In this document: positions 1-64,000 of the stretch, piece by piece | Numbering within the stretch: the stretch's first letter is position 1 | Layout of the letters: every line of letters begins with the position of its first letter | DNA from: Psychromonas sp. CD1 | GTDB taxonomy: Bacteria > Pseudomonadota > Gammaproteobacteria > Enterobacterales > Psychromonadaceae | Assembly (NCBI RefSeq): GCF_002239585.1 | Contig: NZ_NDFH01000003.1 | Coordinates: 1,054,001 to 1,118,000, forward strand | DNA: 64,000 nt | Reading direction: 5' to 3' | Program-made: the position numbers and the translations under genes | The notes under the pieces: model-generated | Database searches by the model: none | The model's input: only the letters and a program-made list of their open reading frames with translations | Told to the model about the DNA's origin: nothing

Positions 1-357
1 AGTCATCAGTGCTTTTTTTATTTGTTCATTTTCAATGATATAGCCTAATTGAGGTGCATTCACATCCGAAGCAGAGAACTCGATTTTAGCAGCGGTATCT
101 TTTTCCCAAACAGACATGCATGCATAAGGCGTGATACGCGATGCATTTATATATTCCCAAACACCTAACTTTTCAAAAATAGTACGACTGGCTATATTGA
201 TAGCACTCACTCTTGAAACACACAAGTCATCTCGACTTAGCTTTTCTTTACTTTCAATAATTGCGATACGTAAGTCGCTTTTTGCTAATGAAATTGCCAG
301 TGTAAGCCCCACTATTCCACCACCTACGATGGTTAAATCATAAGATAACATCATCAT
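1..357 (-). CDS. ubiI: UbiI-type FAD hydroxylase (2-octaprenylphenol hydroxylase), 5' part only
   Basis: This is the N-terminal ~119 residues of a flavin monooxygenase; the rest lies beyond the left edge. The start reads MMMLSYDLTIVGGGIVGL, with a Rossmann GxGxxG (IVGGGIVG) for FAD binding. Three consecutive in-frame ATGs (357, 354, 351) are possible starts; the first overlaps the ubiH stop as ATGA, which implies translational coupling. The family hydroxylates the ubiquinone precursor ring. I call UbiI rather than UbiF or UbiM because the order pepP-ubiH-ubiI is conserved in gammaproteobacteria; that is inference from context, since the distinguishing C-terminal region is not visible. Confidence 0.8.
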   Translation of the reverse strand, partial: MMMLSYDLTIVGGGIVGLTLAISLAKSDLRIAIIESKEKLSRDDLCVSRVSAINIASRTIFEKLGVWEYINASRITPYACMSVWEKDTAAKIEFSASDVNAPQLGYIIENEQIKKALMT

Positions 358-1571
358 ATATTTTCTTTTGCAAATAAATTAAATTGACCTCTTGCTTGCC
401 TGACTATCGGCTCAGCAAGTACCGGAAAACAAGACATGGCCTGTAGAGCGATATTTCGCCCCAATACTAATGGCCAAGCATCGCTACTAAATAAAGTCAC
501 CACTGAATGAGTCATTAAAACCGTTCTGTTTTGATCTTTTTTACGTAAACACCAATATTTATTCAACATAGTAAAGGAACCAATGGTGCCGTTTTTGTAA
601 GCACTCGTCATGTCCGTTATTAATTGGTAAACATCACGTAAACCAAGATTAAACCCTTGCCCCATCACAGGATGTAAACTCTGTGCGGCATTACCTATAC
701 AAAGAACACGATGCGCAAAAGGTGATGGGCTGTGTATTAATTTCAACGCATAACTATGACGTGATTCTACTTCAATAAAACGCCCAGCACGATAACCAAA
801 GGCTTTTTGTAGCATATTTAAAAAATCATCGTCGCTTAATATTTCCATCGCCTCTAATGCATCTTTTTTTAATGACCAGACAAGCGCATAACGTTCATCC
901 GAAATCGGCAATAAAGCAATAGGGCCGGATCTTGTAAAGCATTCAAAAGCACGGTTTTTATGCTCTTCAGAACAACGTACATTAGCGATAAGTGCAGAGC
1001 TTGCATAGTCGATACTTTGTGTATCTATCCCTGCGTATTGTCGCGTAACACTTGATTCTCCATCGGCGCCGATACATAACTTTGCACGAATTTTTTGTCC
1101 ATTTTGCAAATGGCAATATATATGTTCTCGGTGTGGCTCAAGGCTCGTTAGGCTAACACTGTAAAGCCGTGTTAATTGTGCATAGCCCTTTAATTTATCC
1201 GCCAGGACTTTCCCCATCACCTGTAATTCAACAACCGCACCAAAAACATCCTTTTGACGAGGCAAATCTAACATCCCCCAGCCACCACGCTCAAAGATAT
1301 GTATATCCTCGATATGAGTCACTTTATTTTTTAACGTATGCCATAATCCTAGTGCATCTAAAATATCACAACTGCCGGCACTCAGCGCAATACTACGGGC
1401 ATCAAATCCAGGGTGCATTGTAGTACCGATTAATTGAGGGTTATTATCGATTAATAGAACATTAAGTTTAGGTATATTCATTAAAAGTGCATGAGCAAGT
1501 AAGCAACCCGACATACCAGCCCCAACGATGACAATATCGACATCAAAATCAAAAGAATGTTTTTTTTGCAT
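354..1571 (-). CDS. ubiH: 2-octaprenyl-6-methoxyphenol hydroxylase
   Basis: A 405-residue FAD monooxygenase of ubiquinone biosynthesis. An N-terminal GAGMSG dinucleotide-binding loop lies near residue 17, a CIGADGESSVTR DG-type motif sits mid-protein, and near residue 294 comes GNAAQSLHPVMGQGFNLG, the FAD ribityl-binding block typical of UbiH. The open frame extends upstream to 1622, inside pepP. I choose the ATG at 1571 (MQKKHSFDFDVDIVIVGAG) because it falls just after the pepP stop and gives the usual family length. It is the middle gene of a pepP-ubiH-ubiI operon with almost no spacers. Confidence 0.92.
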   Translation of the reverse strand: MQKKHSFDFDVDIVIVGAGMSGCLLAHALLMNIPKLNVLLIDNNPQLIGTTMHPGFDARSIALSAGSCDILDALGLWHTLKNKVTHIEDIHIFERGGWGMLDLPRQKDVFGAVVELQVMGKVLADKLKGYAQLTRLYSVSLTSLEPHREHIYCHLQNGQKIRAKLCIGADGESSVTRQYAGIDTQSIDYASSALIANVRCSEEHKNRAFECFTRSGPIALLPISDERYALVWSLKKDALEAMEILSDDDFLNMLQKAFGYRAGRFIEVESRHSYALKLIHSPSPFAHRVLCIGNAAQSLHPVMGQGFNLGLRDVYQLITDMTSAYKNGTIGSFTMLNKYWCLRKKDQNRTVLMTHSVVTLFSSDAWPLVLGRNIALQAMSCFPVLAEPIVRQARGQFNLFAKENI

Positions 1572-1575
1572 TGAT

Positions 1576-2874
1576 TTAACTCGCCATAATCGCTTCAATT
1601 TCATCAATACTCTTTGGTACACCCGCAGTTAATACTTGCGCGCCCGTTTCTGTTACAACAACATCATCTTCAATACGGATACCAATACCTTGCCAATATT
1701 TATCAACATTTGCATCAACACTCACATATAAACCTGGTTCTATCGTTATTACCATACCCGCTTCTAACAATCGCGAATCTTCAAAACTTCCATAGTCACC
1801 CACATCATGCACATCCAAACCAATATAATGACCAATACCATGCATATAAAAGGCTTTAATGGCATCATTTTCAATTAACGTTTGCACATCACCACGTAAG
1901 AGGCCCAACGCAACGAGACCTTCTACAAATTGTTGCACAACCTGTTTATTAATATCTCTTAACGCAACACCTGGCTTAACGGAACTTATCGCACGCGTTT
2001 GCACATCCAACACTAATTGATATAACTTTGCTTGTGCTTCACTAAAAACGCCATTAACAGGGAACGTTCGGGTAATATCACCTGCATAACCTTGATACTC
2101 TGCGCCCGCATCAATCAGCACTAGATCACCATCCTTAAGTTGCTGATTATTTTCTGAATAATGTAAACAACAGGCATTATTACCACCCGCGACAATGCTA
2201 TTATATGCAATTTCTCGCGTGCCTTGTCGTGCAAATTCACACTTAACTTCAGCTTCTAATTGATATTCCCACATACCCGGCTTACATACTTTCATTGCAT
2301 GTACATGTCCTGCAGCAGAAATATCGCCCACCTCAGTCAACAACGTTAACTCAAACTCTGATTTTAATAAGCGCATTTCATTAACAATATTCAAACTATC
2401 AAAAAAATGAATCGGTGCTAATTTACCTTTACGCGCACCAGCACGTAATTGATTAACCGCTTTTGCTAAATATTTCTCTAATTTTGGCGCCTGAAATATA
2501 GGATAATAAAGTGATTCTACACCTTCCATTAATGCCATCAGTTGATGTTCAAAATCATCATTGATATAAGCTTCATCAAAATTAAAATCACTGATCGCCG
2601 CAATTTGTCCAACACGATAACCATGCCAGATTTCTGCGCTTTTATCTTTTTTCCTATTAAATAAAATAGATTTGTTACCTTGTTTTGATTTAAGCAATAC
2701 AATATAAGAATCAGGTTCATTAAAGCCACTTAAATATAAAAAACTACTTTCTTGTCGAAAAGGATATTCACAATCATTATTGCGTGTTTTTTCTGTCGCA
2801 CTCGGAAAAACAGCCATGCTATTCATTAACATTTTGTCAAAAAACTGTTCTCGGCGCTGATTAAACTGTTGCAT
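1576..2874 (-). CDS. pepP: Xaa-Pro aminopeptidase II
   Basis: A 432-residue M24B metallopeptidase that removes N-terminal residues preceding proline; cytoplasmic, with two metal ions. An N-terminal creatinase-like domain is followed by the pita-bread catalytic domain. The ligand set is complete: Asp in LIDAGAEYQGYAGDITR (about 256 and 267), His in HGIGHYIGLDVHD (about 345), Glu in TIEPGLY (about 380) and Glu in IRIEDDVVV (about 399). The ATG at 2874 begins MQQFNQRREQF, in register with E. coli PepP. It heads the ubiquinone hydroxylase operon, a conserved but functionally unexplained association. Confidence 0.95.
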   Translation of the reverse strand: MQQFNQRREQFFDKMLMNSMAVFPSATEKTRNNDCEYPFRQESSFLYLSGFNEPDSYIVLLKSKQGNKSILFNRKKDKSAEIWHGYRVGQIAAISDFNFDEAYINDDFEHQLMALMEGVESLYYPIFQAPKLEKYLAKAVNQLRAGARKGKLAPIHFFDSLNIVNEMRLLKSEFELTLLTEVGDISAAGHVHAMKVCKPGMWEYQLEAEVKCEFARQGTREIAYNSIVAGGNNACCLHYSENNQQLKDGDLVLIDAGAEYQGYAGDITRTFPVNGVFSEAQAKLYQLVLDVQTRAISSVKPGVALRDINKQVVQQFVEGLVALGLLRGDVQTLIENDAIKAFYMHGIGHYIGLDVHDVGDYGSFEDSRLLEAGMVITIEPGLYVSVDANVDKYWQGIGIRIEDDVVVTETGAQVLTAGVPKSIDEIEAIMAS

Positions 2875-2888
2875 AAGTATATATCCCT

Positions 2889-3452
2889 TTAATGTAAAGT
2901 TTTTGATAATGGATGGCCATGATCACGAGAAAATGTATTAAAGCAAAGCATGGCTCCCATACATAAATATTCAACTATTTCGGCAAAAGAAATTTCTGAT
3001 GCTTCATCTTCTGTTTCAAAATCAAAAGAAAGTTGTGATATATCACGAATATCACGAATTATCTCTTGTGTCTCTTTTGATGCTTGATGTAACGATTGTT
3101 GCACCAACCCAAATCCTAACAGGAACCCTTGCGCCCATTGTGCCATTGCGTCACATCGTTCATCTAAAGGTACATTCTCTTCTGGTAATAATAAAGTGAA
3201 GCCATCATTCGTAAACTGCTCTAATATTTGGCCATGAATACGGATAACGCTTTTTTTCAGTTCCAAAGGTAAACCCATACCTTCATTGACCACGTCATTA
3301 AATAAAGGTAGCCAACTTTTATTATCAAGTGTAACCTCACCAGCTATAAGCCCTGCGAGTATTCCATGTATTTCCGATGCCGTTGTATAAAGATCCATTG
3401 TGCTTAATATTTTTGCGATTTCATCAAAATTTAATTTAGATTTTTTACACAT
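2889..3452 (-). CDS. ygfB: YgfB/YecA family protein (UPF0149)
   Basis: A 187-residue, mostly helical, acidic soluble protein with no signal peptide or membrane segment. The blocks SEIHGILAGLIAG, GFLLGFGLV and FAEIVEYLCMGAML are characteristic of the YgfB family. Its place between pepP (14 bp downstream) and divergent zapA is the standard gammaproteobacterial arrangement. No enzymatic role is established for the family in general, and none is visible here. Confidence 0.88.
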   Translation of the reverse strand: MCKKSKLNFDEIAKILSTMDLYTTASEIHGILAGLIAGEVTLDNKSWLPLFNDVVNEGMGLPLELKKSVIRIHGQILEQFTNDGFTLLLPEENVPLDERCDAMAQWAQGFLLGFGLVQQSLHQASKETQEIIRDIRDISQLSFDFETEDEASEISFAEIVEYLCMGAMLCFNTFSRDHGHPLSKTLH

Positions 3453-3586
3453 TGCCCATTCTCTTCTAAACTGTAAACATTTAATACTAACACTGAGCCT
3501 GTCATGCAGCTAGTAAGCACTTGAAAGTTAGCGCTGAGATAGTTAATATTAGATTTATTTTTAACATTATATTAGATAGGTTAATT

Positions 3587-3880
3587 ATGGCCAATATTGA
3601 AATTTCTATCCTAGGACAACAATATAAAATAGCCTGCCCTGAAGGTGAAGAAAAAGCATTACAAAAAACCGTTGAGCAATTTAACCTAAAACTTAACAAG
3701 ATAAAAAGTAATACGCGAACTTTACGCAATGAACAATTAATTGTGATGGTTGCACTTAACTTATGCCATGAGTTAAATACCGAAAAAGCAAAAAACCAGC
3801 AACAAACACAAGAATTAAATAACAGAATTCAAGCTCTACACCAATCCATTGAGAATGCTTTATTACCTATTGGAAGATAG
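3587..3880 (+). CDS. zapA: Cell division protein ZapA
   Basis: A 97-residue Z-ring-associated protein that binds and bundles FtsZ. The N-terminal strand-rich part (MANIEISILGQQYKIACPEGEE) is the ZapA globular domain; the remainder, with LIVMVALNLCHELN and a Gln-rich helix, is the coiled coil used for dimer/tetramer formation. The frame is open from 3521, but the ATG at 3587 matches family N-termini and has AGG six bases upstream. It is divergent from ygfB and immediately upstream of 6S RNA, as in E. coli. Confidence 0.92.
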   Translation: MANIEISILGQQYKIACPEGEEKALQKTVEQFNLKLNKIKSNTRTLRNEQLIVMVALNLCHELNTEKAKNQQQTQELNNRIQALHQSIENALLPIGR

Positions 3881-3993
3881 ATATAAAGTAATAGTCTGAT
3901 TTTTTTTATAAAAAATACATTTCAAAGAGAAAATGTACATTTTTAGATCTAAAACACTATGCAAATTATAAAATTTAGCGTAATCTTTACTTA

Positions 3994-4170
3994 ACCCTCG
4001 GGTATTCGCTAATCTTAACAAAGACTCTGAGCCGATAAGTAATACTTGGCAACCTAAGTTGAATGCTATTGTGCAAGCTCGGCTAGTATCGAGAAGCCTG
4101 CGGCAAACACTGGGATACCACTCTTGACCTTCGGGTTCAAGGTCTGCGTTAATAACGATACCCTTGGGTT
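3994..4170 (+). ncRNA. ssrS: 6S RNA
   Basis: About 177 nt. The ends pair as a closing stem (ACCCTCGGGTAT near 3994 with ATACCCTTGGGT near 4159). Inside are the E. coli-like blocks CTCTGAGCCGATA, GCTCGGCT, CGAGAAGCCTGCGG, and TTGACCTTCGGGTTCAAGG, a hairpin in the same place as the E. coli TTGAACCAAGGGTTCAAGG arm. Location directly after zapA is the conserved site. 6S RNA mimics an open promoter and sequesters sigma70 RNA polymerase. A TAATCT box at about 3980 is a possible -10. The usual downstream partner fau (ygfA) is absent. Exact ends are approximate. Confidence 0.92.
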
Positions 4171-4413
4171 ACTCTCTATTTTTTACTACCTTTAGAATTA
4201 AAAGATAATGAGTTTATTTTCATAACAATATATTGATCTAATTCACTTTTATTCTTATACCTATCTGCTACTGTAAAGCACCTTATTAATAATTAAACTA
4301 CCTAAAAAAAATTATGGGCATATGCTCAATGACTTTTTTATTTTATGCGATCGCAAAAATAATTAAAAATTAGCATACTCCAACAAGTAAATATACAAAC
4401 ATGGTGAGTGAAA

Positions 4414-5688
4414 ATGCTAAAGAAAAGTCCCCAAAGCGCCTATATAAGCGCGCTTAAAATGAATCAGTTTTCTCTCAATAAAAATAAAATAAAAATTCTT
4501 CTCTTAGAGGGCCTGCATCAGAGTTCCTTAGATACTTTTAAAAAAGCGGGATACACTAACATTGAAACAATTAGCTCCTCATTGAGTGAAGACGATCTAA
4601 TTAAAAAAATTCATGATGTACATTTGATAGGCATTCGTTCCCATACTCAACTCAATAAAAAAGTGCTTAACGTTGCTAATAAACTTATTGCTATTGGTTG
4701 TTTTTGTATTGGCACGAACCAAGTTGATTTAAACTATGCGCAACAAAAAGGCATTGCAGTCTTTAATGCCCCTTTCTCAAATACACGCAGTGTTGCAGAA
4801 CTCGTACTTGCTCAAGCAATTTTATTATTACGCGGAATACCTGAACGAAGTGCCAAAGCACACAGAGGTGTATGGGATAAATCGTCAAAAGGCTCTAGTG
4901 AGGCACGAGGTAAAAACCTTGGTATTATTGGCTATGGACACATTGGAACACAATTTGGTATCTTAGCAGAAAGCCTCGGTTTTCAAGTTTCATTTTATGA
5001 TATTGAAAATAAGCTAAGTTTGGGTAATGCGCAACAAATAAATAGTCTTAAAGAGTTGCTAAAAACATCAGATGTCATCAGTTTACATGTCCCAGAAAGC
5101 GCATCGACCAAAAATATGATCGGAGCCAATGAGTTTTCTATGATGAAAGATGGAGCTGTATTTATGAATGCGGCGCGGGGGACGGTCGTAGATATCATGG
5201 CACTTTGTAATGCATTACGTAGTAAAAAAATATCGGGAGCGGCTATCGATGTATTTCCTATTGAACCAAAATCAAACGATGAAGTGTTTTTATCGCCATT
5301 ACGCGATTTTGATAATGTAATATTGACGCCACATGTCGGTGGTAGTACGCAAGAAGCACAAGAGAATATTGGCTATGAAGTTGCGGGGAAATTAGTTAAA
5401 TACTCAGATAATGGATCTACGTTATCGTCTAAAAACTTTCCCGAAGTTTCTCTTCCTGAGCATGCTCACGCTTGTCGGCTATTACATATTCATCATAATC
5501 ATCCCGGAATTTTGACCAAGATAAATTTAATTTTTGCAGAAAGCAATATCAATATTGCAGCACAATACTTACAAACAAATATTAATATTGGTTATGTTGT
5601 CATTGACGTTAACAGTGAAGATGCGCAATTAGCATTATCGAAACTAAAAAACATTGAAGGTACTATCCGAGCGCGTTTACTCAACTAA
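4414..5688 (+). CDS. serA: D-3-phosphoglycerate dehydrogenase
   Basis: First committed step of serine synthesis: 3-phosphoglycerate + NAD+ to 3-phosphohydroxypyruvate. The protein has a substrate-binding N-terminus (KIKILLLEGLHQSSLD), a Rossmann loop (LGIIGYGHIGTQ), catalytic Arg/Glu/His blocks (INAARGTVVD-like MNAARGTVVD, FPIEP, LTPHVGGST), and a C-terminal ACT domain (about residues 340-424) that gives serine feedback inhibition in E. coli. Start choice is open: GTG 4408, ATG 4414 (GGTGAG 5-6 bases upstream) or ATG 4459, which aligns better with the E. coli N-terminus but has no good ribosome site. It is followed by a strong hairpin before convergent rlmF. Confidence 0.93.
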   Translation: MLKKSPQSAYISALKMNQFSLNKNKIKILLLEGLHQSSLDTFKKAGYTNIETISSSLSEDDLIKKIHDVHLIGIRSHTQLNKKVLNVANKLIAIGCFCIGTNQVDLNYAQQKGIAVFNAPFSNTRSVAELVLAQAILLLRGIPERSAKAHRGVWDKSSKGSSEARGKNLGIIGYGHIGTQFGILAESLGFQVSFYDIENKLSLGNAQQINSLKELLKTSDVISLHVPESASTKNMIGANEFSMMKDGAVFMNAARGTVVDIMALCNALRSKKISGAAIDVFPIEPKSNDEVFLSPLRDFDNVILTPHVGGSTQEAQENIGYEVAGKLVKYSDNGSTLSSKNFPEVSLPEHAHACRLLHIHHNHPGILTKINLIFAESNINIAAQYLQTNINIGYVVIDVNSEDAQLALSKLKNIEGTIRARLLN

Positions 5689-5707
5689 TTAAGTGCCTCT
5701 GTACACT

Positions 5708-5733
5708 TAGGGGGATGCAAATGCATCCCCCTA
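5708..5733. terminator. Hairpin between convergent serA and rlmF
   Basis: A 12-bp perfect stem (TAGGGGGATGCA / TGCATCCCCCTA) with a two-base nominal loop sits 20 bp after serA and 6 bp after the rlmF stop. There is no long T-run on either side, so it may act as a 3' stabiliser rather than a strong intrinsic terminator. Confidence 0.55.
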
Positions 5734-5738
5734 TCAAA

Positions 5739-6647
5739 CTAGCGAAATGACCACGCTATCAATCGACTGGTTTTTTGCCCTTGTTGCATTTTTATTACCT
5801 TCACTTTCGGAACATTTAACTGTTTTAATAATTTTTTCAACGGTCCAAGATTTTCAGACTTAGACACTAAACTTGTGAACCATAAAATCTGATCCGCATA
5901 CTGAACACTTTCTTTAATCATCTGTTTTAGAAAAGAAATTTCACCACCCAAACAACAGAGCTCATGTTCTTGACCCGCAAAATTTAACGTCACGGCTTGC
6001 TTCACTTTACCTTTATTTAAATTATTAACTTTTCGAGTACTCCCCTGTAATGCTTGTTGCATCGAAGCATGAAAAGGAGGATTACACATCGACAATGTAA
6101 ATTTATCATGAGGTTGAATAATACCTTCAAAAATAGCCTTTTTATTTTTTTGTAAGCGGGTTTTAATTTTAGAGCTTATACATTTGTTTGACTTAATGAG
6201 TAAGTTAGCTGTTTTTATCGATAAAACATCTATATCCACCCCCACAAATGACCAATTATATATTTGGCTTCCCAAAATAGGATAAATGCAATTGGCACCA
6301 CAACCTATATCAAGTACTTTAATCTGAGCACTATGCACCTCTAACGGCGTTTCTTTCATTAGCAAATCTGCAAGATAATGCAGATAATCCGCACGTCCAG
6401 GAACTGGCGGACATAAGTAACCTTTCGGTATTTCCCAAAAATCAATGTGATAAAAAAACTTTAATAAAGCCTGATTAAGGGTCAGTAGTGCATCCGAGTT
6501 ACTAAAATCAATAGTGATATTACCGTATTCATTACACATAACAAAACGCGATAAAGCAGGTAAACAACTGCATAACGCATCCAAATCATAACGCCCGAGG
6601 TGCAAACTACGCGGATGTAATGTACTTTTATTCGTCATTTTCATCAA
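5739..6647 (-). CDS. rlmF: 23S rRNA adenine-1618 N6-methyltransferase
   Basis: A 302-residue SAM methyltransferase (formerly YbiN). The N-terminus TLHPRSLHLGRYDLDALCSCLPAL matches the family signature LHPRN-HxGRYDF. The SAM loop is LDIGCGANCIYPILG (about residue 109) and the catalytic N6-adenine motif is NPPF in SMCNPPFHAS (about 190). It modifies A1618 of 23S rRNA. ATGs at 6647, 6644 and 6638 are all possible starts; the first overlaps the upstream SufE-family gene by 20 bp. Confidence 0.92.
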   Translation of the reverse strand: MMKMTNKSTLHPRSLHLGRYDLDALCSCLPALSRFVMCNEYGNITIDFSNSDALLTLNQALLKFFYHIDFWEIPKGYLCPPVPGRADYLHYLADLLMKETPLEVHSAQIKVLDIGCGANCIYPILGSQIYNWSFVGVDIDVLSIKTANLLIKSNKCISSKIKTRLQKNKKAIFEGIIQPHDKFTLSMCNPPFHASMQQALQGSTRKVNNLNKGKVKQAVTLNFAGQEHELCCLGGEISFLKQMIKESVQYADQILWFTSLVSKSENLGPLKKLLKQLNVPKVKVIKMQQGQKTSRLIAWSFR

Positions 6648-7050
6648 TTCCTAATTGGGTGATACGTTTCACAATTGCAAATAATCCATTGGCACGAGAC
6701 GGACTTAAATGATTAAGCAAACCTAACTCTGTAAAAATATCATTGATATTCACCGCTAAAATCTGCCGCGCATTTTTATTTTGATATATAACAAGTAATA
6801 TCATCATCAAACCTCGTACAATCCGCGTATCACTATGCATAGTGATTTGATACCTATCACCCTCTAGGTGAACTTTTAACCAAGCAGCACTCGCACAACC
6901 TTGCACTTCATTACGCAGATTTTTATCACTCTCATCCATACAAGGTAACTTTTTACCTAATTGAATAAGTAATCTATATTGGGCATCCCAGCTTTTGTTT
7001 TGTGCAAACCCCCCCTGCAATTGATGCATACTCATTATACTTTTTTGCAC
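6628..7050 (-). CDS. SufE/CsdE family sulfur acceptor protein
   Basis: A 140-residue protein of the cysteine desulfuration family, which takes persulfide sulfur from a SufS/CsdA-type desulfurase. The acceptor cysteine is Cys52 in NEVQGCASAAWL, the position of the family's GCxSxVW motif, and the C-terminus ends with the typical LSPSRANGLFAIVKRI helix. No desulfurase is in the window, so I cannot tell SufE from CsdE; the lone location and length favour CsdE. It overlaps rlmF by 20 bp and begins 1 bp after mrcB's upstream neighbourhood ends on the same strand. Confidence 0.82.
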   Translation of the reverse strand: MQKSIMSMHQLQGGFAQNKSWDAQYRLLIQLGKKLPCMDESDKNLRNEVQGCASAAWLKVHLEGDRYQITMHSDTRIVRGLMMILLVIYQNKNARQILAVNINDIFTELGLLNHLSPSRANGLFAIVKRITQLGIDENDE

Positions 7051-7051
7051 T

Positions 7052-9190
7052 TTATTTACCTTTATTTTTCTGTTTCATATAATAGGAGAAAAGAACTAAA
7101 GCACCACTACTCCCTGTTAATTTCGTACTTTTATTACTGTCTTTCCCTACCCACGTTGTGACTAACTCATTCGCATCAAACCCAACAAACCAGCTATCTT
7201 TTAGATTATTTGTTGTTCCTGTTTTACCGTAAAAGTACCCTCCGGGATTTCGCCAACGTAAGCTCCGCGCAGTGCCCGATTGCGTTACCTCATGCAAACT
7301 CGAATTTAACATTTTTACCGCTTTCTCCGAAAAACGCGCTTCAATAGGATCATGCCTCTCATATAGACGTTCTCCGTCTTTAGACACGATAGAGCGGATC
7401 AGAGCAAGAGTCTGATAACGACCTTGCATTGTTATCGGTTGATACATTTGCGCCACCTGCAAAGGCGTCATTGCAAGACTACCGAGAACTAATGATGGAT
7501 ACGCTTTTATCTTTTTTTTCACCCCCATTTTATGTAAGGTTTCGATGACACTGCCCAAACCAACTTGCATGCCTAAGTTAACCGTTGGTACATTAAGCGA
7601 ATGTACTAATGCATACTCTAATGAAACTTCACCTCGATATTTCCTATCATAATTTTTAGGCTTCCAACGTTGCCCTGTTGAGTTTTTTAATATAATTGGG
7701 CTATCTTTTAAAACGCTATTTAAAGAATACCCAGACTCTAGCGCCGTTAAATATACAGCAGGTTTAACCAGTGATCCTATTGGACGCTTTGCATCTAATG
7801 CGCGATTAAAACCACTAAATTTAACCTCTTTTCCCGATACTATTGCACGGATCTCCGCCGAGTCACGATCGCTCACCAGCATCGCTCCTTGCAAATCATT
7901 ATCTCCCGCCACAGACACTCTTTGTATCCCATATTGCACCGCATATTCAGCATGTTTTTGTGCTAACGGTGATATAGATGTATATATATGTAAGCCATTT
8001 TGTTGCGCAATAGATTTAGGCATTCGGTAAGCCAACTCACGATATATACGACTGATAAAAGCCGGATTAGAGATGTTATTTAAAGCCTTACGCGCACTTA
8101 AATTAAGTGAGTCCGCTACCGCATAGCGATAATCTTGCGCACCAATCAAATTATTTTCAACCATCATACGCAACACCAAATCACGCCTTTCCAATGCGCG
8201 CTTAGGATGACGACGCGGATTATAATAAGAAGGCCCTTTGACAATAGCCACTAGCAATGCAATCTGTTCGATACGCAATTCATTCACAGGTCGTGAAAAA
8301 TAAAAATGACTAGCTAAAGCAATGCCATAAATACCCGTTTTACCATTTTGGGCTAAATAAACTTCATTTAAATATGCTTCTAACAGACGATCTTTACTAT
8401 ATTTATGATCCATTAATAAAGCGATGTATGCTTCTTGAAACTTGCGCCATAAACTACGCTCTTGCGTTAAAAATAAATTTTTAGCTAATTGTTGCGTAAG
8501 CGTGCTACCCCCTTGTACTGTTCTACCTGCTTGGAAATTAGTAATAAATGCTCGTACAATGGCAAAAGGCGAAACCCCTTGATGGTGGTAATAAGTCCGA
8601 TCTTCCATTAGCAATAACGTGTTAATAAAAAGATCTGGGATCTTTTCAAATGGTAGAAAAAGACGATCTTCAATATTATCTGAATAGAGACGAGTTAAAA
8701 GTAAAGCATCTAAACGCGTACTTTTGATCCAGTTCCCTTGAACATAAATTGATTGAATTTTTTTATCTTTAAAATAAACTTTTACTTGAATTGCACTTTC
8801 AGGACGATCCGAAAAATCAAACGCTCGCCGGTAAAAACTAACACTATTATTAGCTACCGAAAATTGTCCGGGAGCTTGTACCGATCGAACCGGTCTATAA
8901 TTAAGTAATTTTAACTCTTCAATTAATAACGTTGATGATAAAGAGTTGCCAATTTTTAATTGTAATGCCCGCGCATAGACTTGCGCGGGAAGTTGCCATG
9001 TTCCCGATGAAAATTTCCGATTTATTTTAGAATCAAAATATATACCTAAAATCAACATGGTAGCAAACATCACTAAACTTAACTTCCAAGAAACAGACCA
9101 AATAAAAGAGAAGATCTTAACTTTAATTGAGCGTTTTCTGTTTTTGTTCTTTTTATTTTTTTTAGAAAAAAGAGTTCTTATCTTCAACAT
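7052..9190 (-). CDS. mrcB: Penicillin-binding protein 1B, bifunctional peptidoglycan synthase
   Basis: A 712-residue class A PBP. It has a basic cytoplasmic tail, one membrane anchor (about residues 27-50), a UB2H-like domain, then the GT51 glycosyltransferase with catalytic Glu196 in EDRTYYHHQG and the RTVQGGSTLTQQLAKN block. The transpeptidase domain carries Ser473 in GSLVKP (SxxK), SLNVP (SxN) and KTGTT (Lys656). It polymerises and crosslinks lipid II in the periplasm. E. coli PBP1B is longer (844 residues); this one lacks an extended C-terminal tail. Separated from hrpB by a few bases, so probably co-transcribed. Confidence 0.93.
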   Translation of the reverse strand: MLKIRTLFSKKNKKNKNRKRSIKVKIFSFIWSVSWKLSLVMFATMLILGIYFDSKINRKFSSGTWQLPAQVYARALQLKIGNSLSSTLLIEELKLLNYRPVRSVQAPGQFSVANNSVSFYRRAFDFSDRPESAIQVKVYFKDKKIQSIYVQGNWIKSTRLDALLLTRLYSDNIEDRLFLPFEKIPDLFINTLLLMEDRTYYHHQGVSPFAIVRAFITNFQAGRTVQGGSTLTQQLAKNLFLTQERSLWRKFQEAYIALLMDHKYSKDRLLEAYLNEVYLAQNGKTGIYGIALASHFYFSRPVNELRIEQIALLVAIVKGPSYYNPRRHPKRALERRDLVLRMMVENNLIGAQDYRYAVADSLNLSARKALNNISNPAFISRIYRELAYRMPKSIAQQNGLHIYTSISPLAQKHAEYAVQYGIQRVSVAGDNDLQGAMLVSDRDSAEIRAIVSGKEVKFSGFNRALDAKRPIGSLVKPAVYLTALESGYSLNSVLKDSPIILKNSTGQRWKPKNYDRKYRGEVSLEYALVHSLNVPTVNLGMQVGLGSVIETLHKMGVKKKIKAYPSLVLGSLAMTPLQVAQMYQPITMQGRYQTLALIRSIVSKDGERLYERHDPIEARFSEKAVKMLNSSLHEVTQSGTARSLRWRNPGGYFYGKTGTTNNLKDSWFVGFDANELVTTWVGKDSNKSTKLTGSSGALVLFSYYMKQKNKGK

Positions 9191-11671
9191 TTATTTCCCA
9201 TTCATATGCTTTTTAATACGTTTTGTTGGTAATGCCTGCAGTGGGTCATCGGGCCAATAATGCTTTGGGTAACGTCCACGCATTTCCTTTTTAACTTCAA
9301 TATAAGCCCCTGACCAAAATGAAGCGAGATCTTGGGTTAACTGCAACGCTCGCCTTCCTGGTGAAAGCAATGCTAATTGTAACGTGATCCGGCCGGAAAA
9401 TATGCAAGGCGAATCTTTTTGTCCAAATAATTCTTGCATGCGCACACTCAGTAATGGATTTTGTAAAGAGTGATATTTAATCGCAATTTTTGACCCTGTT
9501 ACAACACGAATATGTGTAGGAAAATCATTTTTAAACTTTGTTAATCCCGTCCAACTTAAACGCGCCAATAATGCACTTTGTAAATCTAAACGAGCTAATT
9601 GATCCGGCTTAGTCAATGCATTTAAATATGGTCCAAGCCAATCACCTAAGCGCAAAAGAAGCTGCTCGTGAGAAAAGTCTAAAAAATCATTCTGTACATT
9701 AAATTTCAAATATTGTGCTTGTGCATATTGTAAGCGACACAATAATTGCTCATCTTGTGCGGACCAGTTTAAGACGCTCAATCCCGATTTTTTTATACCT
9801 GCTAATAACGCGTCACTTTTTTGTTGCCGACTGACACCTTGTAAGGGTTTGCTACTAATTAATAACTTACCTATGTATAAACGCTCTTCTGCAATTAATT
9901 TTTTATGGTTCAATTGCCAATAAATTTCATTTTTTTGTATAAAATAGGAGCTTAAATATTTATCCAAATCCGCACGCTCTATCGCACAGGCACTAAAAAT
10001 ATGACTATTTCGAGCAGATCCAAGCAAACCAAGATCAGCAACCACTAACATTTTTTCGCTGAGTAATGCTGAATGTGACGCCAACTGAGCTCCGATACCA
10101 TTACTCAACAAATAGCACCCCGTCGCCCCTCTAGCACCCGCGATACGATCGGGAAAAGCAAATGCAAGCAACAGACCACACGCATGTATCGCTAATGGCG
10201 CACTACTCAAGCTTCGATGCAAACGTTTTAATAAGACTCTCTGACGTTGCTTAGTAAGGTAAGATGGCTGTAGAATTGCGACGCTTATATCATCAACTTT
10301 TGATTCGGTGCTCTCTAGATGTGCCACTAATAAGCATCCAAGTTCAACCAGTCCTTCCCACTGCTCTTCATCCTCTAAACGCTGTGCTTGCAACAATAAA
10401 TGCGCATATCGAGGCTCAGTACCCAGTTCGCGCATAACACGTCCATAACGACTTAATCGACCGCTAGCATCTAACGCACCAAAAGTCGTTAATAAGACAC
10501 GTGCTTGTGCAAGATTACTACTATTTGGCTGATCAATAAAAGGTAAATTTATTGCGTCATTAACTCCCCAATATAATATTTCTAATAATAAGGATGTTAA
10601 ATCACTACACTGTATCGATAATGTTTTTTGAGCAGGTAAGCGACTTTCTAATGCCCATAATCGATAACAATATCCCGCTTGTAAACGCCCCGCTCGTCCG
10701 GCTCGTTGCGTAGCACTCGCTTGACTTATCATCTGTGTTTGTAACTTGGTCACCCCAGATTTAGCTTGATAAAGAGCAACGCGTTCTTGACCACTATCCA
10801 CCACCACCGTAATACCCGCAATGGTTAAACTAGTTTCAGCAATATTGGTGGCTATAACTATTTTTCGTTGCCCTCCAGCAGCAATTTGCATCGCAAATTG
10901 CTGCGCCTCTAAACTTAAGGCCCCGTATAAAGGCGTAATAAATGGCGGTTTCATCACATTTTCAAAAAAAACTTTTAATTGGGTTGTACACTGTTTTATT
11001 TCTTTTATTCCCGCAACGAAGACTAGAATATCACCTTTTTGCTCTCGATAAGCGCGCGTAATTAATGCCACTAAAGCACTCATTAAATTTAGCGTTTTAT
11101 TTAATGCTTGGTGGTATATTTCAATAGGGTAACCTCTTCCCTGAGAAAGAATACAATGTGCATTTGGTAATTTCTTCTGTAAGTGACTATTATCCAAAGT
11201 TGCAGACATTATTAGCACTTTAAGATCTTCTCGCAATCCCGCTTGGGCATCCAAGGCCAAAGCAAGTGCAAGATCCGCTTGTAAATTACGTTCATGAAAT
11301 TCATCAAAAATAAGCAAACTAACTCCAGTTAATTCGGCATCTTGTTGTAACATTTGAGTAAGAACACCTTCAGTCACTATTTCTAATTGTGTATTACGAC
11401 TGATGCGTTGCTCACCGCGCATTCGATAACCAACTCGACCTCCCACTTCTTCGGAAAATAAAGACGCAATATAATGAGCAATATTTTTTGTTGCCAACCG
11501 CCTGGGTTCAAGCATAATTATTTTTCCTGAAAACCACTTATCTTTAAGCATGACAAATGGCAAGAACGTTGATTTCCCTGCGCCGGGGGGGGCTTGTAAT
11601 ATCACTTGAGATGCAACAGACAAACTTAACTGTATCTCACTTAAAACTGACTTTATTGGTAATTGAGACAA
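9191..11671 (-). CDS. hrpB: ATP-dependent helicase HrpB
   Basis: A DEAH/RHA-type helicase of about 826 residues with Walker A APPGAGKST, DEFH Walker B (DEFHERN), motif III SATLD, motif VI QRAGRAGR and the HrpB-specific C-terminal domain. The RNA or process it serves in bacteria is not settled. The frame opens at a TTG (11686), but TTG 11671 (LSQLPIKSVLSEI) aligns with E. coli SSLPVAAVLPEL and has GGAG five bases upstream, so I choose it. This start region is the first unit of an 83-bp tandem duplication, so a second copy of the ribosome site and TTG lies upstream. Confidence 0.9.
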   Translation of the reverse strand: MSQLPIKSVLSEIQLSLSVASQVILQAPPGAGKSTFLPFVMLKDKWFSGKIIMLEPRRLATKNIAHYIASLFSEEVGGRVGYRMRGEQRISRNTQLEIVTEGVLTQMLQQDAELTGVSLLIFDEFHERNLQADLALALALDAQAGLREDLKVLIMSATLDNSHLQKKLPNAHCILSQGRGYPIEIYHQALNKTLNLMSALVALITRAYREQKGDILVFVAGIKEIKQCTTQLKVFFENVMKPPFITPLYGALSLEAQQFAMQIAAGGQRKIVIATNIAETSLTIAGITVVVDSGQERVALYQAKSGVTKLQTQMISQASATQRAGRAGRLQAGYCYRLWALESRLPAQKTLSIQCSDLTSLLLEILYWGVNDAINLPFIDQPNSSNLAQARVLLTTFGALDASGRLSRYGRVMRELGTEPRYAHLLLQAQRLEDEEQWEGLVELGCLLVAHLESTESKVDDISVAILQPSYLTKQRQRVLLKRLHRSLSSAPLAIHACGLLLAFAFPDRIAGARGATGCYLLSNGIGAQLASHSALLSEKMLVVADLGLLGSARNSHIFSACAIERADLDKYLSSYFIQKNEIYWQLNHKKLIAEERLYIGKLLISSKPLQGVSRQQKSDALLAGIKKSGLSVLNWSAQDEQLLCRLQYAQAQYLKFNVQNDFLDFSHEQLLLRLGDWLGPYLNALTKPDQLARLDLQSALLARLSWTGLTKFKNDFPTHIRVVTGSKIAIKYHSLQNPLLSVRMQELFGQKDSPCIFSGRITLQLALLSPGRRALQLTQDLASFWSGAYIEVKKEMRGRYPKHYWPDDPLQALPTKRIKKHMNGK

Positions 11672-11804
11672 AATAACTCCAAACAAAAAATATTAAAGCT
11701 TCTACAATTAAAAAAAATAAAACTTAAAACTGAATTTATTGGTAATTGAGACAAAATAACTCCAAACAAAAAATATTAAAGCTTCTACAATTAAAAAAAA
11801 TAAA
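11639..11804. repeat. Two tandem 83-bp units covering the hrpB start
   Basis: Unit 1 (11639-11721) and unit 2 (11722-11804) differ at one base only. Unit 1 includes the first codons, TTG start and ribosome site of hrpB; unit 2 is a non-coding copy of the same block upstream. The near identity in AT-rich DNA shows a recent duplication. Confidence 0.95.
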
Positions 11805-11973
11805 GCTTAACTATCATAAATTAACAAACACTAATTGACTACACTATGATTACTTGATATAGATACCGCCCAAAATAAGTAGGGCTCTTTTAACAGTTAT
11901 ATAAAAACTGTTATTACCATTTTAAATTCACCCTATTGAAGCTGTAATCATGCATCAATAAAAGGAACAAAAT

Positions 11974-12423
11974 ATGCCAGCCAGTAAGACTAAAAAAACA
12001 TTAGGCATTTTAGCCATTGCAGGAGTAGAGCCGTATCAAATTAAAAAAAATGAAGAATACATGGAGCAAGCTCAACTCGACCATTTTAACACGATCTTAG
12101 ACTCGTGGCGCACACAGTTACGCATTGAAGTCGACCGCACTGTAGATCATATGAAAGATGAAGCCGCTAATTTCCCAGATCCTATAGATCGCGCGACCCA
12201 AGAAGAAGAATTTAGCTTAGAACTACGCGCACGTGATCGTGAACGTCGTTTAATTAAAAAAATAACGAATACGCTAAAGAAAATTGATCAGGATGATTTT
12301 GGTTATTGTGAATCTTGTGGTGTCGAAATTGGCCTCCGCCGTCTTGAAGCGAGACCTACAGCCGATTTATGTATCGATTGTAAAACACTTGCAGAAATAA
12401 AAGAAAAACAAGATATTGGCTAA
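11974..12423 (+). CDS. dksA: RNA polymerase-binding transcription factor DksA
   Basis: A 149-residue partner of ppGpp in the stringent response, acting in the RNA polymerase secondary channel. The long coiled coil carries DPIDRAT at its tip (the conserved DxxDxA acidic tip), and the C-terminal C4 zinc finger is intact (CESCG ... CIDC). The ATG at 11974 has AAGGAA upstream. It sits upstream of gluQ, as in enterics and vibrios, with a hairpin between. Confidence 0.97.
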
Positions 12424-12440
12424 TTTAAGCCATATTTAAG

Positions 12441-12471
12441 AGTAAAGGTTGGTCAAAAACTAACCTTTACT
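12441..12471 (+). terminator. Hairpin between dksA and gluQ
   Basis: A perfect 10-bp stem AGTAAAGGTT / AACCTTTACT with an 11-base loop lies 17 bp after the dksA stop. No clear T-run follows. A terminator in this gap limits gluQ read-through in enterics, so a similar attenuating role is plausible. The right arm ends 8 bases before the gluQ ribosome site. Confidence 0.55.
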
Positions 12472-12490
12472 ATTGCTATGGAGTATCATT

Positions 12491-13366
12491 TTGCCAGCTT
12501 CACACTATGTGGGACGCTTTGCCCCCTCACCATCGGGCTTATTACACTTTGGTTCATTGATCACTGCAGTAGGTAGTTATTTACAAGCAAAATCAAAAAA
12601 GGGTATATGGCTATTACGTATAGAAGATATTGACCCTGTCCGTGAAATGCCAGGTGCTGCAACTGAAATACAAAACACACTACAAGCCTATGGTTTACAA
12701 TGGGATAATACGGTTATTTATCAAAGTCAACAATCCTGTTGTTATGAAAAAATATTGACCCAATTGAAAAATCTAGATTTAACTTATTATTGCCAATGTA
12801 CGCGTAAAAACATCAAAAGAAATGGCCGACCTTATTTAGGCTTATGCCGCACTAAGCAATACGGTTCTAAAAATAATGCACTACGCATTGACCTTAGTAC
12901 ACTGACGCCGCTCATTAGTGGCTTCACCGACAAACTGCAAGGGCATATTCCAATAACTTGTACACCTGATTTTATCCTTCAACGTAAAGATAAATTATAT
13001 GCTTATAATTTAGCGGTGGTCGCAGATGATATTGCACAAGGTATCACTGAAGTTGTACGGGGAGCCGATATAATCAACACGACAGGCTTACAATTAGCGC
13101 TATACCAATTACTGCATATAAAAGCACCTACATATTTACACTTGCCTTTAGCAGTAAGCGCTCCGGGCATTAAATTGTCCAAACAAAATCATGCTAAAGC
13201 TATTAAAATAAAAAATGCGCGCGCTACATTGCTCGATGCTTTAGCTTTTTTAGGCTTAGATCTAAACAAAAATAGCGCACCTAAAACATGCGATGAAATA
13301 TTGAACTGGGCAGTAAAACATTGGTCAATAGACAAACTTCCTAAACAAATTGAAGTACAAATTTAA
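12491..13366 (+). CDS. gluQ: Glutamyl-Q tRNA(Asp) synthetase
   Basis: A truncated glutamyl-tRNA synthetase paralogue that attaches glutamate to queuosine in the anticodon of tRNA-Asp. It shows the class I signature SPSGLLHFGSL, a Cys-rich insertion (YCQCTRKN ... GLCR) for zinc and the KMSKS-equivalent KLSKQ; it lacks an anticodon-binding domain, as the family does. The frame is open from TTG 12473, but TTG 12491 (PASHYVGRFAPSPSG) matches E. coli N-termini and has GGAG seven bases upstream. Length 291 residues is normal. Confidence 0.92.
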   Translation: MPASHYVGRFAPSPSGLLHFGSLITAVGSYLQAKSKKGIWLLRIEDIDPVREMPGAATEIQNTLQAYGLQWDNTVIYQSQQSCCYEKILTQLKNLDLTYYCQCTRKNIKRNGRPYLGLCRTKQYGSKNNALRIDLSTLTPLISGFTDKLQGHIPITCTPDFILQRKDKLYAYNLAVVADDIAQGITEVVRGADIINTTGLQLALYQLLHIKAPTYLHLPLAVSAPGIKLSKQNHAKAIKIKNARATLLDALAFLGLDLNKNSAPKTCDEILNWAVKHWSIDKLPKQIEVQI

Positions 13367-13446
13367 AATTAATTTGTGTTTGAGGTAACACGCGCATAAT
13401 ATAAGCATTGCAAAAAAATCAAGCATTAATTATATCGAACATATTC

Positions 13447-13462
13447 CGAGGACAAGCTCATT
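13447..13462 (+). promoter_or_regulatory. Ribosome site and AUU start of pcnB
   Basis: CGAGGA (13447-13452) is followed after 7 bases by ATT (13460-13462), in frame with pcnB. Reading back, the frame runs to a TAA at 13427 with no ATG, GTG or TTG; the first conventional start, GTG 13520, has no Shine-Dalgarno sequence. E. coli pcnB is known to start at AUU, so this looks like conservation of that rare start. Confidence 0.8.
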
Positions 13463-14875
13463 AAACGATTAAAACAATTCGTTAAAAAAGTATTTGCGAA
13501 AAGAAATAAAACAACAACGGTGCCTTCATTAGAGCAATATAAAATTCCAAGAGATAAACATACTATCTCTCGAAAAGATATTGATGATAATGCATTAAAA
13601 GTATTATATCGCTTACACAATGCAGGCTATAGAGCCTTACTGGTGGGAGGCGGTGTGCGCGATCTACTTTTAGGTTTAAAACCGAAAGATTTCGACATTA
13701 CAACAAATGCTACACCTGAAGAAATTAAAGCTCTTTTTCGTAATTGTCGTTTAATTGGCCGACGTTTTCGTTTAGCGCATATCCTCTTTGGTCGAGATGT
13801 AATTGAAGTTGCAACTTTTCGTGGTCACCATGATCAAAAAAGTGCACAAGACATTCAAAAAGTAAAACAATCTCAAGGTGGAATGTTATTACGAGATAAC
13901 GTCTATGGCTCCTTAGAAGAAGACGCTGAGCGCCGTGATTTTACCGTAAATGCAATCTATTATGATATTGCTGATTTTTCTTTGTATGACTGTTGCAATG
14001 GGATGCAAGACTTAAAAGAACGTAGATTAACCTTAATCGGCGATCCGGATGTTCGCTATAGAGAAGATCCAGTACGTATGCTACGTGCTATTCGTTTTAC
14101 AGCAAAACTGGATCTTAAAATAAGCCCGGAATGCGCAGAGCCTATTCGACGCTTATCAAACCTTTTACAAGATATACCCGCCGCACGACTTTTTGATGAA
14201 GTGATAAAGCTATTGCTTTCAGGGCAAGGCTTAACAACATACCGTTTGCTTAAAGAGTATAAATTATTACAAGTCCTTTTCCCTATTCTATTCAAAGAAG
14301 GTGAAGACGACACGGCCACGGCAATGATAGAGCAAGCTTTAATCGACACAGATAAACGCATTGCTCAAGGAAAACGTGTTACGCCGGCCTATATTTATGC
14401 AGTGTTACTTTGGTACCCCGTAGAGCAACGCGCCCATGCTATAAGCTGTGAAAGTGGCATGGAATACCATGATGCCTTTTTACTCGCGATGAATGAAGTA
14501 TTAAGTATTCAAGTAAAAAGTATTGCTATTCCAAAACGCTTTACAGCCACTATTCGCGATATTTGGATGCTACAATTACGTTTACCTCGTTTTGGAGGAA
14601 AACGCGCACAACGCGTTTATCAACATATTAAATTTAGAGCCGCCTTTGACTTTTTAGCATTACGCGCACAAATAGAAAATGCAACGGAATTAAAAGACCT
14701 TGTTGTGTGGTGGCAAGAGTATCAACAAAATAATCCTCTACCTGTGCACCAATATGGACGTCAACATATTAATAAAGCAAATGAAAAAAAACCAGATACG
14801 ACAAAGACGGCACCTAAAAAACGTAAATATAGAAACAAAAAACGCTCATCTAATACGGATGTTCTAGATGCTTAG
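13460..14875 (+). CDS. pcnB: Poly(A) polymerase I
   Basis: Adds 3' poly(A) tails that expose RNAs to decay and controls plasmid copy number in E. coli. The nucleotidyltransferase core is clear: [12 protein letters not shown], then [11 protein letters not shown] with the catalytic Dx[28 protein letters not shown] and the [14 protein letters not shown] helix. The C-terminus is Lys/Arg-rich ([11 protein letters not shown]), as in PAP I. I start it at ATT 13460, which adds [19 protein letters not shown] to the GTG-initiated form and restores the basic N-terminal stretch seen in E. coli. It overlaps folK by 8 bp. Confidence 0.92.
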
Positions 14876-15374
14876 TTATATTGCAATTGGCAGTAATCAA
14901 AAACATCCAATACAACAAGCAAAGAAGGCGATAGAGGCCTTGAAAGGTTTACCTAACACACAATTACTTAAATGTTCTTCTTTGTATTGTAGTCGACCTA
15001 TGGGCCCTCAAAATCAACCGGATTATATTAATGCGGTCGTTGAATTAGACACACAATTAAGCGCATTACATTTATTAGATGAGTTACAGAAAATAGAGCA
15101 AAACCAAGGGCGAGAAAGAAAGGCGCTACGTTGGGGGCCACGTACTTTAGATTTAGATATTATCTTATATGCAGATCACAGTATTAATACATCGCGCTTA
15201 ACCATTCCACATTATGGAATGAAAACCCGAGAATTTGTACTATATCCTTTGTTTGAAATTGCCCCAGAAATAAAATTACCCGATACAACGCTTTTGTCGC
15301 AATTAATCACATTATGTGATAAAAAAGAGCTCACAAAAATAAGTGACGCAGATCACACTTACAACACAGATTAA
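14868..15374 (+). CDS. folK: 7,8-dihydro-6-hydroxymethylpterin pyrophosphokinase
   Basis: A 168-residue folate-pathway kinase that transfers pyrophosphate from ATP to hydroxymethyl-dihydropterin. Family blocks are present: YIAIGSNQ at the N-terminus, [21 protein letters not shown] (pterin pocket), and [13 protein letters not shown] (Mg-binding Asp pair). It overlaps the end of pcnB by 8 bp and precedes panB by 20 bp, the standard pcnB-folK-panB order. Confidence 0.95.
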
Positions 15375-15397
15375 CTCAATTGAAATTAGGAAATGTT

Positions 15398-16192
15398 ATG
15401 CCTAGAATTAGTGTTTCTCATTTAATGAAAATGAAAGTAGAGCATCAAAAAATAACTTGTATCACGGCTTATGATGCGAGTTTTGCCACGATTTTTGATC
15501 AAGCAGGTATTCAAGTTTTACTTGTCGGAGATTCTCTTGGTATGGTATTACAAGGCCATGACTCAACTCTACCGGTCACCATTGATGATATAAAATATCA
15601 CACAGGCTGTGTTGCGAATAGCGCAAAAAATGTATTAATCATGGCTGATTTACCGTTTATGAGTTACGCCAATACTGATCAAGCTTATGCCAATGCTGCA
15701 ATCTTAATGCAAGCTGGTGCGCATATGGTTAAGCTCGAGGGAGGAGATTGGCTCGCTAGCACTATACAAGGCTTAGTCACACGTGGTGTTCCTGTTTGTG
15801 GTCATTTAGGTTTAACCCCACAATCGGTTAATGTATTAGGCGGTTATAAGGTGCAAGGTCGCCAAGAAGAGCAAGCAGATAAATTACTTAACGACGCATT
15901 GCTTTTAGAAAAATCTGGAATACAACTCTTAGTTTTAGAATGTGTCCCTGTTGTTCTTGCTAAACGCATTACTCATGCATTAACAATCCCAGTTATTGGG
16001 ATTGGCGCTGGTGCGGAAACCGACGGACAAATTTTAGTGATGCACGATGCTTTTGGGATTTCTGCTGGTTTTTGCCCCAAGTTCTCTAAAAACTTCTTAC
16101 TCGAAACAGGTGATATTCGAGGAGCAGTAGCACTTTATAAAAAACAGGTAGAAAGTGGTGAGTTCCCTGCAACTGAGCATTGTTTTTATTAA
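15398..16192 (+). CDS. panB: Ketopantoate hydroxymethyltransferase
   Basis: Makes ketopantoate from 2-oxoisovalerate and methylene-tetrahydrofolate, first step to pantothenate. A TIM barrel with [28 protein letters not shown] (Mg ligand Asp), MADLPFMSY and [17 protein letters not shown] choose ATG 15398 (AGGAA 4-5 bases upstream), which gives 264 residues, equal to the E. coli enzyme, over the TTG at 15380. Start of the panBCD run. Confidence 0.95.
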
Positions 16193-16204
16193 AAAGAGAA
16201 TAAA

Positions 16205-17053
16205 ATGAAAATTATTCATGATCCGATATTATTACGCGAGAGCGTTAAACAGATCAAGCAAAAGGCTCAAGAAATTGCATTCATCCCAACTATGGGTAAT
16301 TTACATAATGGCCATCTTGCGCTCATTAAAGAAGGTCAAAAAGTTGCAGACATCACAATCGTTAGTATTTTTGTCAATCCGATGCAATTTAATAATAAAG
16401 CAGATTTAATCAATTACCCCATAACTTTAAAAGCCGATTATGAAAAGTTAATGCTAGCGGGTGTTGATATTATATTTGTGCCGAGTGTTGATGTGATTTA
16501 CCCACATGGTTTAGAAACGCAGACTTACATTGAAGTACCCATGCTATCTAACTGCTTGGAAGGTAAGCTACGTCCGGGCCATTTCCGTGGAATGAGCACT
16601 ATCGTGGCCAAGTTATTTAATCTTATACAACCCGATTATGCTTGTTTTGGAGAAAAAGATTTTCAACAACTTGCCATAATTAAGCAAATGGTAAAAGATC
16701 TGGCCATGCCTATCAATATTATTTCAGTTCCGATTGTACGTGCAGATAATGGACTGGCATTAAGCTCTCGTAACAGTAAACTTAACGAGTCAGAACAAAA
16801 CATAGCCCCATTACTGGCACGTGTGATGCACGATTTAGGAGAACAACTTCCATCGAAACGTTTAAACTATCAGGCACTTATAGTCGAAGCATCAAAGGCA
16901 TTAGAAGAAGGTGGATTTAAGCCAGATTCTATTGATATTGTTGATGCAAAAACGTTGCAAACATTACACAACAAAAGTAATAAAGCCGTTATACTAATGG
17001 CGGCTTTTTTAGGTAATACACGCTTAATCGACAATAAAGTAGTTAATTTATAA
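16205..17053 (+). CDS. panC: Pantothenate synthetase
   Basis: A 282-residue ligase joining pantoate and beta-alanine through a pantoyl-adenylate. The HIGH-type motif is in [12 protein letters not shown], and further blocks are [35 protein letters not shown] and the KMSKS-like ALSSRN. It starts 12 bp after panB at ATG 16205. Confidence 0.96.
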
Positions 17054-17115
17054 ATGTTTACTTTATTATCTCATCAGCTGAATTAATCAGCATAATATTA
17101 ACGAAAGGTTTTTGT

Positions 17116-17496
17116 ATGCAAAAAACAATGCTAACAGGCAAACTACACCAAGCTCGCATCACGCATGCTGAATTAAATTATGAAGGCTCTTGTGCGATTG
17201 ATCAAGATTTATTAGATCAATCTGGTATCTTAGAATATGAAAAAATAGAGATCTATAACATCGAAACAGGTGGACGCTTTGCAACTTACGCGATATCTGG
17301 AGAACGTGGCTCTAAAATAATTTCAGTCAATGGAGCAGCCGCTAGAATGGCTGCCGTGGGTGATCGTGTCATTATCTGTGCTTATGCAAGCTTAAGTGCA
17401 GAAGAAATTAGCCAACATAAGCCCAGTTTAGTTTATTTAGATGCAAGCAACAATATTGTACGCACCAGTAAAGCGGTGCCTATACAAGTCGCTTAA
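17116..17496 (+). CDS. panD: Aspartate 1-decarboxylase precursor
   Basis: Makes beta-alanine for pantothenate. The 126-residue proenzyme self-cleaves at Gly24-Ser25, seen here in [10 protein letters not shown], to give the pyruvoyl group. The catalytic Tyr/Arg-containing block [17 protein letters not shown] is present. Having panD directly after panBC means the whole beta-alanine and pantoate branch is in one operon, ended by a strong terminator. Confidence 0.96.
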
Positions 17497-17509
17497 TTCT
17501 CGATGACAC

Positions 17510-17547
17510 AATAAAACCTCTACGTAAATATAGGTAGAGGTTTTATT
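17510..17547. terminator. Intrinsic terminator of the folK-panBCD operon
   Basis: A 14-bp perfect stem (AATAAAACCTCTAC / GTAGAGGTTTTATT) with a 10-base loop and T-rich right arm, 13 bp after panD. It could also stop transcription from the IS remnant on the other strand. Confidence 0.85.
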
Positions 17548-17555
17548 GTTTAACC

Positions 17556-18256
17556 CCTTAGATTTAAATAATAAGTGCATAACTTAAAATAGGTAAAAAA
17601 AGTGGTCAGCTGAATATATGCGAATTACTTTTTCATAAAACTGATCCCATGGAGTCATTCCTTCTGAATCGAGCATCTGTCCGTGTTTAATCATGGCGCA
17701 GACTTCAACACCGGCTAACGTTGATTCCGCACCAACCCAAGACTTCCATCCTAAACATTGATGCATTTTACCTTTCACTTTTCGATGGCTTTGTTCAACA
17801 ATATTGTTGAGGTATTTAATCGCTAACACTTCAACCATATAGAGCATATATCCAGACAACAAAAGGTGAATATTGATAGTATCTAACGTGACTGCATTCG
17901 CACCACTTTTATCAATAACTACTTTACGTGACAACTCATTACTCGTAATGGCTTTATCAAAGAAAGCCCGTATGTCTTGTTCATTACGGGTTTCACTCAA
18001 GTAAAATCAATAATAGCGCCATACTTATCGACTGCTCGATAGTAGTAGACCCACTTACCTTTCACCTTTATGTAGGTTTCAGCAATGGAGAATATTTGAT
18101 CACCCAACGATTCAAAGTTAAGTGATCAAAATGAATATTACGCTCAGCAAATATCTCATCTATTTCACGGTAGCTGAATTTGTAAGCAAGATAATAACGC
18201 AGTGCCATTAGGATAATATGTGATGGATAATGTCGCCCTGAGAAATTGATCGCCAT
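17556..18256 (-). mobile_element. Decayed IS6-family insertion sequence, copy 1
   Basis: Three broken reading frames on the minus strand add up to most of an IS6/IS26-type transposase. N-terminus (18256-18068): NFSGRHYPSHIILMALRYYL, YREIDEIFAERNI, LNRWVIKYSPLL. Middle (about 18067-18003): ETYIKVKGKWVYYYRAVDKYG, with the segment before it lost. C-terminus (18000-17584): SETRNEQDIRAFFDKAI, VIDKSGAN, IKYLNNIVEQSHRKVKGKMH, including the conserved KYLNNxVEQDHR-type block. At least one internal deletion and two frame changes make it inactive. The left-end sequence (17556-17634) recurs at 26415-26492. Confidence 0.88.
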
Positions 18257-18372
18257 GTATTAATGTTCCAAAAAATATAAGCCTGCTTAGGATCAAATAT
18301 TTGAATAAAGTTAGTCAAAGTTTGACTGTGAAATTTAACTTTTTTGATTGTTTAAAATTTTAGGAGGTAATG

Positions 18373-18403
18373 AAAAAAGAGACCCCTTTATATAAAAAAG
18401 GGG
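18373..18403 (-). terminator. Terminator downstream of lutC
   Basis: On the minus strand CCCCTTTTTTATATAAAGGGG folds as a CCCC-TTT stem and is followed by TCTCTTTTTT. It lies about 50 bp past the lutC stop, so it is the likely end of the lut transcript. Confidence 0.7.
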
Positions 18404-18454
18404 CTGAAATATAAGAATAAAGAGCTATCTTTCTATTTAGTGAATCAATGCTAC

Positions 18455-19207
18455 TTACATATCATCAATAATGACGTAGGTTGCATAAATAGGTCCATGT
18501 GCACCTACGACTTTAATAAGCTCTATATCTGCAGTCGAACTAGGCCCTGAGATAAAATTAATACACGAAGGTATACGCTCTCCTGTTTTGATTTTTTCAT
18601 TAAGTATGCGAGTGGCTTGTGTCATACGTGGTAATAATGAACTCTTTAATACGATAAAAATAGATGCCTCGGGTAATAAGCTGATAGCACGTCCTTGTAG
18701 TGCCGAATTATAAAGCACAACCGTGCCCGATTCTGCTAAAGCATATTCAGCAAATACAACGCCAACATTTGCTTGTTCGGCAAATTTTATATTAGCTTTA
18801 TATCCCGCAGAAGCATCCCAAATATGTACACTATGCTTTGCATTGACTAAATCTTGAGGATTCAACATCGCAAGTAAACGTTTATCGGCTGAAAATAGAG
18901 TATTTCCATGGACGTCTGCCTTTGCGCAATAATGCGCACAAAGTGTACGTAATGTTTCTGCTAATTGTGCTTTTTTTATACACAGGGTTTGCATACCTAA
19001 TGTTTCTTTAGTGAATTTAATTAATTCATCTTTAAGTTGATCTTGAGTAAAATCAGCCATTACTTCCCAATGACATGAATATTTTAATGTAGGACGAATA
19101 ACATTTTTATATTTACGGTTTCGTCCTAGTTTTTCTGCAATATTATTTAAGAATTTGTCACGATTATAAATACTACCCGATACTTTAGTTGTTTTATTTT
19201 CTAGCAT
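18455..19207 (-). CDS. lutC: Lactate utilization protein C (LUD domain)
   Basis: A 250-residue LutC/YkgG homologue with no metal-binding cysteine cluster. The C-terminal LUD domain shows VGVVFAEYALAESGTVVLYN and FISGPSSTADIELIKVVGAHGP, the conserved GPSxTADIE block. LutABC together oxidise L-lactate to pyruvate as a membrane-peripheral Fe-S complex (known from Bacillus LutABC and the E. coli ykgEFG homologues). It is the third gene, 20 bp after lutB. It lies between two IS6 remnants. Confidence 0.9.
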   Translation of the reverse strand: MLENKTTKVSGSIYNRDKFLNNIAEKLGRNRKYKNVIRPTLKYSCHWEVMADFTQDQLKDELIKFTKETLGMQTLCIKKAQLAETLRTLCAHYCAKADVHGNTLFSADKRLLAMLNPQDLVNAKHSVHIWDASAGYKANIKFAEQANVGVVFAEYALAESGTVVLYNSALQGRAISLLPEASIFIVLKSSLLPRMTQATRILNEKIKTGERIPSCINFISGPSSTADIELIKVVGAHGPIYATYVIIDDM

Positions 19208-19227
19208 AGTAATATACTCTTTTATAT

Positions 19228-20637
19228 TTATTTTCTGTTTTTAAACCAAGTCCGAAATGATTCACCATCAGGGTTAGGTAGATCTCGAGTGTTAGTCCAT
19301 TCTTTAATCGGACCTATATTAATAGGCAGTTTCCCTTTTTTAATAAGACCGGTGGCGATACGCGCGCCTATTTTCACACTTGTATTCCATAATATCGGGC
19401 GTGCATTAACATAATTAAAAACAGTAACAGCAGCACGCTCAGCAAGTGGTGTGATTTTTTGATCTGCCATTTTTTCTCGGTGTTTCAGTAATAGATCGGA
19501 CAAGGGGATTTTAACGGGGCAAACATCATGACACGCTTTACATAAAGTGCATGCGTAAGGTAATTCTTTAAAATCATCATAGCCACCAAGTAGGGGTGAT
19601 AACACTGCACCGATAGGGCCTGGGTAGATAGAACCATATGCTTGCCCACCAATATGTCGATAAGCGGGGCAGGTATTAATGCAGGCAGCACAGCGGATAC
19701 AGCGTAAAATATCTTGAAACTTAGTCCCTAAAATGTCAGAGCGCCCATTATCAACAATGACTAAATGAAATTCTTCCGGTCCATCACAATTATCATCTTC
19801 ACGAGGTCCAGTTAGCGCGGTGATATAGCCTGTTAGAGCTTGCCCTACAGCGCTACGACAGAGTAAACTTATTACGATATCAAGTTCTTCAAAAGTGGGG
19901 ACAATGCGCTCCATTCCCATGACTGCTATATGTACTTTGGGTAACGTAGTTGATAAACGCGCATTACCTTCATTCGTGACTAAGGAAATAGAGCCGGACT
20001 CTGCTACTGCAAAATTACAACCGGTGATGCCGATATCGGCTTCTAAAAAATCGTGACGAAGATGTTCTCGAACAAAACGGGTCATCTCTTCAGGGTTATC
20101 TGTACCTGTGTAGCCTGCTTTATCTTTAAATATCTCGCGAATTTGAGCGCGACTTTTATGCAGAGCGGGTACGACAATATGTGAAGGGGCATTATAATCA
20201 TCACATTGTAAAATATATTCGCCTAAATCAGTTTCAACTACTTGCCATCCATTACGTAATATCATTTGGTTAAGGCCAATTTCTTCTGTAACCATAGATT
20301 TAGCTTTTACGATCTTTTTTGCTTTTTTTTCTTTTATAATTTTTTCAATATAATCGGTTGCTTCTATTGCAGTTTGTGCAAAAAATACATGTCCACCATT
20401 TTTTTTAACATTATCGCTTAATTGTTGTAAATAATAATCTAAGTTTTCAAGTACATGATCGCGGATATCTTTTCCCATCTCACGCCATTGTTCCCAGTTA
20501 CCTAATTTGTCGGCTGCAATTTGACGATTTTCAAACATAAGTCCTTGAGCATGAGCCACGGTATGGAGCATTACATCATTTTGCATTTGTACATCAATGC
20601 GCTCCTGAAAGTTTTTTGAACTGGTTTTCATCGACAT
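19228..20637 (-). CDS. lutB: Lactate utilization iron-sulfur protein B
   Basis: A 469-residue protein with an N-terminal LUD domain and a C-terminal ferredoxin-like part carrying two 4Fe-4S motifs: [12 protein letters not shown] (about residue 314) and [12 protein letters not shown] (about 364). The block [23 protein letters not shown] is typical of LutB/YkgF. It presumably passes electrons from lactate between LutA and LutC toward the quinone pool; the electron acceptor is not shown by sequence. Spacing to lutA (12 bp) and lutC (20 bp) supports one transcript. Confidence 0.93.
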
Positions 20638-20649
20638 AATAATATCCTT

Positions 20650-21372
20650 TTATCGACTTAGTAGCACATCAACAATATGCATCACTTTAACGGGTTTATT
20701 TTCACGGCTAATACGCCCACCTATATTCATAAGGCAACTAACATCGGCACAAATCAAAAAATCCGGCTCTACCTTACTGATATGCTGAACTTTTTCTTTA
20801 ACCATGGCGGAGGATATTTCTCCCATTTTAATCGAGAATGTTCCTCCAAAACCGCAGCATGTTTCTTGATTTTCAATCGCTAACATTTCTAAGCCTTGTA
20901 CGTTTGCAAGTAAACATAATGGCTCTTCGCGTACGCCAAGTTTTCTAATTAAACTACAAGATGGATGATAAACAGCGCGACCAGCAAGGCGAGCGCCGAC
21001 ATTATCAATACCTAATTCATTCACAATAAATTGAGTGAGTTCAAATAAACGATTTGCAATTTGTTGAGCTCGAGCTGCCCATTTGGGTTCACTAGCAAAA
21101 TATTTTGGATAATTTTTTATGGAAGCAGCACAAGAGCCTGCAGGCGTTACAATGGGATAATTATTGATTTCAAACGCTTTAATAAGTGTTTTCATCGCGG
21201 GTTTAGAGCTTTCGATATAACCACTATTGATAGCGGGCTGACCACAACATCCTTGTTTTTCAGGAAAAATGATCTCACAGTTTAATTGTTCGAGTAATTG
21301 AACTGTTTTTTTAGCCACATCAGCTTTCACTGTGTCGCATAGACAAGTAACAAATAAATTAACTTTCTGCAT
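20650..21372 (-). CDS. lutA: Lactate utilization protein A (CCG-domain Fe-S oxidoreductase)
   Basis: A 240-residue protein with two cysteine-rich CCG domains (QGCCGQPA at about residue 45, ETCCGFGGTF at about 190), the heterodisulfide-reductase-like cofactor-binding repeats of LutA/YkgE/GlpC. The frame continues upstream to 21561 through IS6-end DNA, but the ATG at 21372 (MQKVNLFVTCLCDT) has GGAGC upstream and gives the standard family length; the 63-residue extension is spurious. It is the first gene of lutABC; its promoter would lie in 21373-21547, just inside the second IS6 remnant. Confidence 0.92.
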   Translation of the reverse strand: MQKVNLFVTCLCDTVKADVAKKTVQLLEQLNCEIIFPEKQGCCGQPAINSGYIESSKPAMKTLIKAFEINNYPIVTPAGSCAASIKNYPKYFASEPKWAARAQQIANRLFELTQFIVNELGIDNVGARLAGRAVYHPSCSLIRKLGVREEPLCLLANVQGLEMLAIENQETCCGFGGTFSIKMGEISSAMVKEKVQHISKVEPDFLICADVSCLMNIGGRISRENKPVKVMHIVDVLLSR

Positions 21373-21547
21373 TAAGGTGCTCCAATAAAGAAGAAGCCCG
21401 TTGGTAAAATAGGCTGTATTATCCGCCGATGTGTATATGCGGTGTACTTTATTAAGGGTGAAAAAAGATTTGTATACATAGATAAACTTGCAAAACAAAC
21501 CAATTGAATATTGCGTGAGTCTGCTCTCCTTTTCAATGCGTTGCAAC

Positions 21548-21873
21548 GGGTTCTGTCGCAAAATTGACGAAGTAAACCAATGTGTTGTAATGTTTCTCTC
21601 TTTTTAAGAGCATGAGTGCCGTGCAATTAATTTTTCAGGACGACATTATCCATCATCATGATGACACTTCGATATTATCTAGCTTACAAACTCAGTTATC
21701 GTGAAATAGAAAAGATATTTACTGAATGGAATATTCATATTGATCACACAACCTTAAATCGTTGGGTGATCAATATTCTCCATTGCTTGAAACCCAGTTT
21801 CAGAAAAAGAAAACGTAAAGTATCTGACTCATGACGAGTGGATGAAACTTACATAAAGATAAAAGGTAAGTGA
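21548..21873 (+). mobile_element. Decayed IS6-family insertion sequence, copy 2 (5' part)
   Basis: GGGTTCTGTCGCAAA (21548-21562) resembles the terminal inverted repeat of IS6-type elements (GGxxCTGTxGCAAA). It is followed by a broken plus-strand transposase start: NFSGRHYPSS, then from 21661 MTLRYYLAYKLSYREIEKIF, HIDHTTLNRWV, FRKRKRKVSDS-stop-RVDETYIKIKGK-stop. In-frame stops and a frameshift kill it, and similarity ends about 21873; the catalytic C-terminus is missing. It points away from lutA and is oriented opposite to copy 1, so the two bracket lutABC. Confidence 0.85.
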
Positions 21874-22063
21874 CTTAAATATGAGCAATCTCACATGGAA
21901 ATCGGTGGTATTACCCACCCATTCAAAAACTTAAATAAGCACCGAAAAAATATCTATGCTTGAACTCTATTAAAAATGGGGGGTTACGCATAAAAAATCA
22001 AATTATATCTAACAATAAAAAATGAAAATGCTCTCTTCGATCTAAATAGAACACTGTAAATAT
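21874..22063. other. Non-coding stretch after IS6 copy 2
   Basis: AT-rich DNA with no reading frame, hairpin or recognisable IS sequence that I can support. It separates IS debris from the 3' end of the SorC-family regulator. Confidence 0.5.
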
Positions 22064-23047
22064 TCAAACCTTAATTTGTTCATCTAAATTTAAAATAGTT
22101 AATGCATTACTGACACTTGTTGCAAGCACATCTACCGCCCCACTACGTAAAGCGCCTAATAATGCCAACGGTTTATTATTTTCAGATGCAATCGCGATTA
22201 CATTTGATATAGGCCTAAATTCATCAATACTTAGTCCTATGACACGATCATTCATTACCGTATTAGCAACATTTCCTTGTACATTAAAAAAATCATATCC
22301 GCCGAAATCACCTACAACACCATTATTTAATCTTGATTGAAGCACCTCATCTGCGGTAAACCAACCTAAACTTACCATGTAATTATTTTCACTCATATTG
22401 CCAATACCCACTAAAGAAACATCTGCTTTTCTTGCCAAGTCTAGCGTTTGCTTAACAGTTTCATTCTGCATAAAGGCCATTTTTTGCGCCTTATTTTCAG
22501 CGTAAGCGGGGGCGTATAAAGTTTCTGAACTACCACCATATTTTTTGGCTAATTGCCGACTGATATGATCTGCGTTAAACATCCCGCCCCTAGGATGTAT
22601 CCCACCAATAGCACATACAAACTTACAATCTCTAGGGGCAATAACGCCAACATGATGGGCAACCGCAGAAACATTACGTCCCTGACCAACAGTAACGACC
22701 ATGCCATCTTTAAGAATACTTGCCAGATAATTAGAAACTAAACCCGCCACCTGTAAGCGTTGCTCCTCTTCATTATTTTGATCTAAAGCTATCAATGCTC
22801 GCTTTATCGAAAACCGTTTTATTAAGCGTTGCTCAATTTGCGCACTGAATACAGGATGATATTTTACTGTTATCTCAACAATTCCTTCTTTTCTGGCTTG
22901 CTTAAGCATGCGCCCTACTTTTGCTCTAGATATCGAGAATTTCTTTGATATCTCTTCCTGTGTAGAGCCCTCTTGATAATACGCAACAGATATTTCTGTT
23001 AATAAATCTGTTTGTTGCGCTGATATATCAAGTTTTTTTATAATCAT
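22064..23047 (-). CDS. SorC-family sugar-binding transcriptional regulator
   Basis: A 327-residue regulator with an N-terminal helix-turn-helix (YQEGSTQEEISKKFSISRAKVGRMLKQ split over about residues 24-52) and a SorC/CggR-type phosphosugar-binding domain (MVVTVGQGRNVSAVAHHV, SLVGIGNMSENNYMV, AIASENNKPLALLGAL). It is divergent from tal-tkt, with 339 bp between. By position it probably controls the non-oxidative pentose phosphate genes in response to a sugar phosphate; the 20-bp palindrome at 23293 is a candidate operator. Effector unknown. Confidence 0.85.
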   Translation of the reverse strand: MIIKKLDISAQQTDLLTEISVAYYQEGSTQEEISKKFSISRAKVGRMLKQARKEGIVEITVKYHPVFSAQIEQRLIKRFSIKRALIALDQNNEEEQRLQVAGLVSNYLASILKDGMVVTVGQGRNVSAVAHHVGVIAPRDCKFVCAIGGIHPRGGMFNADHISRQLAKKYGGSSETLYAPAYAENKAQKMAFMQNETVKQTLDLARKADVSLVGIGNMSENNYMVSLGWFTADEVLQSRLNNGVVGDFGGYDFFNVQGNVANTVMNDRVIGLSIDEFRPISNVIAIASENNKPLALLGALRSGAVDVLATSVSNALTILNLDEQIKV

Positions 23048-23386
23048 TTTATCTCTCTCTACGACACCAACTAAGTATTACATTTGATCGGCATTGTTAC
23101 ATATGCGCGCCAAAAAGTCTTTGTCTGTTTTATAAGGAATAATTTAAAACCGCATTTTTCTCTCTCTTTTACACTTTCACAATTGAAAATAGAGATTAGT
23201 ACGTATTTAAACACATACTTGATTGACTTATAAAGTGAATCAGCTATTTTGAATCTATCAATTACTCAAGCGTTAAACATATGAGCAACCCTAATGTTCA
23301 ACGTTGAACATTCGTAAGCTTTATTTATTTAAAGGTACGAAGAAAAAATAGCTATGCATAATTAAGCAAATATAAGGATGATATAT
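23048..23386. promoter_or_regulatory. Divergent regulatory region, SorC-type regulator / tal
   Basis: No gene. It holds a perfect palindrome (separate entry), T-rich tracts and the divergent promoters. TTGAAC inside the palindrome's right arm (23304-23309) could be a -35 for tal with an AT-rich -10 about 17 bases on; that would place the operator over the promoter. Confidence 0.5.
23293..23312. promoter_or_regulatory. Perfect 20-bp palindrome, candidate SorC operator
   Basis: AATGTTCAACGTTGAACATT is identical to its reverse complement. It ends 74 bp before the tal start and lies in the gap shared with the divergent SorC-type regulator gene, as expected for an autoregulated operator. Confidence 0.7.
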
Positions 23387-24337
23387 ATGAGCAACAAATT
23401 ACAACAACTTAGAAAAATAACCACTGTCGTTGCCGATACAGGTGATATTGAAGAGATCCGTAAATATCAACCCGAAGATGCGACCACCAATCCATCACTT
23501 ATCCTTAAAGCAGCTCAAATTTCTGATTATGCGCCTCTTATTACCCAAGCCATTGCTTATGCAAAACAGCAAAGCAATGATAAAGCGCAACAAGTACAAG
23601 ATACCTGCGACATGCTCGCCGTTAATATCGGCAAAGAGATCTTAACAACTATTCCAGGACGTATATCTACAGAAGTCGATGCGCGCCTTTCTTACGATAC
23701 AAATGCCAGTGTCACTAAAGCACGCCAACTGATAAAAATGTATAACGATGCAGGCATCAAAAATGAACGCATCTTAATTAAATTAGCCTCAACATGGGAA
23801 GGTATTCGCGCAGCAGAAATTCTTGAAAAAGAAGGTATTAACTGCAACTTAACTTTATTATTCTCTTTCGCACAAGCACGTGCATGTGCAGAAGCAGGCG
23901 CATTTTTAATATCTCCTTTTGTAGGACGTATCATGGATTGGCATAAAGCAAAAGAAGGTCGTGATTTTTCACCACAAGAAGATCCTGGCGTGATCTCTGT
24001 CACAACTATTTATAATTACTACAAAGAACATGAATATAGCACCGTAGTTATGGGTGCAAGTTTCCGTAGTATCGGTGAAATCTTAGAAATTGCAGGTTGC
24101 GATCGCTTAACTATCGCCCCTGCATTATTACAAGAATTAGAAGAGGCTGAAGGTGAAGTTGTCATTAAATTAGTCGCTGCAACGGATATTAAAACTCGTC
24201 CTGATGCCATGACGCATGCACAGTTCCTTTGGGAACATAATCAAGATGCCATGGCAGTTGAAAAACTAGCTGAAGGGATCCGTAATTTTGCTATCGATCA
24301 AGGCAAACTTGAAATAATGATCGCGGCAAAGCTTTAA
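23387..24337 (+). CDS. tal: Transaldolase
   Basis: A 316-residue class I transaldolase that exchanges a dihydroxyacetone unit between sedoheptulose 7-phosphate and glyceraldehyde 3-phosphate. Blocks: [48 protein letters not shown] (Schiff-base Lys about 131), [28 protein letters not shown] and [11 protein letters not shown] 23387 (AAGGA eight bases upstream) is preferred over 23378. It is followed by a hairpin and then tkt. Confidence 0.97.
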
Positions 24338-24344
24338 TTATTTA

Positions 24345-24385
24345 AAATAAAAGCAATTCAGACTCATCTGCATTTGCTTTTATTT
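24345..24385 (+). terminator. Hairpin between tal and tkt
   Basis: AAATAAAAGCAA pairs with TTGCTTTTATTT across a 17-base loop, right after tal. As tkt follows in 30-40 bp, this probably attenuates rather than ends the operon. Confidence 0.6.
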
Positions 24386-24425
24386 CTCTGAAAAACGATT
24401 TAATCACTTATAAATGGTAATATTT

Positions 24426-26420
24426 ATGCAAAGTAATCAACTCGCTAACGCTATCCGAGCTTTAAGTATGGACGCTGTACAACAAGCTAATTCGGGTCAC
24501 CCTGGGGCGCCTATGGGCATGGCAGATATCGCAGAAGTTCTTTGGCGCGGTCACTTAAAGCACAACCCTCAAAACCCTCAATGGTCGGATAGAGATCGCT
24601 TTATTTTATCTAATGGTCATGGCTCAATGCTTTTATATTCTCTACTTCATCTTAGTGGATATGATCTTTCTATTGACGATTTAAAAAACTTCCGTCAATT
24701 GCATTCCAAAACACCTGGTCACCCTGAATATGGCTACGCACCTGGTATTGAAACAACGACAGGACCTCTAGGTCAAGGCATTACGAATGCCATCGGGATG
24801 GCATTAGCTGAAAAAACATTAGCAGCCCAATTTAATAAAAAAGATCACTGTATTGTCGATCATCATACTTATGTATTTATGGGTGATGGCTGTCTTATGG
24901 AAGGGATCTCACATGAAGCTTGTTCTCTTGCAGGGACCTTAGGTCTTGGCAAACTGATTGCATTTTGGGATGACAACGGCATTTCCATTGATGGTGACGT
25001 CGATGGCTGGTTTACAGATGATACTCCAAAACGCTTCGAAGCTTACGGTTGGCATGTTATTGCTAATGTCGATGGACATGATGCAAAAGCTATCAACGAC
25101 GCGATTCAAGCAGCCCAAGCTGAAACAGAAAAACCTACCCTTATTTGTGCAAAAACAATTATTGGCTTTGGTTCACCTACGAAACAAGGTACACATAATT
25201 GTCATGGGGCCCCACTTGGTGCTGATGAAATTATTGCAACACGCAAAGCTCTCGGATGGGAATACGGGCCATTTGAAATCCCGACTGATATTTATGCACA
25301 GTGGGATGCAAAACAAGCGGGCCAAGCCAAAGAAAATAATTGGAATGAAAAATTTACAGCTTATAGTCGTGCTTATCCTGAACTAGCGGCTGAATTTACA
25401 CGCAGAGTCAAAGGTGAACTACCAGAACATTGGGAACAAAAAACATCAGCTATTATTGCAGATTTACAAGCGAACCCTGCTAATATTGCATCAAGAAAAG
25501 CATCTCAAAATGCACTTGAAGCCTTTGGATGTATGTTACCTGAATTTCTTGGTGGCTCAGCAGATCTTGCTCCATCGAACTTAACCATTTGGTCAGGTTC
25601 AAAACCAATTACTCGTAATAATGCATCAGGTAACTATCTTCATTACGGCGTACGTGAATTTGCAATGACAGCCATGATGAATGGGATAACTTTACACGGT
25701 GGTTTTATCCCCTACGGCGCAACTTTCTTAATGTTTATGGAGTATGCACGTAATGCATTAAGAATGGCCGCGTTGATGAAGATACAAAACATTCAAGTCT
25801 ACACTCATGATTCTATCGGCTTAGGTGAAGATGGTCCAACACATCAACCTGTTGAACAAATATCTTCATTACGCTTAACGCCAAATATGAGTACATGGCG
25901 TCCTTGTGATCAGGTCGAATCTGCCGTTGCTTGGAAACTAGCAATAGAACGGAAAAATGCCCCCACAGCACTCATTTTTTCACGCCAAAACTTGGTACAA
26001 CAATTACGTAGTACGGAGCAAGTTACGAATATTTCCAAGGGTGGTTATATTTTAAAAGAATGTTCAGGCACTCCCGATTTACTTCTCATTGCAACGGGGT
26101 CTGAAGTGAACCTTGCTATGCAAGCGGCTGCTCAATTAAGTCAAGAAGGTAAAGAAGTACGAGTAGTATCTATGCCCTCTACTGACATTTTTGATAAACA
26201 AGATAGTGCTTATCGCGAGGCTGTACTGCCACATGCAGTGACAGCGCGTGTTGCTATTGAAGCGGGTATTAGTGATTACTGGTATAAATATGTTGGTTTA
26301 AACGGACGTGTGATTGGTATGACAACCTTTGGTGAGTCTGCACCTGCCGATGAGTTATTTAAAATGTTTGGTTTTACAGTAGAAAATATTATTGAAAAAG
26401 CAAAAGAAATCATGCCTTAG
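24426..26420 (+). CDS. tkt: Transketolase
   Basis: A 664-residue thiamine-diphosphate enzyme moving two-carbon ketol units in the pentose phosphate pathway. The ThDP motif is [13 protein letters not shown] with the following WDDN; other blocks are [33 protein letters not shown], and in the pyrimidine domain [12 protein letters not shown] and [19 protein letters not shown] take ATG 24426 ([15 protein letters not shown]) because it aligns with E. coli TktA; ATG 24414 is an alternative. The last codons (Met-Pro-stop) merge with sequence shared with an IS6 end, so the extreme C-terminus may be IS-derived. Confidence 0.96.
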
Positions 26421-26492
26421 ATTCAAATAATAAGTGCATAACTTGAATAGGTAGAAAAAGTGGTCAGCTGAATATATGCTAATCACTTTTTC
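26415..26492 (-). mobile_element. IS6-family end fragment after tkt
   Basis: This 78-bp stretch closely matches 17556-17634, the left end of IS6 copy 1, in the same orientation: CCTTAGATT, AAATAATAAGTGCATAACTT, AGTGGTCAGCTGAATATATG. On the minus strand it encodes only the last residues of the transposase (SIYSADHFFYLF). The remainder of the element is gone and IS30 debris follows. Confidence 0.85.
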
Positions 26493-26511
26493 TCCGGCAA
26501 GAGATGCAACA

Positions 26512-26750
26512 ATGAAAACATATAAACAACTGAGCTATGAGCTAAGATGCCAGGTTTAAGCCTTAAAGAAAATAGGATTGAGTCAAAATAAAATAGCACG
26601 GCAGTTAAACGTCAGCCAATCAACTATTAGTAGAGAACTTTCCCGCAATACAGGCAAACGAGGTTATCGTATCAAGCAAGCCTGCAGATAAACGTAGATT
26701 ACTTTCCAGTAAGGTCACTGAAGATGACTGCCAGTCTCGTTATATTAATT
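26512..26750 (+). mobile_element. IS30-family transposase remnant (N-terminal part)
   Basis: From ATG 26512 the translation reads MKTYKQLSYELRCQV-stop, then ALKKIGLSQNKIARQLNVSQ, STISRELSRNTGKRGYRIKQ, the helix-turn-helix of IS30 transposases, followed by frameshifted debris. An in-frame stop at codon 16 and loss of the DDE domain make it a fossil. It abuts an IS6 end, showing nested or sequential insertion downstream of tkt. Confidence 0.8.
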
Positions 26751-26836
26751 GATTCAAAGAGATATTCCGGCATGGTTCCCCCTACCGAGTCACGTATCTC
26801 ATTATCAAATACATGTTTTATAAAAAGCCTCGACCA

Positions 26837-27496
26837 TTATTTTAAACTCGCTTTAAGTTGTAATGAGGCTTGCCCACTTGCCCAATACTTACGCTCAAAA
26901 GGTGTAATCGCTTTAGCTGCTTGATATTCTTGTATTTGGCTCGATTGCCCCGCAAGCTCTAATGCACGCGCAAATTCTTTGATATACGTAAACCAATTAC
27001 TACGTAACTCTAACTCACCACCCAAAGCTATAATAGCAGGGAAAACAGCGCTACCATGCCAACGTCGTTGTAAGTGTTTAGCTTTAGGCCAAGGGTTGGG
27101 ATACAGTAAATAATGATGCGACAAATGCCAACCTGCATCAAGCGCAAGCCTCCAAAAATCATTTAAATTAACTTGTAATAAACGATAGTTATCCGCAGCC
27201 TCTATGCCATGTTTAGAGAGCCTATCTGCTGACTTATCAAGACCTAAAACAATCGCTTCAGGGTGCCTTAAAGCAAGATGATATGTACTTTCCCCTACGC
27301 CACAACAAGAATCAAAAATAATCGGTTTATTTTGCTGCTCAACCCACTTTTCACAGGCTTTAAATGCATCTAATGTATGCTTTTGATAAGGCTTTTGAAA
27401 ACGATGCTTTAAATGTTTCAACACCACTTCGTCTAATTGCTCATGTAAACCATTTTGATTCGATGTAATAATTCTTGAATTACCGAGTACCATCAT
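26837..27496 (-). CDS. TrmB-like SAM-dependent methyltransferase, paralogue
   Basis: A 219-residue Rossmann methyltransferase. The SAM loop is FDSCCGVGEST (about residues 60-70), and YPNPWPKAKHLQRRWHG (about 131-147) corresponds to FPDPWHKxRHxKRR of tRNA m7G46 methyltransferase TrmB. A canonical trmB is present at 53378, so this is a divergent second copy; its PDPW-block Asp is Asn here. The substrate is unknown, possibly another RNA guanine. It overlaps yadH by 4 bp, and follows the yadGH genes on the same strand. Confidence 0.75.
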   Translation of the reverse strand: MMVLGNSRIITSNQNGLHEQLDEVVLKHLKHRFQKPYQKHTLDAFKACEKWVEQQNKPIIFDSCCGVGESTYHLALRHPEAIVLGLDKSADRLSKHGIEAADNYRLLQVNLNDFWRLALDAGWHLSHHYLLYPNPWPKAKHLQRRWHGSAVFPAIIALGGELELRSNWFTYIKEFARALELAGQSSQIQEYQAAKAITPFERKYWASGQASLQLKASLK

Positions 27497-28278
27497 GTAC
27501 GTATACCTACACCTTTTTTCAATAAAATACTGACTAATATATAAAGGATGCCAATAAAAGCGAAAATAACACTAAAGGCAACCGATAGATTGACATCCGC
27601 AATACCTAAAAAACCATAACGAAAGGCATTGATCATATAAAAGACAGGATTAAAATGGGAAATAACTTGCCAAACAGGTGGTAATAAACTGATGGAATAA
27701 AAAACACCACCTAAGTATGTTAATGGTGTTAATACAAAAGAAGGTATAATACTAATATCGTCAAATGTTTTAGCAAATAACGCATTTAATAGTCCAGCCA
27801 GTGAAAATAAAATTGAAGTACAAAGCACACTTAAAATTAAGATCCCTAAATTAAAAATATGTAAGTCAATAAATAGTAACGAAACACAAGTGACAAGAAA
27901 TCCAACCATCAGCCCGCGTGTCATGCCTCCACCCACATATCCGAAAATAATAATATAATTGGGTACGGGAGCCACTAATAACTCTTCAATATTATTTTGA
28001 AATTTAGCACTAAAAAAAGACGAGGCCACATTTGAATATGAGTTGGTGATCACCGACATCATAATTAAACCGGGTACGATGAAAGACATATAATCCACCC
28101 CGCCCATGCTACCAATACGCGAACCAATTAAATTGCCAAAAATAACAAAATAGAGGCTTACAGTTATAACTGGTGGGACTAAAGTCTGTAACCAAATACG
28201 TAAAAAACGATTAATTTCTTTACGCAATATACTTTGTAGTGCAATACGATAGGAACATTTAAACATTAACTTTCTCAT
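27493..28278 (-). CDS. yadH: ABC-2 type transporter permease
   Basis: A 261-residue membrane protein with about six hydrophobic segments and the ABC-2 permease signature around GLIMMSVITNSYSNVASSFFSAKFQNNIEELLVAP and LTPLTYLGGVFYSISLLP. With YadG it would form a half-size exporter; the substrate is not known for this pair. It overlaps yadG by 20 bp. The yadG-yadH-near-hpt arrangement is also found in E. coli. Confidence 0.88.
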   Translation of the reverse strand: MRKLMFKCSYRIALQSILRKEINRFLRIWLQTLVPPVITVSLYFVIFGNLIGSRIGSMGGVDYMSFIVPGLIMMSVITNSYSNVASSFFSAKFQNNIEELLVAPVPNYIIIFGYVGGGMTRGLMVGFLVTCVSLLFIDLHIFNLGILILSVLCTSILFSLAGLLNALFAKTFDDISIIPSFVLTPLTYLGGVFYSISLLPPVWQVISHFNPVFYMINAFRYGFLGIADVNLSVAFSVIFAFIGILYILVSILLKKGVGIRT

Positions 28279-29179
28279 TTTTAAGTAAGCCTACAAATAA
28301 CTCTTCTAAACGATTAGATTTATTCCTTAAACTATTTACTCGAATTCCCTGAGCTGTAAGTTCCTCGAATACTTTATTTAAAGAAAGCTCTTTAGACAAT
28401 TCCAATTCTAATGTGACTTCATCTAATTGGGTAATTTTAAAACGTTCACTACTCGGCAGATACAATGGTGGATCAACATCTAATATAAAAGTCTCGGAGT
28501 CTAATCTCGACAACAATTCTTTCATACTAGTATTTTCAACTAAATTCCCTTTATCTATAATGCCTATATTGCGGCATAACCTTTCCGCTTCTTCTAAGTA
28601 ATGAGTCGTTAGAATAATGGTGACACCTTTACTATTTAACTCTTGTAAAAATCCCCACATAGTTCGACGAACTTCAATATCCACACCCGCTGTCGGCTCA
28701 TCTAAAATCAACAAACGAGGCTCATGCATCAACGCACGAGCAATCATTAAGCGCCGCTTCATACCACCGGATAATTCACGGGAAGCTTGATCTCGTTTAT
28801 CCCAAAGATCTAATTTTTTTAAATATTTTTCAGCACGTAATAATGCCTCTTTACGGTTAATTCCATAATACCCAGCTTGGTTAACTAATATCTGAATAGG
28901 TGGTTCAAATTGATTAAAATTAAATTCTTGAGGCACTAAACCAATTTGACTCTTAGCAGATTCAAGCTGACTATCTAAATCATAGCCAAAAACCTTTATT
29001 TTTCCCGAGCTTTTATTCACCAAAGAAGCAATGATACCAATTATCGTTGACTTCCCTGCACCATTAGGTCCGAGTAAAGCATAAAAATCACCTTCTTCCA
29101 CTTGCAAAGAAAGTCCTTTTAATGCTTCAACGCCTCCTTTGTATACTTTTTTTACATTATCGAGATCAATCGCATACAT
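28259..29179 (-). CDS. yadG: ABC transporter ATP-binding protein
   Basis: A 306-residue ATPase with Walker A GPNGAGKST (about residue 38), Q-loop region GLVPQEFNF, signature LSGGMKRRLMIARAL, Walker B LLILDEPTAGVD and switch His in LTTHYLEEAERL. It energises the YadH permease. Starts at ATG 29179, 14 bp after hpt on the same strand. Confidence 0.92.
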   Translation of the reverse strand: MYAIDLDNVKKVYKGGVEALKGLSLQVEEGDFYALLGPNGAGKSTIIGIIASLVNKSSGKIKVFGYDLDSQLESAKSQIGLVPQEFNFNQFEPPIQILVNQAGYYGINRKEALLRAEKYLKKLDLWDKRDQASRELSGGMKRRLMIARALMHEPRLLILDEPTAGVDIEVRRTMWGFLQELNSKGVTIILTTHYLEEAERLCRNIGIIDKGNLVENTSMKELLSRLDSETFILDVDPPLYLPSSERFKITQLDEVTLELELSKELSLNKVFEELTAQGIRVNSLRNKSNRLEELFVGLLKNEKVNV

Positions 29180-29193
29180 ACGGTTTACCTATA

Positions 29194-29721
29194 TTAATCA
29201 TTAAACGTAACCATGCCAATATAAGGTAGATTACGATATAGTTGATTAAAGTCCATCCCATAACCAACCACAAATTTATCTTCGATTGAAAATCCTTGCC
29301 AATCAATTTTTACATCAACTTCTCGACGAGAAGGCTTATTAAGTAACGCACAAATAGCAACAGAATTAGGATTACGTAATAACAACATTTCTTTTATTTT
29401 TGCTAATGTATTACCTGTATCAACGATATCTTCCACAATAAGCACATCTTTATTACGAATTTCTTCGTCTAATTCTTTTAAAATTTTAACTTCACCTGCA
29501 ACAGTACTACTACCATAACTTGAGGTTGCCATAAAATCTAGTTTAACCGGAATAGTTAAACGTCTGGCGAGATCGGATAAGAAAATAACCGATCCTCTTA
29601 ATAACCCAACGAGTATAAGTGACTCACTATCTTTATAATGCGCATCAATTTGTAATGCCATTTCTTTGACTCGTTTCTCTATCTCATCTTCAGAGATCAT
29701 TGTTGCAATCGAATGATTCAT
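29194..29721 (-). CDS. hpt: Hypoxanthine phosphoribosyltransferase
   Basis: A 175-residue purine salvage enzyme: hypoxanthine (or guanine) + PRPP to IMP (GMP). The PRPP-binding motif is VLIVEDIVDTGNTL (about residue 95), and VGLLRGSVIFLSDLARR and DFMATSSYG are typical. ATG 29721 gives MNHSIATMISEDEI, aligned with E. coli Hpt. It is the first gene of an hpt-yadG-yadH-methyltransferase run. Confidence 0.95.
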   Translation of the reverse strand: MNHSIATMISEDEIEKRVKEMALQIDAHYKDSESLILVGLLRGSVIFLSDLARRLTIPVKLDFMATSSYGSSTVAGEVKILKELDEEIRNKDVLIVEDIVDTGNTLAKIKEMLLLRNPNSVAICALLNKPSRREVDVKIDWQGFSIEDKFVVGYGMDFNQLYRNLPYIGMVTFND

Positions 29722-29996
29722 ATTATACCTATTTACTTAATTAACGGGCGATTGTACCACTATTCAACATCGCTTAAATGAAAAAAATGTCAATAGTACG
29801 CATAAAAAATAAACGCCTTACATCAAAAAACAAGATTAATTATTCCGGATATCCAATGTGATGAATATTCCAATCTCCCTAAAAGCAGCGTAATCTAATA
29901 ACATAGTTGATGACAAAACATAATAATTTTAATGGTGTTTTATAGTCATGCGTTACAAGATCTTCTTTACCATATATAAATTCGTCAAAAAATCCT

Positions 29997-30602
29997 TTAT
30001 TGACACCACCTTTTGCTTTTTGTATGTTTTATTTTTAAGTGATCCAACAAACGTGCCACCATAAAGTCATGTAACTCCACAATAGATTGCGGGCGATGAT
30101 AAAAACCAGGTGCTAATGGCATGATGGTAACGCCTAATTCAGAAAGCGTTAATAAATTACGCAAATGCAAGGTAGAAAATGGAGTTTCTCTTGGCATGAT
30201 AATAAGTTGCCCGCGCTCTTTAAGCACAACATCTGCGGCACGCTCAATTAAGGTCTTTGATAAACCCTGTGCAATCGAGGCGAATGTCCCACAACTACAC
30301 GGACAAATGATCATCTTCTTTGGTGCGGATGAACCAGACGCTACAACTGAAAACCAATCCATACGGCCCAAAACAATAATTTGCTGTGCTTGCGTATTAA
30401 AACGTTTTTCTAAAAAAGCATTTAAGGCTTCTATTTCATCAGGCCACTGCTCATCAACTTCTGTTTTTAATACTATTTTTGCAGCGTCAGATAAAAGCAA
30501 ATAAATTTGGCAATTACTTTTTACTAATGTATCTAATAGACGTAAAAAATAACCACTACCTGATGCTCCCGTAACCGCTAATGTTACTTTATCTAAAAAC
30601 AT
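29997..30602 (-). CDS. ubiX: Flavin prenyltransferase UbiX
   Basis: A 201-residue enzyme that builds prenylated FMN, the cofactor of UbiD decarboxylase in ubiquinone synthesis. Family features: LAVTGASGSGYFLRLLD (FMN site), VVASGSSAPKKMIICPCSCGTFASIAQGLS, and RETPFSTLHLRNL with the GxxIMPLAPGFYHRP block. It begins 8 bp after mpl on the same strand, so the two are likely an operon. Confidence 0.94.
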   Translation of the reverse strand: MFLDKVTLAVTGASGSGYFLRLLDTLVKSNCQIYLLLSDAAKIVLKTEVDEQWPDEIEALNAFLEKRFNTQAQQIIVLGRMDWFSVVASGSSAPKKMIICPCSCGTFASIAQGLSKTLIERAADVVLKERGQLIIMPRETPFSTLHLRNLLTLSELGVTIMPLAPGFYHRPQSIVELHDFMVARLLDHLKIKHTKSKRWCQ

Positions 30603-30610
30603 AATGAACC

Positions 30611-31951
30611 CTACAGATTATCTAATAACTTCTGATGTAAATTTCCAAACCCACCATTACTCATTATCAAGATATGATCTCCTGGAACAGCAATATCAAC
30701 TAATTTATCGACTAAGTCTTCGATATCTGTTGATATATCAACTTTTTTACCTTGCTCAAGAAACAAATCAGCAATAGACCACTGCATATCAACACTTTCA
30801 TAAAAATAAATAGCATCTGCAACAGAAAGCGCATTTACAACCGCTTCTTTTTGTATACCTAAACGCATCGTGTTAGATCTCGGCTCTAATACCGCAATAA
30901 TTCGTGCCTCTCCAACTTTCGCTCGTAAACCTAATAACGTAGTATTAATTGCTGTCGGGTGATGCGCAAAATCATCATAAACGGTAATATTATTTACCAC
31001 GCCTTTAACTTCCATCCGCCGCTTAATACTTTTAAAAAGACCTAAAGCTTGCGTTGATATTTCTGGCGTAACACCCACATGCCGGGCGGCGGCGATGGCA
31101 CCTAAAGCATTATTAATATTATGCTCACCAATTAAAGGCCAATTAACAACCCCCCCAGCTTTACCATTAAATAAAACTTCAAATTTCGAGCCGTCTTCTT
31201 GAATCTTATTAATAGACCAATTCTCACCTAAATATTCAACTTCACTCCAGCAACCCATATGTTTGACGGACATTAATGCATCATCTTGATTAGGGAAAAA
31301 AATACGCCCACTTTCAGGAACTGTTCGTATCAAATGATGAAATTGTTTTTTTATCGCATCTAAATCATCAAAAATATCCGCGTGATCGAACTCAAGATTA
31401 TTTAAAACTAACGTCCGTGGATGATAATGCACAAATTTAGAGCGCTTATCAAAAAAGGCGCAATCATATTCATCGGCTTCAATTACAAAAAAAGGCGTTT
31501 CACCGAGACGTGCCGATAAACCAAAATTGTATGGCACGCCACCAATTAAAAAACCAGGTTTCATTCCTGCATATTCTAATATCCAAGCCAGCATGCTTGC
31601 AGTTGATGTTTTACCATGAGTTCCCGCCACCGCTAAAACCCACCTATCTTTTAAAACATTTTCTAATAACCATTGTGGACCAGAGATATAAGGCATTTGT
31701 TTGTCTAAAATAGCTTCAACACAAGGATTACCTCTACTCATTGCATTACCAATGATTATCATATCCGGCTCGCAATCGAGCTGACTCGGGTCAAACCCAT
31801 GAATAAGTTCAATGCCCTGTTCTTGCAATTGTGTACTCATTGGCGGATAAACATTTTTATCCGACCCCGTCACTTTATGACCTAACGATTTGGCAATAAT
31901 AGCAATGCCACCCATAAAAGTTCCACAAATACCGAGAATATGAATATGCAT
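30611..31951 (-). CDS. mpl: UDP-MurNAc:L-Ala-gamma-D-Glu-meso-DAP ligase (murein tripeptide recycling)
   Basis: A 446-residue Mur-ligase-family enzyme that attaches recycled murein tripeptide to UDP-MurNAc. It opens MHIHILGICGTFMGGIA (UDP-sugar P-loop-like), has the ATP-binding GTHGKTSTASM at about residue 110 and FDDFAHHPTAI-type block YDDFAHHPTA. These distinguish Mpl (ICGTFMGG) from MurC. Upstream neighbour of ubiX. Confidence 0.95.
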   Translation of the reverse strand: MHIHILGICGTFMGGIAIIAKSLGHKVTGSDKNVYPPMSTQLQEQGIELIHGFDPSQLDCEPDMIIIGNAMSRGNPCVEAILDKQMPYISGPQWLLENVLKDRWVLAVAGTHGKTSTASMLAWILEYAGMKPGFLIGGVPYNFGLSARLGETPFFVIEADEYDCAFFDKRSKFVHYHPRTLVLNNLEFDHADIFDDLDAIKKQFHHLIRTVPESGRIFFPNQDDALMSVKHMGCWSEVEYLGENWSINKIQEDGSKFEVLFNGKAGGVVNWPLIGEHNINNALGAIAAARHVGVTPEISTQALGLFKSIKRRMEVKGVVNNITVYDDFAHHPTAINTTLLGLRAKVGEARIIAVLEPRSNTMRLGIQKEAVVNALSVADAIYFYESVDMQWSIADLFLEQGKKVDISTDIEDLVDKLVDIAVPGDHILIMSNGGFGNLHQKLLDNL

Positions 31952-32000
31952 AAAAACCTCAAAAAATGATAAGACTCAGAATAACTGAAAGTGACACTAT

Positions 32001-32034
32001 AAAAAAGGATGAACATTTTTTATGTTCATCCTTT
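32001..32034 (-). terminator. Terminator of ppaC
   Basis: On the minus strand AAAGGATGAACAT pairs with ATGTTCATCCTTT across a short A-rich loop and ends in a run of T. It lies about 70 bp past the ppaC stop and 50 bp before the mpl start, separating the two genes. Confidence 0.85.
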
Positions 32035-32105
32035 CACGATTCAAAAGTTAAAACCTATAATTTTCTTTATTAAGTACATTAAATATCGTTTATACGTTAG
32101 AAAAA

Positions 32106-33023
32106 CTAACTTTCGAATGCACTCTGCAAGAATGGAATAATTTGTTTTTTACGGCTCACTACACCTGGTAGTTCAAATACATTTCCCTCAACGCTACTGT
32201 TTAATGCGTTAGCCACTTTATCTGCATCCTTCGATATTATCAAAGCAGTCGTATCTAATGTTGTAATATCAGTTAAAAGTACAAGGGTAGAATGGTAGCC
32301 TTTATCTGCCTGTAGTTGTCTCATCTCAACTAACATTTCATCTTTTTTCTGTAAAGCCACTGTTAATGATGTTAATTCTAATTGCCCTATCGCTATTTTT
32401 TCACCCGCCATTTCAAATACTTTTTGATCGCGTAAAATAAGCTCTGCTGCTGAAACATTTTTAATATCTGATTTTGCTTCAAATTGAGCTTTTGCAAAGA
32501 CCTTAATATCATCCACACCCGCTATTTTTGCAAGTGCAAAAGCGGCGCGTTTATCTAGTTCAGTAGTGGTAGGTCCCTGAAAGTTTACCGTATCCGAAAT
32601 AATAGCGCCCATCATCAGCTTAGCAATAGCAGGCTCGGGACTTTTTTCATGAAATTTATACATGTTGTAAACAATTGTAGCGCTACACCCCACCGGCCAG
32701 ATCCAACATTCTAATGGTTCAGAGGTAGTAATGTCCCCTAATTTATGATGATCAACAATACCACGCACTCTAGCTTTTTTCATATCGCTAGTGCCTTGCC
32801 CCCAATCCGAATAGTCAACAATGAAAATATCTTCACCCGCAACCGATGTGCGGATCTCAGGCTGTTCAAATCCAGCGCAATCTAATAAAAATAAAGCTTC
32901 AGGATTCGGTTTACCTTGTAGAATCGGTGTTGCAGGACGGCCAATTTTATTAAAAAGTGCAGCAAGAGCGATCGCACTACATAAACTATCACAGTCAGGA
33001 TTTTGATGACCAAGTACTAACAT
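32106..33023 (-). CDS. ppaC: Manganese-dependent (family II) inorganic pyrophosphatase
   Basis: A 305-residue DHH-superfamily enzyme that hydrolyses pyrophosphate to drive biosynthesis. The N-terminal DHH domain has GHQNPDCDSLCSA (His/Asp Mn ligands), VDYSD and VDHHKLGD (about residue 93); the C-terminal DHHA2 domain follows. ATG 33023 (MLVLGHQNPDCD) is the family start; the frame runs on to 33056. Family II enzymes are uncommon among gammaproteobacteria outside vibrios and relatives. Confidence 0.94.
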   Translation of the reverse strand: MLVLGHQNPDCDSLCSAIALAALFNKIGRPATPILQGKPNPEALFLLDCAGFEQPEIRTSVAGEDIFIVDYSDWGQGTSDMKKARVRGIVDHHKLGDITTSEPLECWIWPVGCSATIVYNMYKFHEKSPEPAIAKLMMGAIISDTVNFQGPTTTELDKRAAFALAKIAGVDDIKVFAKAQFEAKSDIKNVSAAELILRDQKVFEMAGEKIAIGQLELTSLTVALQKKDEMLVEMRQLQADKGYHSTLVLLTDITTLDTTALIISKDADKVANALNSSVEGNVFELPGVVSRKKQIIPFLQSAFES

Positions 33024-33285
33024 ATTAATATATCCAATTAAGTAAAAGTAAAACAATGTTGATGGATTAAATTATGATGTATTACGTCAATAAGCACCCA
33101 AAGGTCATTGAACACTATCGATAATTAATGCCTATAATTCATCTATATTCTATTATACGCCTATGATACCTAAAATATATTCTCTGTCACTATTTCAAAA
33201 TAGGATAACAAACCACCCCGTGATCATTTAATAAACAAAACAAAGCAATATCAGACATAGCACCCTATTTTTAAACTCTCGATCC

Positions 33286-33618
33286 TTATTGTAATTGCTG
33301 TTGCCTCTCTAAAATAGAAAGTACCCGATAGTGCTTTTCATTATCTTCAATGAATTGTTGGTAATAGCGCCGGTTTCTAACACAAAAATAAATATCTCTC
33401 CCTGTTTTTAATAATAAACAAGTAGCAGATATATCTATGGCGGGTAACTCATTGTCTAATTGGCGTAATGCTTCAGCATCTCTATACGCTTCTATACGAT
33501 CCCGTTTTGCATCAAAAACATCGTTACGGATTAAACTTCCCTTTGTTTCTATATGAACTTCACCCGCGTAGACAACCAATGAAATAAAAGACAATATAAG
33601 TAAATATTTAATTTTCAT
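33286..33618 (-). CDS. Small secreted protein of unknown function
   Basis: About 110 residues. It starts with a signal peptide (MKIKYLLILSFISLVVYAG, cleavage likely after the small residues near 20), then a charged, mainly helical mature part with two cysteines (SATCLLLK, IYFCVRNRR), possibly a disulfide, and a Gln-rich tail. Starts at ATG 33618 or 33624; the open frame extends to 33702 without a signal-like N-terminus. I do not recognise the family. The blocks ETKGSLIRNDVFDAKRDRIE and YYQQFIEDNEKH could be used for a search. Predicted periplasmic. Confidence 0.6.
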   Translation of the reverse strand: MKIKYLLILSFISLVVYAGEVHIETKGSLIRNDVFDAKRDRIEAYRDAEALRQLDNELPAIDISATCLLLKTGRDIYFCVRNRRYYQQFIEDNEKHYRVLSILERQQQLQ

Positions 33619-33722
33619 GTACATACTTTTTAGACTCCATAAAGATGATAAGCAATTTTTTAATCCATTAGAATACAAATAAACCCATTCTTTTTTATGC
33701 ACTCTTATATTAAGACTAGCTA

Positions 33723-33802
33723 CTACCTCTGAAAACTTCTATTTTATATCATACTAAAAACGCTACCTCTGAAAACTTCTATTTTATATCATACTAAAAA
33801 CG
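33723..33802. repeat. Perfect 40-bp tandem duplication
   Basis: The 40-bp unit starting CTACCTCTGAAAACTTC occurs twice head to tail (33723-33762, 33763-33802) with no mismatch. It ends 21 bp before the CdaR-like start, so it changes the promoter/leader spacing of that gene. Confidence 0.97.
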
Positions 33803-33823
33803 CTTCAAAATATGGAATATACT

Positions 33824-34540
33824 ATGCAACTCAATAAAGAAATGGCTGAAAAAATATCCATCAGATCGATGCGGATCATTCAACATTCAGTGAATGTTAT
33901 GGATGAATTCGGCTTCATTATTGCATCTGGCGATCCAAGCCGAATTAATTGTCGCCATGAAGGCGCTTCACTTGCTATTAACGAAAATCGAATTATAGAA
34001 ATAAACCACGCGATGACACAACAACTTCGAGGCGTCAAAATCGGCATCAATTTCCCTATTTTATTTCAAAATAAAATCATTGGTGTTGTCGGCATTTCTG
34101 GCGAACCCTCTCATGTGCGCAAATATGGAGAGTTGGTTAAAATGACAGCTGAATTGATCATAGAGCAAGCTGCATTAATCACTGATATTCAGTGGAATAA
34201 ACGCCATTTAGAAGAGCTTGTTTTGCAACTGGTCACATCCTCAGATTTAAGTGAGGTACAATTACATAGCATTACACAACGTCTAAAAATAGATCCATTA
34301 CAAGAACGTATTGCCATTGTTGTCAAAGTGAATCCCGATAACGGACAATGCTTATCGCTCGAACATTTACAAAAAGTCGTACAATTACTGAATGCACAAG
34401 AACGAGATCTTATGGTGGCCATTGTTTCTATATCTAGAAATGAAATCTTAGTATTAAAACCGACTCAATTTAAAAATAAAAAATGGTGTTATAGTGCAGA
34501 GCATAACTGCATCTCTAATTTAATAGCCGTACTTCACTAA
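33824..34540 (+). pseudogene. CdaR-type sugar diacid regulator lacking its DNA-binding domain
   Basis: A 238-residue protein whose first ~130 residues match the CdaR (Diacid_rec) sensor domain: MRIIQHSVNVMDEFGFIIASGDPSRI, HEGASLAI, IGINFPILFQNKIIGVVGISGEP, VRKYGELVKMTAELIIEQA. Full-length CdaR has ~385 residues with a C-terminal PucR-type helix-turn-helix; here the frame stops mid-way and a terminator follows at once. No glycerate or glucarate genes are nearby. It is probably a truncated, non-DNA-binding remnant, though a free sensor domain cannot be excluded. ATG 33824 has GGA six bases upstream. Confidence 0.7.
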
Positions 34541-34543
34541 ATA

Positions 34544-34571
34544 AAAAAGCCAGTCACTTGACTGGCTTTTT
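34544..34571. terminator. Bidirectional terminator after the CdaR-like gene
   Basis: AAAAAGCCAGTC / GACTGGCTTTTT with a 4-base loop: a textbook intrinsic terminator between the CdaR-like frame (4 bp upstream) and the convergent carboxylase gene. Confidence 0.92.
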
Positions 34572-34590
34572 GTCTGATAACTTTATTTTA

Positions 34591-37500
34591 TTAAAGTGGC
34601 GTCACAATGTATAACAAGTCACCACTAGAAACTTGTTGACCATTATTGTTAATAATACGCTCGATACGGAACTTAGTATCGTGAGCATAAAGCTCTGCAT
34701 CAGGTTGATTAAAGCTTGATAATGTAATGGTTGAGAACATTTTCATTGCCTCCATCAAGCCTAATGTCTGCTCAATATTAACAATGTCCCCTTCTAATAC
34801 AAAGTCAGGCTCTGCAGGTGAGGAAGCGCGATAGAAAATCCCCGCACTTTGCGCAATGACTTTCAATTCATTACTACCTTCAACTCGAATCGAAACTGCA
34901 CTGCCACCCGTAGATGCTGACGCTTCTATTTCTTTTATCATGACATCTTGATCTAATCTAGCCATAAATTTAGGCAAGTACGTTGTATCATAAATACCTT
35001 TTAAGAATACCTCATCTTTTAAAATACGCAGTAACAAAGGTATGTTCGTTGCGATACCCGTAATTTCCACTTTTTCTAAGAATTTAATCAGTTTAGTTAT
35101 CGTATCATTTCGATTTTTACCCGAGCAGATAAATTGCGCCACTAAACTATCATAATAAGGAGAAACCTCTTTAGAACTTGCTATCATTGAAATAACTTCA
35201 ACATCATCTTGCTCTGGAATAATACATTTTTCTACTTTCCCAGGATACGGTAATAATTGCATGACTCCCTTCGCATCAAGTGTTGCTTTTTCAGCCGTCA
35301 CCCGAACTTCAATCGCATAACCTTTTTTAACGGGTTTCATATCCGCAATGCTTTCACCTGACGAAATGGCATATTGTGCACTTACGATATCAACACCTGA
35401 TGTGGCTTCCGTTACCGGATGCTCTACTTGAAGACGCGTGTTCATTTCCATAAAATAAATAGCATCTTCATCAAGATCATAAATAAATTCAACCGTACCT
35501 GCACCCATATAATCAACCGCATTGGCAAGGCTTTCGGTGTATGCCATCGCCTGCTCTTCTAATTTTTTAGGTAGCATTGTCGATGCAGATTCTTCAATTA
35601 TTTTTTGATTATTACGTTGTACTGAACAATCACGAATACCTAAGACACGTGTGTTGCCATATTTATCACGAAGTAATTGCACTTCAATATGTCGTAATGA
35701 TGTAATGTATTTCTCAAGATAAAGATCACCATTACCAAAGGCACTACGCGCCTCAGCAGATACTTGCGCAAAGCCACTGAACATATCTTCCGCTTTTTCA
35801 ATAGCAAGAATACCTTTACCCCCTCCACCATTAACAGCTTTAAGCAATACAGGATAGCCAATGCCATTGGCTATATCGAGAGCTTGCTCTGCTCCCGTTA
35901 ATATTCCGTGCGATCCAGGTACAACTGGAACACCGTGATCTTGCGCTGTTTTTATGGCGTTTGATTTATTACCCATCGTTAACATACTGTCCATGCTTGG
36001 ACCAATAAAGTTAATACCATGACCAACACAAAGATCTGCAAATTGGGGGCTTTCAGACAAGAAGCCAATACCGGGATGTAAGGCATCTACTTCTTCATAT
36101 TCTGCAATTTTCAAAACTGAATTTGCATTTAAATAACTTTCATCTGAAGTATTACCACCAAGACAAACTAAACGATCTCCAGCTCCTAACATATTTGCAG
36201 GTACCGAGGTCATATCAGGATCCGAGGCAACCAATACAACTTTAATATTGTTTTGTTGTGCGATACGAATTAATTTAACCGCAGTACAACCACGTGCATG
36301 CACTAATACTTTTTTCACTGGCTTCATTAATTGACGAGGATCGACTTGAGAATATTCATCATCAACAAGGCTACACACAGGTACAAATCCCGTTAATGCT
36401 CGTTGAATCGTTTCTTCAATCGATATCGTTGGCATTGGCATATTTGCATCAATATCGGTTAATTTAGCATTAAGATCATCAGAAAAAGGATTGATAACTA
36501 AACCATCCATTGCGCCAGGTACACGAGATAAATAGTTAGATAACGTTGATGTGGATGGTAAGTATGCTGGCACAACCATTTGTCCCGCAAAGGGCATATT
36601 CGTTCCAGATAGATAATAGGTTTGTACCATTGGATGCGTTACAAAACTTGCTTGTGCACCACCCGTACAGTCTCCATAACCAAATACTAGCACCGGTAAA
36701 TCATTATCACGAATAAAACGAGTGATTCGATCGTTGACAACTGCCATAGAAAATAGCGCACCCGCACCTTCTTTGGTTTGCATTCCACCCGAACTAATAA
36801 AAGCGACAACCGGTAAATGTTGTTTTGCACATTTAACTAATAATGCACAGAATTTTTCAGCGCTGGCCATATCAAAAGCACCCGCCTGAAAGGCAAGGTT
36901 AGAAAGCGCGATACCCACTTTTTGCTTTTCACCGCTTTCGAGTTTAAATTCACCGATTCCAGTCACTAAACCACAAGGTTTAATGTTTTTATCTAAGGCA
37001 TCTTCAACCGATAAACGAAAACCTGGAAACTCTAATAAATTGGCAGTCATTAAATCTTTATTGGACTCTTTAAAGTTAGTAAAAAACTTATCCAAAATAA
37101 CTTCATAGTAATTATTCTTTTTTCTTTTTTCAGTTTTTAATACCGCTTGAATTAATAGATCTTGATAGCCCATTGTTAAACGGTTCCAGAAATCTTTACG
37201 TCGTCCAATGCGAACAGGATTAATGACGCCATTATAATCTGCAATATTTTCTCTACTTGCATAATACGACGGAATGATTTTTTCAAATAAATAGGTCAAT
37301 ATAACAAACAAACTTGCATTCATTTGTGGGGCGCCAATACTTTTCCACTCTTCGACTTTAGCTAGAATATCTGCTCGCTCACTTTGATCTGTAAAGTAAC
37401 GTAACCAAAGATGGAAACTCGCTTTTAATTGCTCATAATTATCATCACTAACTTTATTTAAGGCCGCTTTTAATGAACTGCGCACTAAAGATGAAATCGA

Positions 37501-39153
37501 CTCACGAGATAACTTTTTGGTTGCCATTGCTTCTTTTGCAATAGACGCCAAATTACCCATTGTATTATCATATAACGCATTAAAAACCAAAATATGACGG
37601 CAATGTAAAATAAAACACTCACGTGTTTCTACGTGGCTAACCACATCAATACTTGTCAGGGTTTTCAATTCAGGCCAAGCATTGGTCAGAGGTAACGATT
37701 TTTCATCTTCTAGATGTGCAATTAATGCGCGAAAATTATCTTCAGCGCTACTTTTCCAGCGGTTATATAACGACCAAGTTAAATTAATTAATAATTTACT
37801 CCGTGCATTATCATAGTTTTCTTGAGGCTCACCTAAAATAAGTTTGGTAAAAATATTACGTTCAATGCCTTTATCTTCACGTTTGGATAGAAAAGATTTC
37901 CAATTTTTATTAAGCACATCATCATAAATTAACTTATCTGGGCTTTCTAACCAACTTCTAAATATTTGTTTTCTATTTGCTTCAATGCGTGCATTTAAAT
38001 CGCCTTCGGGAATCGTTAACTTAGATAGACGCCCATATTCATTTTTATGGATAGCTTTAATACGCGTTCGTAATGTCAAATAACGCATATAACGATAAGT
38101 AGTACCAAATGCATTATTATGTGAGGTGGGATTTTTTGCTATTAAATGTGCATGTTCAGAAGCGTTCTCAACTTCCATCAATTTACTCGACGGATCTAAA
38201 TAGCGCGATAAACTGCGATTATAATGCTCTAATATATCAGGATATTTACGTATGAATTTAACAGATGTAGATTCTATTGATAGAATACTTGATATGATCG
38301 CTTTTTGTAAATTATGTTGGCGTTCGTCTTTGTCTACTGGAGAAAAATCAACAATTCCATCAATGCACCCTTTTTCATAAAGCTCTTCAGGTGAAACACC
38401 TACAGACTGTGCGCATTCTTGCCACGACAAGTTATATTTACGCGCAATACTTTGTAAACCTTTAGGCTGAATCGTATTAAAAATACCATCACGCACTGAC
38501 AATAAGATATTTGCAGTAGCAAGAGGGATCGCGCCACCCGAATAGCCGACGCCCACAACAATACCAACCGTTGGTACATCAACATTGGCACTCTCGGTTA
38601 TCATTTGTGAAATACTATGCGCTTGGTTTTGACTGTTTGCACATTCTCCGGCATCCGCCCCTGGAGTATCAATCAAATACACAATAGGCAAGGATAAATC
38701 AGCAAATTTACGAATCGCTTTACTGGCCTCTAAATGATGCTCAGGCATCCAAGCTCCGTTATTAGAGCTACGCTCTTGAGCAATAATACCAATACGACGC
38801 CAATAACCACCAAAATCTAATTCCATTTCTACACTATAGAAAGCGCCATTGGCATGCTCTGTAATTATTTTACCGTTAAGACCCGCTATAATATGTTTCG
38901 AACCTGGACGTTTATTATCTTCTGCGGGTTGCACGGTACGTTCTATATATGCATCAACATCCATTTTTTTTATGAGCGACAAATTAGATTTAATACGTTC
39001 GATCGCAATTAAACCTTCTAAGTTTTTAGTATTAGATGGTAAAGAATTATCTGGAAATAGAGAAAAGTCTTTGGCGATATGCTCAGCATGAATAAAAAGC
39101 GGATCCGCAATCTTATTACTTTCAAACTGAGAAGAGGAAGGTTTTCCTGACAT
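34591..39153 (-). CDS. Single-chain biotin-dependent acyl-CoA carboxylase (CT-alpha/CT-beta/BC/BCCP)
   Basis: One 1,520-residue chain contains a complete carboxylase. Residues ~80-290: AccA-like carboxyltransferase half (DTPGADAGE, GVGYSGGAIPLA). ~300-650: helical linker. ~660-930: AccD-like half (AFISSGGMQTKEG, GYGDCTGGAQASF), without the AccD zinc ribbon. ~946-1395: biotin carboxylase (GGGGKGI ATP-grasp loop, RDCSVQR, MNTRLQVEHPVTE). ~1430-1520: carrier domain with biotinyl Lys1471 in EAMKM. It should turn acetyl- (or another acyl-) CoA, bicarbonate and ATP into malonyl-CoA. In the conserved QRRHQK motif of the carboxylase this protein reads QRNNQK. Acyl-CoA specificity cannot be read from sequence. 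Separate accABCD genes are not in the window. Confidence 0.9.
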   Translation of the reverse strand: MSGKPSSSQFESNKIADPLFIHAEHIAKDFSLFPDNSLPSNTKNLEGLIAIERIKSNLSLIKKMDVDAYIERTVQPAEDNKRPGSKHIIAGLNGKIITEHANGAFYSVEMELDFGGYWRRIGIIAQERSSNNGAWMPEHHLEASKAIRKFADLSLPIVYLIDTPGADAGECANSQNQAHSISQMITESANVDVPTVGIVVGVGYSGGAIPLATANILLSVRDGIFNTIQPKGLQSIARKYNLSWQECAQSVGVSPEELYEKGCIDGIVDFSPVDKDERQHNLQKAIISSILSIESTSVKFIRKYPDILEHYNRSLSRYLDPSSKLMEVENASEHAHLIAKNPTSHNNAFGTTYRYMRYLTLRTRIKAIHKNEYGRLSKLTIPEGDLNARIEANRKQIFRSWLESPDKLIYDDVLNKNWKSFLSKREDKGIERNIFTKLILGEPQENYDNARSKLLINLTWSLYNRWKSSAEDNFRALIAHLEDEKSLPLTNAWPELKTLTSIDVVSHVETRECFILHCRHILVFNALYDNTMGNLASIAKEAMATKKLSRESISSLVRSSLKAALNKVSDDNYEQLKASFHLWLRYFTDQSERADILAKVEEWKSIGAPQMNASLFVILTYLFEKIIPSYYASRENIADYNGVINPVRIGRRKDFWNRLTMGYQDLLIQAVLKTEKRKKNNYYEVILDKFFTNFKESNKDLMTANLLEFPGFRLSVEDALDKNIKPCGLVTGIGEFKLESGEKQKVGIALSNLAFQAGAFDMASAEKFCALLVKCAKQHLPVVAFISSGGMQTKEGAGALFSMAVVNDRITRFIRDNDLPVLVFGYGDCTGGAQASFVTHPMVQTYYLSGTNMPFAGQMVVPAYLPSTSTLSNYLSRVPGAMDGLVINPFSDDLNAKLTDIDANMPMPTISIEETIQRALTGFVPVCSLVDDEYSQVDPRQLMKPVKKVLVHARGCTAVKLIRIAQQNNIKVVLVASDPDMTSVPANMLGAGDRLVCLGGNTSDESYLNANSVLKIAEYEEVDALHPGIGFLSESPQFADLCVGHGINFIGPSMDSMLTMGNKSNAIKTAQDHGVPVVPGSHGILTGAEQALDIANGIGYPVLLKAVNGGGGKGILAIEKAEDMFSGFAQVSAEARSAFGNGDLYLEKYITSLRHIEVQLLRDKYGNTRVLGIRDCSVQRNNQKIIEESASTMLPKKLEEQAMAYTESLANAVDYMGAGTVEFIYDLDEDAIYFMEMNTRLQVEHPVTEATSGVDIVSAQYAISSGESIADMKPVKKGYAIEVRVTAEKATLDAKGVMQLLPYPGKVEKCIIPEQDDVEVISMIASSKEVSPYYDSLVAQFICSGKNRNDTITKLIKFLEKVEITGIATNIPLLLRILKDEVFLKGIYDTTYLPKFMARLDQDVMIKEIEASASTGGSAVSIRVEGSNELKVIAQSAGIFYRASSPAEPDFVLEGDIVNIEQTLGLMEAMKMFSTITLSSFNQPDAELYAHDTKFRIERIINNNGQQVSSGDLLYIVTPL

Positions 39154-39319
39154 ACAATACCCTTACAAATAGTGATGAAAAATATATTTATACCCAGCCT
39201 CTTGAATCTGCCTTTTAAGTGGTTTGGGTAATTGAACACGCTAATTTACAACTAATTAACTAGCTAAGCCAGTATTGATTTAAAATCTGCCCATAATTAC
39301 AAATTTCAACGTTACAAAT

Positions 39320-39361
39320 AACAATAAACCCTGTTAATGTCAATTAACAGGGTTTATTGTT
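39320..39361. terminator. Terminator between malic enzyme and carboxylase genes
   Basis: A 19-bp perfect stem (AACAATAAACCCTGTTAAT with its complement) and 4-base loop. It lies 12 bp after the malic enzyme stop and about 165 bp before the carboxylase start, so the two genes probably have separate promoters. Confidence 0.9.
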
Positions 39362-39372
39362 ATTAACTATTA

Positions 39373-40614
39373 TTACGCCATATAATCGTCAGCGAGCTCC
39401 ACCTGCGCAACGCCTGTTGCAACCGCCGCACGAGCAACCGCCCCTGCTACTTTTTTCAATAAACGCGGATCCATCGGTTTCGGAATAATATAATCTTTAC
39501 CAAACTCTAATGCACTCTCACCACTCGCTTTAAGCACTGCCTTCGAGACTGGCAATTTGGCAATTTCACGAATGGCATGAACCGCTGCCACTTTCATTGC
39601 CGCATTTATTTCTGTTGCGCGCGCATCTAAAGCGCCACGGAAAATAAAAGGAAAACACAATACGTTATTTACTTGGTTTGGATAATCACTACGCCCTGTG
39701 GCCATGATTAAATCATCACGCACTGCATGTGCGACATCTGGTCGGATCTCTGGGTCTGGGTTTGAACATGCAAATATAATTGGATTTTTAGCCATCTGCT
39801 TTACATTTTCTGCAGACAATAAGTTTGGTCCCGAGACGCCAACAAAAACATCCGCTCCCTCCATCACATCCGTCAAAGTACGTTTATCCGTTTGTCTTGC
39901 GTAACGTTGTTTATATTCATTGATATCATCGCGCTGAGTATGGATAACCCCTTTCCGATCTAGCATATATATATGCTCTCGTGATGCGCCACATTCGACT
40001 AATAAATCCATACAAGCAATCGCAGCAGCACCTGCGCCAAGACAAACAATTTTAGCCTGAGCAAGATGCTTACCTTGCACCTCTAATGCATTAAGCATAG
40101 CAGCAGACGTTACAATTGCAGTGCCGTGTTGATCATCATGAAATACAGGAATAGAACAACGCGCTTGTAATTGTTTTTCAATCTCAAAACATTCAGGTGC
40201 TTTAATGTCTTCTAAATTTATTCCACCAAAGGTGTCGGCAATACTCGCCACTGTATTAACAAATTCATCCAACGTTTTATGTTTCACTTCAATATCGATA
40301 CTATCAATATTTGCAAAGCGTTTAAACAATAACGCCTTACCTTCCATAACCGGTTTTGACGCAAGTGGGCCTAAATTTCCCAACCCTAAAATAGCAGTGC
40401 CATTCGTTATCACCGCAATAAGATTACCTTTAATCGTATATTTATATACATCATCAGCATTCTTAGCAATTTCACGCACAGGCTCTGCAACACCGGGACT
40501 ATATGCTAGGGAAAGATCATCGGCCGTTTCAGCTGATGTCGTAATTTCTATACTTATTTTACCTGGACGAGGATACGCATGGTAATCAAGCGCTTGTTGA
40601 CGTAAATCTGACAT
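39373..40614 (-). CDS. Malic enzyme, short form (oxaloacetate-decarboxylating malate dehydrogenase)
   Basis: A 413-residue malic enzyme: L-malate + NAD(P)+ to pyruvate + CO2 + NAD(P)H. Blocks: LAYSPGVAEPVREI, ITNGTAILGLGNLGPLASKPVMEGKA (split), EDIKAPECFEIE, FHDDQHGTAIV and a Rossmann CLGAGAAAIAC. It lacks the phosphotransacetylase-like C-terminal domain fused in E. coli MaeB. The cofactor cannot be read safely. Its position beside the single-chain carboxylase suggests a role in pyruvate/NADPH supply for fatty acid synthesis, but a terminator separates them. Confidence 0.93.
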   Translation of the reverse strand: MSDLRQQALDYHAYPRPGKISIEITTSAETADDLSLAYSPGVAEPVREIAKNADDVYKYTIKGNLIAVITNGTAILGLGNLGPLASKPVMEGKALLFKRFANIDSIDIEVKHKTLDEFVNTVASIADTFGGINLEDIKAPECFEIEKQLQARCSIPVFHDDQHGTAIVTSAAMLNALEVQGKHLAQAKIVCLGAGAAAIACMDLLVECGASREHIYMLDRKGVIHTQRDDINEYKQRYARQTDKRTLTDVMEGADVFVGVSGPNLLSAENVKQMAKNPIIFACSNPDPEIRPDVAHAVRDDLIMATGRSDYPNQVNNVLCFPFIFRGALDARATEINAAMKVAAVHAIREIAKLPVSKAVLKASGESALEFGKDYIIPKPMDPRLLKKVAGAVARAAVATGVAQVELADDYMA

Positions 40615-40676
40615 TTATAAGTTCCATTATAGAGAAATAAAGAATGCAAGAGATGGTAGTCAACTTTTATATAAAG

Positions 40677-40722
40677 TAACCGTGTTTAACTCACAGTCTT
40701 AACCGTGTTTAACTCACAGTCT
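40677..40722. repeat. Perfect 23-bp tandem duplication upstream of the malic enzyme gene
   Basis: TAACCGTGTTTAACTCACAG plus TCT occurs twice (40677-40699, 40700-40722), and a degenerate third copy with two small insertions lies at about 40745-40764 (GTGTTTAGGCTCACAAGTC). It is 63 bp or more upstream of the malic enzyme start, so it may hold repeated protein-binding sites or be slippage. Confidence 0.9.
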
Positions 40723-40868
40723 AACGAATATGTCTTACTTGTTAGTGTTTAGGCTCACAAGTCAACATTATTTACAGTACTGAAATAGCATTTCAAGCTT
40801 CTCAAATGATACCGTTTGCAATCAATTTTGTCTGTATTAAAAGATTTTCACATACAAAGTCTGAACAT

Positions 40869-40897
40869 AAAAAAAGGCGCTTCTTATAGCACCTTTT
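40869..40897 (-). terminator. Terminator of rpmE
   Basis: On the minus strand a GCACC/GGCGC hairpin with A-T extension (one mismatch) is followed by TTTTTTT; it starts 26 bp past the rpmE stop. Confidence 0.7.
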
Positions 40898-40922
40898 CCA
40901 AATCATGTTCGTTACTTAATTC

Positions 40923-41135
40923 TTATTTAGAAGCAAGTGAACCGAAACGTTTTTTGAATTTATCAATACGGCCACCAGTATCAACAACACGTTGAGTACC
41001 TGTGTAGAATGGATGACATTCACCACAAATATCTAATGTAATATCTTTACAAACAGTTGAACCGATTTTTACTACATTGCCACAAGAACAAGTAGCACTA
41101 ATTTCTTTGTATTCTGGATGAATAGCATTTTTCAT
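40923..41135 (-). CDS. rpmE: 50S ribosomal protein L31, zinc-binding type
   Basis: A 70-residue L31 of the C+ type: Cys16, Cys18, Cys37 and Cys40 (ATCSCG ... [14 protein letters not shown]) form the zinc site. The C-terminus [12 protein letters not shown] is standard. The frame is open to 41216, but ATG 41135 ([12 protein letters not shown]) is the universal L31 start, with GAGG eight bases upstream. In such bacteria zinc-free paralogues often replace this form under zinc limitation; none is in the window. Confidence 0.95.
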
Positions 41136-41291
41136 AAGGAAAACCTCGTTTGGCCGTGTCGCCATCTTGTTTGAAAGAAGCATTTCAATCAACAAAATAC
41201 CACACGTATTTATCATAAAATTTCAGGTTGCAAATTATATAGAAGTTATCGTAAAAAAGTAACTTATATCTGTTTTTTTGTTTGTATCACA

Positions 41292-42659
41292 TTATTCGCT
41301 CATCACAACTTGTAGCGCTTCATCTAATAATTCCTCAACGCTATAATTCTTAGTTGCTAAACCAAAATTAAACGCGGCACTTCTAGCATCACGTAACTCA
41401 CAATAATTATATATTACTCGGTGTATTTCAAATACATTATCAATAACGGACATGCTATTTACTTTCTTATTCATTTGAGCATCTAAATAGGCATAATAAC
41501 GTGTAATACCTTGAGTATTTTGAAGTTCAAAATGAGAGGCTTTGTTAAGTACAGGCGTGATTGCGCAATGTGCTCCTAAAGTATTAGTATACCAAGAATC
41601 TTTCCACCAACCTATCGGTTTGCCCGTTAGATTGTAAGGTGTTGCCGTCTTTATAGTTTGACCGACAAAAAAGTAAACTTCGGCCTTACCCTGAATAATG
41701 TCTACATCGCATGCCATTAACACACCCGCACGAAGGGTGCTTTCATGTTCGATAATATGCGTATAGGATTCGACATTTTGGGTAAATCCAGAGAGTAATT
41801 GAAAATGAATATAAGCCACTTTATCTGGGTAAATTAATCGACATTTCGTGATGGGACGCAAATCCCCCACTATTAGCTGTTCAAAATGATGCCGATGTAA
41901 ATTTTGTTGATAGCGATCTATTAATACATTTTCTATATTATCTGAATCGATACTTTTAATTGTAGTGTTTTTTGTTTCTTTATATAAAAAACATGCTTCA
42001 AAATTATTTTGTGTCATATTATTAGTTTGTAATAAAATATAACCACTTTCCTCCTCGGCGCTAAACAATGTATATACGCCCCGCTGGTGCGCAAATTTAA
42101 GGAGACGCCCCTCACTATGTACGACTAACGACTTATTATTTATTTTTGACTGTTCTTGTATACGGCTAAAATTACCGAGAATGATGGCTAATTTATCTAA
42201 ATAAAAATAATATAAACGTGCTGATAATTGTGTTTCATGCATCACGCTTGTGGTGTTTTTATAATTTAAGACAGATGATAATACACGCTTTAATACGTCT
42301 ATTTTTTTATAGCTTTTCATAGAAAATACAGTATGACATTGGCTACATTTTTTACGTTGAGTACCCGACGAGGTAAAACCATGTAGTTTTGATGTGACAG
42401 GTTTATTTAAAAAATAATAAGGATGACATTTGGGGCACCCTATTAATTTACGACCAAAGTGTAATTGAATTTTTTCTTTTAAAACTTGACTAACCAGATC
42501 ATTGTTTATCCATGGGGAATAGCTACCGCAAAGTGCACAACCCGTTGAAACATAACCCAACCTCTCACTTTTGTAACTGTATTCAACATTTCCCGTTTTG
42601 CCTAAATTTGCACATCCCACTGTTTTACAACAATTGAAATCTTTTCTAAAGTTTATCAA
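41292..42659 (-). CDS. Unrecognised 455-residue Cys-pair (zinc-ribbon-like) protein
   Basis: The first ~115 residues carry several cysteine pairs: Cys10/11 and 16, Cys41-Cys44 (GCALCGS), Cys75-Cys78 (GCPKCHP) and Cys105-Cys108 (CSQCHT), suggesting two zinc ribbons. A helix-rich stretch (about 117-165) follows, then a beta-rich domain (SLVVHSEGRLLKFAHQRG, GYILLQTNNM) and an Arg/His-rich segment (QNLHRHHFEQL). The zinc-ribbon plus helices layout recalls transposase N-termini of IS1/IS1595 type, but I see no convincing DDE triad. There is no signal peptide or membrane span. It is divergent from an orphan HTH gene at 42985. Function unknown; a domesticated transposase is one hypothesis. Confidence 0.6.
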   Translation of the reverse strand: MINFRKDFNCCKTVGCANLGKTGNVEYSYKSERLGYVSTGCALCGSYSPWINNDLVSQVLKEKIQLHFGRKLIGCPKCHPYYFLNKPVTSKLHGFTSSGTQRKKCSQCHTVFSMKSYKKIDVLKRVLSSVLNYKNTTSVMHETQLSARLYYFYLDKLAIILGNFSRIQEQSKINNKSLVVHSEGRLLKFAHQRGVYTLFSAEEESGYILLQTNNMTQNNFEACFLYKETKNTTIKSIDSDNIENVLIDRYQQNLHRHHFEQLIVGDLRPITKCRLIYPDKVAYIHFQLLSGFTQNVESYTHIIEHESTLRAGVLMACDVDIIQGKAEVYFFVGQTIKTATPYNLTGKPIGWWKDSWYTNTLGAHCAITPVLNKASHFELQNTQGITRYYAYLDAQMNKKVNSMSVIDNVFEIHRVIYNYCELRDARSAAFNFGLATKNYSVEELLDEALQVVMSE

Positions 42660-42984
42660 AGTGATTACCTATCGATTGGTTTCAATAACAAGATACTTAG
42701 CCTCTATTTAGACAAAGATTATCATCAATTTCACAAGATTCAATAACCCCGCAAAGAACTTAACCCCCTCCCGAAAAAACACCAACATATTATGTAAACA
42801 ACCCTAAAATATTATTAATATATCACAAACAAATGTGCTAAATCACACTTTCTTATTTATTTCCTTAATAAAATCGATGCGATAAAATGTGTAATATAAA
42901 TAACCTTGCCTTTTTATAGAATAAAAAAATAATAAAACTCATTAAATCCCCCCCTTAACTAAGGGTATTAAAGAAGCTTAATAT
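42660..42984. other. AT-rich divergent intergenic region
   Basis: No gene. It holds poly-C/poly-A tracts and two inverted repeats: TGTGCTAAATCACA (about 42834-42847, spacer too short for CRP) and CCCTTAACTAAGGG (42952-42965), which ends 19 bp before the start of the HTH gene and could be its operator. Confidence 0.45.
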
Positions 42985-43362
42985 ATGAAAAACAATTTAA
43001 AAGAAATAATTTCCAGCACCACTAATGCGCGGCATAGGATCCGTTTACTGGCAATTTATCATTTTAATAGTGGTAAAAATCGCACGCAAATCGCACAATA
43101 TTTACAAGTAAGTAGACATAGTGTTAATGGCTGGGTTAAAAAATATTTAGAACAGGGCCTAACGGCATTAGAAGAAAAAAAGCATCCAGGAAGACCCAAT
43201 AAATTAAATGAAAAACAAAAAGAAGATATGCTTAATTTTATTGCGGCACTGCAACAAAATCACATCAAAAAGAGCATACAAGCCGATGAAATAAGACTCT
43301 TTCTGTTAGAAAAATATTCTGTTCTTTATCAAAAAAGTAATATTTATAAATTACTTCAATAA
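42985..43362 (+). CDS. IS630-type helix-turn-helix protein, orphan or truncated
   Basis: A 125-residue protein equal to the DNA-binding N-terminus of IS630/Tc1-type transposases: RHRIRLLAIYHFNSGKNRTQ, IAQYLQVSRHSVNGWVKKYL, ALEEKKHPGRPNKL and a second winged-helix part (QADEIRLFLLEKYSVLYQKS). The catalytic DDE domain does not follow. The frame is intact with a clean stop, so it may be either a fossil that still reads through or a captured DNA-binding protein. An IS630 C-terminal fragment of the same family is at 58590-59222. Confidence 0.65.
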   Translation: MKNNLKEIISSTTNARHRIRLLAIYHFNSGKNRTQIAQYLQVSRHSVNGWVKKYLEQGLTALEEKKHPGRPNKLNEKQKEDMLNFIAALQQNHIKKSIQADEIRLFLLEKYSVLYQKSNIYKLLQ

Positions 43363-43915
43363 ACAATTTATATAAACAAGTGCGATACCCTTTATAAGGT
43401 AACTGATTACACTTTTTACTCAAAAAAAACCTAAATTTAACGCTACCGATTGCACTCAGCACCGAATCTCTTTATGATTGCGCTCAAAAGTTAGATCACT
43501 TATTTAACGGATTAAACAAAATATAAACAGAGCAACATATTTTGTTAACGCAAGTTTGAATATGTAACTAAATAGTGTTCTATAGCGTTTGATCACACTT
43601 TAGAGTTTACTTAATAATTAGAATTCCATGCGCTAAATAGGCAGTAATGATGATTGTTTTTAATATTGATAATCAATTAAAATGTAACTTGTTATTAACA
43701 TTGAAAAACTTATGCATATCATTTATCGACAGGTTTTGTTAATGACCTTTAATCTTTAAAATGTCATTAACGAAACTACGTTTAAATGTCATCATGCCTA
43801 TTAAAGAAATATTATAGCGCCAAGAATCTATTTTTATAAATATAAAATTTTACTAACAACTAAGAATAATGATAAAAATTTTTCTTTAATCAAAAACCAA
43901 AATGGAGAGTTAAAT
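43363..43915. promoter_or_regulatory. Long leader/regulatory region upstream of nupC
   Basis: 553 bp without a gene. It contains a perfect 9-bp inverted repeat with 16-bp spacer, GTTAATGAC (43738-43746) and GTCATTAAC (43763-43771), and TGTTATTAACA (43690-43700), which resembles DeoR-type half-sites. GATCACACTTT (about 43588) matches one CRP half-site only. Control of nupC by CRP, CytR or DeoR is known in E. coli; the factor here is inference. Confidence 0.5.
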
Positions 43916-45181
43916 ATGCAAATTGTTATGGGTTTCGTCGGGATCCTATCCTTAATTTTAATTGCAGTGATATTTTCAAGTAACCGAAAAGCAATCAAGT
44001 TAAGAACAGTCTTTGGTGCTTTTTCTATCCAAGCAGCCATTGCGGCTTTTGTAATGCTAACAGATTCAGGCGCTAGTGTTTTAAATAACTTTTCGGGTGG
44101 TGTTCAAGCGGTTATTGACAGTGCCAATACAGGAATTGGCTTTCTTTTTGGTGGCCTAGTTTCACCAAAAATGTTTGAACTCTTTGGTGGTGGCGGATTT
44201 ATCTTTGCCTTTAATGTACTGCCTATCATTATCTTTTTCGCCTCGTTAATGTCTGTTCTTTATTATATAGGCGTGATGCAAATTGTCATCAAAGTTTTCG
44301 GCGGAGCATTACAAAAAGCATTAGGTACTAGCCGTACTGAGTCTATGTCAGCAGCTGCCAATATATTCGTAGGTCAAACCGAAGCACCTCTTGTTGTCAA
44401 ACCGTTCTTACGTTCAATGACACGTTCTGAATTATTTGCAGTAATGGCCGGCGGACTATCATCGGTTGCAGGAGCCGTACTTGTAGGTTATGCATCTTTA
44501 GGTATTAGTTTAGATTATCTTATTGCAGCATCCTTTATGGCGGCACCTGGTGGTCTATTAATGGCTAAATTACTAGAGCCTGAAACTGAGACTCCTAAAG
44601 ATAGTATGAGTCAATTAGATGACGAAGATCTTGTTAATGATTCAGAAGAAAAACCTGTTAATGTTATTGATGCAGCCGCGTCAGGTGCAGCAGCTGGTCT
44701 ACAATTATCTCTAAATGTTGGTGCGATGTTAATTGCTTTTATCGCGTTGATTGCCCTTATTAACACTTTATTAGGCAGTGTTGGTGGTATCTTTGGTGCA
44801 GACGAACTAACGTTACAACTTTTACTTGGTTACATATTTGCCCCCGTTGCCTTCTTAATTGGTGTGCCTTGGTCTGAAGCACTACAAGCAGGTAGCTTAC
44901 TAGGTCAAAAATTAGTCGTTAATGAATTTGTTGCCTATGTCGATTTTGTAACCTTTAAAGAAACACTATCTGCAAGCACACAAGTAATTATTACTGTTGC
45001 ACTGTGTGGTTTTGCTAACTTATCTTCCATGGCAATTCTTCTTGGTGGCCTTGGTGTTATGGCGCCTTCACGTCGTAAAGAAATAGCTCAAATGGGTCTT
45101 AAAGCTGTATTGGCTGGGACTTTATCTAACTTTATGAGTGCAGCTTTAGTTGGTCTGTTCTTCGCAATGAACTTAGCTTAA
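43916..45181 (+). CDS. nupC: Concentrative nucleoside transporter, NupC family
   Basis: A 421-residue inner-membrane nucleoside:cation symporter (CNT family) with about ten hydrophobic segments. Family blocks are GVQAVIDSANTGIGFLFGGL, AFNVLPIIIFFASLMSVLYYIG, SAAANIFVGQTEAPLVVKPF (substrate/cation site), and GSLLGQKLVVNEFVAYV. An acidic cytoplasmic loop lies at about residues 222-247. GGAGAG precedes ATG 43916. It supplies substrates to the deo genes that follow after a terminator. Confidence 0.94.
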   Translation: MQIVMGFVGILSLILIAVIFSSNRKAIKLRTVFGAFSIQAAIAAFVMLTDSGASVLNNFSGGVQAVIDSANTGIGFLFGGLVSPKMFELFGGGGFIFAFNVLPIIIFFASLMSVLYYIGVMQIVIKVFGGALQKALGTSRTESMSAAANIFVGQTEAPLVVKPFLRSMTRSELFAVMAGGLSSVAGAVLVGYASLGISLDYLIAASFMAAPGGLLMAKLLEPETETPKDSMSQLDDEDLVNDSEEKPVNVIDAAASGAAAGLQLSLNVGAMLIAFIALIALINTLLGSVGGIFGADELTLQLLLGYIFAPVAFLIGVPWSEALQAGSLLGQKLVVNEFVAYVDFVTFKETLSASTQVIITVALCGFANLSSMAILLGGLGVMAPSRRKEIAQMGLKAVLAGTLSNFMSAALVGLFFAMNLA

Positions 45182-45192
45182 ATTATATTTCT

Positions 45193-45219
45193 GCACCTAT
45201 AGCTTCTATAGGTGCTTTT
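45193..45219 (+). terminator. Terminator after nupC
   Basis: GCACCTATAG / CTATAGGTGC stem with a 3-base loop followed by TTTTA, 11 bp past the nupC stop. The deo genes therefore likely have their own promoter in 45220-45329. Confidence 0.85.
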
Positions 45220-45329
45220 AACCCCCACAACTATTCAGCAGATACCTGTGCATAATCTCCCCCTTAAACACACAGAAATTGCTTAAAATTATAACGACCT
45301 GAGTAGCTTAATAACAAAGGATCAACATA

Positions 45330-46103
45330 ATGACAGATTTAAAAATCGCTTCTAAGCAAGGTATCCAATTTATGGATTTAACCACATTAAATGATGATGA
45401 CACGGATCAAAAAGTGATCAAGCTTTGCCATAAAGCTAAAACGGTGGCAGGTAATACTGCTGCGGTTTGTATCTACCCTCGTTTTATTCCTATTGCTCGT
45501 AAAGCATTAAAAGAGCAAGGCACCCCTGACATTAAAATTGCAACTGTTACAAACTTCCCTCACGGTAATGATGATTTAGAGATTGCACTCGCAGAAACGC
45601 GCGCTGCAGTGGCTTATGGCGCTGACGAAATAGATGTTGTTTTCCCATACCGCGCATTAATTGCTGGTAATAGCGAAATTGGTAAAACAATGATCCAAGC
45701 GTGCAGAAAAATTTGTGGTACAGACGTCACTTTAAAAGTGATCATTGAATCTGGCGAATTAAAAACAGATGCATTAATCCAACAAGCCAGCGAAATTTGT
45801 ATTAACGCAGGTGCAGATTTTATCAAAACATCAACGGGTAAAGTACCTGTTAATGCAACACTTGAAGCCACTAAAGTGATGATAGAGGCGATTAAAGCTT
45901 CTAATAAAAATGTAGGTTTTAAAGCGGCTGGAGGCGTAAAAGACGCTCAAGCCGCGAATGATTATATGCAACTTGCGCGCTCTATCATGGGTGAGGACTG
46001 GGTTGATGTTGCACACTTTCGCTTTGGAGCATCAAGCTTGTTAGTGGGTTTATTAAAAGAGCTAAATTTAACTGAACAAAAAATCGAACAAGGATCTTAC
46101 TAA
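45330..46103 (+). CDS. deoC: Deoxyribose-phosphate aldolase
   Basis: Splits 2-deoxyribose 5-phosphate into acetaldehyde and glyceraldehyde 3-phosphate. A 257-residue TIM barrel with Schiff-base Lys in [10 protein letters not shown] (about 169), [27 protein letters not shown] and [14 protein letters not shown] precedes the ATG. Its stop overlaps the deoB start (TAATG), implying coupling. Confidence 0.96.
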
Positions 46104-47350
46104 TGAAACGCACCGTTATCTTATTACTCGATTCTTTTGGTATCGGAGCAACCGATGATGCAGATAAATTTGTCGGCTCGCTTGCAGATGGCAGTACATT
46201 TAATGATGTAGGTGCAAATACACTTGCACATATCGCAGAACGTTGTGCGAATGGCGATGCGAATAAAGGGCGCAATGGCCCACTGTCTTTACCAAACATG
46301 AATAAACTAGGTCTTGGCCAAGCGTGTTTTGAAAGCTCTGGTATTTTCCCCCTCGGACTTGATGCGGATATTATACCAAGCGCCGCTTTTGGACATGCGA
46401 AAGAATTATCTACCGCCAAAGATACATCTAGTGGACACTGGGAAATTACAGGTGTACCCGTTTTATTTGATTGGGGCTATTTCACTAAAAAAGAAAATAG
46501 CTTTCCGCAATCTTTACTCGATGAATTAGTTAAACGAGCAGATTTACCAGGTTACTTAGGTAATTGTCACTCTTCTGGTACCGTCATTTTAGAAGAACTC
46601 GGCGAAGAGCACATGAAAACAGGCAAGCCTATTTTCTATACCTCTGCAGATAGTGTTTTCCAAATTGCCTGCCATGAAGAAAGCTTCGGTTTAGAACGAC
46701 TTTATAAACTGTGTGCACTCGCCCGTGAATTAGTTGATGAATACAATATTGGTCGAGTTATTGCTCGCCCTTTTAGTGGCACACATAAACACAATTTTGC
46801 ACGTACGCCTAATCGCCATGATTACTCTGTACTACCACCGAGCCCAACATTACTTGATAAAATGAAAGCAAGTGGTGGCAACGTTATCAGCATTGGAAAA
46901 ATCTCTGATATTTTTGCGACACAAGGTATTACTAAAGCGGTTAAAGCAAACGGAATTGAAGCTCTGTTTAATGCCAGTTTGGAAGAGCTTAAAAATGCAA
47001 AAGATCAAACCATTATATTTACTAACTTTGTCAACTTTGATGCAGACTTTGGCCATCGCCGTGATATTTCAGGCTATGCCGCAGCTTTAGAGTACTTTGA
47101 CAAACGTTTACCTGAAATCATCGCGATTTTAGGCAAAGATGATTTACTTATTCTAACCGCAGATCATGGTTGCGACCCTACATGGAAAGGCACAGATCAT
47201 ACGCGTGAACATATCCCACTTATATTTGTTGGTGATAGTGTAAAAGCGGGATCGGTGGGGTTACGAAATACTTTTGCCGATATTGGCCAAACTATTGCAG
47301 AGCATCATCAACTGCCCGATTTAGAATACGGAAAATCTATTTTCAAATAA
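46103..47350 (+). CDS. deoB: Phosphopentomutase
   Basis: Interconverts (deoxy)ribose 1- and 5-phosphates. A 415-residue alkaline-phosphatase-fold enzyme with Mn ligands in [13 protein letters not shown] and [20 protein letters not shown]; the phospho-acceptor region is [12 protein letters not shown]. Other signatures are [14 protein letters not shown] and [15 protein letters not shown]. Couples deoD products to deoC. Confidence 0.96.
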
Positions 47351-47449
47351 TAAACGCCGTTATGGCTTTAACACTTAGTTTAGAGCCATACATAAAATCA
47401 TTAAATATACTTACAATCTTCAAGTGTATTTATAAAGGAGTATGACATT

Positions 47450-48160
47450 ATGGCAACACCACATATTAACGCAGTCGATGGTGCATTCGCTGAAACAGTC
47501 TTAATGCCTGGCGACCCACTACGTGCAAAATATATCGCAGAAAATTTTTTAGATGATGCAGTTGAAATAACCAATGTCCGTAATATGCTAGGTTTCACAG
47601 GAACTTATAAAGGTATTCGCGTCTCTGTAATGGGAAGTGGCATGGGTATTCCATCTTGCTCTATTTATGCGACAGAATTATTTCGTGAATATGGTGTAAA
47701 AAATATTATTCGTGTCGGAAGTTGTGGTGCAATTAGCAATGACGTCAAAGTTCGTGATGTTATTATTGGGATGGGCGCTTCAACTGATTCAAAAGCTAAC
47801 CGTATTCGCTTTGCAGGCCATGACTTTGCAGCTATCGCAAGCTATGAGTTACTTGAAAAATCAGTGACGGCAGCAAAAGCCCTCAATATAAAAATACGTA
47901 TTGGTAATATTTTCTCTGCTGATACTTTTTACACTCCAGAGCCTGCTGTTTTTGACACTCTCGAAAAATACAATATTCTAGGCGTCGAAATGGAAGCTGC
48001 GGGCTTATACGGCGTAGCGGCAGAAGAAGGTGCCAATGCACTTTGTATTTTAACGGTATCTGATCATATACGCACAGGTGAAAAATTAAGCTCAGATGAA
48101 CGTCAAACGAGCTTTAATGAAATGTTAATTATTGCACTAGATGTAGCGATAGCGACTTAA
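47450..48160 (+). CDS. deoD: Purine nucleoside phosphorylase
   Basis: A 236-residue hexameric-type PNP: purine (deoxy)nucleoside + phosphate to base + (deoxy)ribose 1-phosphate. Blocks: [63 protein letters not shown] and the catalytic Asp in [13 protein letters not shown] 47450 follows AGGAG. A terminator-like hairpin follows. Confidence 0.97.
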
Positions 48161-48166
48161 GTTTGG

Positions 48167-48198
48167 AAAACGACCTAAATGTAATTTAGGTCGTTTTT
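48167..48198 (+). terminator. Hairpin between deoD and the Tsx-like porin gene
   Basis: AAAACGACCTAAAT / ATTTAGGTCGTTTT with a 3-base loop and a T-run, 6 bp past deoD. Strong intrinsic terminator; the porin gene starts about 25 bp later, so read-through or a new promoter would be needed. Confidence 0.9.
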
Positions 48199-48222
48199 AT
48201 AACGACTACCAAGGAAGATACA

Positions 48223-49038
48223 ATGAAAAAGTCTCTTGTAGCACTTAGCGTGCTAGCATTAACATCCGCATCAACTTTTGCTGCGGATTACAGCGACGGT
48301 GATATTCATAAGAACGATTACAATTGGATGCAATTTAATTACATGTATTCACTGAATGAATTACCACACGCTAAAAATGCAGACAATAAAGCGCATGATT
48401 ATTTAGAAATGGAATTTGGTGGTCGTTCAGGGATTTTTGATCTGTATGGATATGTTGATATTTTCAACTTAGCCACCAAAGATGATACCGATAAAGATAA
48501 TGATTCATCAAAAATGTTTATGAAATTTGCGCCTCGCATATCTCTTGATGCCTTAACGGGTAAAGATTTATCTTTTGGTCCTATCCAAGAAGTGTACATT
48601 GCAACCCTTTTTAATTGGGGTGGTGGCTCGCGTGGTGATGTCAACAATAGTTTCTGGGGGCTAGGCTCTGATATTATGGTGCCTTGGCTTGGAAAAGTTG
48701 GTTTGAATGTTTATGGACTATACGATCTCAATAAAAAAGATTGGAATGGCTATCAAGTATCAACGAACTGGTTTAAACCTTTTTACTTTTTTGAAAATGG
48801 CTCTTTTATCTCATACCAAGGTTACATTGATTACCAATTTGGCATGAATGAATACTCAACCAAAAGTGCCGGTGGTGTTATGTTTAATGGTATTTATTGG
48901 CATTCTGATCGTTTTGCAGTGGGTTATGGCTTAAAAGCATACAGCAATGTATATGGCATAAGCGACGGTGAAGATTGGGGTGGAAGTGCCGATTCTTCTG
49001 GGCTTAGCCACTACGTATCAGTGAGTTACAAGTTCTAA
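48223..49038 (+). CDS. Nucleoside-specific channel-forming outer-membrane protein (Tsx/OmpK family)
   Basis: A 271-residue outer-membrane barrel. A signal peptide (MKKSLVALSVLALTSASTFA-ADY) precedes an aromatic-rich mature chain (YSDGDIHKNDYNWMQFNYMY, LEMEFGGRSGIFDLYGYVDIF, GLSHYVSVSYKF) ending in Phe, as barrel proteins do. Tsx/OmpK proteins pass nucleosides across the outer membrane and serve as phage/colicin receptors. Its place inside the deo locus supports nucleoside uptake; I call the family, not a specific gene. Confidence 0.9.
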   Translation: MKKSLVALSVLALTSASTFAADYSDGDIHKNDYNWMQFNYMYSLNELPHAKNADNKAHDYLEMEFGGRSGIFDLYGYVDIFNLATKDDTDKDNDSSKMFMKFAPRISLDALTGKDLSFGPIQEVYIATLFNWGGGSRGDVNNSFWGLGSDIMVPWLGKVGLNVYGLYDLNKKDWNGYQVSTNWFKPFYFFENGSFISYQGYIDYQFGMNEYSTKSAGGVMFNGIYWHSDRFAVGYGLKAYSNVYGISDGEDWGGSADSSGLSHYVSVSYKF

Positions 49039-49216
49039 AGTCGATAATATTAAGTAGTCTCGTTTCTCTGGGCTACTTTCATCCAAGTGATACAGTTCAC
49101 AATTACCAACCTATAAGTCGTCTACTACTTCCCTATGATTTTTAGCAATTCTTATCCCACAAAATTGCACGCTAGACAATATATTTGTCAGTATAAATAA
49201 AATACGGAGTTAAATA

Positions 49217-50554
49217 ATGATATTACTACCGCAAGAAATCATTCGCAGTAAACGTGATGGAAAAACCTTAACTAAACAAGAAATAGATTATTTTATTCAA
49301 GGTGTGACTAACAACAGCATAACCGAAAGTCAAATTGCAGCCTTTGCAATGGCAGTGTATTTTCAAGATATGAGCATGGACGAACGCGTTCTATTAGTAT
49401 CTGCCATGCGCGATTCAGGAATGACTATTGATTGGTCCCATTTACATTTAGATGGACCTATTGTCGATAAACATTCCACTGGTGGCGTCGGCGATGTAAC
49501 CTCATTAATGCTTGGACCTATGATTGCCGCATGTGGGGGTTACGTTCCCATGATATCAGGCCGAGGCTTAGGTCATACCGGTGGCACGCTAGACAAATTA
49601 GATGCTATTCCCGGTTACCAAACAACCCCTGAAAGCACCGATCAATTTCTTAAAATTGTACAAGATGTTGGGGTCGCTATTATTGCACCAACAGGTGATT
49701 TAGCCCCTGCAGATAAACGTATTTATGCTACACGCGACATAACCGCAACCGTTGAATCAATTCCTTTGATCACAGCATCTATTTTATCTAAAAAACTAGC
49801 ATCAGGCCTTGAATCACTTGTTATGGATGTCAAAGCGGGTAGTGGTGCTTTTATGCCTACTTTTGAGAAATCAGAAGAATTAGCTAAGAGTATTGTGGCA
49901 ACTGCTAATGGTGCGGGTTGTAAAACAACCGCATTAATAACAAACATGAACCAAGTACTCGCAAGCTCTGCAGGCAACGCCCTTGAAGTGCGTGAAGCGG
50001 TACAATTTTTAACGGGTGAATATGTCAACCCTCGCTTGCATGAAGTTACCATGGCACTTTGTTCTGAAATGCTACAATTAAGTGGGCTGGCACAAGATGC
50101 TCAAGATGCAGAGCAAAAACTACAAGCGGTACTCGATAACGGTAAAGCCGCAGAGGTTTTTGGTAAAATGGTCAGCGCTTTAGGTGGACCCACTGATTTC
50201 GTTGAAAATTATGACACTTATCTCCAAAAGTCAGCCATTATCCGCCCTGTTTATGCCTTACAAACAGGCTTTGTACAAAGTATGGATACTCGCGCACTAG
50301 GTATGGCCATAGTAAATATGGGTGGTGGACGCTTAAAATCATCAGACAGTATCGATTATGCCGTTGGCTTTAATCAATTTGTATCTTTAGGCGATACAAT
50401 AACAAAAGACAAACCTCTGGCGATGATACACGTTCAAAATGAAGCTCAATTTAGCCATGCAGAGCGTGCGATACAGCAAGCTATCCATTGCGGTGATAAA
50501 AAATATGCAGCTGAACCACAAGTCTATTCGCACATTCGCTTAGACGATATATAA
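49217..50554 (+). CDS. deoA: Thymidine phosphorylase
   Basis: A 445-residue dimeric enzyme: thymidine + phosphate to thymine + 2-deoxyribose 1-phosphate. Blocks: [20 protein letters not shown] (phosphate loop), [73 protein letters not shown] precedes ATG 49217. Full length. Confidence 0.97.
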
Positions 50555-50590
50555 TATTAGAAGGTTAGCTTCTTCTATACGAGATTTATT

Positions 50591-51214
50591 ATGGGCTTTG
50601 ATTGGGTTGAATGGTTTGGGTATCTTGCATCACTCGTTGTATTAGTATCACTTACGATGAAATCCATTGTGAAATTAAGGGTGATCAACTTTATTGGTTG
50701 TTTACTCTTTGCATGCTTTGCCTATTTTATAAATTCATGGCCGACCATCGTGATGAACTTAAGCATTGCCTCAGTTAACGTTTATTATTTATATAATATC
50801 TACCACAGCAAAGAGAATATTAAAATTTTAAATGCCTCCATGGATTCTGAATATTTTCAACATTTCTTAAGTGTGCATAAAAGCGATATTGCATTACAAA
50901 TAACACAAAAAGCACTTCTCGAAGCAAATACCGCAATGTATCTGCTTCGCGACAATAATATTGCTGGCATTTTAGTCGGCAACATCGATGCAAAAGGTAC
51001 CTTTACCATTCTTATTGATTACATCACTCATTCACATCGTAGTTTTCAATTACATTTAAATGATGTTAATGAGCTCTCAAAAGTCCTACAAGAAAAAGGA
51101 TTTAAAGAACTAAAAATCGAAGCTAGAAATCGTAAACATGCATCTCATCTTCAAAAAGTTGGCTTTACAAAACACACAAAAAATCAGTCTACTTTTTATA
51201 TAAAAACATTATAA
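50591..51214 (+). CDS. YgjV-like membrane protein fused to a GNAT-like domain
   Basis: A 207-residue protein. Residues 1-75 hold three hydrophobic segments with the YgjV pattern (WFGYLASLVVLVSLTMKSIVKLR, INFIGCLLFACFAYFINSWP, IVMNLSIASVNVYYLY). Residues ~85-207 look like an acetyltransferase fold end (GILVGNIDAKGTFTILIDYI, LSKVLQEKGFKELKIEARN, HLQKVGFTKH). No full acetyl-CoA loop (QxxGxG/A) is visible, so activity is doubtful. It lies 36 bp after deoA and 10 bp before cdd, so it is embedded in the nucleoside operon; its role is unknown. Confidence 0.7.
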   Translation: MGFDWVEWFGYLASLVVLVSLTMKSIVKLRVINFIGCLLFACFAYFINSWPTIVMNLSIASVNVYYLYNIYHSKENIKILNASMDSEYFQHFLSVHKSDIALQITQKALLEANTAMYLLRDNNIAGILVGNIDAKGTFTILIDYITHSHRSFQLHLNDVNELSKVLQEKGFKELKIEARNRKHASHLQKVGFTKHTKNQSTFYIKTL

Positions 51215-51224
51215 GGTAAAAAAA

Positions 51225-51626
51225 ATGAACTACTTTAATGAATTAAAAACACTGCTCGATTGCTCTTCAGCACCCTATTCCGGATTTAACGTAGCCTCTA
51301 TCGTTGTCACCAAAAATGGGGCTGTTTTCAAAGGGGTAAATGTAGAATCTGCCGCTTATCCAACCACTAACTGCGCAGAGCGTAACGCATTACAAACCGC
51401 TATAACTGAAGGTACTAAATCAGGCGAAATACAAGAAGTGCATGTTCTGGCTCGTAATGCAGAAAAAACATTAGTAAAAGCTTACCCTTGTGGATCATGC
51501 CGACAAGTTATTGCAGAGTTATCCGCCAATGAGGCCATGGTCTTTTGCTATGTTTCTGCAACAGAATTTACAACGCACAGCATTGCAGAGCTACTTCCAA
51601 ATGCATTTTTAGGCGCTGAACTATAA
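51225..51626 (+). CDS. cdd: Cytidine deaminase, short homotetrameric type
   Basis: A 133-residue deaminase converting (deoxy)cytidine to (deoxy)uridine. The zinc site is Cys50-Ala-Glu52 and PCGSC (Cys89, Cys92): three Cys ligands, typical of the ~130-residue tetrameric enzymes of Bacillus and eukaryotes, not the ~294-residue E. coli dimer with a His ligand. AYPTTNCAERNALQTAI is the family block. It ends the deo-linked run. Confidence 0.95.
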   Translation: MNYFNELKTLLDCSSAPYSGFNVASIVVTKNGAVFKGVNVESAAYPTTNCAERNALQTAITEGTKSGEIQEVHVLARNAEKTLVKAYPCGSCRQVIAELSANEAMVFCYVSATEFTTHSIAELLPNAFLGAEL

Positions 51627-51641
51627 TTTATTAATTAACGG

Positions 51642-51677
51642 TAGAAAGACTTAAGCATGATGATTTAAGCCTTTCTA
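51642..51677 (+). terminator. Hairpin after cdd
   Basis: TAGAAAG-A-CTTAA / TTAAG-C-CTTTCTA with one mismatch and a 10-base loop, 15 bp past cdd, without a strong T-run. Likely end of the nucleoside locus transcript. Confidence 0.6.
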
Positions 51678-51769
51678 CTATTTATTGCCTCATTCTAATC
51701 GCTATACCTATAACGACTAGAATTGCTTTTTTGAACTTTGCCTTACGCCAAAATAAAAAAGGACAATCT

Positions 51770-53191
51770 ATGCTAGAAATTTTTAATATCATCAACGGTT
51801 TTTTATGGGGAAAGTTACTTGTCTATTTATTGATTGGTACTGGCGTTTACTTCACCATTCGTCTTGGATTTATTCAAATTAGACATTTTTTACACACATT
51901 TACCGTTATGCGTAATAGTCGAAAATCAGATAAAGAAGGCATTTCTTCTTTTCAGGCCCTATCAACCAGTCTTGCTGCACGTGTTGGCACCGGTAATTTA
52001 GCGGGTGTCGCAATTGCTATTAGCGTTGGGGGCCCTGGTGCTATTTTTTGGATGTGGGTGATTGCACTTCTTGGAATGGCAACAAGCTTTGCTGAAAGTA
52101 CTTTAGCCCAAGCCTACAAAGTACATGATGATGATGGCAATTTCCGCGGTGGTCCTGCTTATTATATGGAGAGAGGCTTAAATGCTCGCTGGATGGGCAG
52201 TTTATTCGCTGTATTATTAATTATTGCTTTTGGCTTGGTTTTTAATGCCGTTCAAGCAAACTCTATTGCAGCCGCGCTGCATGAATCATTCGGCCTCAAT
52301 AAAATCAATATCGGCATTACACTTTTTGTCGTCTCTGGTGTCATTATCTTCACCGGTATTCGTGGTATTGCCAGAATATCAGAGAAAATAGTTCCCATTA
52401 TGGCATTAAGCTATTTGTTAATTGCCCTGTGTGTTGTATTGATGAATTTAAATCAAATTCCTGCAATCTTAAGTTTAATTTTTGATTCTGCATTTGGTTG
52501 GAAAGAAGCAACGGGAGGAGCATTTGGTGCCATGGTTATGACAGGTGTACAACGAGGTTTATTCTCTAATGAAGCAGGTATGGGCAGTGCAGCAAATGCA
52601 GCCGCTACAGCATCTCCTTATCCACCTCATCCGGCATCACAAGGCTATGTACAAATGTTAGGTGTTTTTATTGACACTATCGTTATCTGCACGGCAACAG
52701 CGTCGATAATTTTATTATCGGGGGGAGTTGAATCCTTCACTAATATGGGCGGCGTTGAAATAACGCAGCGAGCATTAGCATCTCAAGTTGGTGATTGGGG
52801 GGGGCAATTTGTTGCTATCGCATTAATGTTCTTTGCCTTTACATCCATTATTGCAAACTATTCTTATGCAGAAACAAATTTAATGTTCTTACAACATAAA
52901 CATTCTCATGGCGTCAATACGTTACGAGTCACTGTTTTAGGGATGATAATGTTTGGTGCGACACAAAGTAATGAGGTTATTTGGGCATTAGCCGATGTTT
53001 CTATGGGGTTGATGGCGATAGTCAATTTAATTGCTATTTTATTACTTTCAAATGAAGTCGTTAAACTTGCTAAAGATTATAATCAACAATTAAACGCAGG
53101 TAAATTACCGACATTTGATAGAACCAAGATCCCTGAACTCGATAGGAAAATTGCACCCGGCATCTGGGAAAAAAATAAGATTAACGTTTAA
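51770..53191 (+). CDS. Sodium:alanine (amino acid) symporter, AGCS family
   Basis: A 473-residue inner-membrane carrier with about ten hydrophobic segments and the AGCS signature SFQALSTSLAARVGTGNLAGVA near residue 65, plus GPGAIFWMWVIALLGMATSFAE and GVQRGLFSNEAGMGSAANAAA. ATG 51770 has AAGGA upstream; the TTG at 51731 is not needed. AlsT/DagA-type transporters import alanine, glycine or serine with Na+. No glycine riboswitch is seen in the leader. Confidence 0.92.
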   Translation: MLEIFNIINGFLWGKLLVYLLIGTGVYFTIRLGFIQIRHFLHTFTVMRNSRKSDKEGISSFQALSTSLAARVGTGNLAGVAIAISVGGPGAIFWMWVIALLGMATSFAESTLAQAYKVHDDDGNFRGGPAYYMERGLNARWMGSLFAVLLIIAFGLVFNAVQANSIAAALHESFGLNKINIGITLFVVSGVIIFTGIRGIARISEKIVPIMALSYLLIALCVVLMNLNQIPAILSLIFDSAFGWKEATGGAFGAMVMTGVQRGLFSNEAGMGSAANAAATASPYPPHPASQGYVQMLGVFIDTIVICTATASIILLSGGVESFTNMGGVEITQRALASQVGDWGGQFVAIALMFFAFTSIIANYSYAETNLMFLQHKHSHGVNTLRVTVLGMIMFGATQSNEVIWALADVSMGLMAIVNLIAILLLSNEVVKLAKDYNQQLNAGKLPTFDRTKIPELDRKIAPGIWEKNKINV

Positions 53192-53194
53192 TAA

Positions 53195-53243
53195 AAAACA
53201 ATAAAATGCATAGGGGAAATGTGCGATGCATTTTATTGTTTTT
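53195..53243 (+). terminator. Terminator after the AGCS symporter
   Basis: AAAACAATAAAATGCA / TGCATTTTATTGTTTT stem, 16-base loop, ending in T5; it begins 4 bp past the stop. Confidence 0.88.
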
Positions 53244-53377
53244 GTATTTGTAACTTAGCGCATTAACAAAGAAATTCTGTAAAAAAATACAAAAATATTC
53301 ATTAATATCAATAGACCAAATGCAAATCAAAACAGCACAGAAACCTTTAAATGTTTTTTAACGGCTCTCAATACATT

Positions 53378-54109
53378 CTAATCAATACGTTTAAATAACA
53401 AGTCCCAAACACCATGACCTAAACGATGGCCTCTGCTTTCAAATTTTGTTAACGGACGCCAATCAGGTCGTTCTATATAATTGCTTTCACTACAATTTTC
53501 AAAACCAGAGCTGGCTGACATAACTTCTAGCATATGCTCCGCATACTCTTCCCAATCCGTCGCCATGTGAATTTTACCACCAAGAATCAATTTCGGACGC
53601 ATATCGTCAATAAAACTAGTTTGCACTAGTCGACGTTTATTATGGCGCGCTTTATGCCAAGGATCAGGAAAATAAAGTTGGAAAGTAGCCATGCTATTTT
53701 CAGGGATCATAAATTCGAGCACTTCAACCGCATCATGATTCATCAAACGCAAATTAGTTAGCCCAGCATCAGCTGCATCTGCAAGGCACGCACCTACACC
53801 AGGACCATGCACTTCAATACCAATAAAGTCTTTCTCCGGAGCATTAAGAGCCATCTCAATTAAAGATTTACCCATACCAAAACCAATTTCTAAAACAACC
53901 GAAGATTTACGACCAAAAACATCATTAAAATCTAATAGTTCCTTTTTGAAATCAAGACCCATTGTTGCCCATAGTGTCTCTATCGCATTTTTTTGACGAT
54001 GCGTCATTCGCCCTTCTCGTTTCACAAAAGAACGGATTTTACGCATATTTTTTTGCTCATCAACGGGCGTATCATTGACATTTTCCATTTTTTTTTGTTG
54101 TTCTTTCAT
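53378..54109 (-). CDS. trmB: tRNA (guanine-N7-)-methyltransferase
   Basis: Methylates G46 of tRNAs. A 243-residue SAM methyltransferase with [16 protein letters not shown] (SAM loop), [10 protein letters not shown], and [16 protein letters not shown] (catalytic PDPW block), then [11 protein letters not shown]. The frame begins at 54127, but the ribosome site TAGGAA lies inside that frame and points to ATG 54109 ([11 protein letters not shown]). Divergent from mutY, as in E. coli. Confidence 0.94.
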
Positions 54110-54235
54110 ATTTTTCCTACTTAACATTCTGGCTATATTAACGCTATTATATCGTTAACACTTAGTATTTGTAATTCTAATTTTTTATGTTCTTCTGTTA
54201 TGCTCTTAACTTAAATTTGTAATAACGAGTAGCAC

Positions 54236-55306
54236 TTGCAAGAAAATACTTTTAATCAACGCATCCTTGATTGGCATACACAATATGGACGTAAGCATTT
54301 ACCTTGGCAAATAGATAAAAACTTATATAAAACATGGGTAAGTGAAATAATGCTACAGCAAACACAAGTTGTAACCGTTATCCCTTATTTTAAAAAGTTT
54401 ATGCGAATTTTCCCAAATATTAGCTATCTAGCGAATGCCCCTCTCGATGAAGTGTTACATCTTTGGACTGGACTTGGCTACTATGCGCGCGCACGCAATT
54501 TACATAAAGCAGCAATTTTCATTAGAGATCATCATCACGGTAATTTTCCACACGAATTTAACGAGGTTATTGCATTATCTGGCATAGGCCGCTCTACCGC
54601 AGGAGCGATACTCTCACTCACTTTAGGTCAAAAACATGCCATATTAGATGGTAATGTTAAACGCGTTCTCACGCGCCATCAGAGTATTCAAGGTTGGACA
54701 GGAGAGCGAAAAGTAGAAAATCGTTTATGGACTTTAGCTGAAAAATTATTACCACCACAGAAATCGGATGTTTTTAATCAAGCAATGATGGATATGGGTG
54801 CAATGGTTTGCACGCGCAGTAAGCCCAAGTGTGATATTTGCCCCATCGCAAGCGATTGTTCCGGTCTACATAGTGGCTCGCCCACTGATTTCCCTACATC
54901 AAAAACAAAAAAGAAAATTCCCATACGACAAGCGATTATGCTAATTGTTTGCACATCCGACAATAAAAAAGTACAACTTATACAACGTCCTGACACGGGG
55001 ATTTGGGGTGGGTTATGGTGTTTCCCTGAGTTTGAAAACATTGATAAATGCTTGGAATTTATTCACAACAAAGGCATAAAGCACTATACAAAACATGAAT
55101 TTACTATGTTTCGCCATACCTTTAGTCACTTCCATTTTGATATTACTCCTATTTTGATCCGCGTAACACCCGATACTAACTTACAAGTGATGGAAGATCC
55201 CGATGGACTTTGGTATAACTTACATCTATCGCAAAAAATCGGGTTGGCATCCGCCACAAAAAAAATATTAACAACGGTTAATATTACTCTCGAAAAGGAT
55301 AAATAA
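54236..55306 (+). CDS. mutY: A/G-specific adenine glycosylase
   Basis: Removes adenine mispaired with 8-oxoguanine. A 356-residue HhH glycosylase: LPWQ and EIMLQQTQV at the N-terminus, helix-hairpin-helix [13 protein letters not shown], catalytic Asp in [10 protein letters not shown], and 4Fe-4S cysteines [17 protein letters not shown], then a MutT-like C-terminal domain ([15 protein letters not shown]). The start is TTG 54236 (CGAG nine bases upstream), in register with E. coli MQASQFSAQVLDW; no ATG is nearby. It overlaps yggX by one base (TAATG). Confidence 0.95.
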
Positions 55307-55575
55307 TGACACACACTGTATATTGTAGTTACTTAAAAAAAGAAGCTCCTGGTCTTACTTTTCAATTAATTCCAGGTAAACTTGGTAAGCGTATTTTTGA
55401 TAATATCAGCCAAGAGGCTTGGACAGAATGGCAGAAAAAACAAACTATGCTGATCAATGAAAAAAAATTAAATTTAATGCAAGCCGAAGATAGAAAAATA
55501 ATTGAAGAAGCAATGATAGGCTACTTATTTGAAAATAAAAGTGTCGACATTGAAGGTTTTAAAGAAATACCTTAA
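55306..55575 (+). CDS. yggX: Probable Fe(2+)-trafficking protein
   Basis: An 89-residue protein of the YggX family, tied to protection of Fe-S clusters from oxidation. The conserved [15 protein letters not shown] N-terminus ([13 protein letters not shown]), [20 protein letters not shown] and [14 protein letters not shown] blocks are present. Coupled to mutY through an overlapping stop/start; mutY itself needs an Fe-S cluster, which makes the pairing sensible. Confidence 0.94.
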
Positions 55576-55713
55576 GTTCATGTTCACAAATAAGCCAGAT
55601 ACTGCTCAATGTATAAGCGAACACATTAAAAAGTAAAGAAAAGTATAAAAACAGGTTGACGATGGACACTAAAATCGATTTAATACGCCTCGTTCCCAGA
55701 ACAAAGTAACAAC

Positions 55714-55786
55714 GCTTCGTTAGCTCAGTCGGTAGAGCAGAGGATTGAAAATCCTCGTGTCCTTGGTTCAATTCCGAGACGAAGCA
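55714..55786 (+). tRNA. tRNA-Phe (GAA)
   Basis: 73 bases fold as a standard cloverleaf: acceptor GCTTCGT / ACGAAGC, D-arm TAGCTCAGTCGGTAGAGC, anticodon arm GAGGA-TTGAAAA-TCCTC with anticodon GAA, and T-arm CTTGG-TTCAATT-CCGAG, discriminator A. The next bases are TGC, so CCA is not encoded and must be added after transcription. Confidence 0.95.
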
Positions 55787-55790
55787 TGCG

Positions 55791-55824
55791 AAAAACAAAA
55801 AAAGCCTGCTAGTTAGCAGGCTTT
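55791..55824 (-). terminator. Terminator of fbaA
   Basis: AAAGCCTGCT / AGCAGGCTTT with a 4-base loop; on the minus strand it is followed by TTTTTTTGTTTTT. It may also end the tRNA-Phe transcript from the other side. Confidence 0.9.
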
Positions 55825-55847
55825 CGTTAATTTAAAAAAATATTAAA

Positions 55848-56924
55848 TTATAGTACGTTGATTGCATTAAGATCAGAGAACGCTTTCTCTAAACGAACAA
55901 CCACCGATTCTTGGCCTGCACGCAACCAAGCTCGTGGATCATAATGTTTTTTGTTTGGAGCATCTTCACCCGTTGGATTGCCGATTTGGCCTTGTAAGAA
56001 ATCATGGTTTTTAGCTTCGTAACCACGAACACCATCCCAACATGCCCACTGCGTATCAGTATCGATATTCATTTTCACAACACCATAGCCAATAGATTCT
56101 TTGATTTCAGATTCTGTTGAGCCTGAGCCACCATGGAAAACGAAGTTTAATGAATTATCCGCAAGATCATGTTTCTTACAAACAAACTCTTGTGAATCAC
56201 GTAAAATAGTAGGTGTTAATTTAACATTACCAGGCTTGTATACACCGTGTACATTACCGAAAGATGCAGCAATAGTGAAACGTGGGCTGATTTTAGAAAG
56301 TTCTATATATGCATAATCTACATCTGAAGGTTGAGTATAAAGTAATGAGTCATCCATATCAGAATTATCAACGCCGTCTTCTTCACCACCAGTACAACCA
56401 AGTTCAATTTCAAGCGTCATATCTATTTTAGCCATACGAGCAAGATATTTTGCACAGGTTGCAATGTTTTCTTCTAGCGTTTCTTCACTTAAATCGATCA
56501 TGTGTGAAGAGAAAAGAGGTTTTCCGGTTGCTTCAAAATGCGCTTCAGAAGCCAATAATAACCCATCAATCCAAGGTAGTAGTTTTTTAGCAGCATGGTC
56601 AGTATGTAGAATAACAGGAACGCCATAAGCTTCAGCCATTGCATGTACATGCTTCGCACCCGTCACCGCACCTAGAATTGCAGCTTCGTGACCTTCAAGT
56701 TTTAGACCTTTACCCGCATTAAATACAGCTCCACCATTGGAGAACTGAATAATTACAGGAGCTTTCACTTTCGCTGCAGCTTCAAGTACTGCATTAATTG
56801 AATCAGAACCAATTACATTGACAGCTGGCAAAGCAAATTTGTGTTCTTTTGCTACTGCAAATACTTTTTGCACATCATCGCCAGTAATAACACCAGGTTT
56901 TACAACATCTAAGATCTTAGTCAT
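55848..56924 (-). CDS. fbaA: Class II fructose-bisphosphate aldolase
   Basis: A 358-residue zinc aldolase: fructose 1,6-bisphosphate to dihydroxyacetone phosphate and glyceraldehyde 3-phosphate. Zinc/catalytic blocks: PVILHTDHAAKKLLPWIDG, LEIELGCTGGEEDGVDN, FGNVHGVYKPGNVKL, FVFHGGSGSTESEI and VKMNIDTDTQWA. It starts 87 bp after a terminator behind pgk; order pgk-fbaA is as in E. coli. Confidence 0.96.
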   Translation of the reverse strand: MTKILDVVKPGVITGDDVQKVFAVAKEHKFALPAVNVIGSDSINAVLEAAAKVKAPVIIQFSNGGAVFNAGKGLKLEGHEAAILGAVTGAKHVHAMAEAYGVPVILHTDHAAKKLLPWIDGLLLASEAHFEATGKPLFSSHMIDLSEETLEENIATCAKYLARMAKIDMTLEIELGCTGGEEDGVDNSDMDDSLLYTQPSDVDYAYIELSKISPRFTIAASFGNVHGVYKPGNVKLTPTILRDSQEFVCKKHDLADNSLNFVFHGGSGSTESEIKESIGYGVVKMNIDTDTQWACWDGVRGYEAKNHDFLQGQIGNPTGEDAPNKKHYDPRAWLRAGQESVVVRLEKAFSDLNAINVL

Positions 56925-57010
56925 GAGATATATCCTATCTATTTTAGTTAAATTAAATTTGGTTTAATTTCGCGCGTAGTTTACACAATTACACAACAAA
57001 AAAAAAGGTA

Positions 57011-57033
57011 AAAAAACGAGGCTTAAGCCTCGT
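57011..57033 (-). terminator. Terminator between pgk and fbaA
   Basis: ACGAGGCTTAAGCCTCGT is a perfect palindrome followed on the minus strand by TTTTTTACC. It lies 14 bp past the pgk stop, so it should reduce pgk-to-fbaA read-through. Confidence 0.88.
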
Positions 57034-57046
57034 CTGAAATAATTTA

Positions 57047-58219
57047 TTAGTCGTTTGCACGTAGTTCTAACATTGCCACTGCAGGTAATTTTTTACCTTC
57101 GACAAATTCAAGGAAGGCGCCACCTCCCGTAGAAATGTATGAAACATCCGCTGTAATGCCGAATTTATCAATCGCAGCTAAGGTATCTCCACCTCCTGCA
57201 ATAGAAAATCCATCTGAATCTGCGATAGCTTGAGCAATACCTCGTGTTCCTTCCTCAAAGTTTTTAAATTCAAATACACCAACGGGACCATTCCAAAGAA
57301 TCGTTTTTGCACCTTTAATTATATCCGCTAAGACCTTTATAGAATCAGGTCCTAAATCAAAAATCATGTCATCGTCTTCAACGTCTGCAACATTTTTTAT
57401 TACTGCTTCTGCATTTTCATCGAAGGCTTTAGCACAAGCAACATCTGTTGCTACTGGAATAGAGCATTTTTCCATTAACTCTTTCGCTTTGCTCACTAAA
57501 TCTGCTTCATATAATGATTTACCGACATTGTGCCCTTGTGCCGCAATGAACGTATTTGCAATACCACCACCAACAACAAGTTGATCTGCAATTTTAGATA
57601 ATGATTCAAGTACCGTTAATTTAGTCGACACCTTAGAGCCACCTACAATAGCAACAAGAGGACGAGCAGGTTTATCCATCGCTTTGCCTAACGCTTCTAA
57701 TTCCCTTGCAAGTAGAGGGCCTGCACACGCAACAGGGGCAAATAAACCAATACCGTTTGTTGACGACTGAGCGCGATGCGCTGTGCCAAAAGCATCCATA
57801 ACATAAACATCACATAATGCAGCAAGTTGCTTTGATAAAGTTTCATCATTTTTCTTTTCGCCTTTATTAAAGCGAACATTCTCAAGGACAGCAACCTCAC
57901 CTGTTTTTAATTCAACACCATTTAAATAGTCAGTCACTAAACGTACCGGTACATCTAATGCATCATTTAAATAATCAACAACAGGTTGTAAAGAAAAAGC
58001 TGCATTTTCTTCAGCCGAGCCACCTTCGGTTGGTCGACCAAGATGTGAAGTGATCATCAGTTTAGCACCTTTCTCTAGAGCTAACTTGATGGTGGGAATA
58101 GAAGCCCTAATACGCGCATCTGAAGTGACTTTACCATCTTTTATTGGCACATTTAAATCTTGACGAATAAATACTCGTTTACCCGTTAAATCTAAATCTA
58201 GCATTTTTTTTACTAACAT
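57047..58219 (-). CDS. pgk: Phosphoglycerate kinase
   Basis: A 390-residue glycolytic kinase: 1,3-bisphosphoglycerate + ADP to 3-phosphoglycerate + ATP. Blocks: [64 protein letters not shown] and [21 protein letters not shown] six bases upstream supports ATG 58219. The E. coli upstream partner epd is absent. Confidence 0.97.
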
Positions 58220-58589
58220 GATGTGTCCTCATTTAATTTTAAAATATAGAATTCTGAACTGACTATCTGTTTATAATGTCGTTGAGCAATGTAACATTTC
58301 CCATTACATCTGCTCGCGACTCTCATTATAAACGAAAGTTTTTGCTACATCGATCACAATAAGCATAATTTACCTTTTTAATAGGGGTGAGGTATTTGAT
58401 TTATATCATTTGTATCAGCATTTTCGGAAAAAACATGTCACTTTTATCAATGATTAAAACAAAAACAGACACCATCCCTTTAAATATATATAAAAATAAT
58501 TATCTACTGAACTGTTTATTTTTAAATAACATCAGTATGAACATCTAAAGATTTTGACTTACTAAAACAATAATAAAAGACAAAAAAAA
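58220..58589. other. pgk upstream region
   Basis: 370 bp, AT-rich, no gene. It should carry the pgk promoter on the minus strand. A weak inverted repeat ATGTAA / TTACAT lies near 58290-58310; nothing else is supported. Confidence 0.4.
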
Positions 58590-59222
58590 CCATGGAACCC
58601 TGCTTATCCAAGATCTTTAAACAAAAAAGCACATCCTACTCGTTAAAGTACCACCAATACGGGGTAATGTCTTATCAAAGAAATCATCAATGCTCTGTCG
58701 AAATTCTTTGTCCGTTGCGAAATACTTATTATTTCTGGCGTACTCATTCATCACTTTCCACAACCGTTCAATCGGGTTTAAATTGGGACTGTAAGGTGGT
58801 AAATAATGTAGCTGAATAGCGAGCTTTTTTGCTTTTTTATGACGACTTCACTGCGATGATATTCTGCACCATCAAGTATTAAATGGATGGTTTATTTGTT
58901 ACGTACTGTTCTTTTATTAACTTGGAAAAATCAATAATGGATTCACCGTTTACTGTATCATATTGTTTAGTGATCGTATCTTGTATATGACCTAATATTA
59001 TTGGTCCTACAATATTCAATCTGGTTCGAATGCCTGTTGTTTTTATTGGTTTATCTACGGCAGTTTGTATCCAATCACAACTCACTTTAGTTGCCTGTAT
59101 TGGATGCATTGCATCCATAAATAAGATAGGCTCATCGCTTGCTACCGTATTCTTTAGTTCATGATATTCCTTAAAAAAGCATCCTGTTTTTTTGATCATA
59201 TTTGTGCGGAACACCTTTAAAT
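58590..59222 (-). mobile_element. IS630-family transposase remnant (catalytic part)
   Basis: Minus-strand frames give KGVPHKYDQKN, then (59214-58879) EPILFMDAMHPIQATKVSCD, KTTGIRTRLNIVGPIILGHI, and, after a frame change, LDGAEYHRSEVV, IQLHYLPPYSPNLNPIERLW, KVMNEYARNNKYFATDKEFR. The DDE landmarks (MDAMHP, LDGAEYH, YSPNLNPIERLW) are visible but the frame is broken at least twice and the N-terminal HTH half is missing. Its 5' break point falls in the mltD 3' end. Confidence 0.88.
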
Positions 59223-61097
59223 TCTGCCCTCTAGACTATTCCACCGCTTCAAATCCGCGACTTTAACATCATATTTCTGTGCGATAATACCTAATGAATC
59301 ACCTAAACGAACATCATAACTCACCGTGTTTTTGCGTGAACGATTCGCTTCATTGATATAAATTTTTAGTGTTTCACCTATTTTAATATATTCATTTCTA
59401 GGTAAAGTATTCCAACGTTTTAAATCGGCCACACTCACCTTATGTTTTTGTGCAATAACGCTTAATGAATCACCACGACGAATATTATAACTAAATAAGC
59501 GAACAGGGGTGTATTTAGAGTCGCTAATATATACTTTTAATATGTCCCCATGTTTTATATATTTTTTTTCTGACAGACTATTCCAACGTTTTAAATCAGC
59601 CACACTCACCTTATATTTTTGTGCGATAACGCCTAATGAATCACCACTACGAATATTATAGTTTACCAATCGAATATCTTTATTTTGCATTACTTTATGC
59701 AGTTCTTTCCAAATCGTTAATTTTTGTCCTACACGCAATGTTTTATTAGATCGAATATGATTCCATCTTTTAATATCGTTACTCGTTACTTTGTAATATC
59801 GACTAATATCCCAAAGTGTATCGCCTTCAACCACTGTATATGCAATAGCACGTTTTCTCTTACTCTTTTGCCGTAACGCACGTGCAAATTGTTGAGATTT
59901 ACGGTACATATCCGATTTATCTAATTCACTTACGATCGGAACCAATAAGGTTTGTCCTATTTTAATCAATGAGCCATTAAGATCGTTAATAGTACGCAAT
60001 ACATAAGACGTCGTGCTATAACGCATCGCAATTACGCTCAAACTGTCCCCATTCTCTACTTTATAACGGTTCCAATGAATACGTTTACTTTTATCACTCT
60101 GCGCTAATTTAGTCGTAAATGATTTAACGACATGGGTAGGGATAAGTAATTTATGTGGACCATCTGGCGATGTTGCCCAATGATTAAATGCAGGATTAAT
60201 CAATAGAATTTCAGCGACTGATAATTCTGCGATTTCTGCAGCATAGGTGAGATCAAGCTGCGATTTCGTATCAACATAAGTTAATACTTTTTTATTCGGG
60301 ATCACCGGAAGCTCTATCCCATACTTTTTATGATTACGCAAAATATCAACGAGCGCTAATAATTTTGGCACATATTCTTGTGTTTCTTTAGGGAGGTTTA
60401 AATTCCAAAAATCAATCGGCTTATTATTTCTCTTATTTTTCCTAACTGAGCGTTGAACTCGACCTTCGCCTGAGTTGTAAGCAGCGATAGCATACAACCA
60501 ATTATTATCGAGATATTTATATAAATACGTCATATAAGTCAAGGCGGCAGCTGTTGAGGCATAAACATCGCGTCGTCCGTCGTACCACCAATCTTGTTTT
60601 AAAGAAAAACGTTTTCCCGTTTCAGGCATAAATTGCCATAAACCTGAAGCATTGGCGGGTGAGTAGGCAAAGGGATCAAACGTACTCTCTATAATAGGCA
60701 TCAAAACAAGCTCAAGGGGAAGATTTGCCTCTTCTATTTGCTCGACTATTAGATATAAAAAGGGCTCTGCACGTTTTGAAATAGATCTCAGATAATTAGG
60801 GTTTCTTAAAAAATAATCACGCTCTTTTTTTATTCGAGCATTGTCTGGAATATCGAAAGTAAAACCTTGCGCTATTTTTAACCATAAATTATCTTTTGAT
60901 GTCCATACCTTTTGTGGGTTTAAATCTTCAACAGATTCATCGGCGAGGTTTGCAAGCCCTTCTTCTAAGTCTATTTCCTCTGTAAATTCAATATTGTTTT
61001 TTGTTTTAAATGTTTCATTTCCTGATATCGCACTAAGATCCGTTGTTTGACAAGCTGTTAGAAAAAAGGTAAAAAAGCAAAGAATAAAAAACTTCAT
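59217..61097 (-). CDS. mltD: Membrane-bound lytic murein transglycosylase D, 3' end truncated by IS630
   Basis: A lipoprotein that cleaves the MurNAc-GlcNAc bond of peptidoglycan. Signal II peptide MKFFILCFFTFFLTAC (lipobox LTAC), SLT domain with catalytic Glu in PIIESTFDPFAYSPANASGL (about 135) and AYNSGEGRVQR, then LysM repeats at about 344, 419, 477, 536 and 592. The last LysM ends after LKRWNSL; GRI-stop comes from adjoining IS630 DNA, so the C-terminus is cut. The first four LysM units are whole, so activity is likely kept. ATG 61097 is chosen since the frame upstream (to 61250) overlaps gloB and lacks a signal. Confidence 0.9.
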   Translation of the reverse strand: MKFFILCFFTFFLTACQTTDLSAISGNETFKTKNNIEFTEEIDLEEGLANLADESVEDLNPQKVWTSKDNLWLKIAQGFTFDIPDNARIKKERDYFLRNPNYLRSISKRAEPFLYLIVEQIEEANLPLELVLMPIIESTFDPFAYSPANASGLWQFMPETGKRFSLKQDWWYDGRRDVYASTAAALTYMTYLYKYLDNNWLYAIAAYNSGEGRVQRSVRKNKRNNKPIDFWNLNLPKETQEYVPKLLALVDILRNHKKYGIELPVIPNKKVLTYVDTKSQLDLTYAAEIAELSVAEILLINPAFNHWATSPDGPHKLLIPTHVVKSFTTKLAQSDKSKRIHWNRYKVENGDSLSVIAMRYSTTSYVLRTINDLNGSLIKIGQTLLVPIVSELDKSDMYRKSQQFARALRQKSKRKRAIAYTVVEGDTLWDISRYYKVTSNDIKRWNHIRSNKTLRVGQKLTIWKELHKVMQNKDIRLVNYNIRSGDSLGVIAQKYKVSVADLKRWNSLSEKKYIKHGDILKVYISDSKYTPVRLFSYNIRRGDSLSVIAQKHKVSVADLKRWNTLPRNEYIKIGETLKIYINEANRSRKNTVSYDVRLGDSLGIIAQKYDVKVADLKRWNSLEGRI

Positions 61098-61137
61098 AAA
61101 TACAACCACTTGTAAGATATTAAAAAAAGCACAGAGT

Positions 61138-61914
61138 TTAACAAATAAAAACATCTTTGTATCTGCGCAATTTTGTAAAACAATGCAAAGCATCATGGAT
61201 CTCTTCACCCAATTGAGCCTGCAAGGCATTTTGTAAGGAACGTTGTTCACAACGTAAAAAAGGATTTATTATTTTCTCAATACCCAAAGTACTCGGCACG
61301 CTAGCTAACCCCTGTTGACGAAGTTTCGCTACTTTTTGCATGTATAAACGCAACGCATTGTTGTTAGGTTCTAAATGCAATGCAAAAATTAAGTTTTGTT
61401 GGGTGTATTCATGCGCACAATAAACTTTTATGCCATCGTCTAATTGAGTTATGCGCTGTAAAGATGTGAACATTTGCGCATAGGTTCCCTCCATCACTCG
61501 GCCACACCCAGCAGAAAAGAGAGTATCACCACAAAAAAGACTTTCTTGGTTATAATATGCAACGTGATCTAATGTATGCCCAGCAACAAACATCACGTTA
61601 AAAATTAATCTATTCTCAAAAAAAGAAAGTATTTGAGCATCAACAACTCGATTTGAGCCTGAAAATAGTTTATCTTTACTATAAATTGGGATCTCTTTTT
61701 TAAAATGCGTTAATAATTCTTTTATCCCTGCAACATGATCCTCATGATGATGCGTCACCAGAATGGCATCCACCGTTAGCTTTTCTTTTTCAAGTATACG
61801 TAATACTGGTTTTGCATCTCCAGGATCGACTAAAATACAATGCTGGCTTTGACTATCTTTAATAAGCCAAATATAGTTATCTTTAAATGCCTTGATAGTA
61901 ATAACATTATGCAT
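61138..61914 (-). CDS. gloB: Hydroxyacylglutathione hydrolase (glyoxalase II)
   Basis: A 258-residue metallo-beta-lactamase-fold enzyme that releases D-lactate and glutathione from S-lactoylglutathione in methylglyoxal detoxification. Metal ligands: THHHEDHVAG (about 54-63), VAGHTLDH, FCGDTLFSAGCGR and YCAHEYTQQN. It is divergent from the yafS-like gene (27 bp). Confidence 0.95.
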   Translation of the reverse strand: MHNVITIKAFKDNYIWLIKDSQSQHCILVDPGDAKPVLRILEKEKLTVDAILVTHHHEDHVAGIKELLTHFKKEIPIYSKDKLFSGSNRVVDAQILSFFENRLIFNVMFVAGHTLDHVAYYNQESLFCGDTLFSAGCGRVMEGTYAQMFTSLQRITQLDDGIKVYCAHEYTQQNLIFALHLEPNNNALRLYMQKVAKLRQQGLASVPSTLGIEKIINPFLRCEQRSLQNALQAQLGEEIHDALHCFTKLRRYKDVFIC

Positions 61915-61941
61915 AATATTCTCTCTTCTTAGAGGTTAAAA

Positions 61942-62667
61942 ATGAAGTTAGCCAAAACATCTCGAAAACTAAAACAACTGGTAGATTGGCAGCAACTTCC
62001 TCATGGTGAGGCATTGTTAAAACAAACTCAACAACGTATTGATGCCTATCTACCTCTTTCTTTCGGTTACAATCTGTTAAAACTAGGTAATTTGAGTTGT
62101 CAAATCGATACAACTCGTTCCGCTATACCTACTCAAATCAACTGCACGACACAAGGAAAAGGCATCGGTCTTTATGCTGAATTAGATCAGCTCCCATTAC
62201 AAGACTCTTGTATTGATCTCTGCATTCTTTCTCATGAACTTGATTTTTCAAACGACCCTCATCAATTATTACGTGAAATAGAGCGCGTCTTAACACTAAA
62301 TGGTGTCCTTATTGTGAGTGGTTATAATCCACTAAGTGTCTTCGGTTTAAAATTGTTATGTACGCCAAAAAAAGCTCAAAGTGCACGTTTATTTGCACCT
62401 AGCCGAGTTATTGATTGGTTACATCTTCTTGGTTATGAAATAAAAGAGCAACAACATTTTAATTTTCTTTCATATACAGGAAAACATCCGTTTCCGATGC
62501 ATATCGAAAAATTTGCTCAACGTTATCTGCCTTTATTTTGTAGTACTTATTTTATTGTAGCCAAAAAAAGTAGCACGCCGATGACCACAATTAAATCCCA
62601 CTTTAAATTTCGCCGTAAAATAACATTGCGCCAACCTGTTTCTACTCGTAATGTACACTTGAAGTAA
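61942..62667 (+). CDS. yafS: SAM-dependent methyltransferase, YafS-like
   Basis: A 241-residue class I methyltransferase lacking a clear GxGxG loop but with the later core strands: QLPLQDSCIDLCILSHELDF, EIERVLTLNGVLIVSGYNPL and a LFAPSRVIDWLHLLGYEI helix-strand. The position between gloB and rnhA is that of E. coli yafS. The substrate is unknown. The Lys/Arg-rich tail (KFRRKITLRQP) is a possible nucleic-acid-contacting extension. Confidence 0.8.
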   Translation: MKLAKTSRKLKQLVDWQQLPHGEALLKQTQQRIDAYLPLSFGYNLLKLGNLSCQIDTTRSAIPTQINCTTQGKGIGLYAELDQLPLQDSCIDLCILSHELDFSNDPHQLLREIERVLTLNGVLIVSGYNPLSVFGLKLLCTPKKAQSARLFAPSRVIDWLHLLGYEIKEQQHFNFLSYTGKHPFPMHIEKFAQRYLPLFCSTYFIVAKKSSTPMTTIKSHFKFRRKITLRQPVSTRNVHLK

Positions 62668-62678
62668 TAACGTTTATT

Positions 62679-63140
62679 TTATCCTTTGTAGCCGACATCC
62701 TCTTGTTGCGCGTCATTTTCAGCTGCCATTCTCGCTAAGTTATCGCAACACTCATTTTCTGGATGTCCTGAATGACCTTTAACCCAGTGCCAATGCACAA
62801 TATGTTTTTCTTGCGCTTTATCAAGCTCTTTCCAAAGATCTACGTTTTTAACCGGCGCTTTAGATGCTGTTTTCCAACCTCTCTTCTTCCAATTATGAAT
62901 CCACAACGTGATGCCTTGACGTACATATTGACTATCGGTTGTCAGGTCAACTTCACATTTTTCAGTTAAAGATTGTAACCCCTTAATACATGCAAGCATC
63001 TCCATTCGATTATTCGTGGTACGTAAATACCCTTCTGCAAGCTCTTTACGGTATTGATTAAAGATAAGTACGACACCATACCCACCAGGACCAGGATTAC
63101 CTAGACAAGATCCATCAGTATAAAGTTCTATTTTTTTCAT
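62679..63140 (-). CDS. rnhA: Ribonuclease HI
   Basis: A 153-residue RNase H cutting RNA in RNA-DNA hybrids. Active-site carboxylates are in [14 protein letters not shown] (Asp), [13 protein letters not shown] (Glu), [11 protein letters not shown] (Asp) and the C-terminal [10 protein letters not shown] (Asp), with the [11 protein letters not shown] handle region. Divergent from dnaQ by 50 bp, the classic rnhA-dnaQ arrangement with overlapping promoters. Confidence 0.97.
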
Positions 63141-63190
63141 AATTCACCCATAACTTTGCTAAACTCAATTTTTAGGCACTATAGATAGAG

Positions 63191-63907
63191 ATGATGATGA
63201 ACACAAGTAAAGTGAATCGACAAGTCGTTTTAGATACAGAAACAACAGGAATGAATAAAGATGGTGCCATTTATCTTGGTCATCGGATCATCGAAATCGG
63301 TTGTGTAGAGATCATTAATCGACGCTTAACAGGTCGTCATTATCATGTGTATCTACAGCCAGATAGAGAAGTTGATCCTGAAGCTGTCACCGTGCATGGG
63401 ATCACCGATGAGTTTTTACAAGACAAGCCTCACTTCTCCGATATTGCAGATGATTTTATAAACTTTATCAAAGGTGCTGACTTAGTTATCCATAACGCCC
63501 CCTTCGATGTTGGTTTTATGGATCAAGAATTCCGCTTTTTAAACAAAAAAACACAACCCACAGAACAAATAGCCAGCGTAACTGATACGCTAGTAATGGC
63601 AAAAAAAATGTTTCCGGGAAAACGCAATAACTTAGATATACTTTGCGATCGCTACGGCATTAATACCAAACACAGAACATTACATGGTGCATTGTTAGAT
63701 GCTGAAATATTAGCCGATGTTTATCTTTTAATGTCAGGAGGACAAAGCAAGCTAAATCTCAGCAATGATCTTGATAATATGAATAGTCATACACGCCGAC
63801 CAAGAGAATCTTCTCAGCCACTGTGCATTATTCATGCAACTGAAGATGAAAATAAAGCACATATCCAACGTTTGCAATTAATAAAGGACAGTTTATGGCT
63901 CTCATAA
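63191..63907 (+). CDS. dnaQ: DNA polymerase III epsilon subunit (3'-5' proofreading exonuclease)
   Basis: A 238-residue proofreading subunit. Exo motifs: I VLDTETTGM (Asp, Glu), II VIHNAPFDVGFMD, III KHRTLHGALLDAEILADVY. The C-terminal tail after residue ~190 is the linker for alpha-subunit binding. Three consecutive ATGs at 63191-63199 are possible starts. Its last 13 bp overlap the start of a secreted-protein gene. Confidence 0.96.
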   Translation: MMMNTSKVNRQVVLDTETTGMNKDGAIYLGHRIIEIGCVEIINRRLTGRHYHVYLQPDREVDPEAVTVHGITDEFLQDKPHFSDIADDFINFIKGADLVIHNAPFDVGFMDQEFRFLNKKTQPTEQIASVTDTLVMAKKMFPGKRNNLDILCDRYGINTKHRTLHGALLDAEILADVYLLMSGGQSKLNLSNDLDNMNSHTRRPRESSQPLCIIHATEDENKAHIQRLQLIKDSLWLS

Positions 63908-64000
63908 AAAAAACATTTTTATTAATATTAATTTTCTGTGTAACAAACGTGGCGGTTGCCCATCTTGTTTATGCCCCCAATGATATTCCTTTACTCGATA
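63895..64000 (+). CDS. Partial gene for a secreted protein overlapping dnaQ
   Basis: From ATG 63895 (AGGA five bases upstream) the frame reads MALIKKTFLLILIFCVTNVA then VAHLVYAPNDIPLLD to the window edge. The first 22 residues form a signal peptide. The start overlaps the dnaQ 3' end by 13 bp in another frame, implying coupling. I cannot assign a family from 35 residues. Confidence 0.65.
   Translation, partial: MALIKKTFLLILIFCVTNVAVAHLVYAPNDIPLLD

Follow-up and report, generated by a model that had tools for sequence, protein, structure and literature searches.

Gene and domain architecture

The DNA analysed here, a stretch of 64,000 nucleotides that we call the window, carries on its minus strand an open reading frame at positions 34591-39153, which begins with ATG, runs without interruption and encodes a protein of 1,520 residues. 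Residues 14-1520 of this protein are matched with 2,260 bits by PDB entries 9kkm/9w4a, whose title reads "Acetyl-CoA carboxylase multifunctional enzyme AccADCB", the cryo-EM structure 9kkm showing the holoenzyme of Shewanella oneidensis as a dimer. The gene is accS, coding for the single-chain acetyl-CoA carboxylase AccS (AccADCB), a known enzyme type already described and structurally solved in S. oneidensis. It evolves under purifying selection, with a dN/dS of 0.036 against the nearest genus-mate (dS ~1) and a range of 0.036-0.051 against three genus-mates.

Pfam and NCBIfam profiles and the biotin motif agree on the order CT-alpha, linker, CT-beta, BC, BCCP along the chain, as the earlier note had read it, and the profile searches placed all four modules, the AccD-like and biotinyl ones weakly. 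The CT-alpha (AccA-like) core occupies residues 129-290 (38284-38769, minus strand; PF03255, 4.9e-25) and is 30% identical to E. coli AccA across residues 131-268. The CT-beta (AccD-like) domain, with approximate boundaries at residues 691-925 (36379-37083, minus strand), is recognised by TIGR00515 at 3e-9, under the model's own cut-off; the match at residues 692-861 is weak (36.6 bits), and identity to E. coli AccD is 25% across residues 752-908. The zinc ribbon was rightly reported as missing, the whole chain holding no CxxC as against two in E. coli AccD.

The biotin carboxylase (BC) domain spans residues 946-1399 (34957-36318, minus strand; PF00289, PF02786 and PF02785). Sixteen of the 18 positions checked hold the same residue as in E. 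coli AccC, among them K116, K159, H209, K238, E276, E288, N290, R292, E296 and R338, and the two that differ are R167 and H236. The biotin carboxyl carrier domain (BCCP) closes the chain at residues 1430-1520 (34594-34866, minus strand), with TIGR00531 at 1.2e-10 and NF005457 at 7.4e-11, both under cut-off, and with a biotinyl match at residues ~1430-1477 scoring 16.8 bits against a Pfam cut-off of 22.1. Its AMKM motif lies at residues 1469-1472, and its lysine K1471 (codon 34741-34743, minus strand) is the biotin acceptor by the established role of the lysine in this motif. None of the best 25 of 43 NCBIfam models reaches its own cut-off; sub-threshold NCBIfam and Pfam scores are what a divergent fusion would be expected to give.

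The helical linker

The two transferase halves are separated by an all-helical linker domain at residues 292-690 (37084-38280, minus strand), which the AF2 model predicts as helical with a pLDDT of 80.9. The helical character proposed earlier is upheld by the models, and the proposed length of ~350 residues has to be raised to about 400. In a PDB fold search of the linker, 9kkm is the sole match at E ≤ 0.001, the next one standing at E 0.38; a profile search gives a match to 9jih at E 0.039; Pfam offers no family for the window's linker, and DUF5870 matches weakly, and once, in the linker of 1 of 28 members. These values gave no lead to kinship with any other known fold. From these models and searches the linker appears to be specific to AccS, without family or structural match outside it. 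The model of the carboxyltransferase part superposes on 9kkm with a TMq of 0.84 and 63% identity, and its best fold matches after 9kkm are AccA/AccD-type transferases, ranked above the PCC and MCC types.

Upstream region

An element, GTTGTAAATTA, lies upstream of accS at 39242-39252 on the minus strand and recurs in all nine same-genus upstream regions examined; judged from this conservation, it could be part of the core promoter. A sigma-70 scan of the region upstream of accS gave no promoter on the minus strand, on which accS lies, and sites on the plus strand only (2 vs 1.9 expected). Further upstream, in the gap that separates accS from the malic enzyme gene, a hairpin with a 20-bp stem at 39317-39364 (listed by the scan under the plus strand, no strand being assigned) is probably a terminator. 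The malic enzyme gene occurs in three of five genus-mate stretches (L085, L087 and L088, not L086 and L089). Because of the intervening hairpin and this 3/5 conservation, co-transcription of accS with the malic enzyme gene was rejected as the best reading.

Adjacency to accR, a trait associated with Shewanella accS and not a defining one, is not seen in the window, and no accR homologue was found beside accS at E 1e-5 in any of six loci, namely the window and the stretches of five genus-mates. A palindrome, TTCC-N6-GGAA, is present upstream in 3/3 regions of genus g12, 0/3 of g6 and 0/9 of g1; as an AccR site it was set aside, the regions being too few to call.

Acetyl-CoA carboxylase genes in the genome and the order

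In the organism's own genome, which is 79.9% complete so that an absent gene could reflect an assembly gap, we found fabD and birA, and no second AccA, AccC, stand-alone BCCP or carboxyltransferase, the search for a canonical AccD (PF01039) covering this genome. A second acetyl-CoA carboxylase elsewhere in it was rejected on these empty searches. Canonical-strength AccA is likewise absent from 12 of 12 near-complete genus-mates. Among 197 genomes sampled from the order, 29 carry AccS, and all 29 are without canonical-strength AccA, the weak AccA matches in them being taken, from their E-values and the AccS scan, as AccS itself. AccS occurs in none of the remaining 168, which comprise 158 genomes with full-strength AccA and 10 with a weaker or no AccA match. 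Within the window's order the one-chain enzyme takes the place of accABCD and does not accompany it. The earlier note's supposition that an accABCD set lies elsewhere finds no support in the own genome or in the order sample, where 0/197 genomes hold AccS together with canonical-strength AccA. Outside the order, one carrier, G362, has canonical AccA, AccB and AccC in addition to AccS, so that AccS need not be the only such enzyme in a genome.

In another AccS genus, 4 of 12 genomes retain remnants of the multi-subunit system in the arrangement aroQ-accB(-accC). Across 84,980 species genomes we confirmed 391 AccS stretches, an upper figure owing to the loose threshold. This count suggests a wider distribution for AccS than the "small group of bacteria" to which it was assigned (PMC11602165).

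Phylogeny of the biotin carboxylase domain

In a tree built without actinobacterial or eukaryotic one-chain enzymes, 20 chosen AccS BC domains form one clade with 100/100 support, apart from 11 others that include AccC, MCC-alpha-like proteins and longer carboxylases. The BC domain of the window falls inside this clade and apart from AccC. The three remnant AccC proteins, taken from genomes that carry AccS, cluster with E. coli AccC. Recent fusion of a local accC was rejected, given the separate clade of the AccS BC domains, this placement of the remnants and an identity of 38% between AccS BC and E. coli AccC.

Discussion

We consider it highly probable, from the gene content and similarity described above, that accS encodes the organism's only acetyl-CoA carboxylase and feeds type II fatty-acid synthesis. 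The BC domain (946-1399) would use ATP and bicarbonate to carboxylate the biotin on K1471 of BCCP, which would then swing to an active site formed by the CT-alpha and CT-beta halves. There the carboxyl group would be transferred to acetyl-CoA, and the resulting malonyl-CoA would supply type II fatty-acid synthesis through FabD. The linker (292-690), which joins both transferase halves, probably organises the homodimer. For the window protein we infer its substrate, the swing of BCCP and the function of the linker.

The earlier note regarded the role and the acyl-CoA as open, and a carboxylase of a side pathway, acting on propionyl-CoA or a longer acyl-CoA beside a normal AccABCD, has some points in its favour. 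Single-chain carboxylases such as PDB 5fif can use other acyl-CoAs, 5fif is another bacterial single-chain carboxylase and is among the distant fold matches, and G362 combines AccS with canonical AccA, AccB and AccC. Against it, searches of the own genome yielded no AccA, AccC, BCCP or second carboxyltransferase, the 29 AccS genomes of the order sample all do without canonical-strength AccA, and the best fold matches after 9kkm are of the AccA/AccD type, followed by PCC and MCC types. Moreover, the AccS-poor accR mutant of S. oneidensis regains growth with accS or with E. coli accA, accD and accBC (PMC11602165), so that low AccS is compensated by the E. coli acc genes. The finding that the earlier note named as refuting its reading is therefore at hand: S. 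oneidensis AccS, a close orthologue alike in architecture and function, is already characterised by structure, biotinylation and genetic rescue. We regard a side-pathway role as very improbable.

A gene decaying or already non-functional in a shrinking, symbiont-like genome would accord with a genome size of 1.69 Mb (79.9% complete), compared with 3.1-4.7 Mb in the 12 sampled genus-mates. This we judge more improbable still, as the frame of 1,520 codons is intact, the catalytic residues are retained, dN/dS against the three genus-mates is 0.036-0.051 and no other acetyl-CoA carboxylase was found in the genome.

The architecture, structure and regulation of AccS are already known from Shewanella, and the remaining value is evolutionary. 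The present analysis adds the aroQ-accB(-accC) remnants, the absence of an adjacent accR at the six accS loci of the window's genus and, from sequence comparison, an apparent single BC-domain clade for the AccS family. Some AccS genomes keep accB or accBC remnants, so that the takeover from an essential multi-subunit enzyme by a single fused chain may be traceable at several stages. In the window's genus, AccS may have displaced accABCD fully, remnant accB and accC included, and may work without AccR, the dedicated activator that responds to acetyl-CoA, either lost or never gained, a reading that we put forward tentatively. If true, the committed step of fatty-acid synthesis runs there from one autonomous gene under other control.

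Comparison with known carboxylases

E. coli AccABCD shares the four functional units, including AccA- and AccD-type transferase halves, but consists of four separate proteins with an AccD zinc ribbon, whereas the window encodes one chain without the ribbon; AccC and the window's BC domain, at the 38% identity given above, belong to separate clades. Eukaryotic one-chain carboxylases run in the order BC-BCCP-CT, whereas the window's chain starts with CT, the AccA-like half preceding the AccD-like half. Eukaryotic-type and actinobacterial one-chain carboxylases resemble it in having every activity on a single chain, one example being the Saccharopolyspora multidomain carboxylase (PMC6491548). The domain order of S. 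oneidensis AccS has been noted to differ from the eukaryotic one (PMC11602165).

That enzyme, published as SO_0840 (PMC4793157, PMC11602165), has a mass of ~170 kDa and is biotinylated in vivo (PMC11602165). S. oneidensis carries the activator gene accR in divergent orientation to accS (PMC11602165) and keeps an additional AccB, SO_0511 (PMC4793157), whereas no accR homologue lies alongside accS in the window and no extra AccB was found in the own genome. The two proteins, of 1,517 residues in S. oneidensis and 1,520 in the window, nevertheless share the domain order, the helical linker and similarity over nearly their full length.

Domain organization of AccS

The open reading frame at 34591-39153 (minus strand) encodes a 1,520-residue product, which the earlier note had described as a CT-alpha, CT-beta, BC and BCCP chain devoid of the AccD zinc ribbon, and both points were borne out. 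Pfam and NCBIfam searches placed an AccA-type carboxyltransferase at residues 129-290, a weak AccD-type match at 692-861, a complete biotin carboxylase at 946-1399 and a weak biotinyl domain at ~1430-1477, with no NCBIfam model reaching its own cut-off among the best 25 of 43 matches. E. coli AccA, AccD, AccC and AccB align in this order along the chain, with 30, 25, 38 and 25% identity. The chain lacks any CxxC, a motif that occurs twice in E. coli AccD. The AMKM biotin motif occupies residues 1469-1472, and the BC domain is identical to E. coli AccC at 16 of the 18 positions checked (including K116, K159, H209, K238, E276, E288, N290, R292, E296 and R338), the two changes being R167 to Lys and H236 to Asn.

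The linker (residues 292-690), modelled alone from 28 rows, is predicted to be nearly all helix (pLDDT 80.9). Its sole PDB fold match at E ≤ 0.001, and also its sole strong profile match, is 9kkm; no Pfam family was found for the window's row. It spans 399 residues here versus 500-529 in 30 aligned relatives from the named collection.

AccS as the probable acetyl-CoA carboxylase of its carriers

AccS is the only acetyl-CoA carboxylase found in the window's genome (3 contigs totalling 1.69 Mb, with 79.9% completeness). Outside accS, this assembly gave no match to Carboxyl_trans, AccA or Biotin_carb_C, and none to the BCCP model, for which the accS match itself falls below cut-off. Five biotinyl/lipoyl matches outside accS lie in ORFs of 336, 403, 476 and 522 (two) aa; fabD and birA were both found.

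With residues 1-940 as query, AccS was detected in 29 of the 197 genomes sampled from the order: 13 of the window's genus g1 (own genome included), 4 of genus g12 (family f12) and 12 of genus g6 (family f6), and in none of the other 168 at E 1e-20. Canonical AccA scores 1e-141 or better, as found in 158 of these 168 genomes. For every one of the 29 AccS genomes, the top AccA hit, given as a score without its position, falls at ~6e-26 to 4e-28, the same strength as that of the window's AccS against the AccA model (3.7e-26). Among the 168, weaker matches occur in G127 (1.4e-88), G111 (1.3e-43) and G096 (1.2e-7), and an AccA match is absent from seven: six f24 genomes of 200-300 kb, and G063. In the class sample, 6 of 369 genomes, own genome counted, carry AccS. 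Canonical-strength AccA is absent from 13 of the 14 more distant carriers searched, the exception being G362.

Remnants of the four-protein enzyme and origin of the fusion

A BCCP above the curated cut-off is present in five of 34 AccS genomes, namely G362 and four of the 12 g6 genomes, g6 being apparently Shewanella, judging from the literature and from the length of 1,517 aa. Of the four g6 genomes, G089, G133 and G171 also encode an AccC of 456-495 aa, which was not found in G182. The remnants (L200, L202, L203, L201) comprise accB-accC in three genomes and accB alone in one. In all four, aroQ, encoding a type II dehydroquinase, precedes accB; the gene after accB in G182 is a short-chain dehydrogenase, and a similar one comes after accC in G171. 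We read these arrangements as stages of loss. In E. coli, panF and prmA lie nearby, whereas neither appears in the g6 stretches read. No BCCP above cut-off or AccC-sized BC protein was found in the 13 g1 or 4 g12 genomes. Other BC-containing ORFs occur in four g1 genomes (1,205-1,242 aa) and in all 12 g6 genomes (664-729 aa). G362 (L076, L204) has both AccS and the canonical proteins AccA, AccB and AccC, with prmA after accB-accC.

In a tree built from 31 selected BC domains, whose other 11 members are AccC, MCC-alpha-like and longer carboxylases, all 20 AccS domains form one group (support 100/100), within which several branches lack resolution, and the three AccC remnants cluster with their E. 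coli counterpart. This separate single group and the placement of the remnants fit a single ancient fusion better than a local event. Restricted to two peptide patterns, a scan with six aligned CT parts across 84,980 species genomes yielded 391 stretches confirmed at a loose threshold (E 1e-3), so that true AccS among them number at most 391. Of these, 80 were kept, and their titles name Gammaproteobacteria, Pseudomonadales and Proteobacteria, with genera including Thalassolituus, Oceanobacter and Bacterioplanes; one gives the K189A clade only.

Neighbourhood, regulation and constraint

Directly upstream of accS, on the same strand, lies a 413-aa malic enzyme gene (39373-40614, minus), also found in three of five genus-mate stretches, whose product covers just positions 7-413 of its 764-position best model. 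The two genes are separated by a hairpin (39317-39364, stem of 20 bp) that is probably a terminator. A 455-aa protein (41292-42659, minus) recurs in two of the five genus-mate stretches and has no Pfam match at E 1e-5. The 125-aa ORF at 42985-43362 (plus) has helix-turn-helix domains of a transposase-like kind and is possibly a transposon remnant. On the other side, a 242-aa CdaR-like protein (33812-34540, plus) matches the CdaR model (385 positions) at 4-236 alone and is hence probably a shortened regulator; none of the other neighbourhood loci gave it a match over 100 aa.

accS of Shewanella oneidensis is activated by the divergent LysR-type gene accR (PMC11602165). A divergent LysR-type gene adjoins accS in all five g12 and g6 stretches (L080-L084; LysR domains confirmed in L080 and L083), which we read as accR by place and mutual similarity. 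At E 1e-5, no homologue was found in the window, in five g1 genus-mate stretches (L085-L089) or in five from more distant families (L075-L079), and two of 80 named loci (L113, L122) gave a match at ~30% identity. This distribution may reflect either a loss in g1 or a late acquisition by g12 and g6. All nine g1 upstream regions examined share GTTGTAAATTA. accS is under strong constraint, with dN/dS of 0.036, 0.051 and 0.048 against three genus-mates, at dS of ~1.0, 2.0 and 2.4, the last two comparisons being near saturation.

Comparison with known single-chain carboxylases

Against solved structures, phmmer gave 2,260 bits for residues 14-1520 with 9kkm/9w4a, named "Acetyl-CoA carboxylase multifunctional enzyme AccADCB"; the second-best match is to BC only (344 bits). 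The predicted CT part (31-row alignment, pLDDT 76.0) also has 9kkm as its top fold-search match (TMq 0.84, 63% identity). The latter, released on 2025-11-19, is titled as a cryo-EM holoenzyme dimer of Shewanella oneidensis, mutant E1238A. From the alignment offset, E1238 should match E1244 of the window's protein, a residue aligned to E296 of E. coli AccC, the BC catalytic base.

SO_0840 of S. oneidensis, 1,517 aa, was named AccS as the single-gene acetyl-CoA carboxylase, with SO_0511 an additional AccB (PMC4793157). The biotinylated protein runs at ~170 kDa, and either accS or the E. coli genes accA, accD and accBC correct the growth defect of an accR mutant (PMC11602165). In Shewanella xiamenensis, a multifunctional acetyl-CoA carboxylase gene, acc, lies beside lysR downstream of bla-OXA genes (PMC3480492), and accADCB is listed for Berkiella, the passage leaving unsaid whether as one gene or several (PMC9803151). 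The first observation made on the window's gene was correct and what remains is a modest evolutionary follow-up; the enzyme is of an already known kind.
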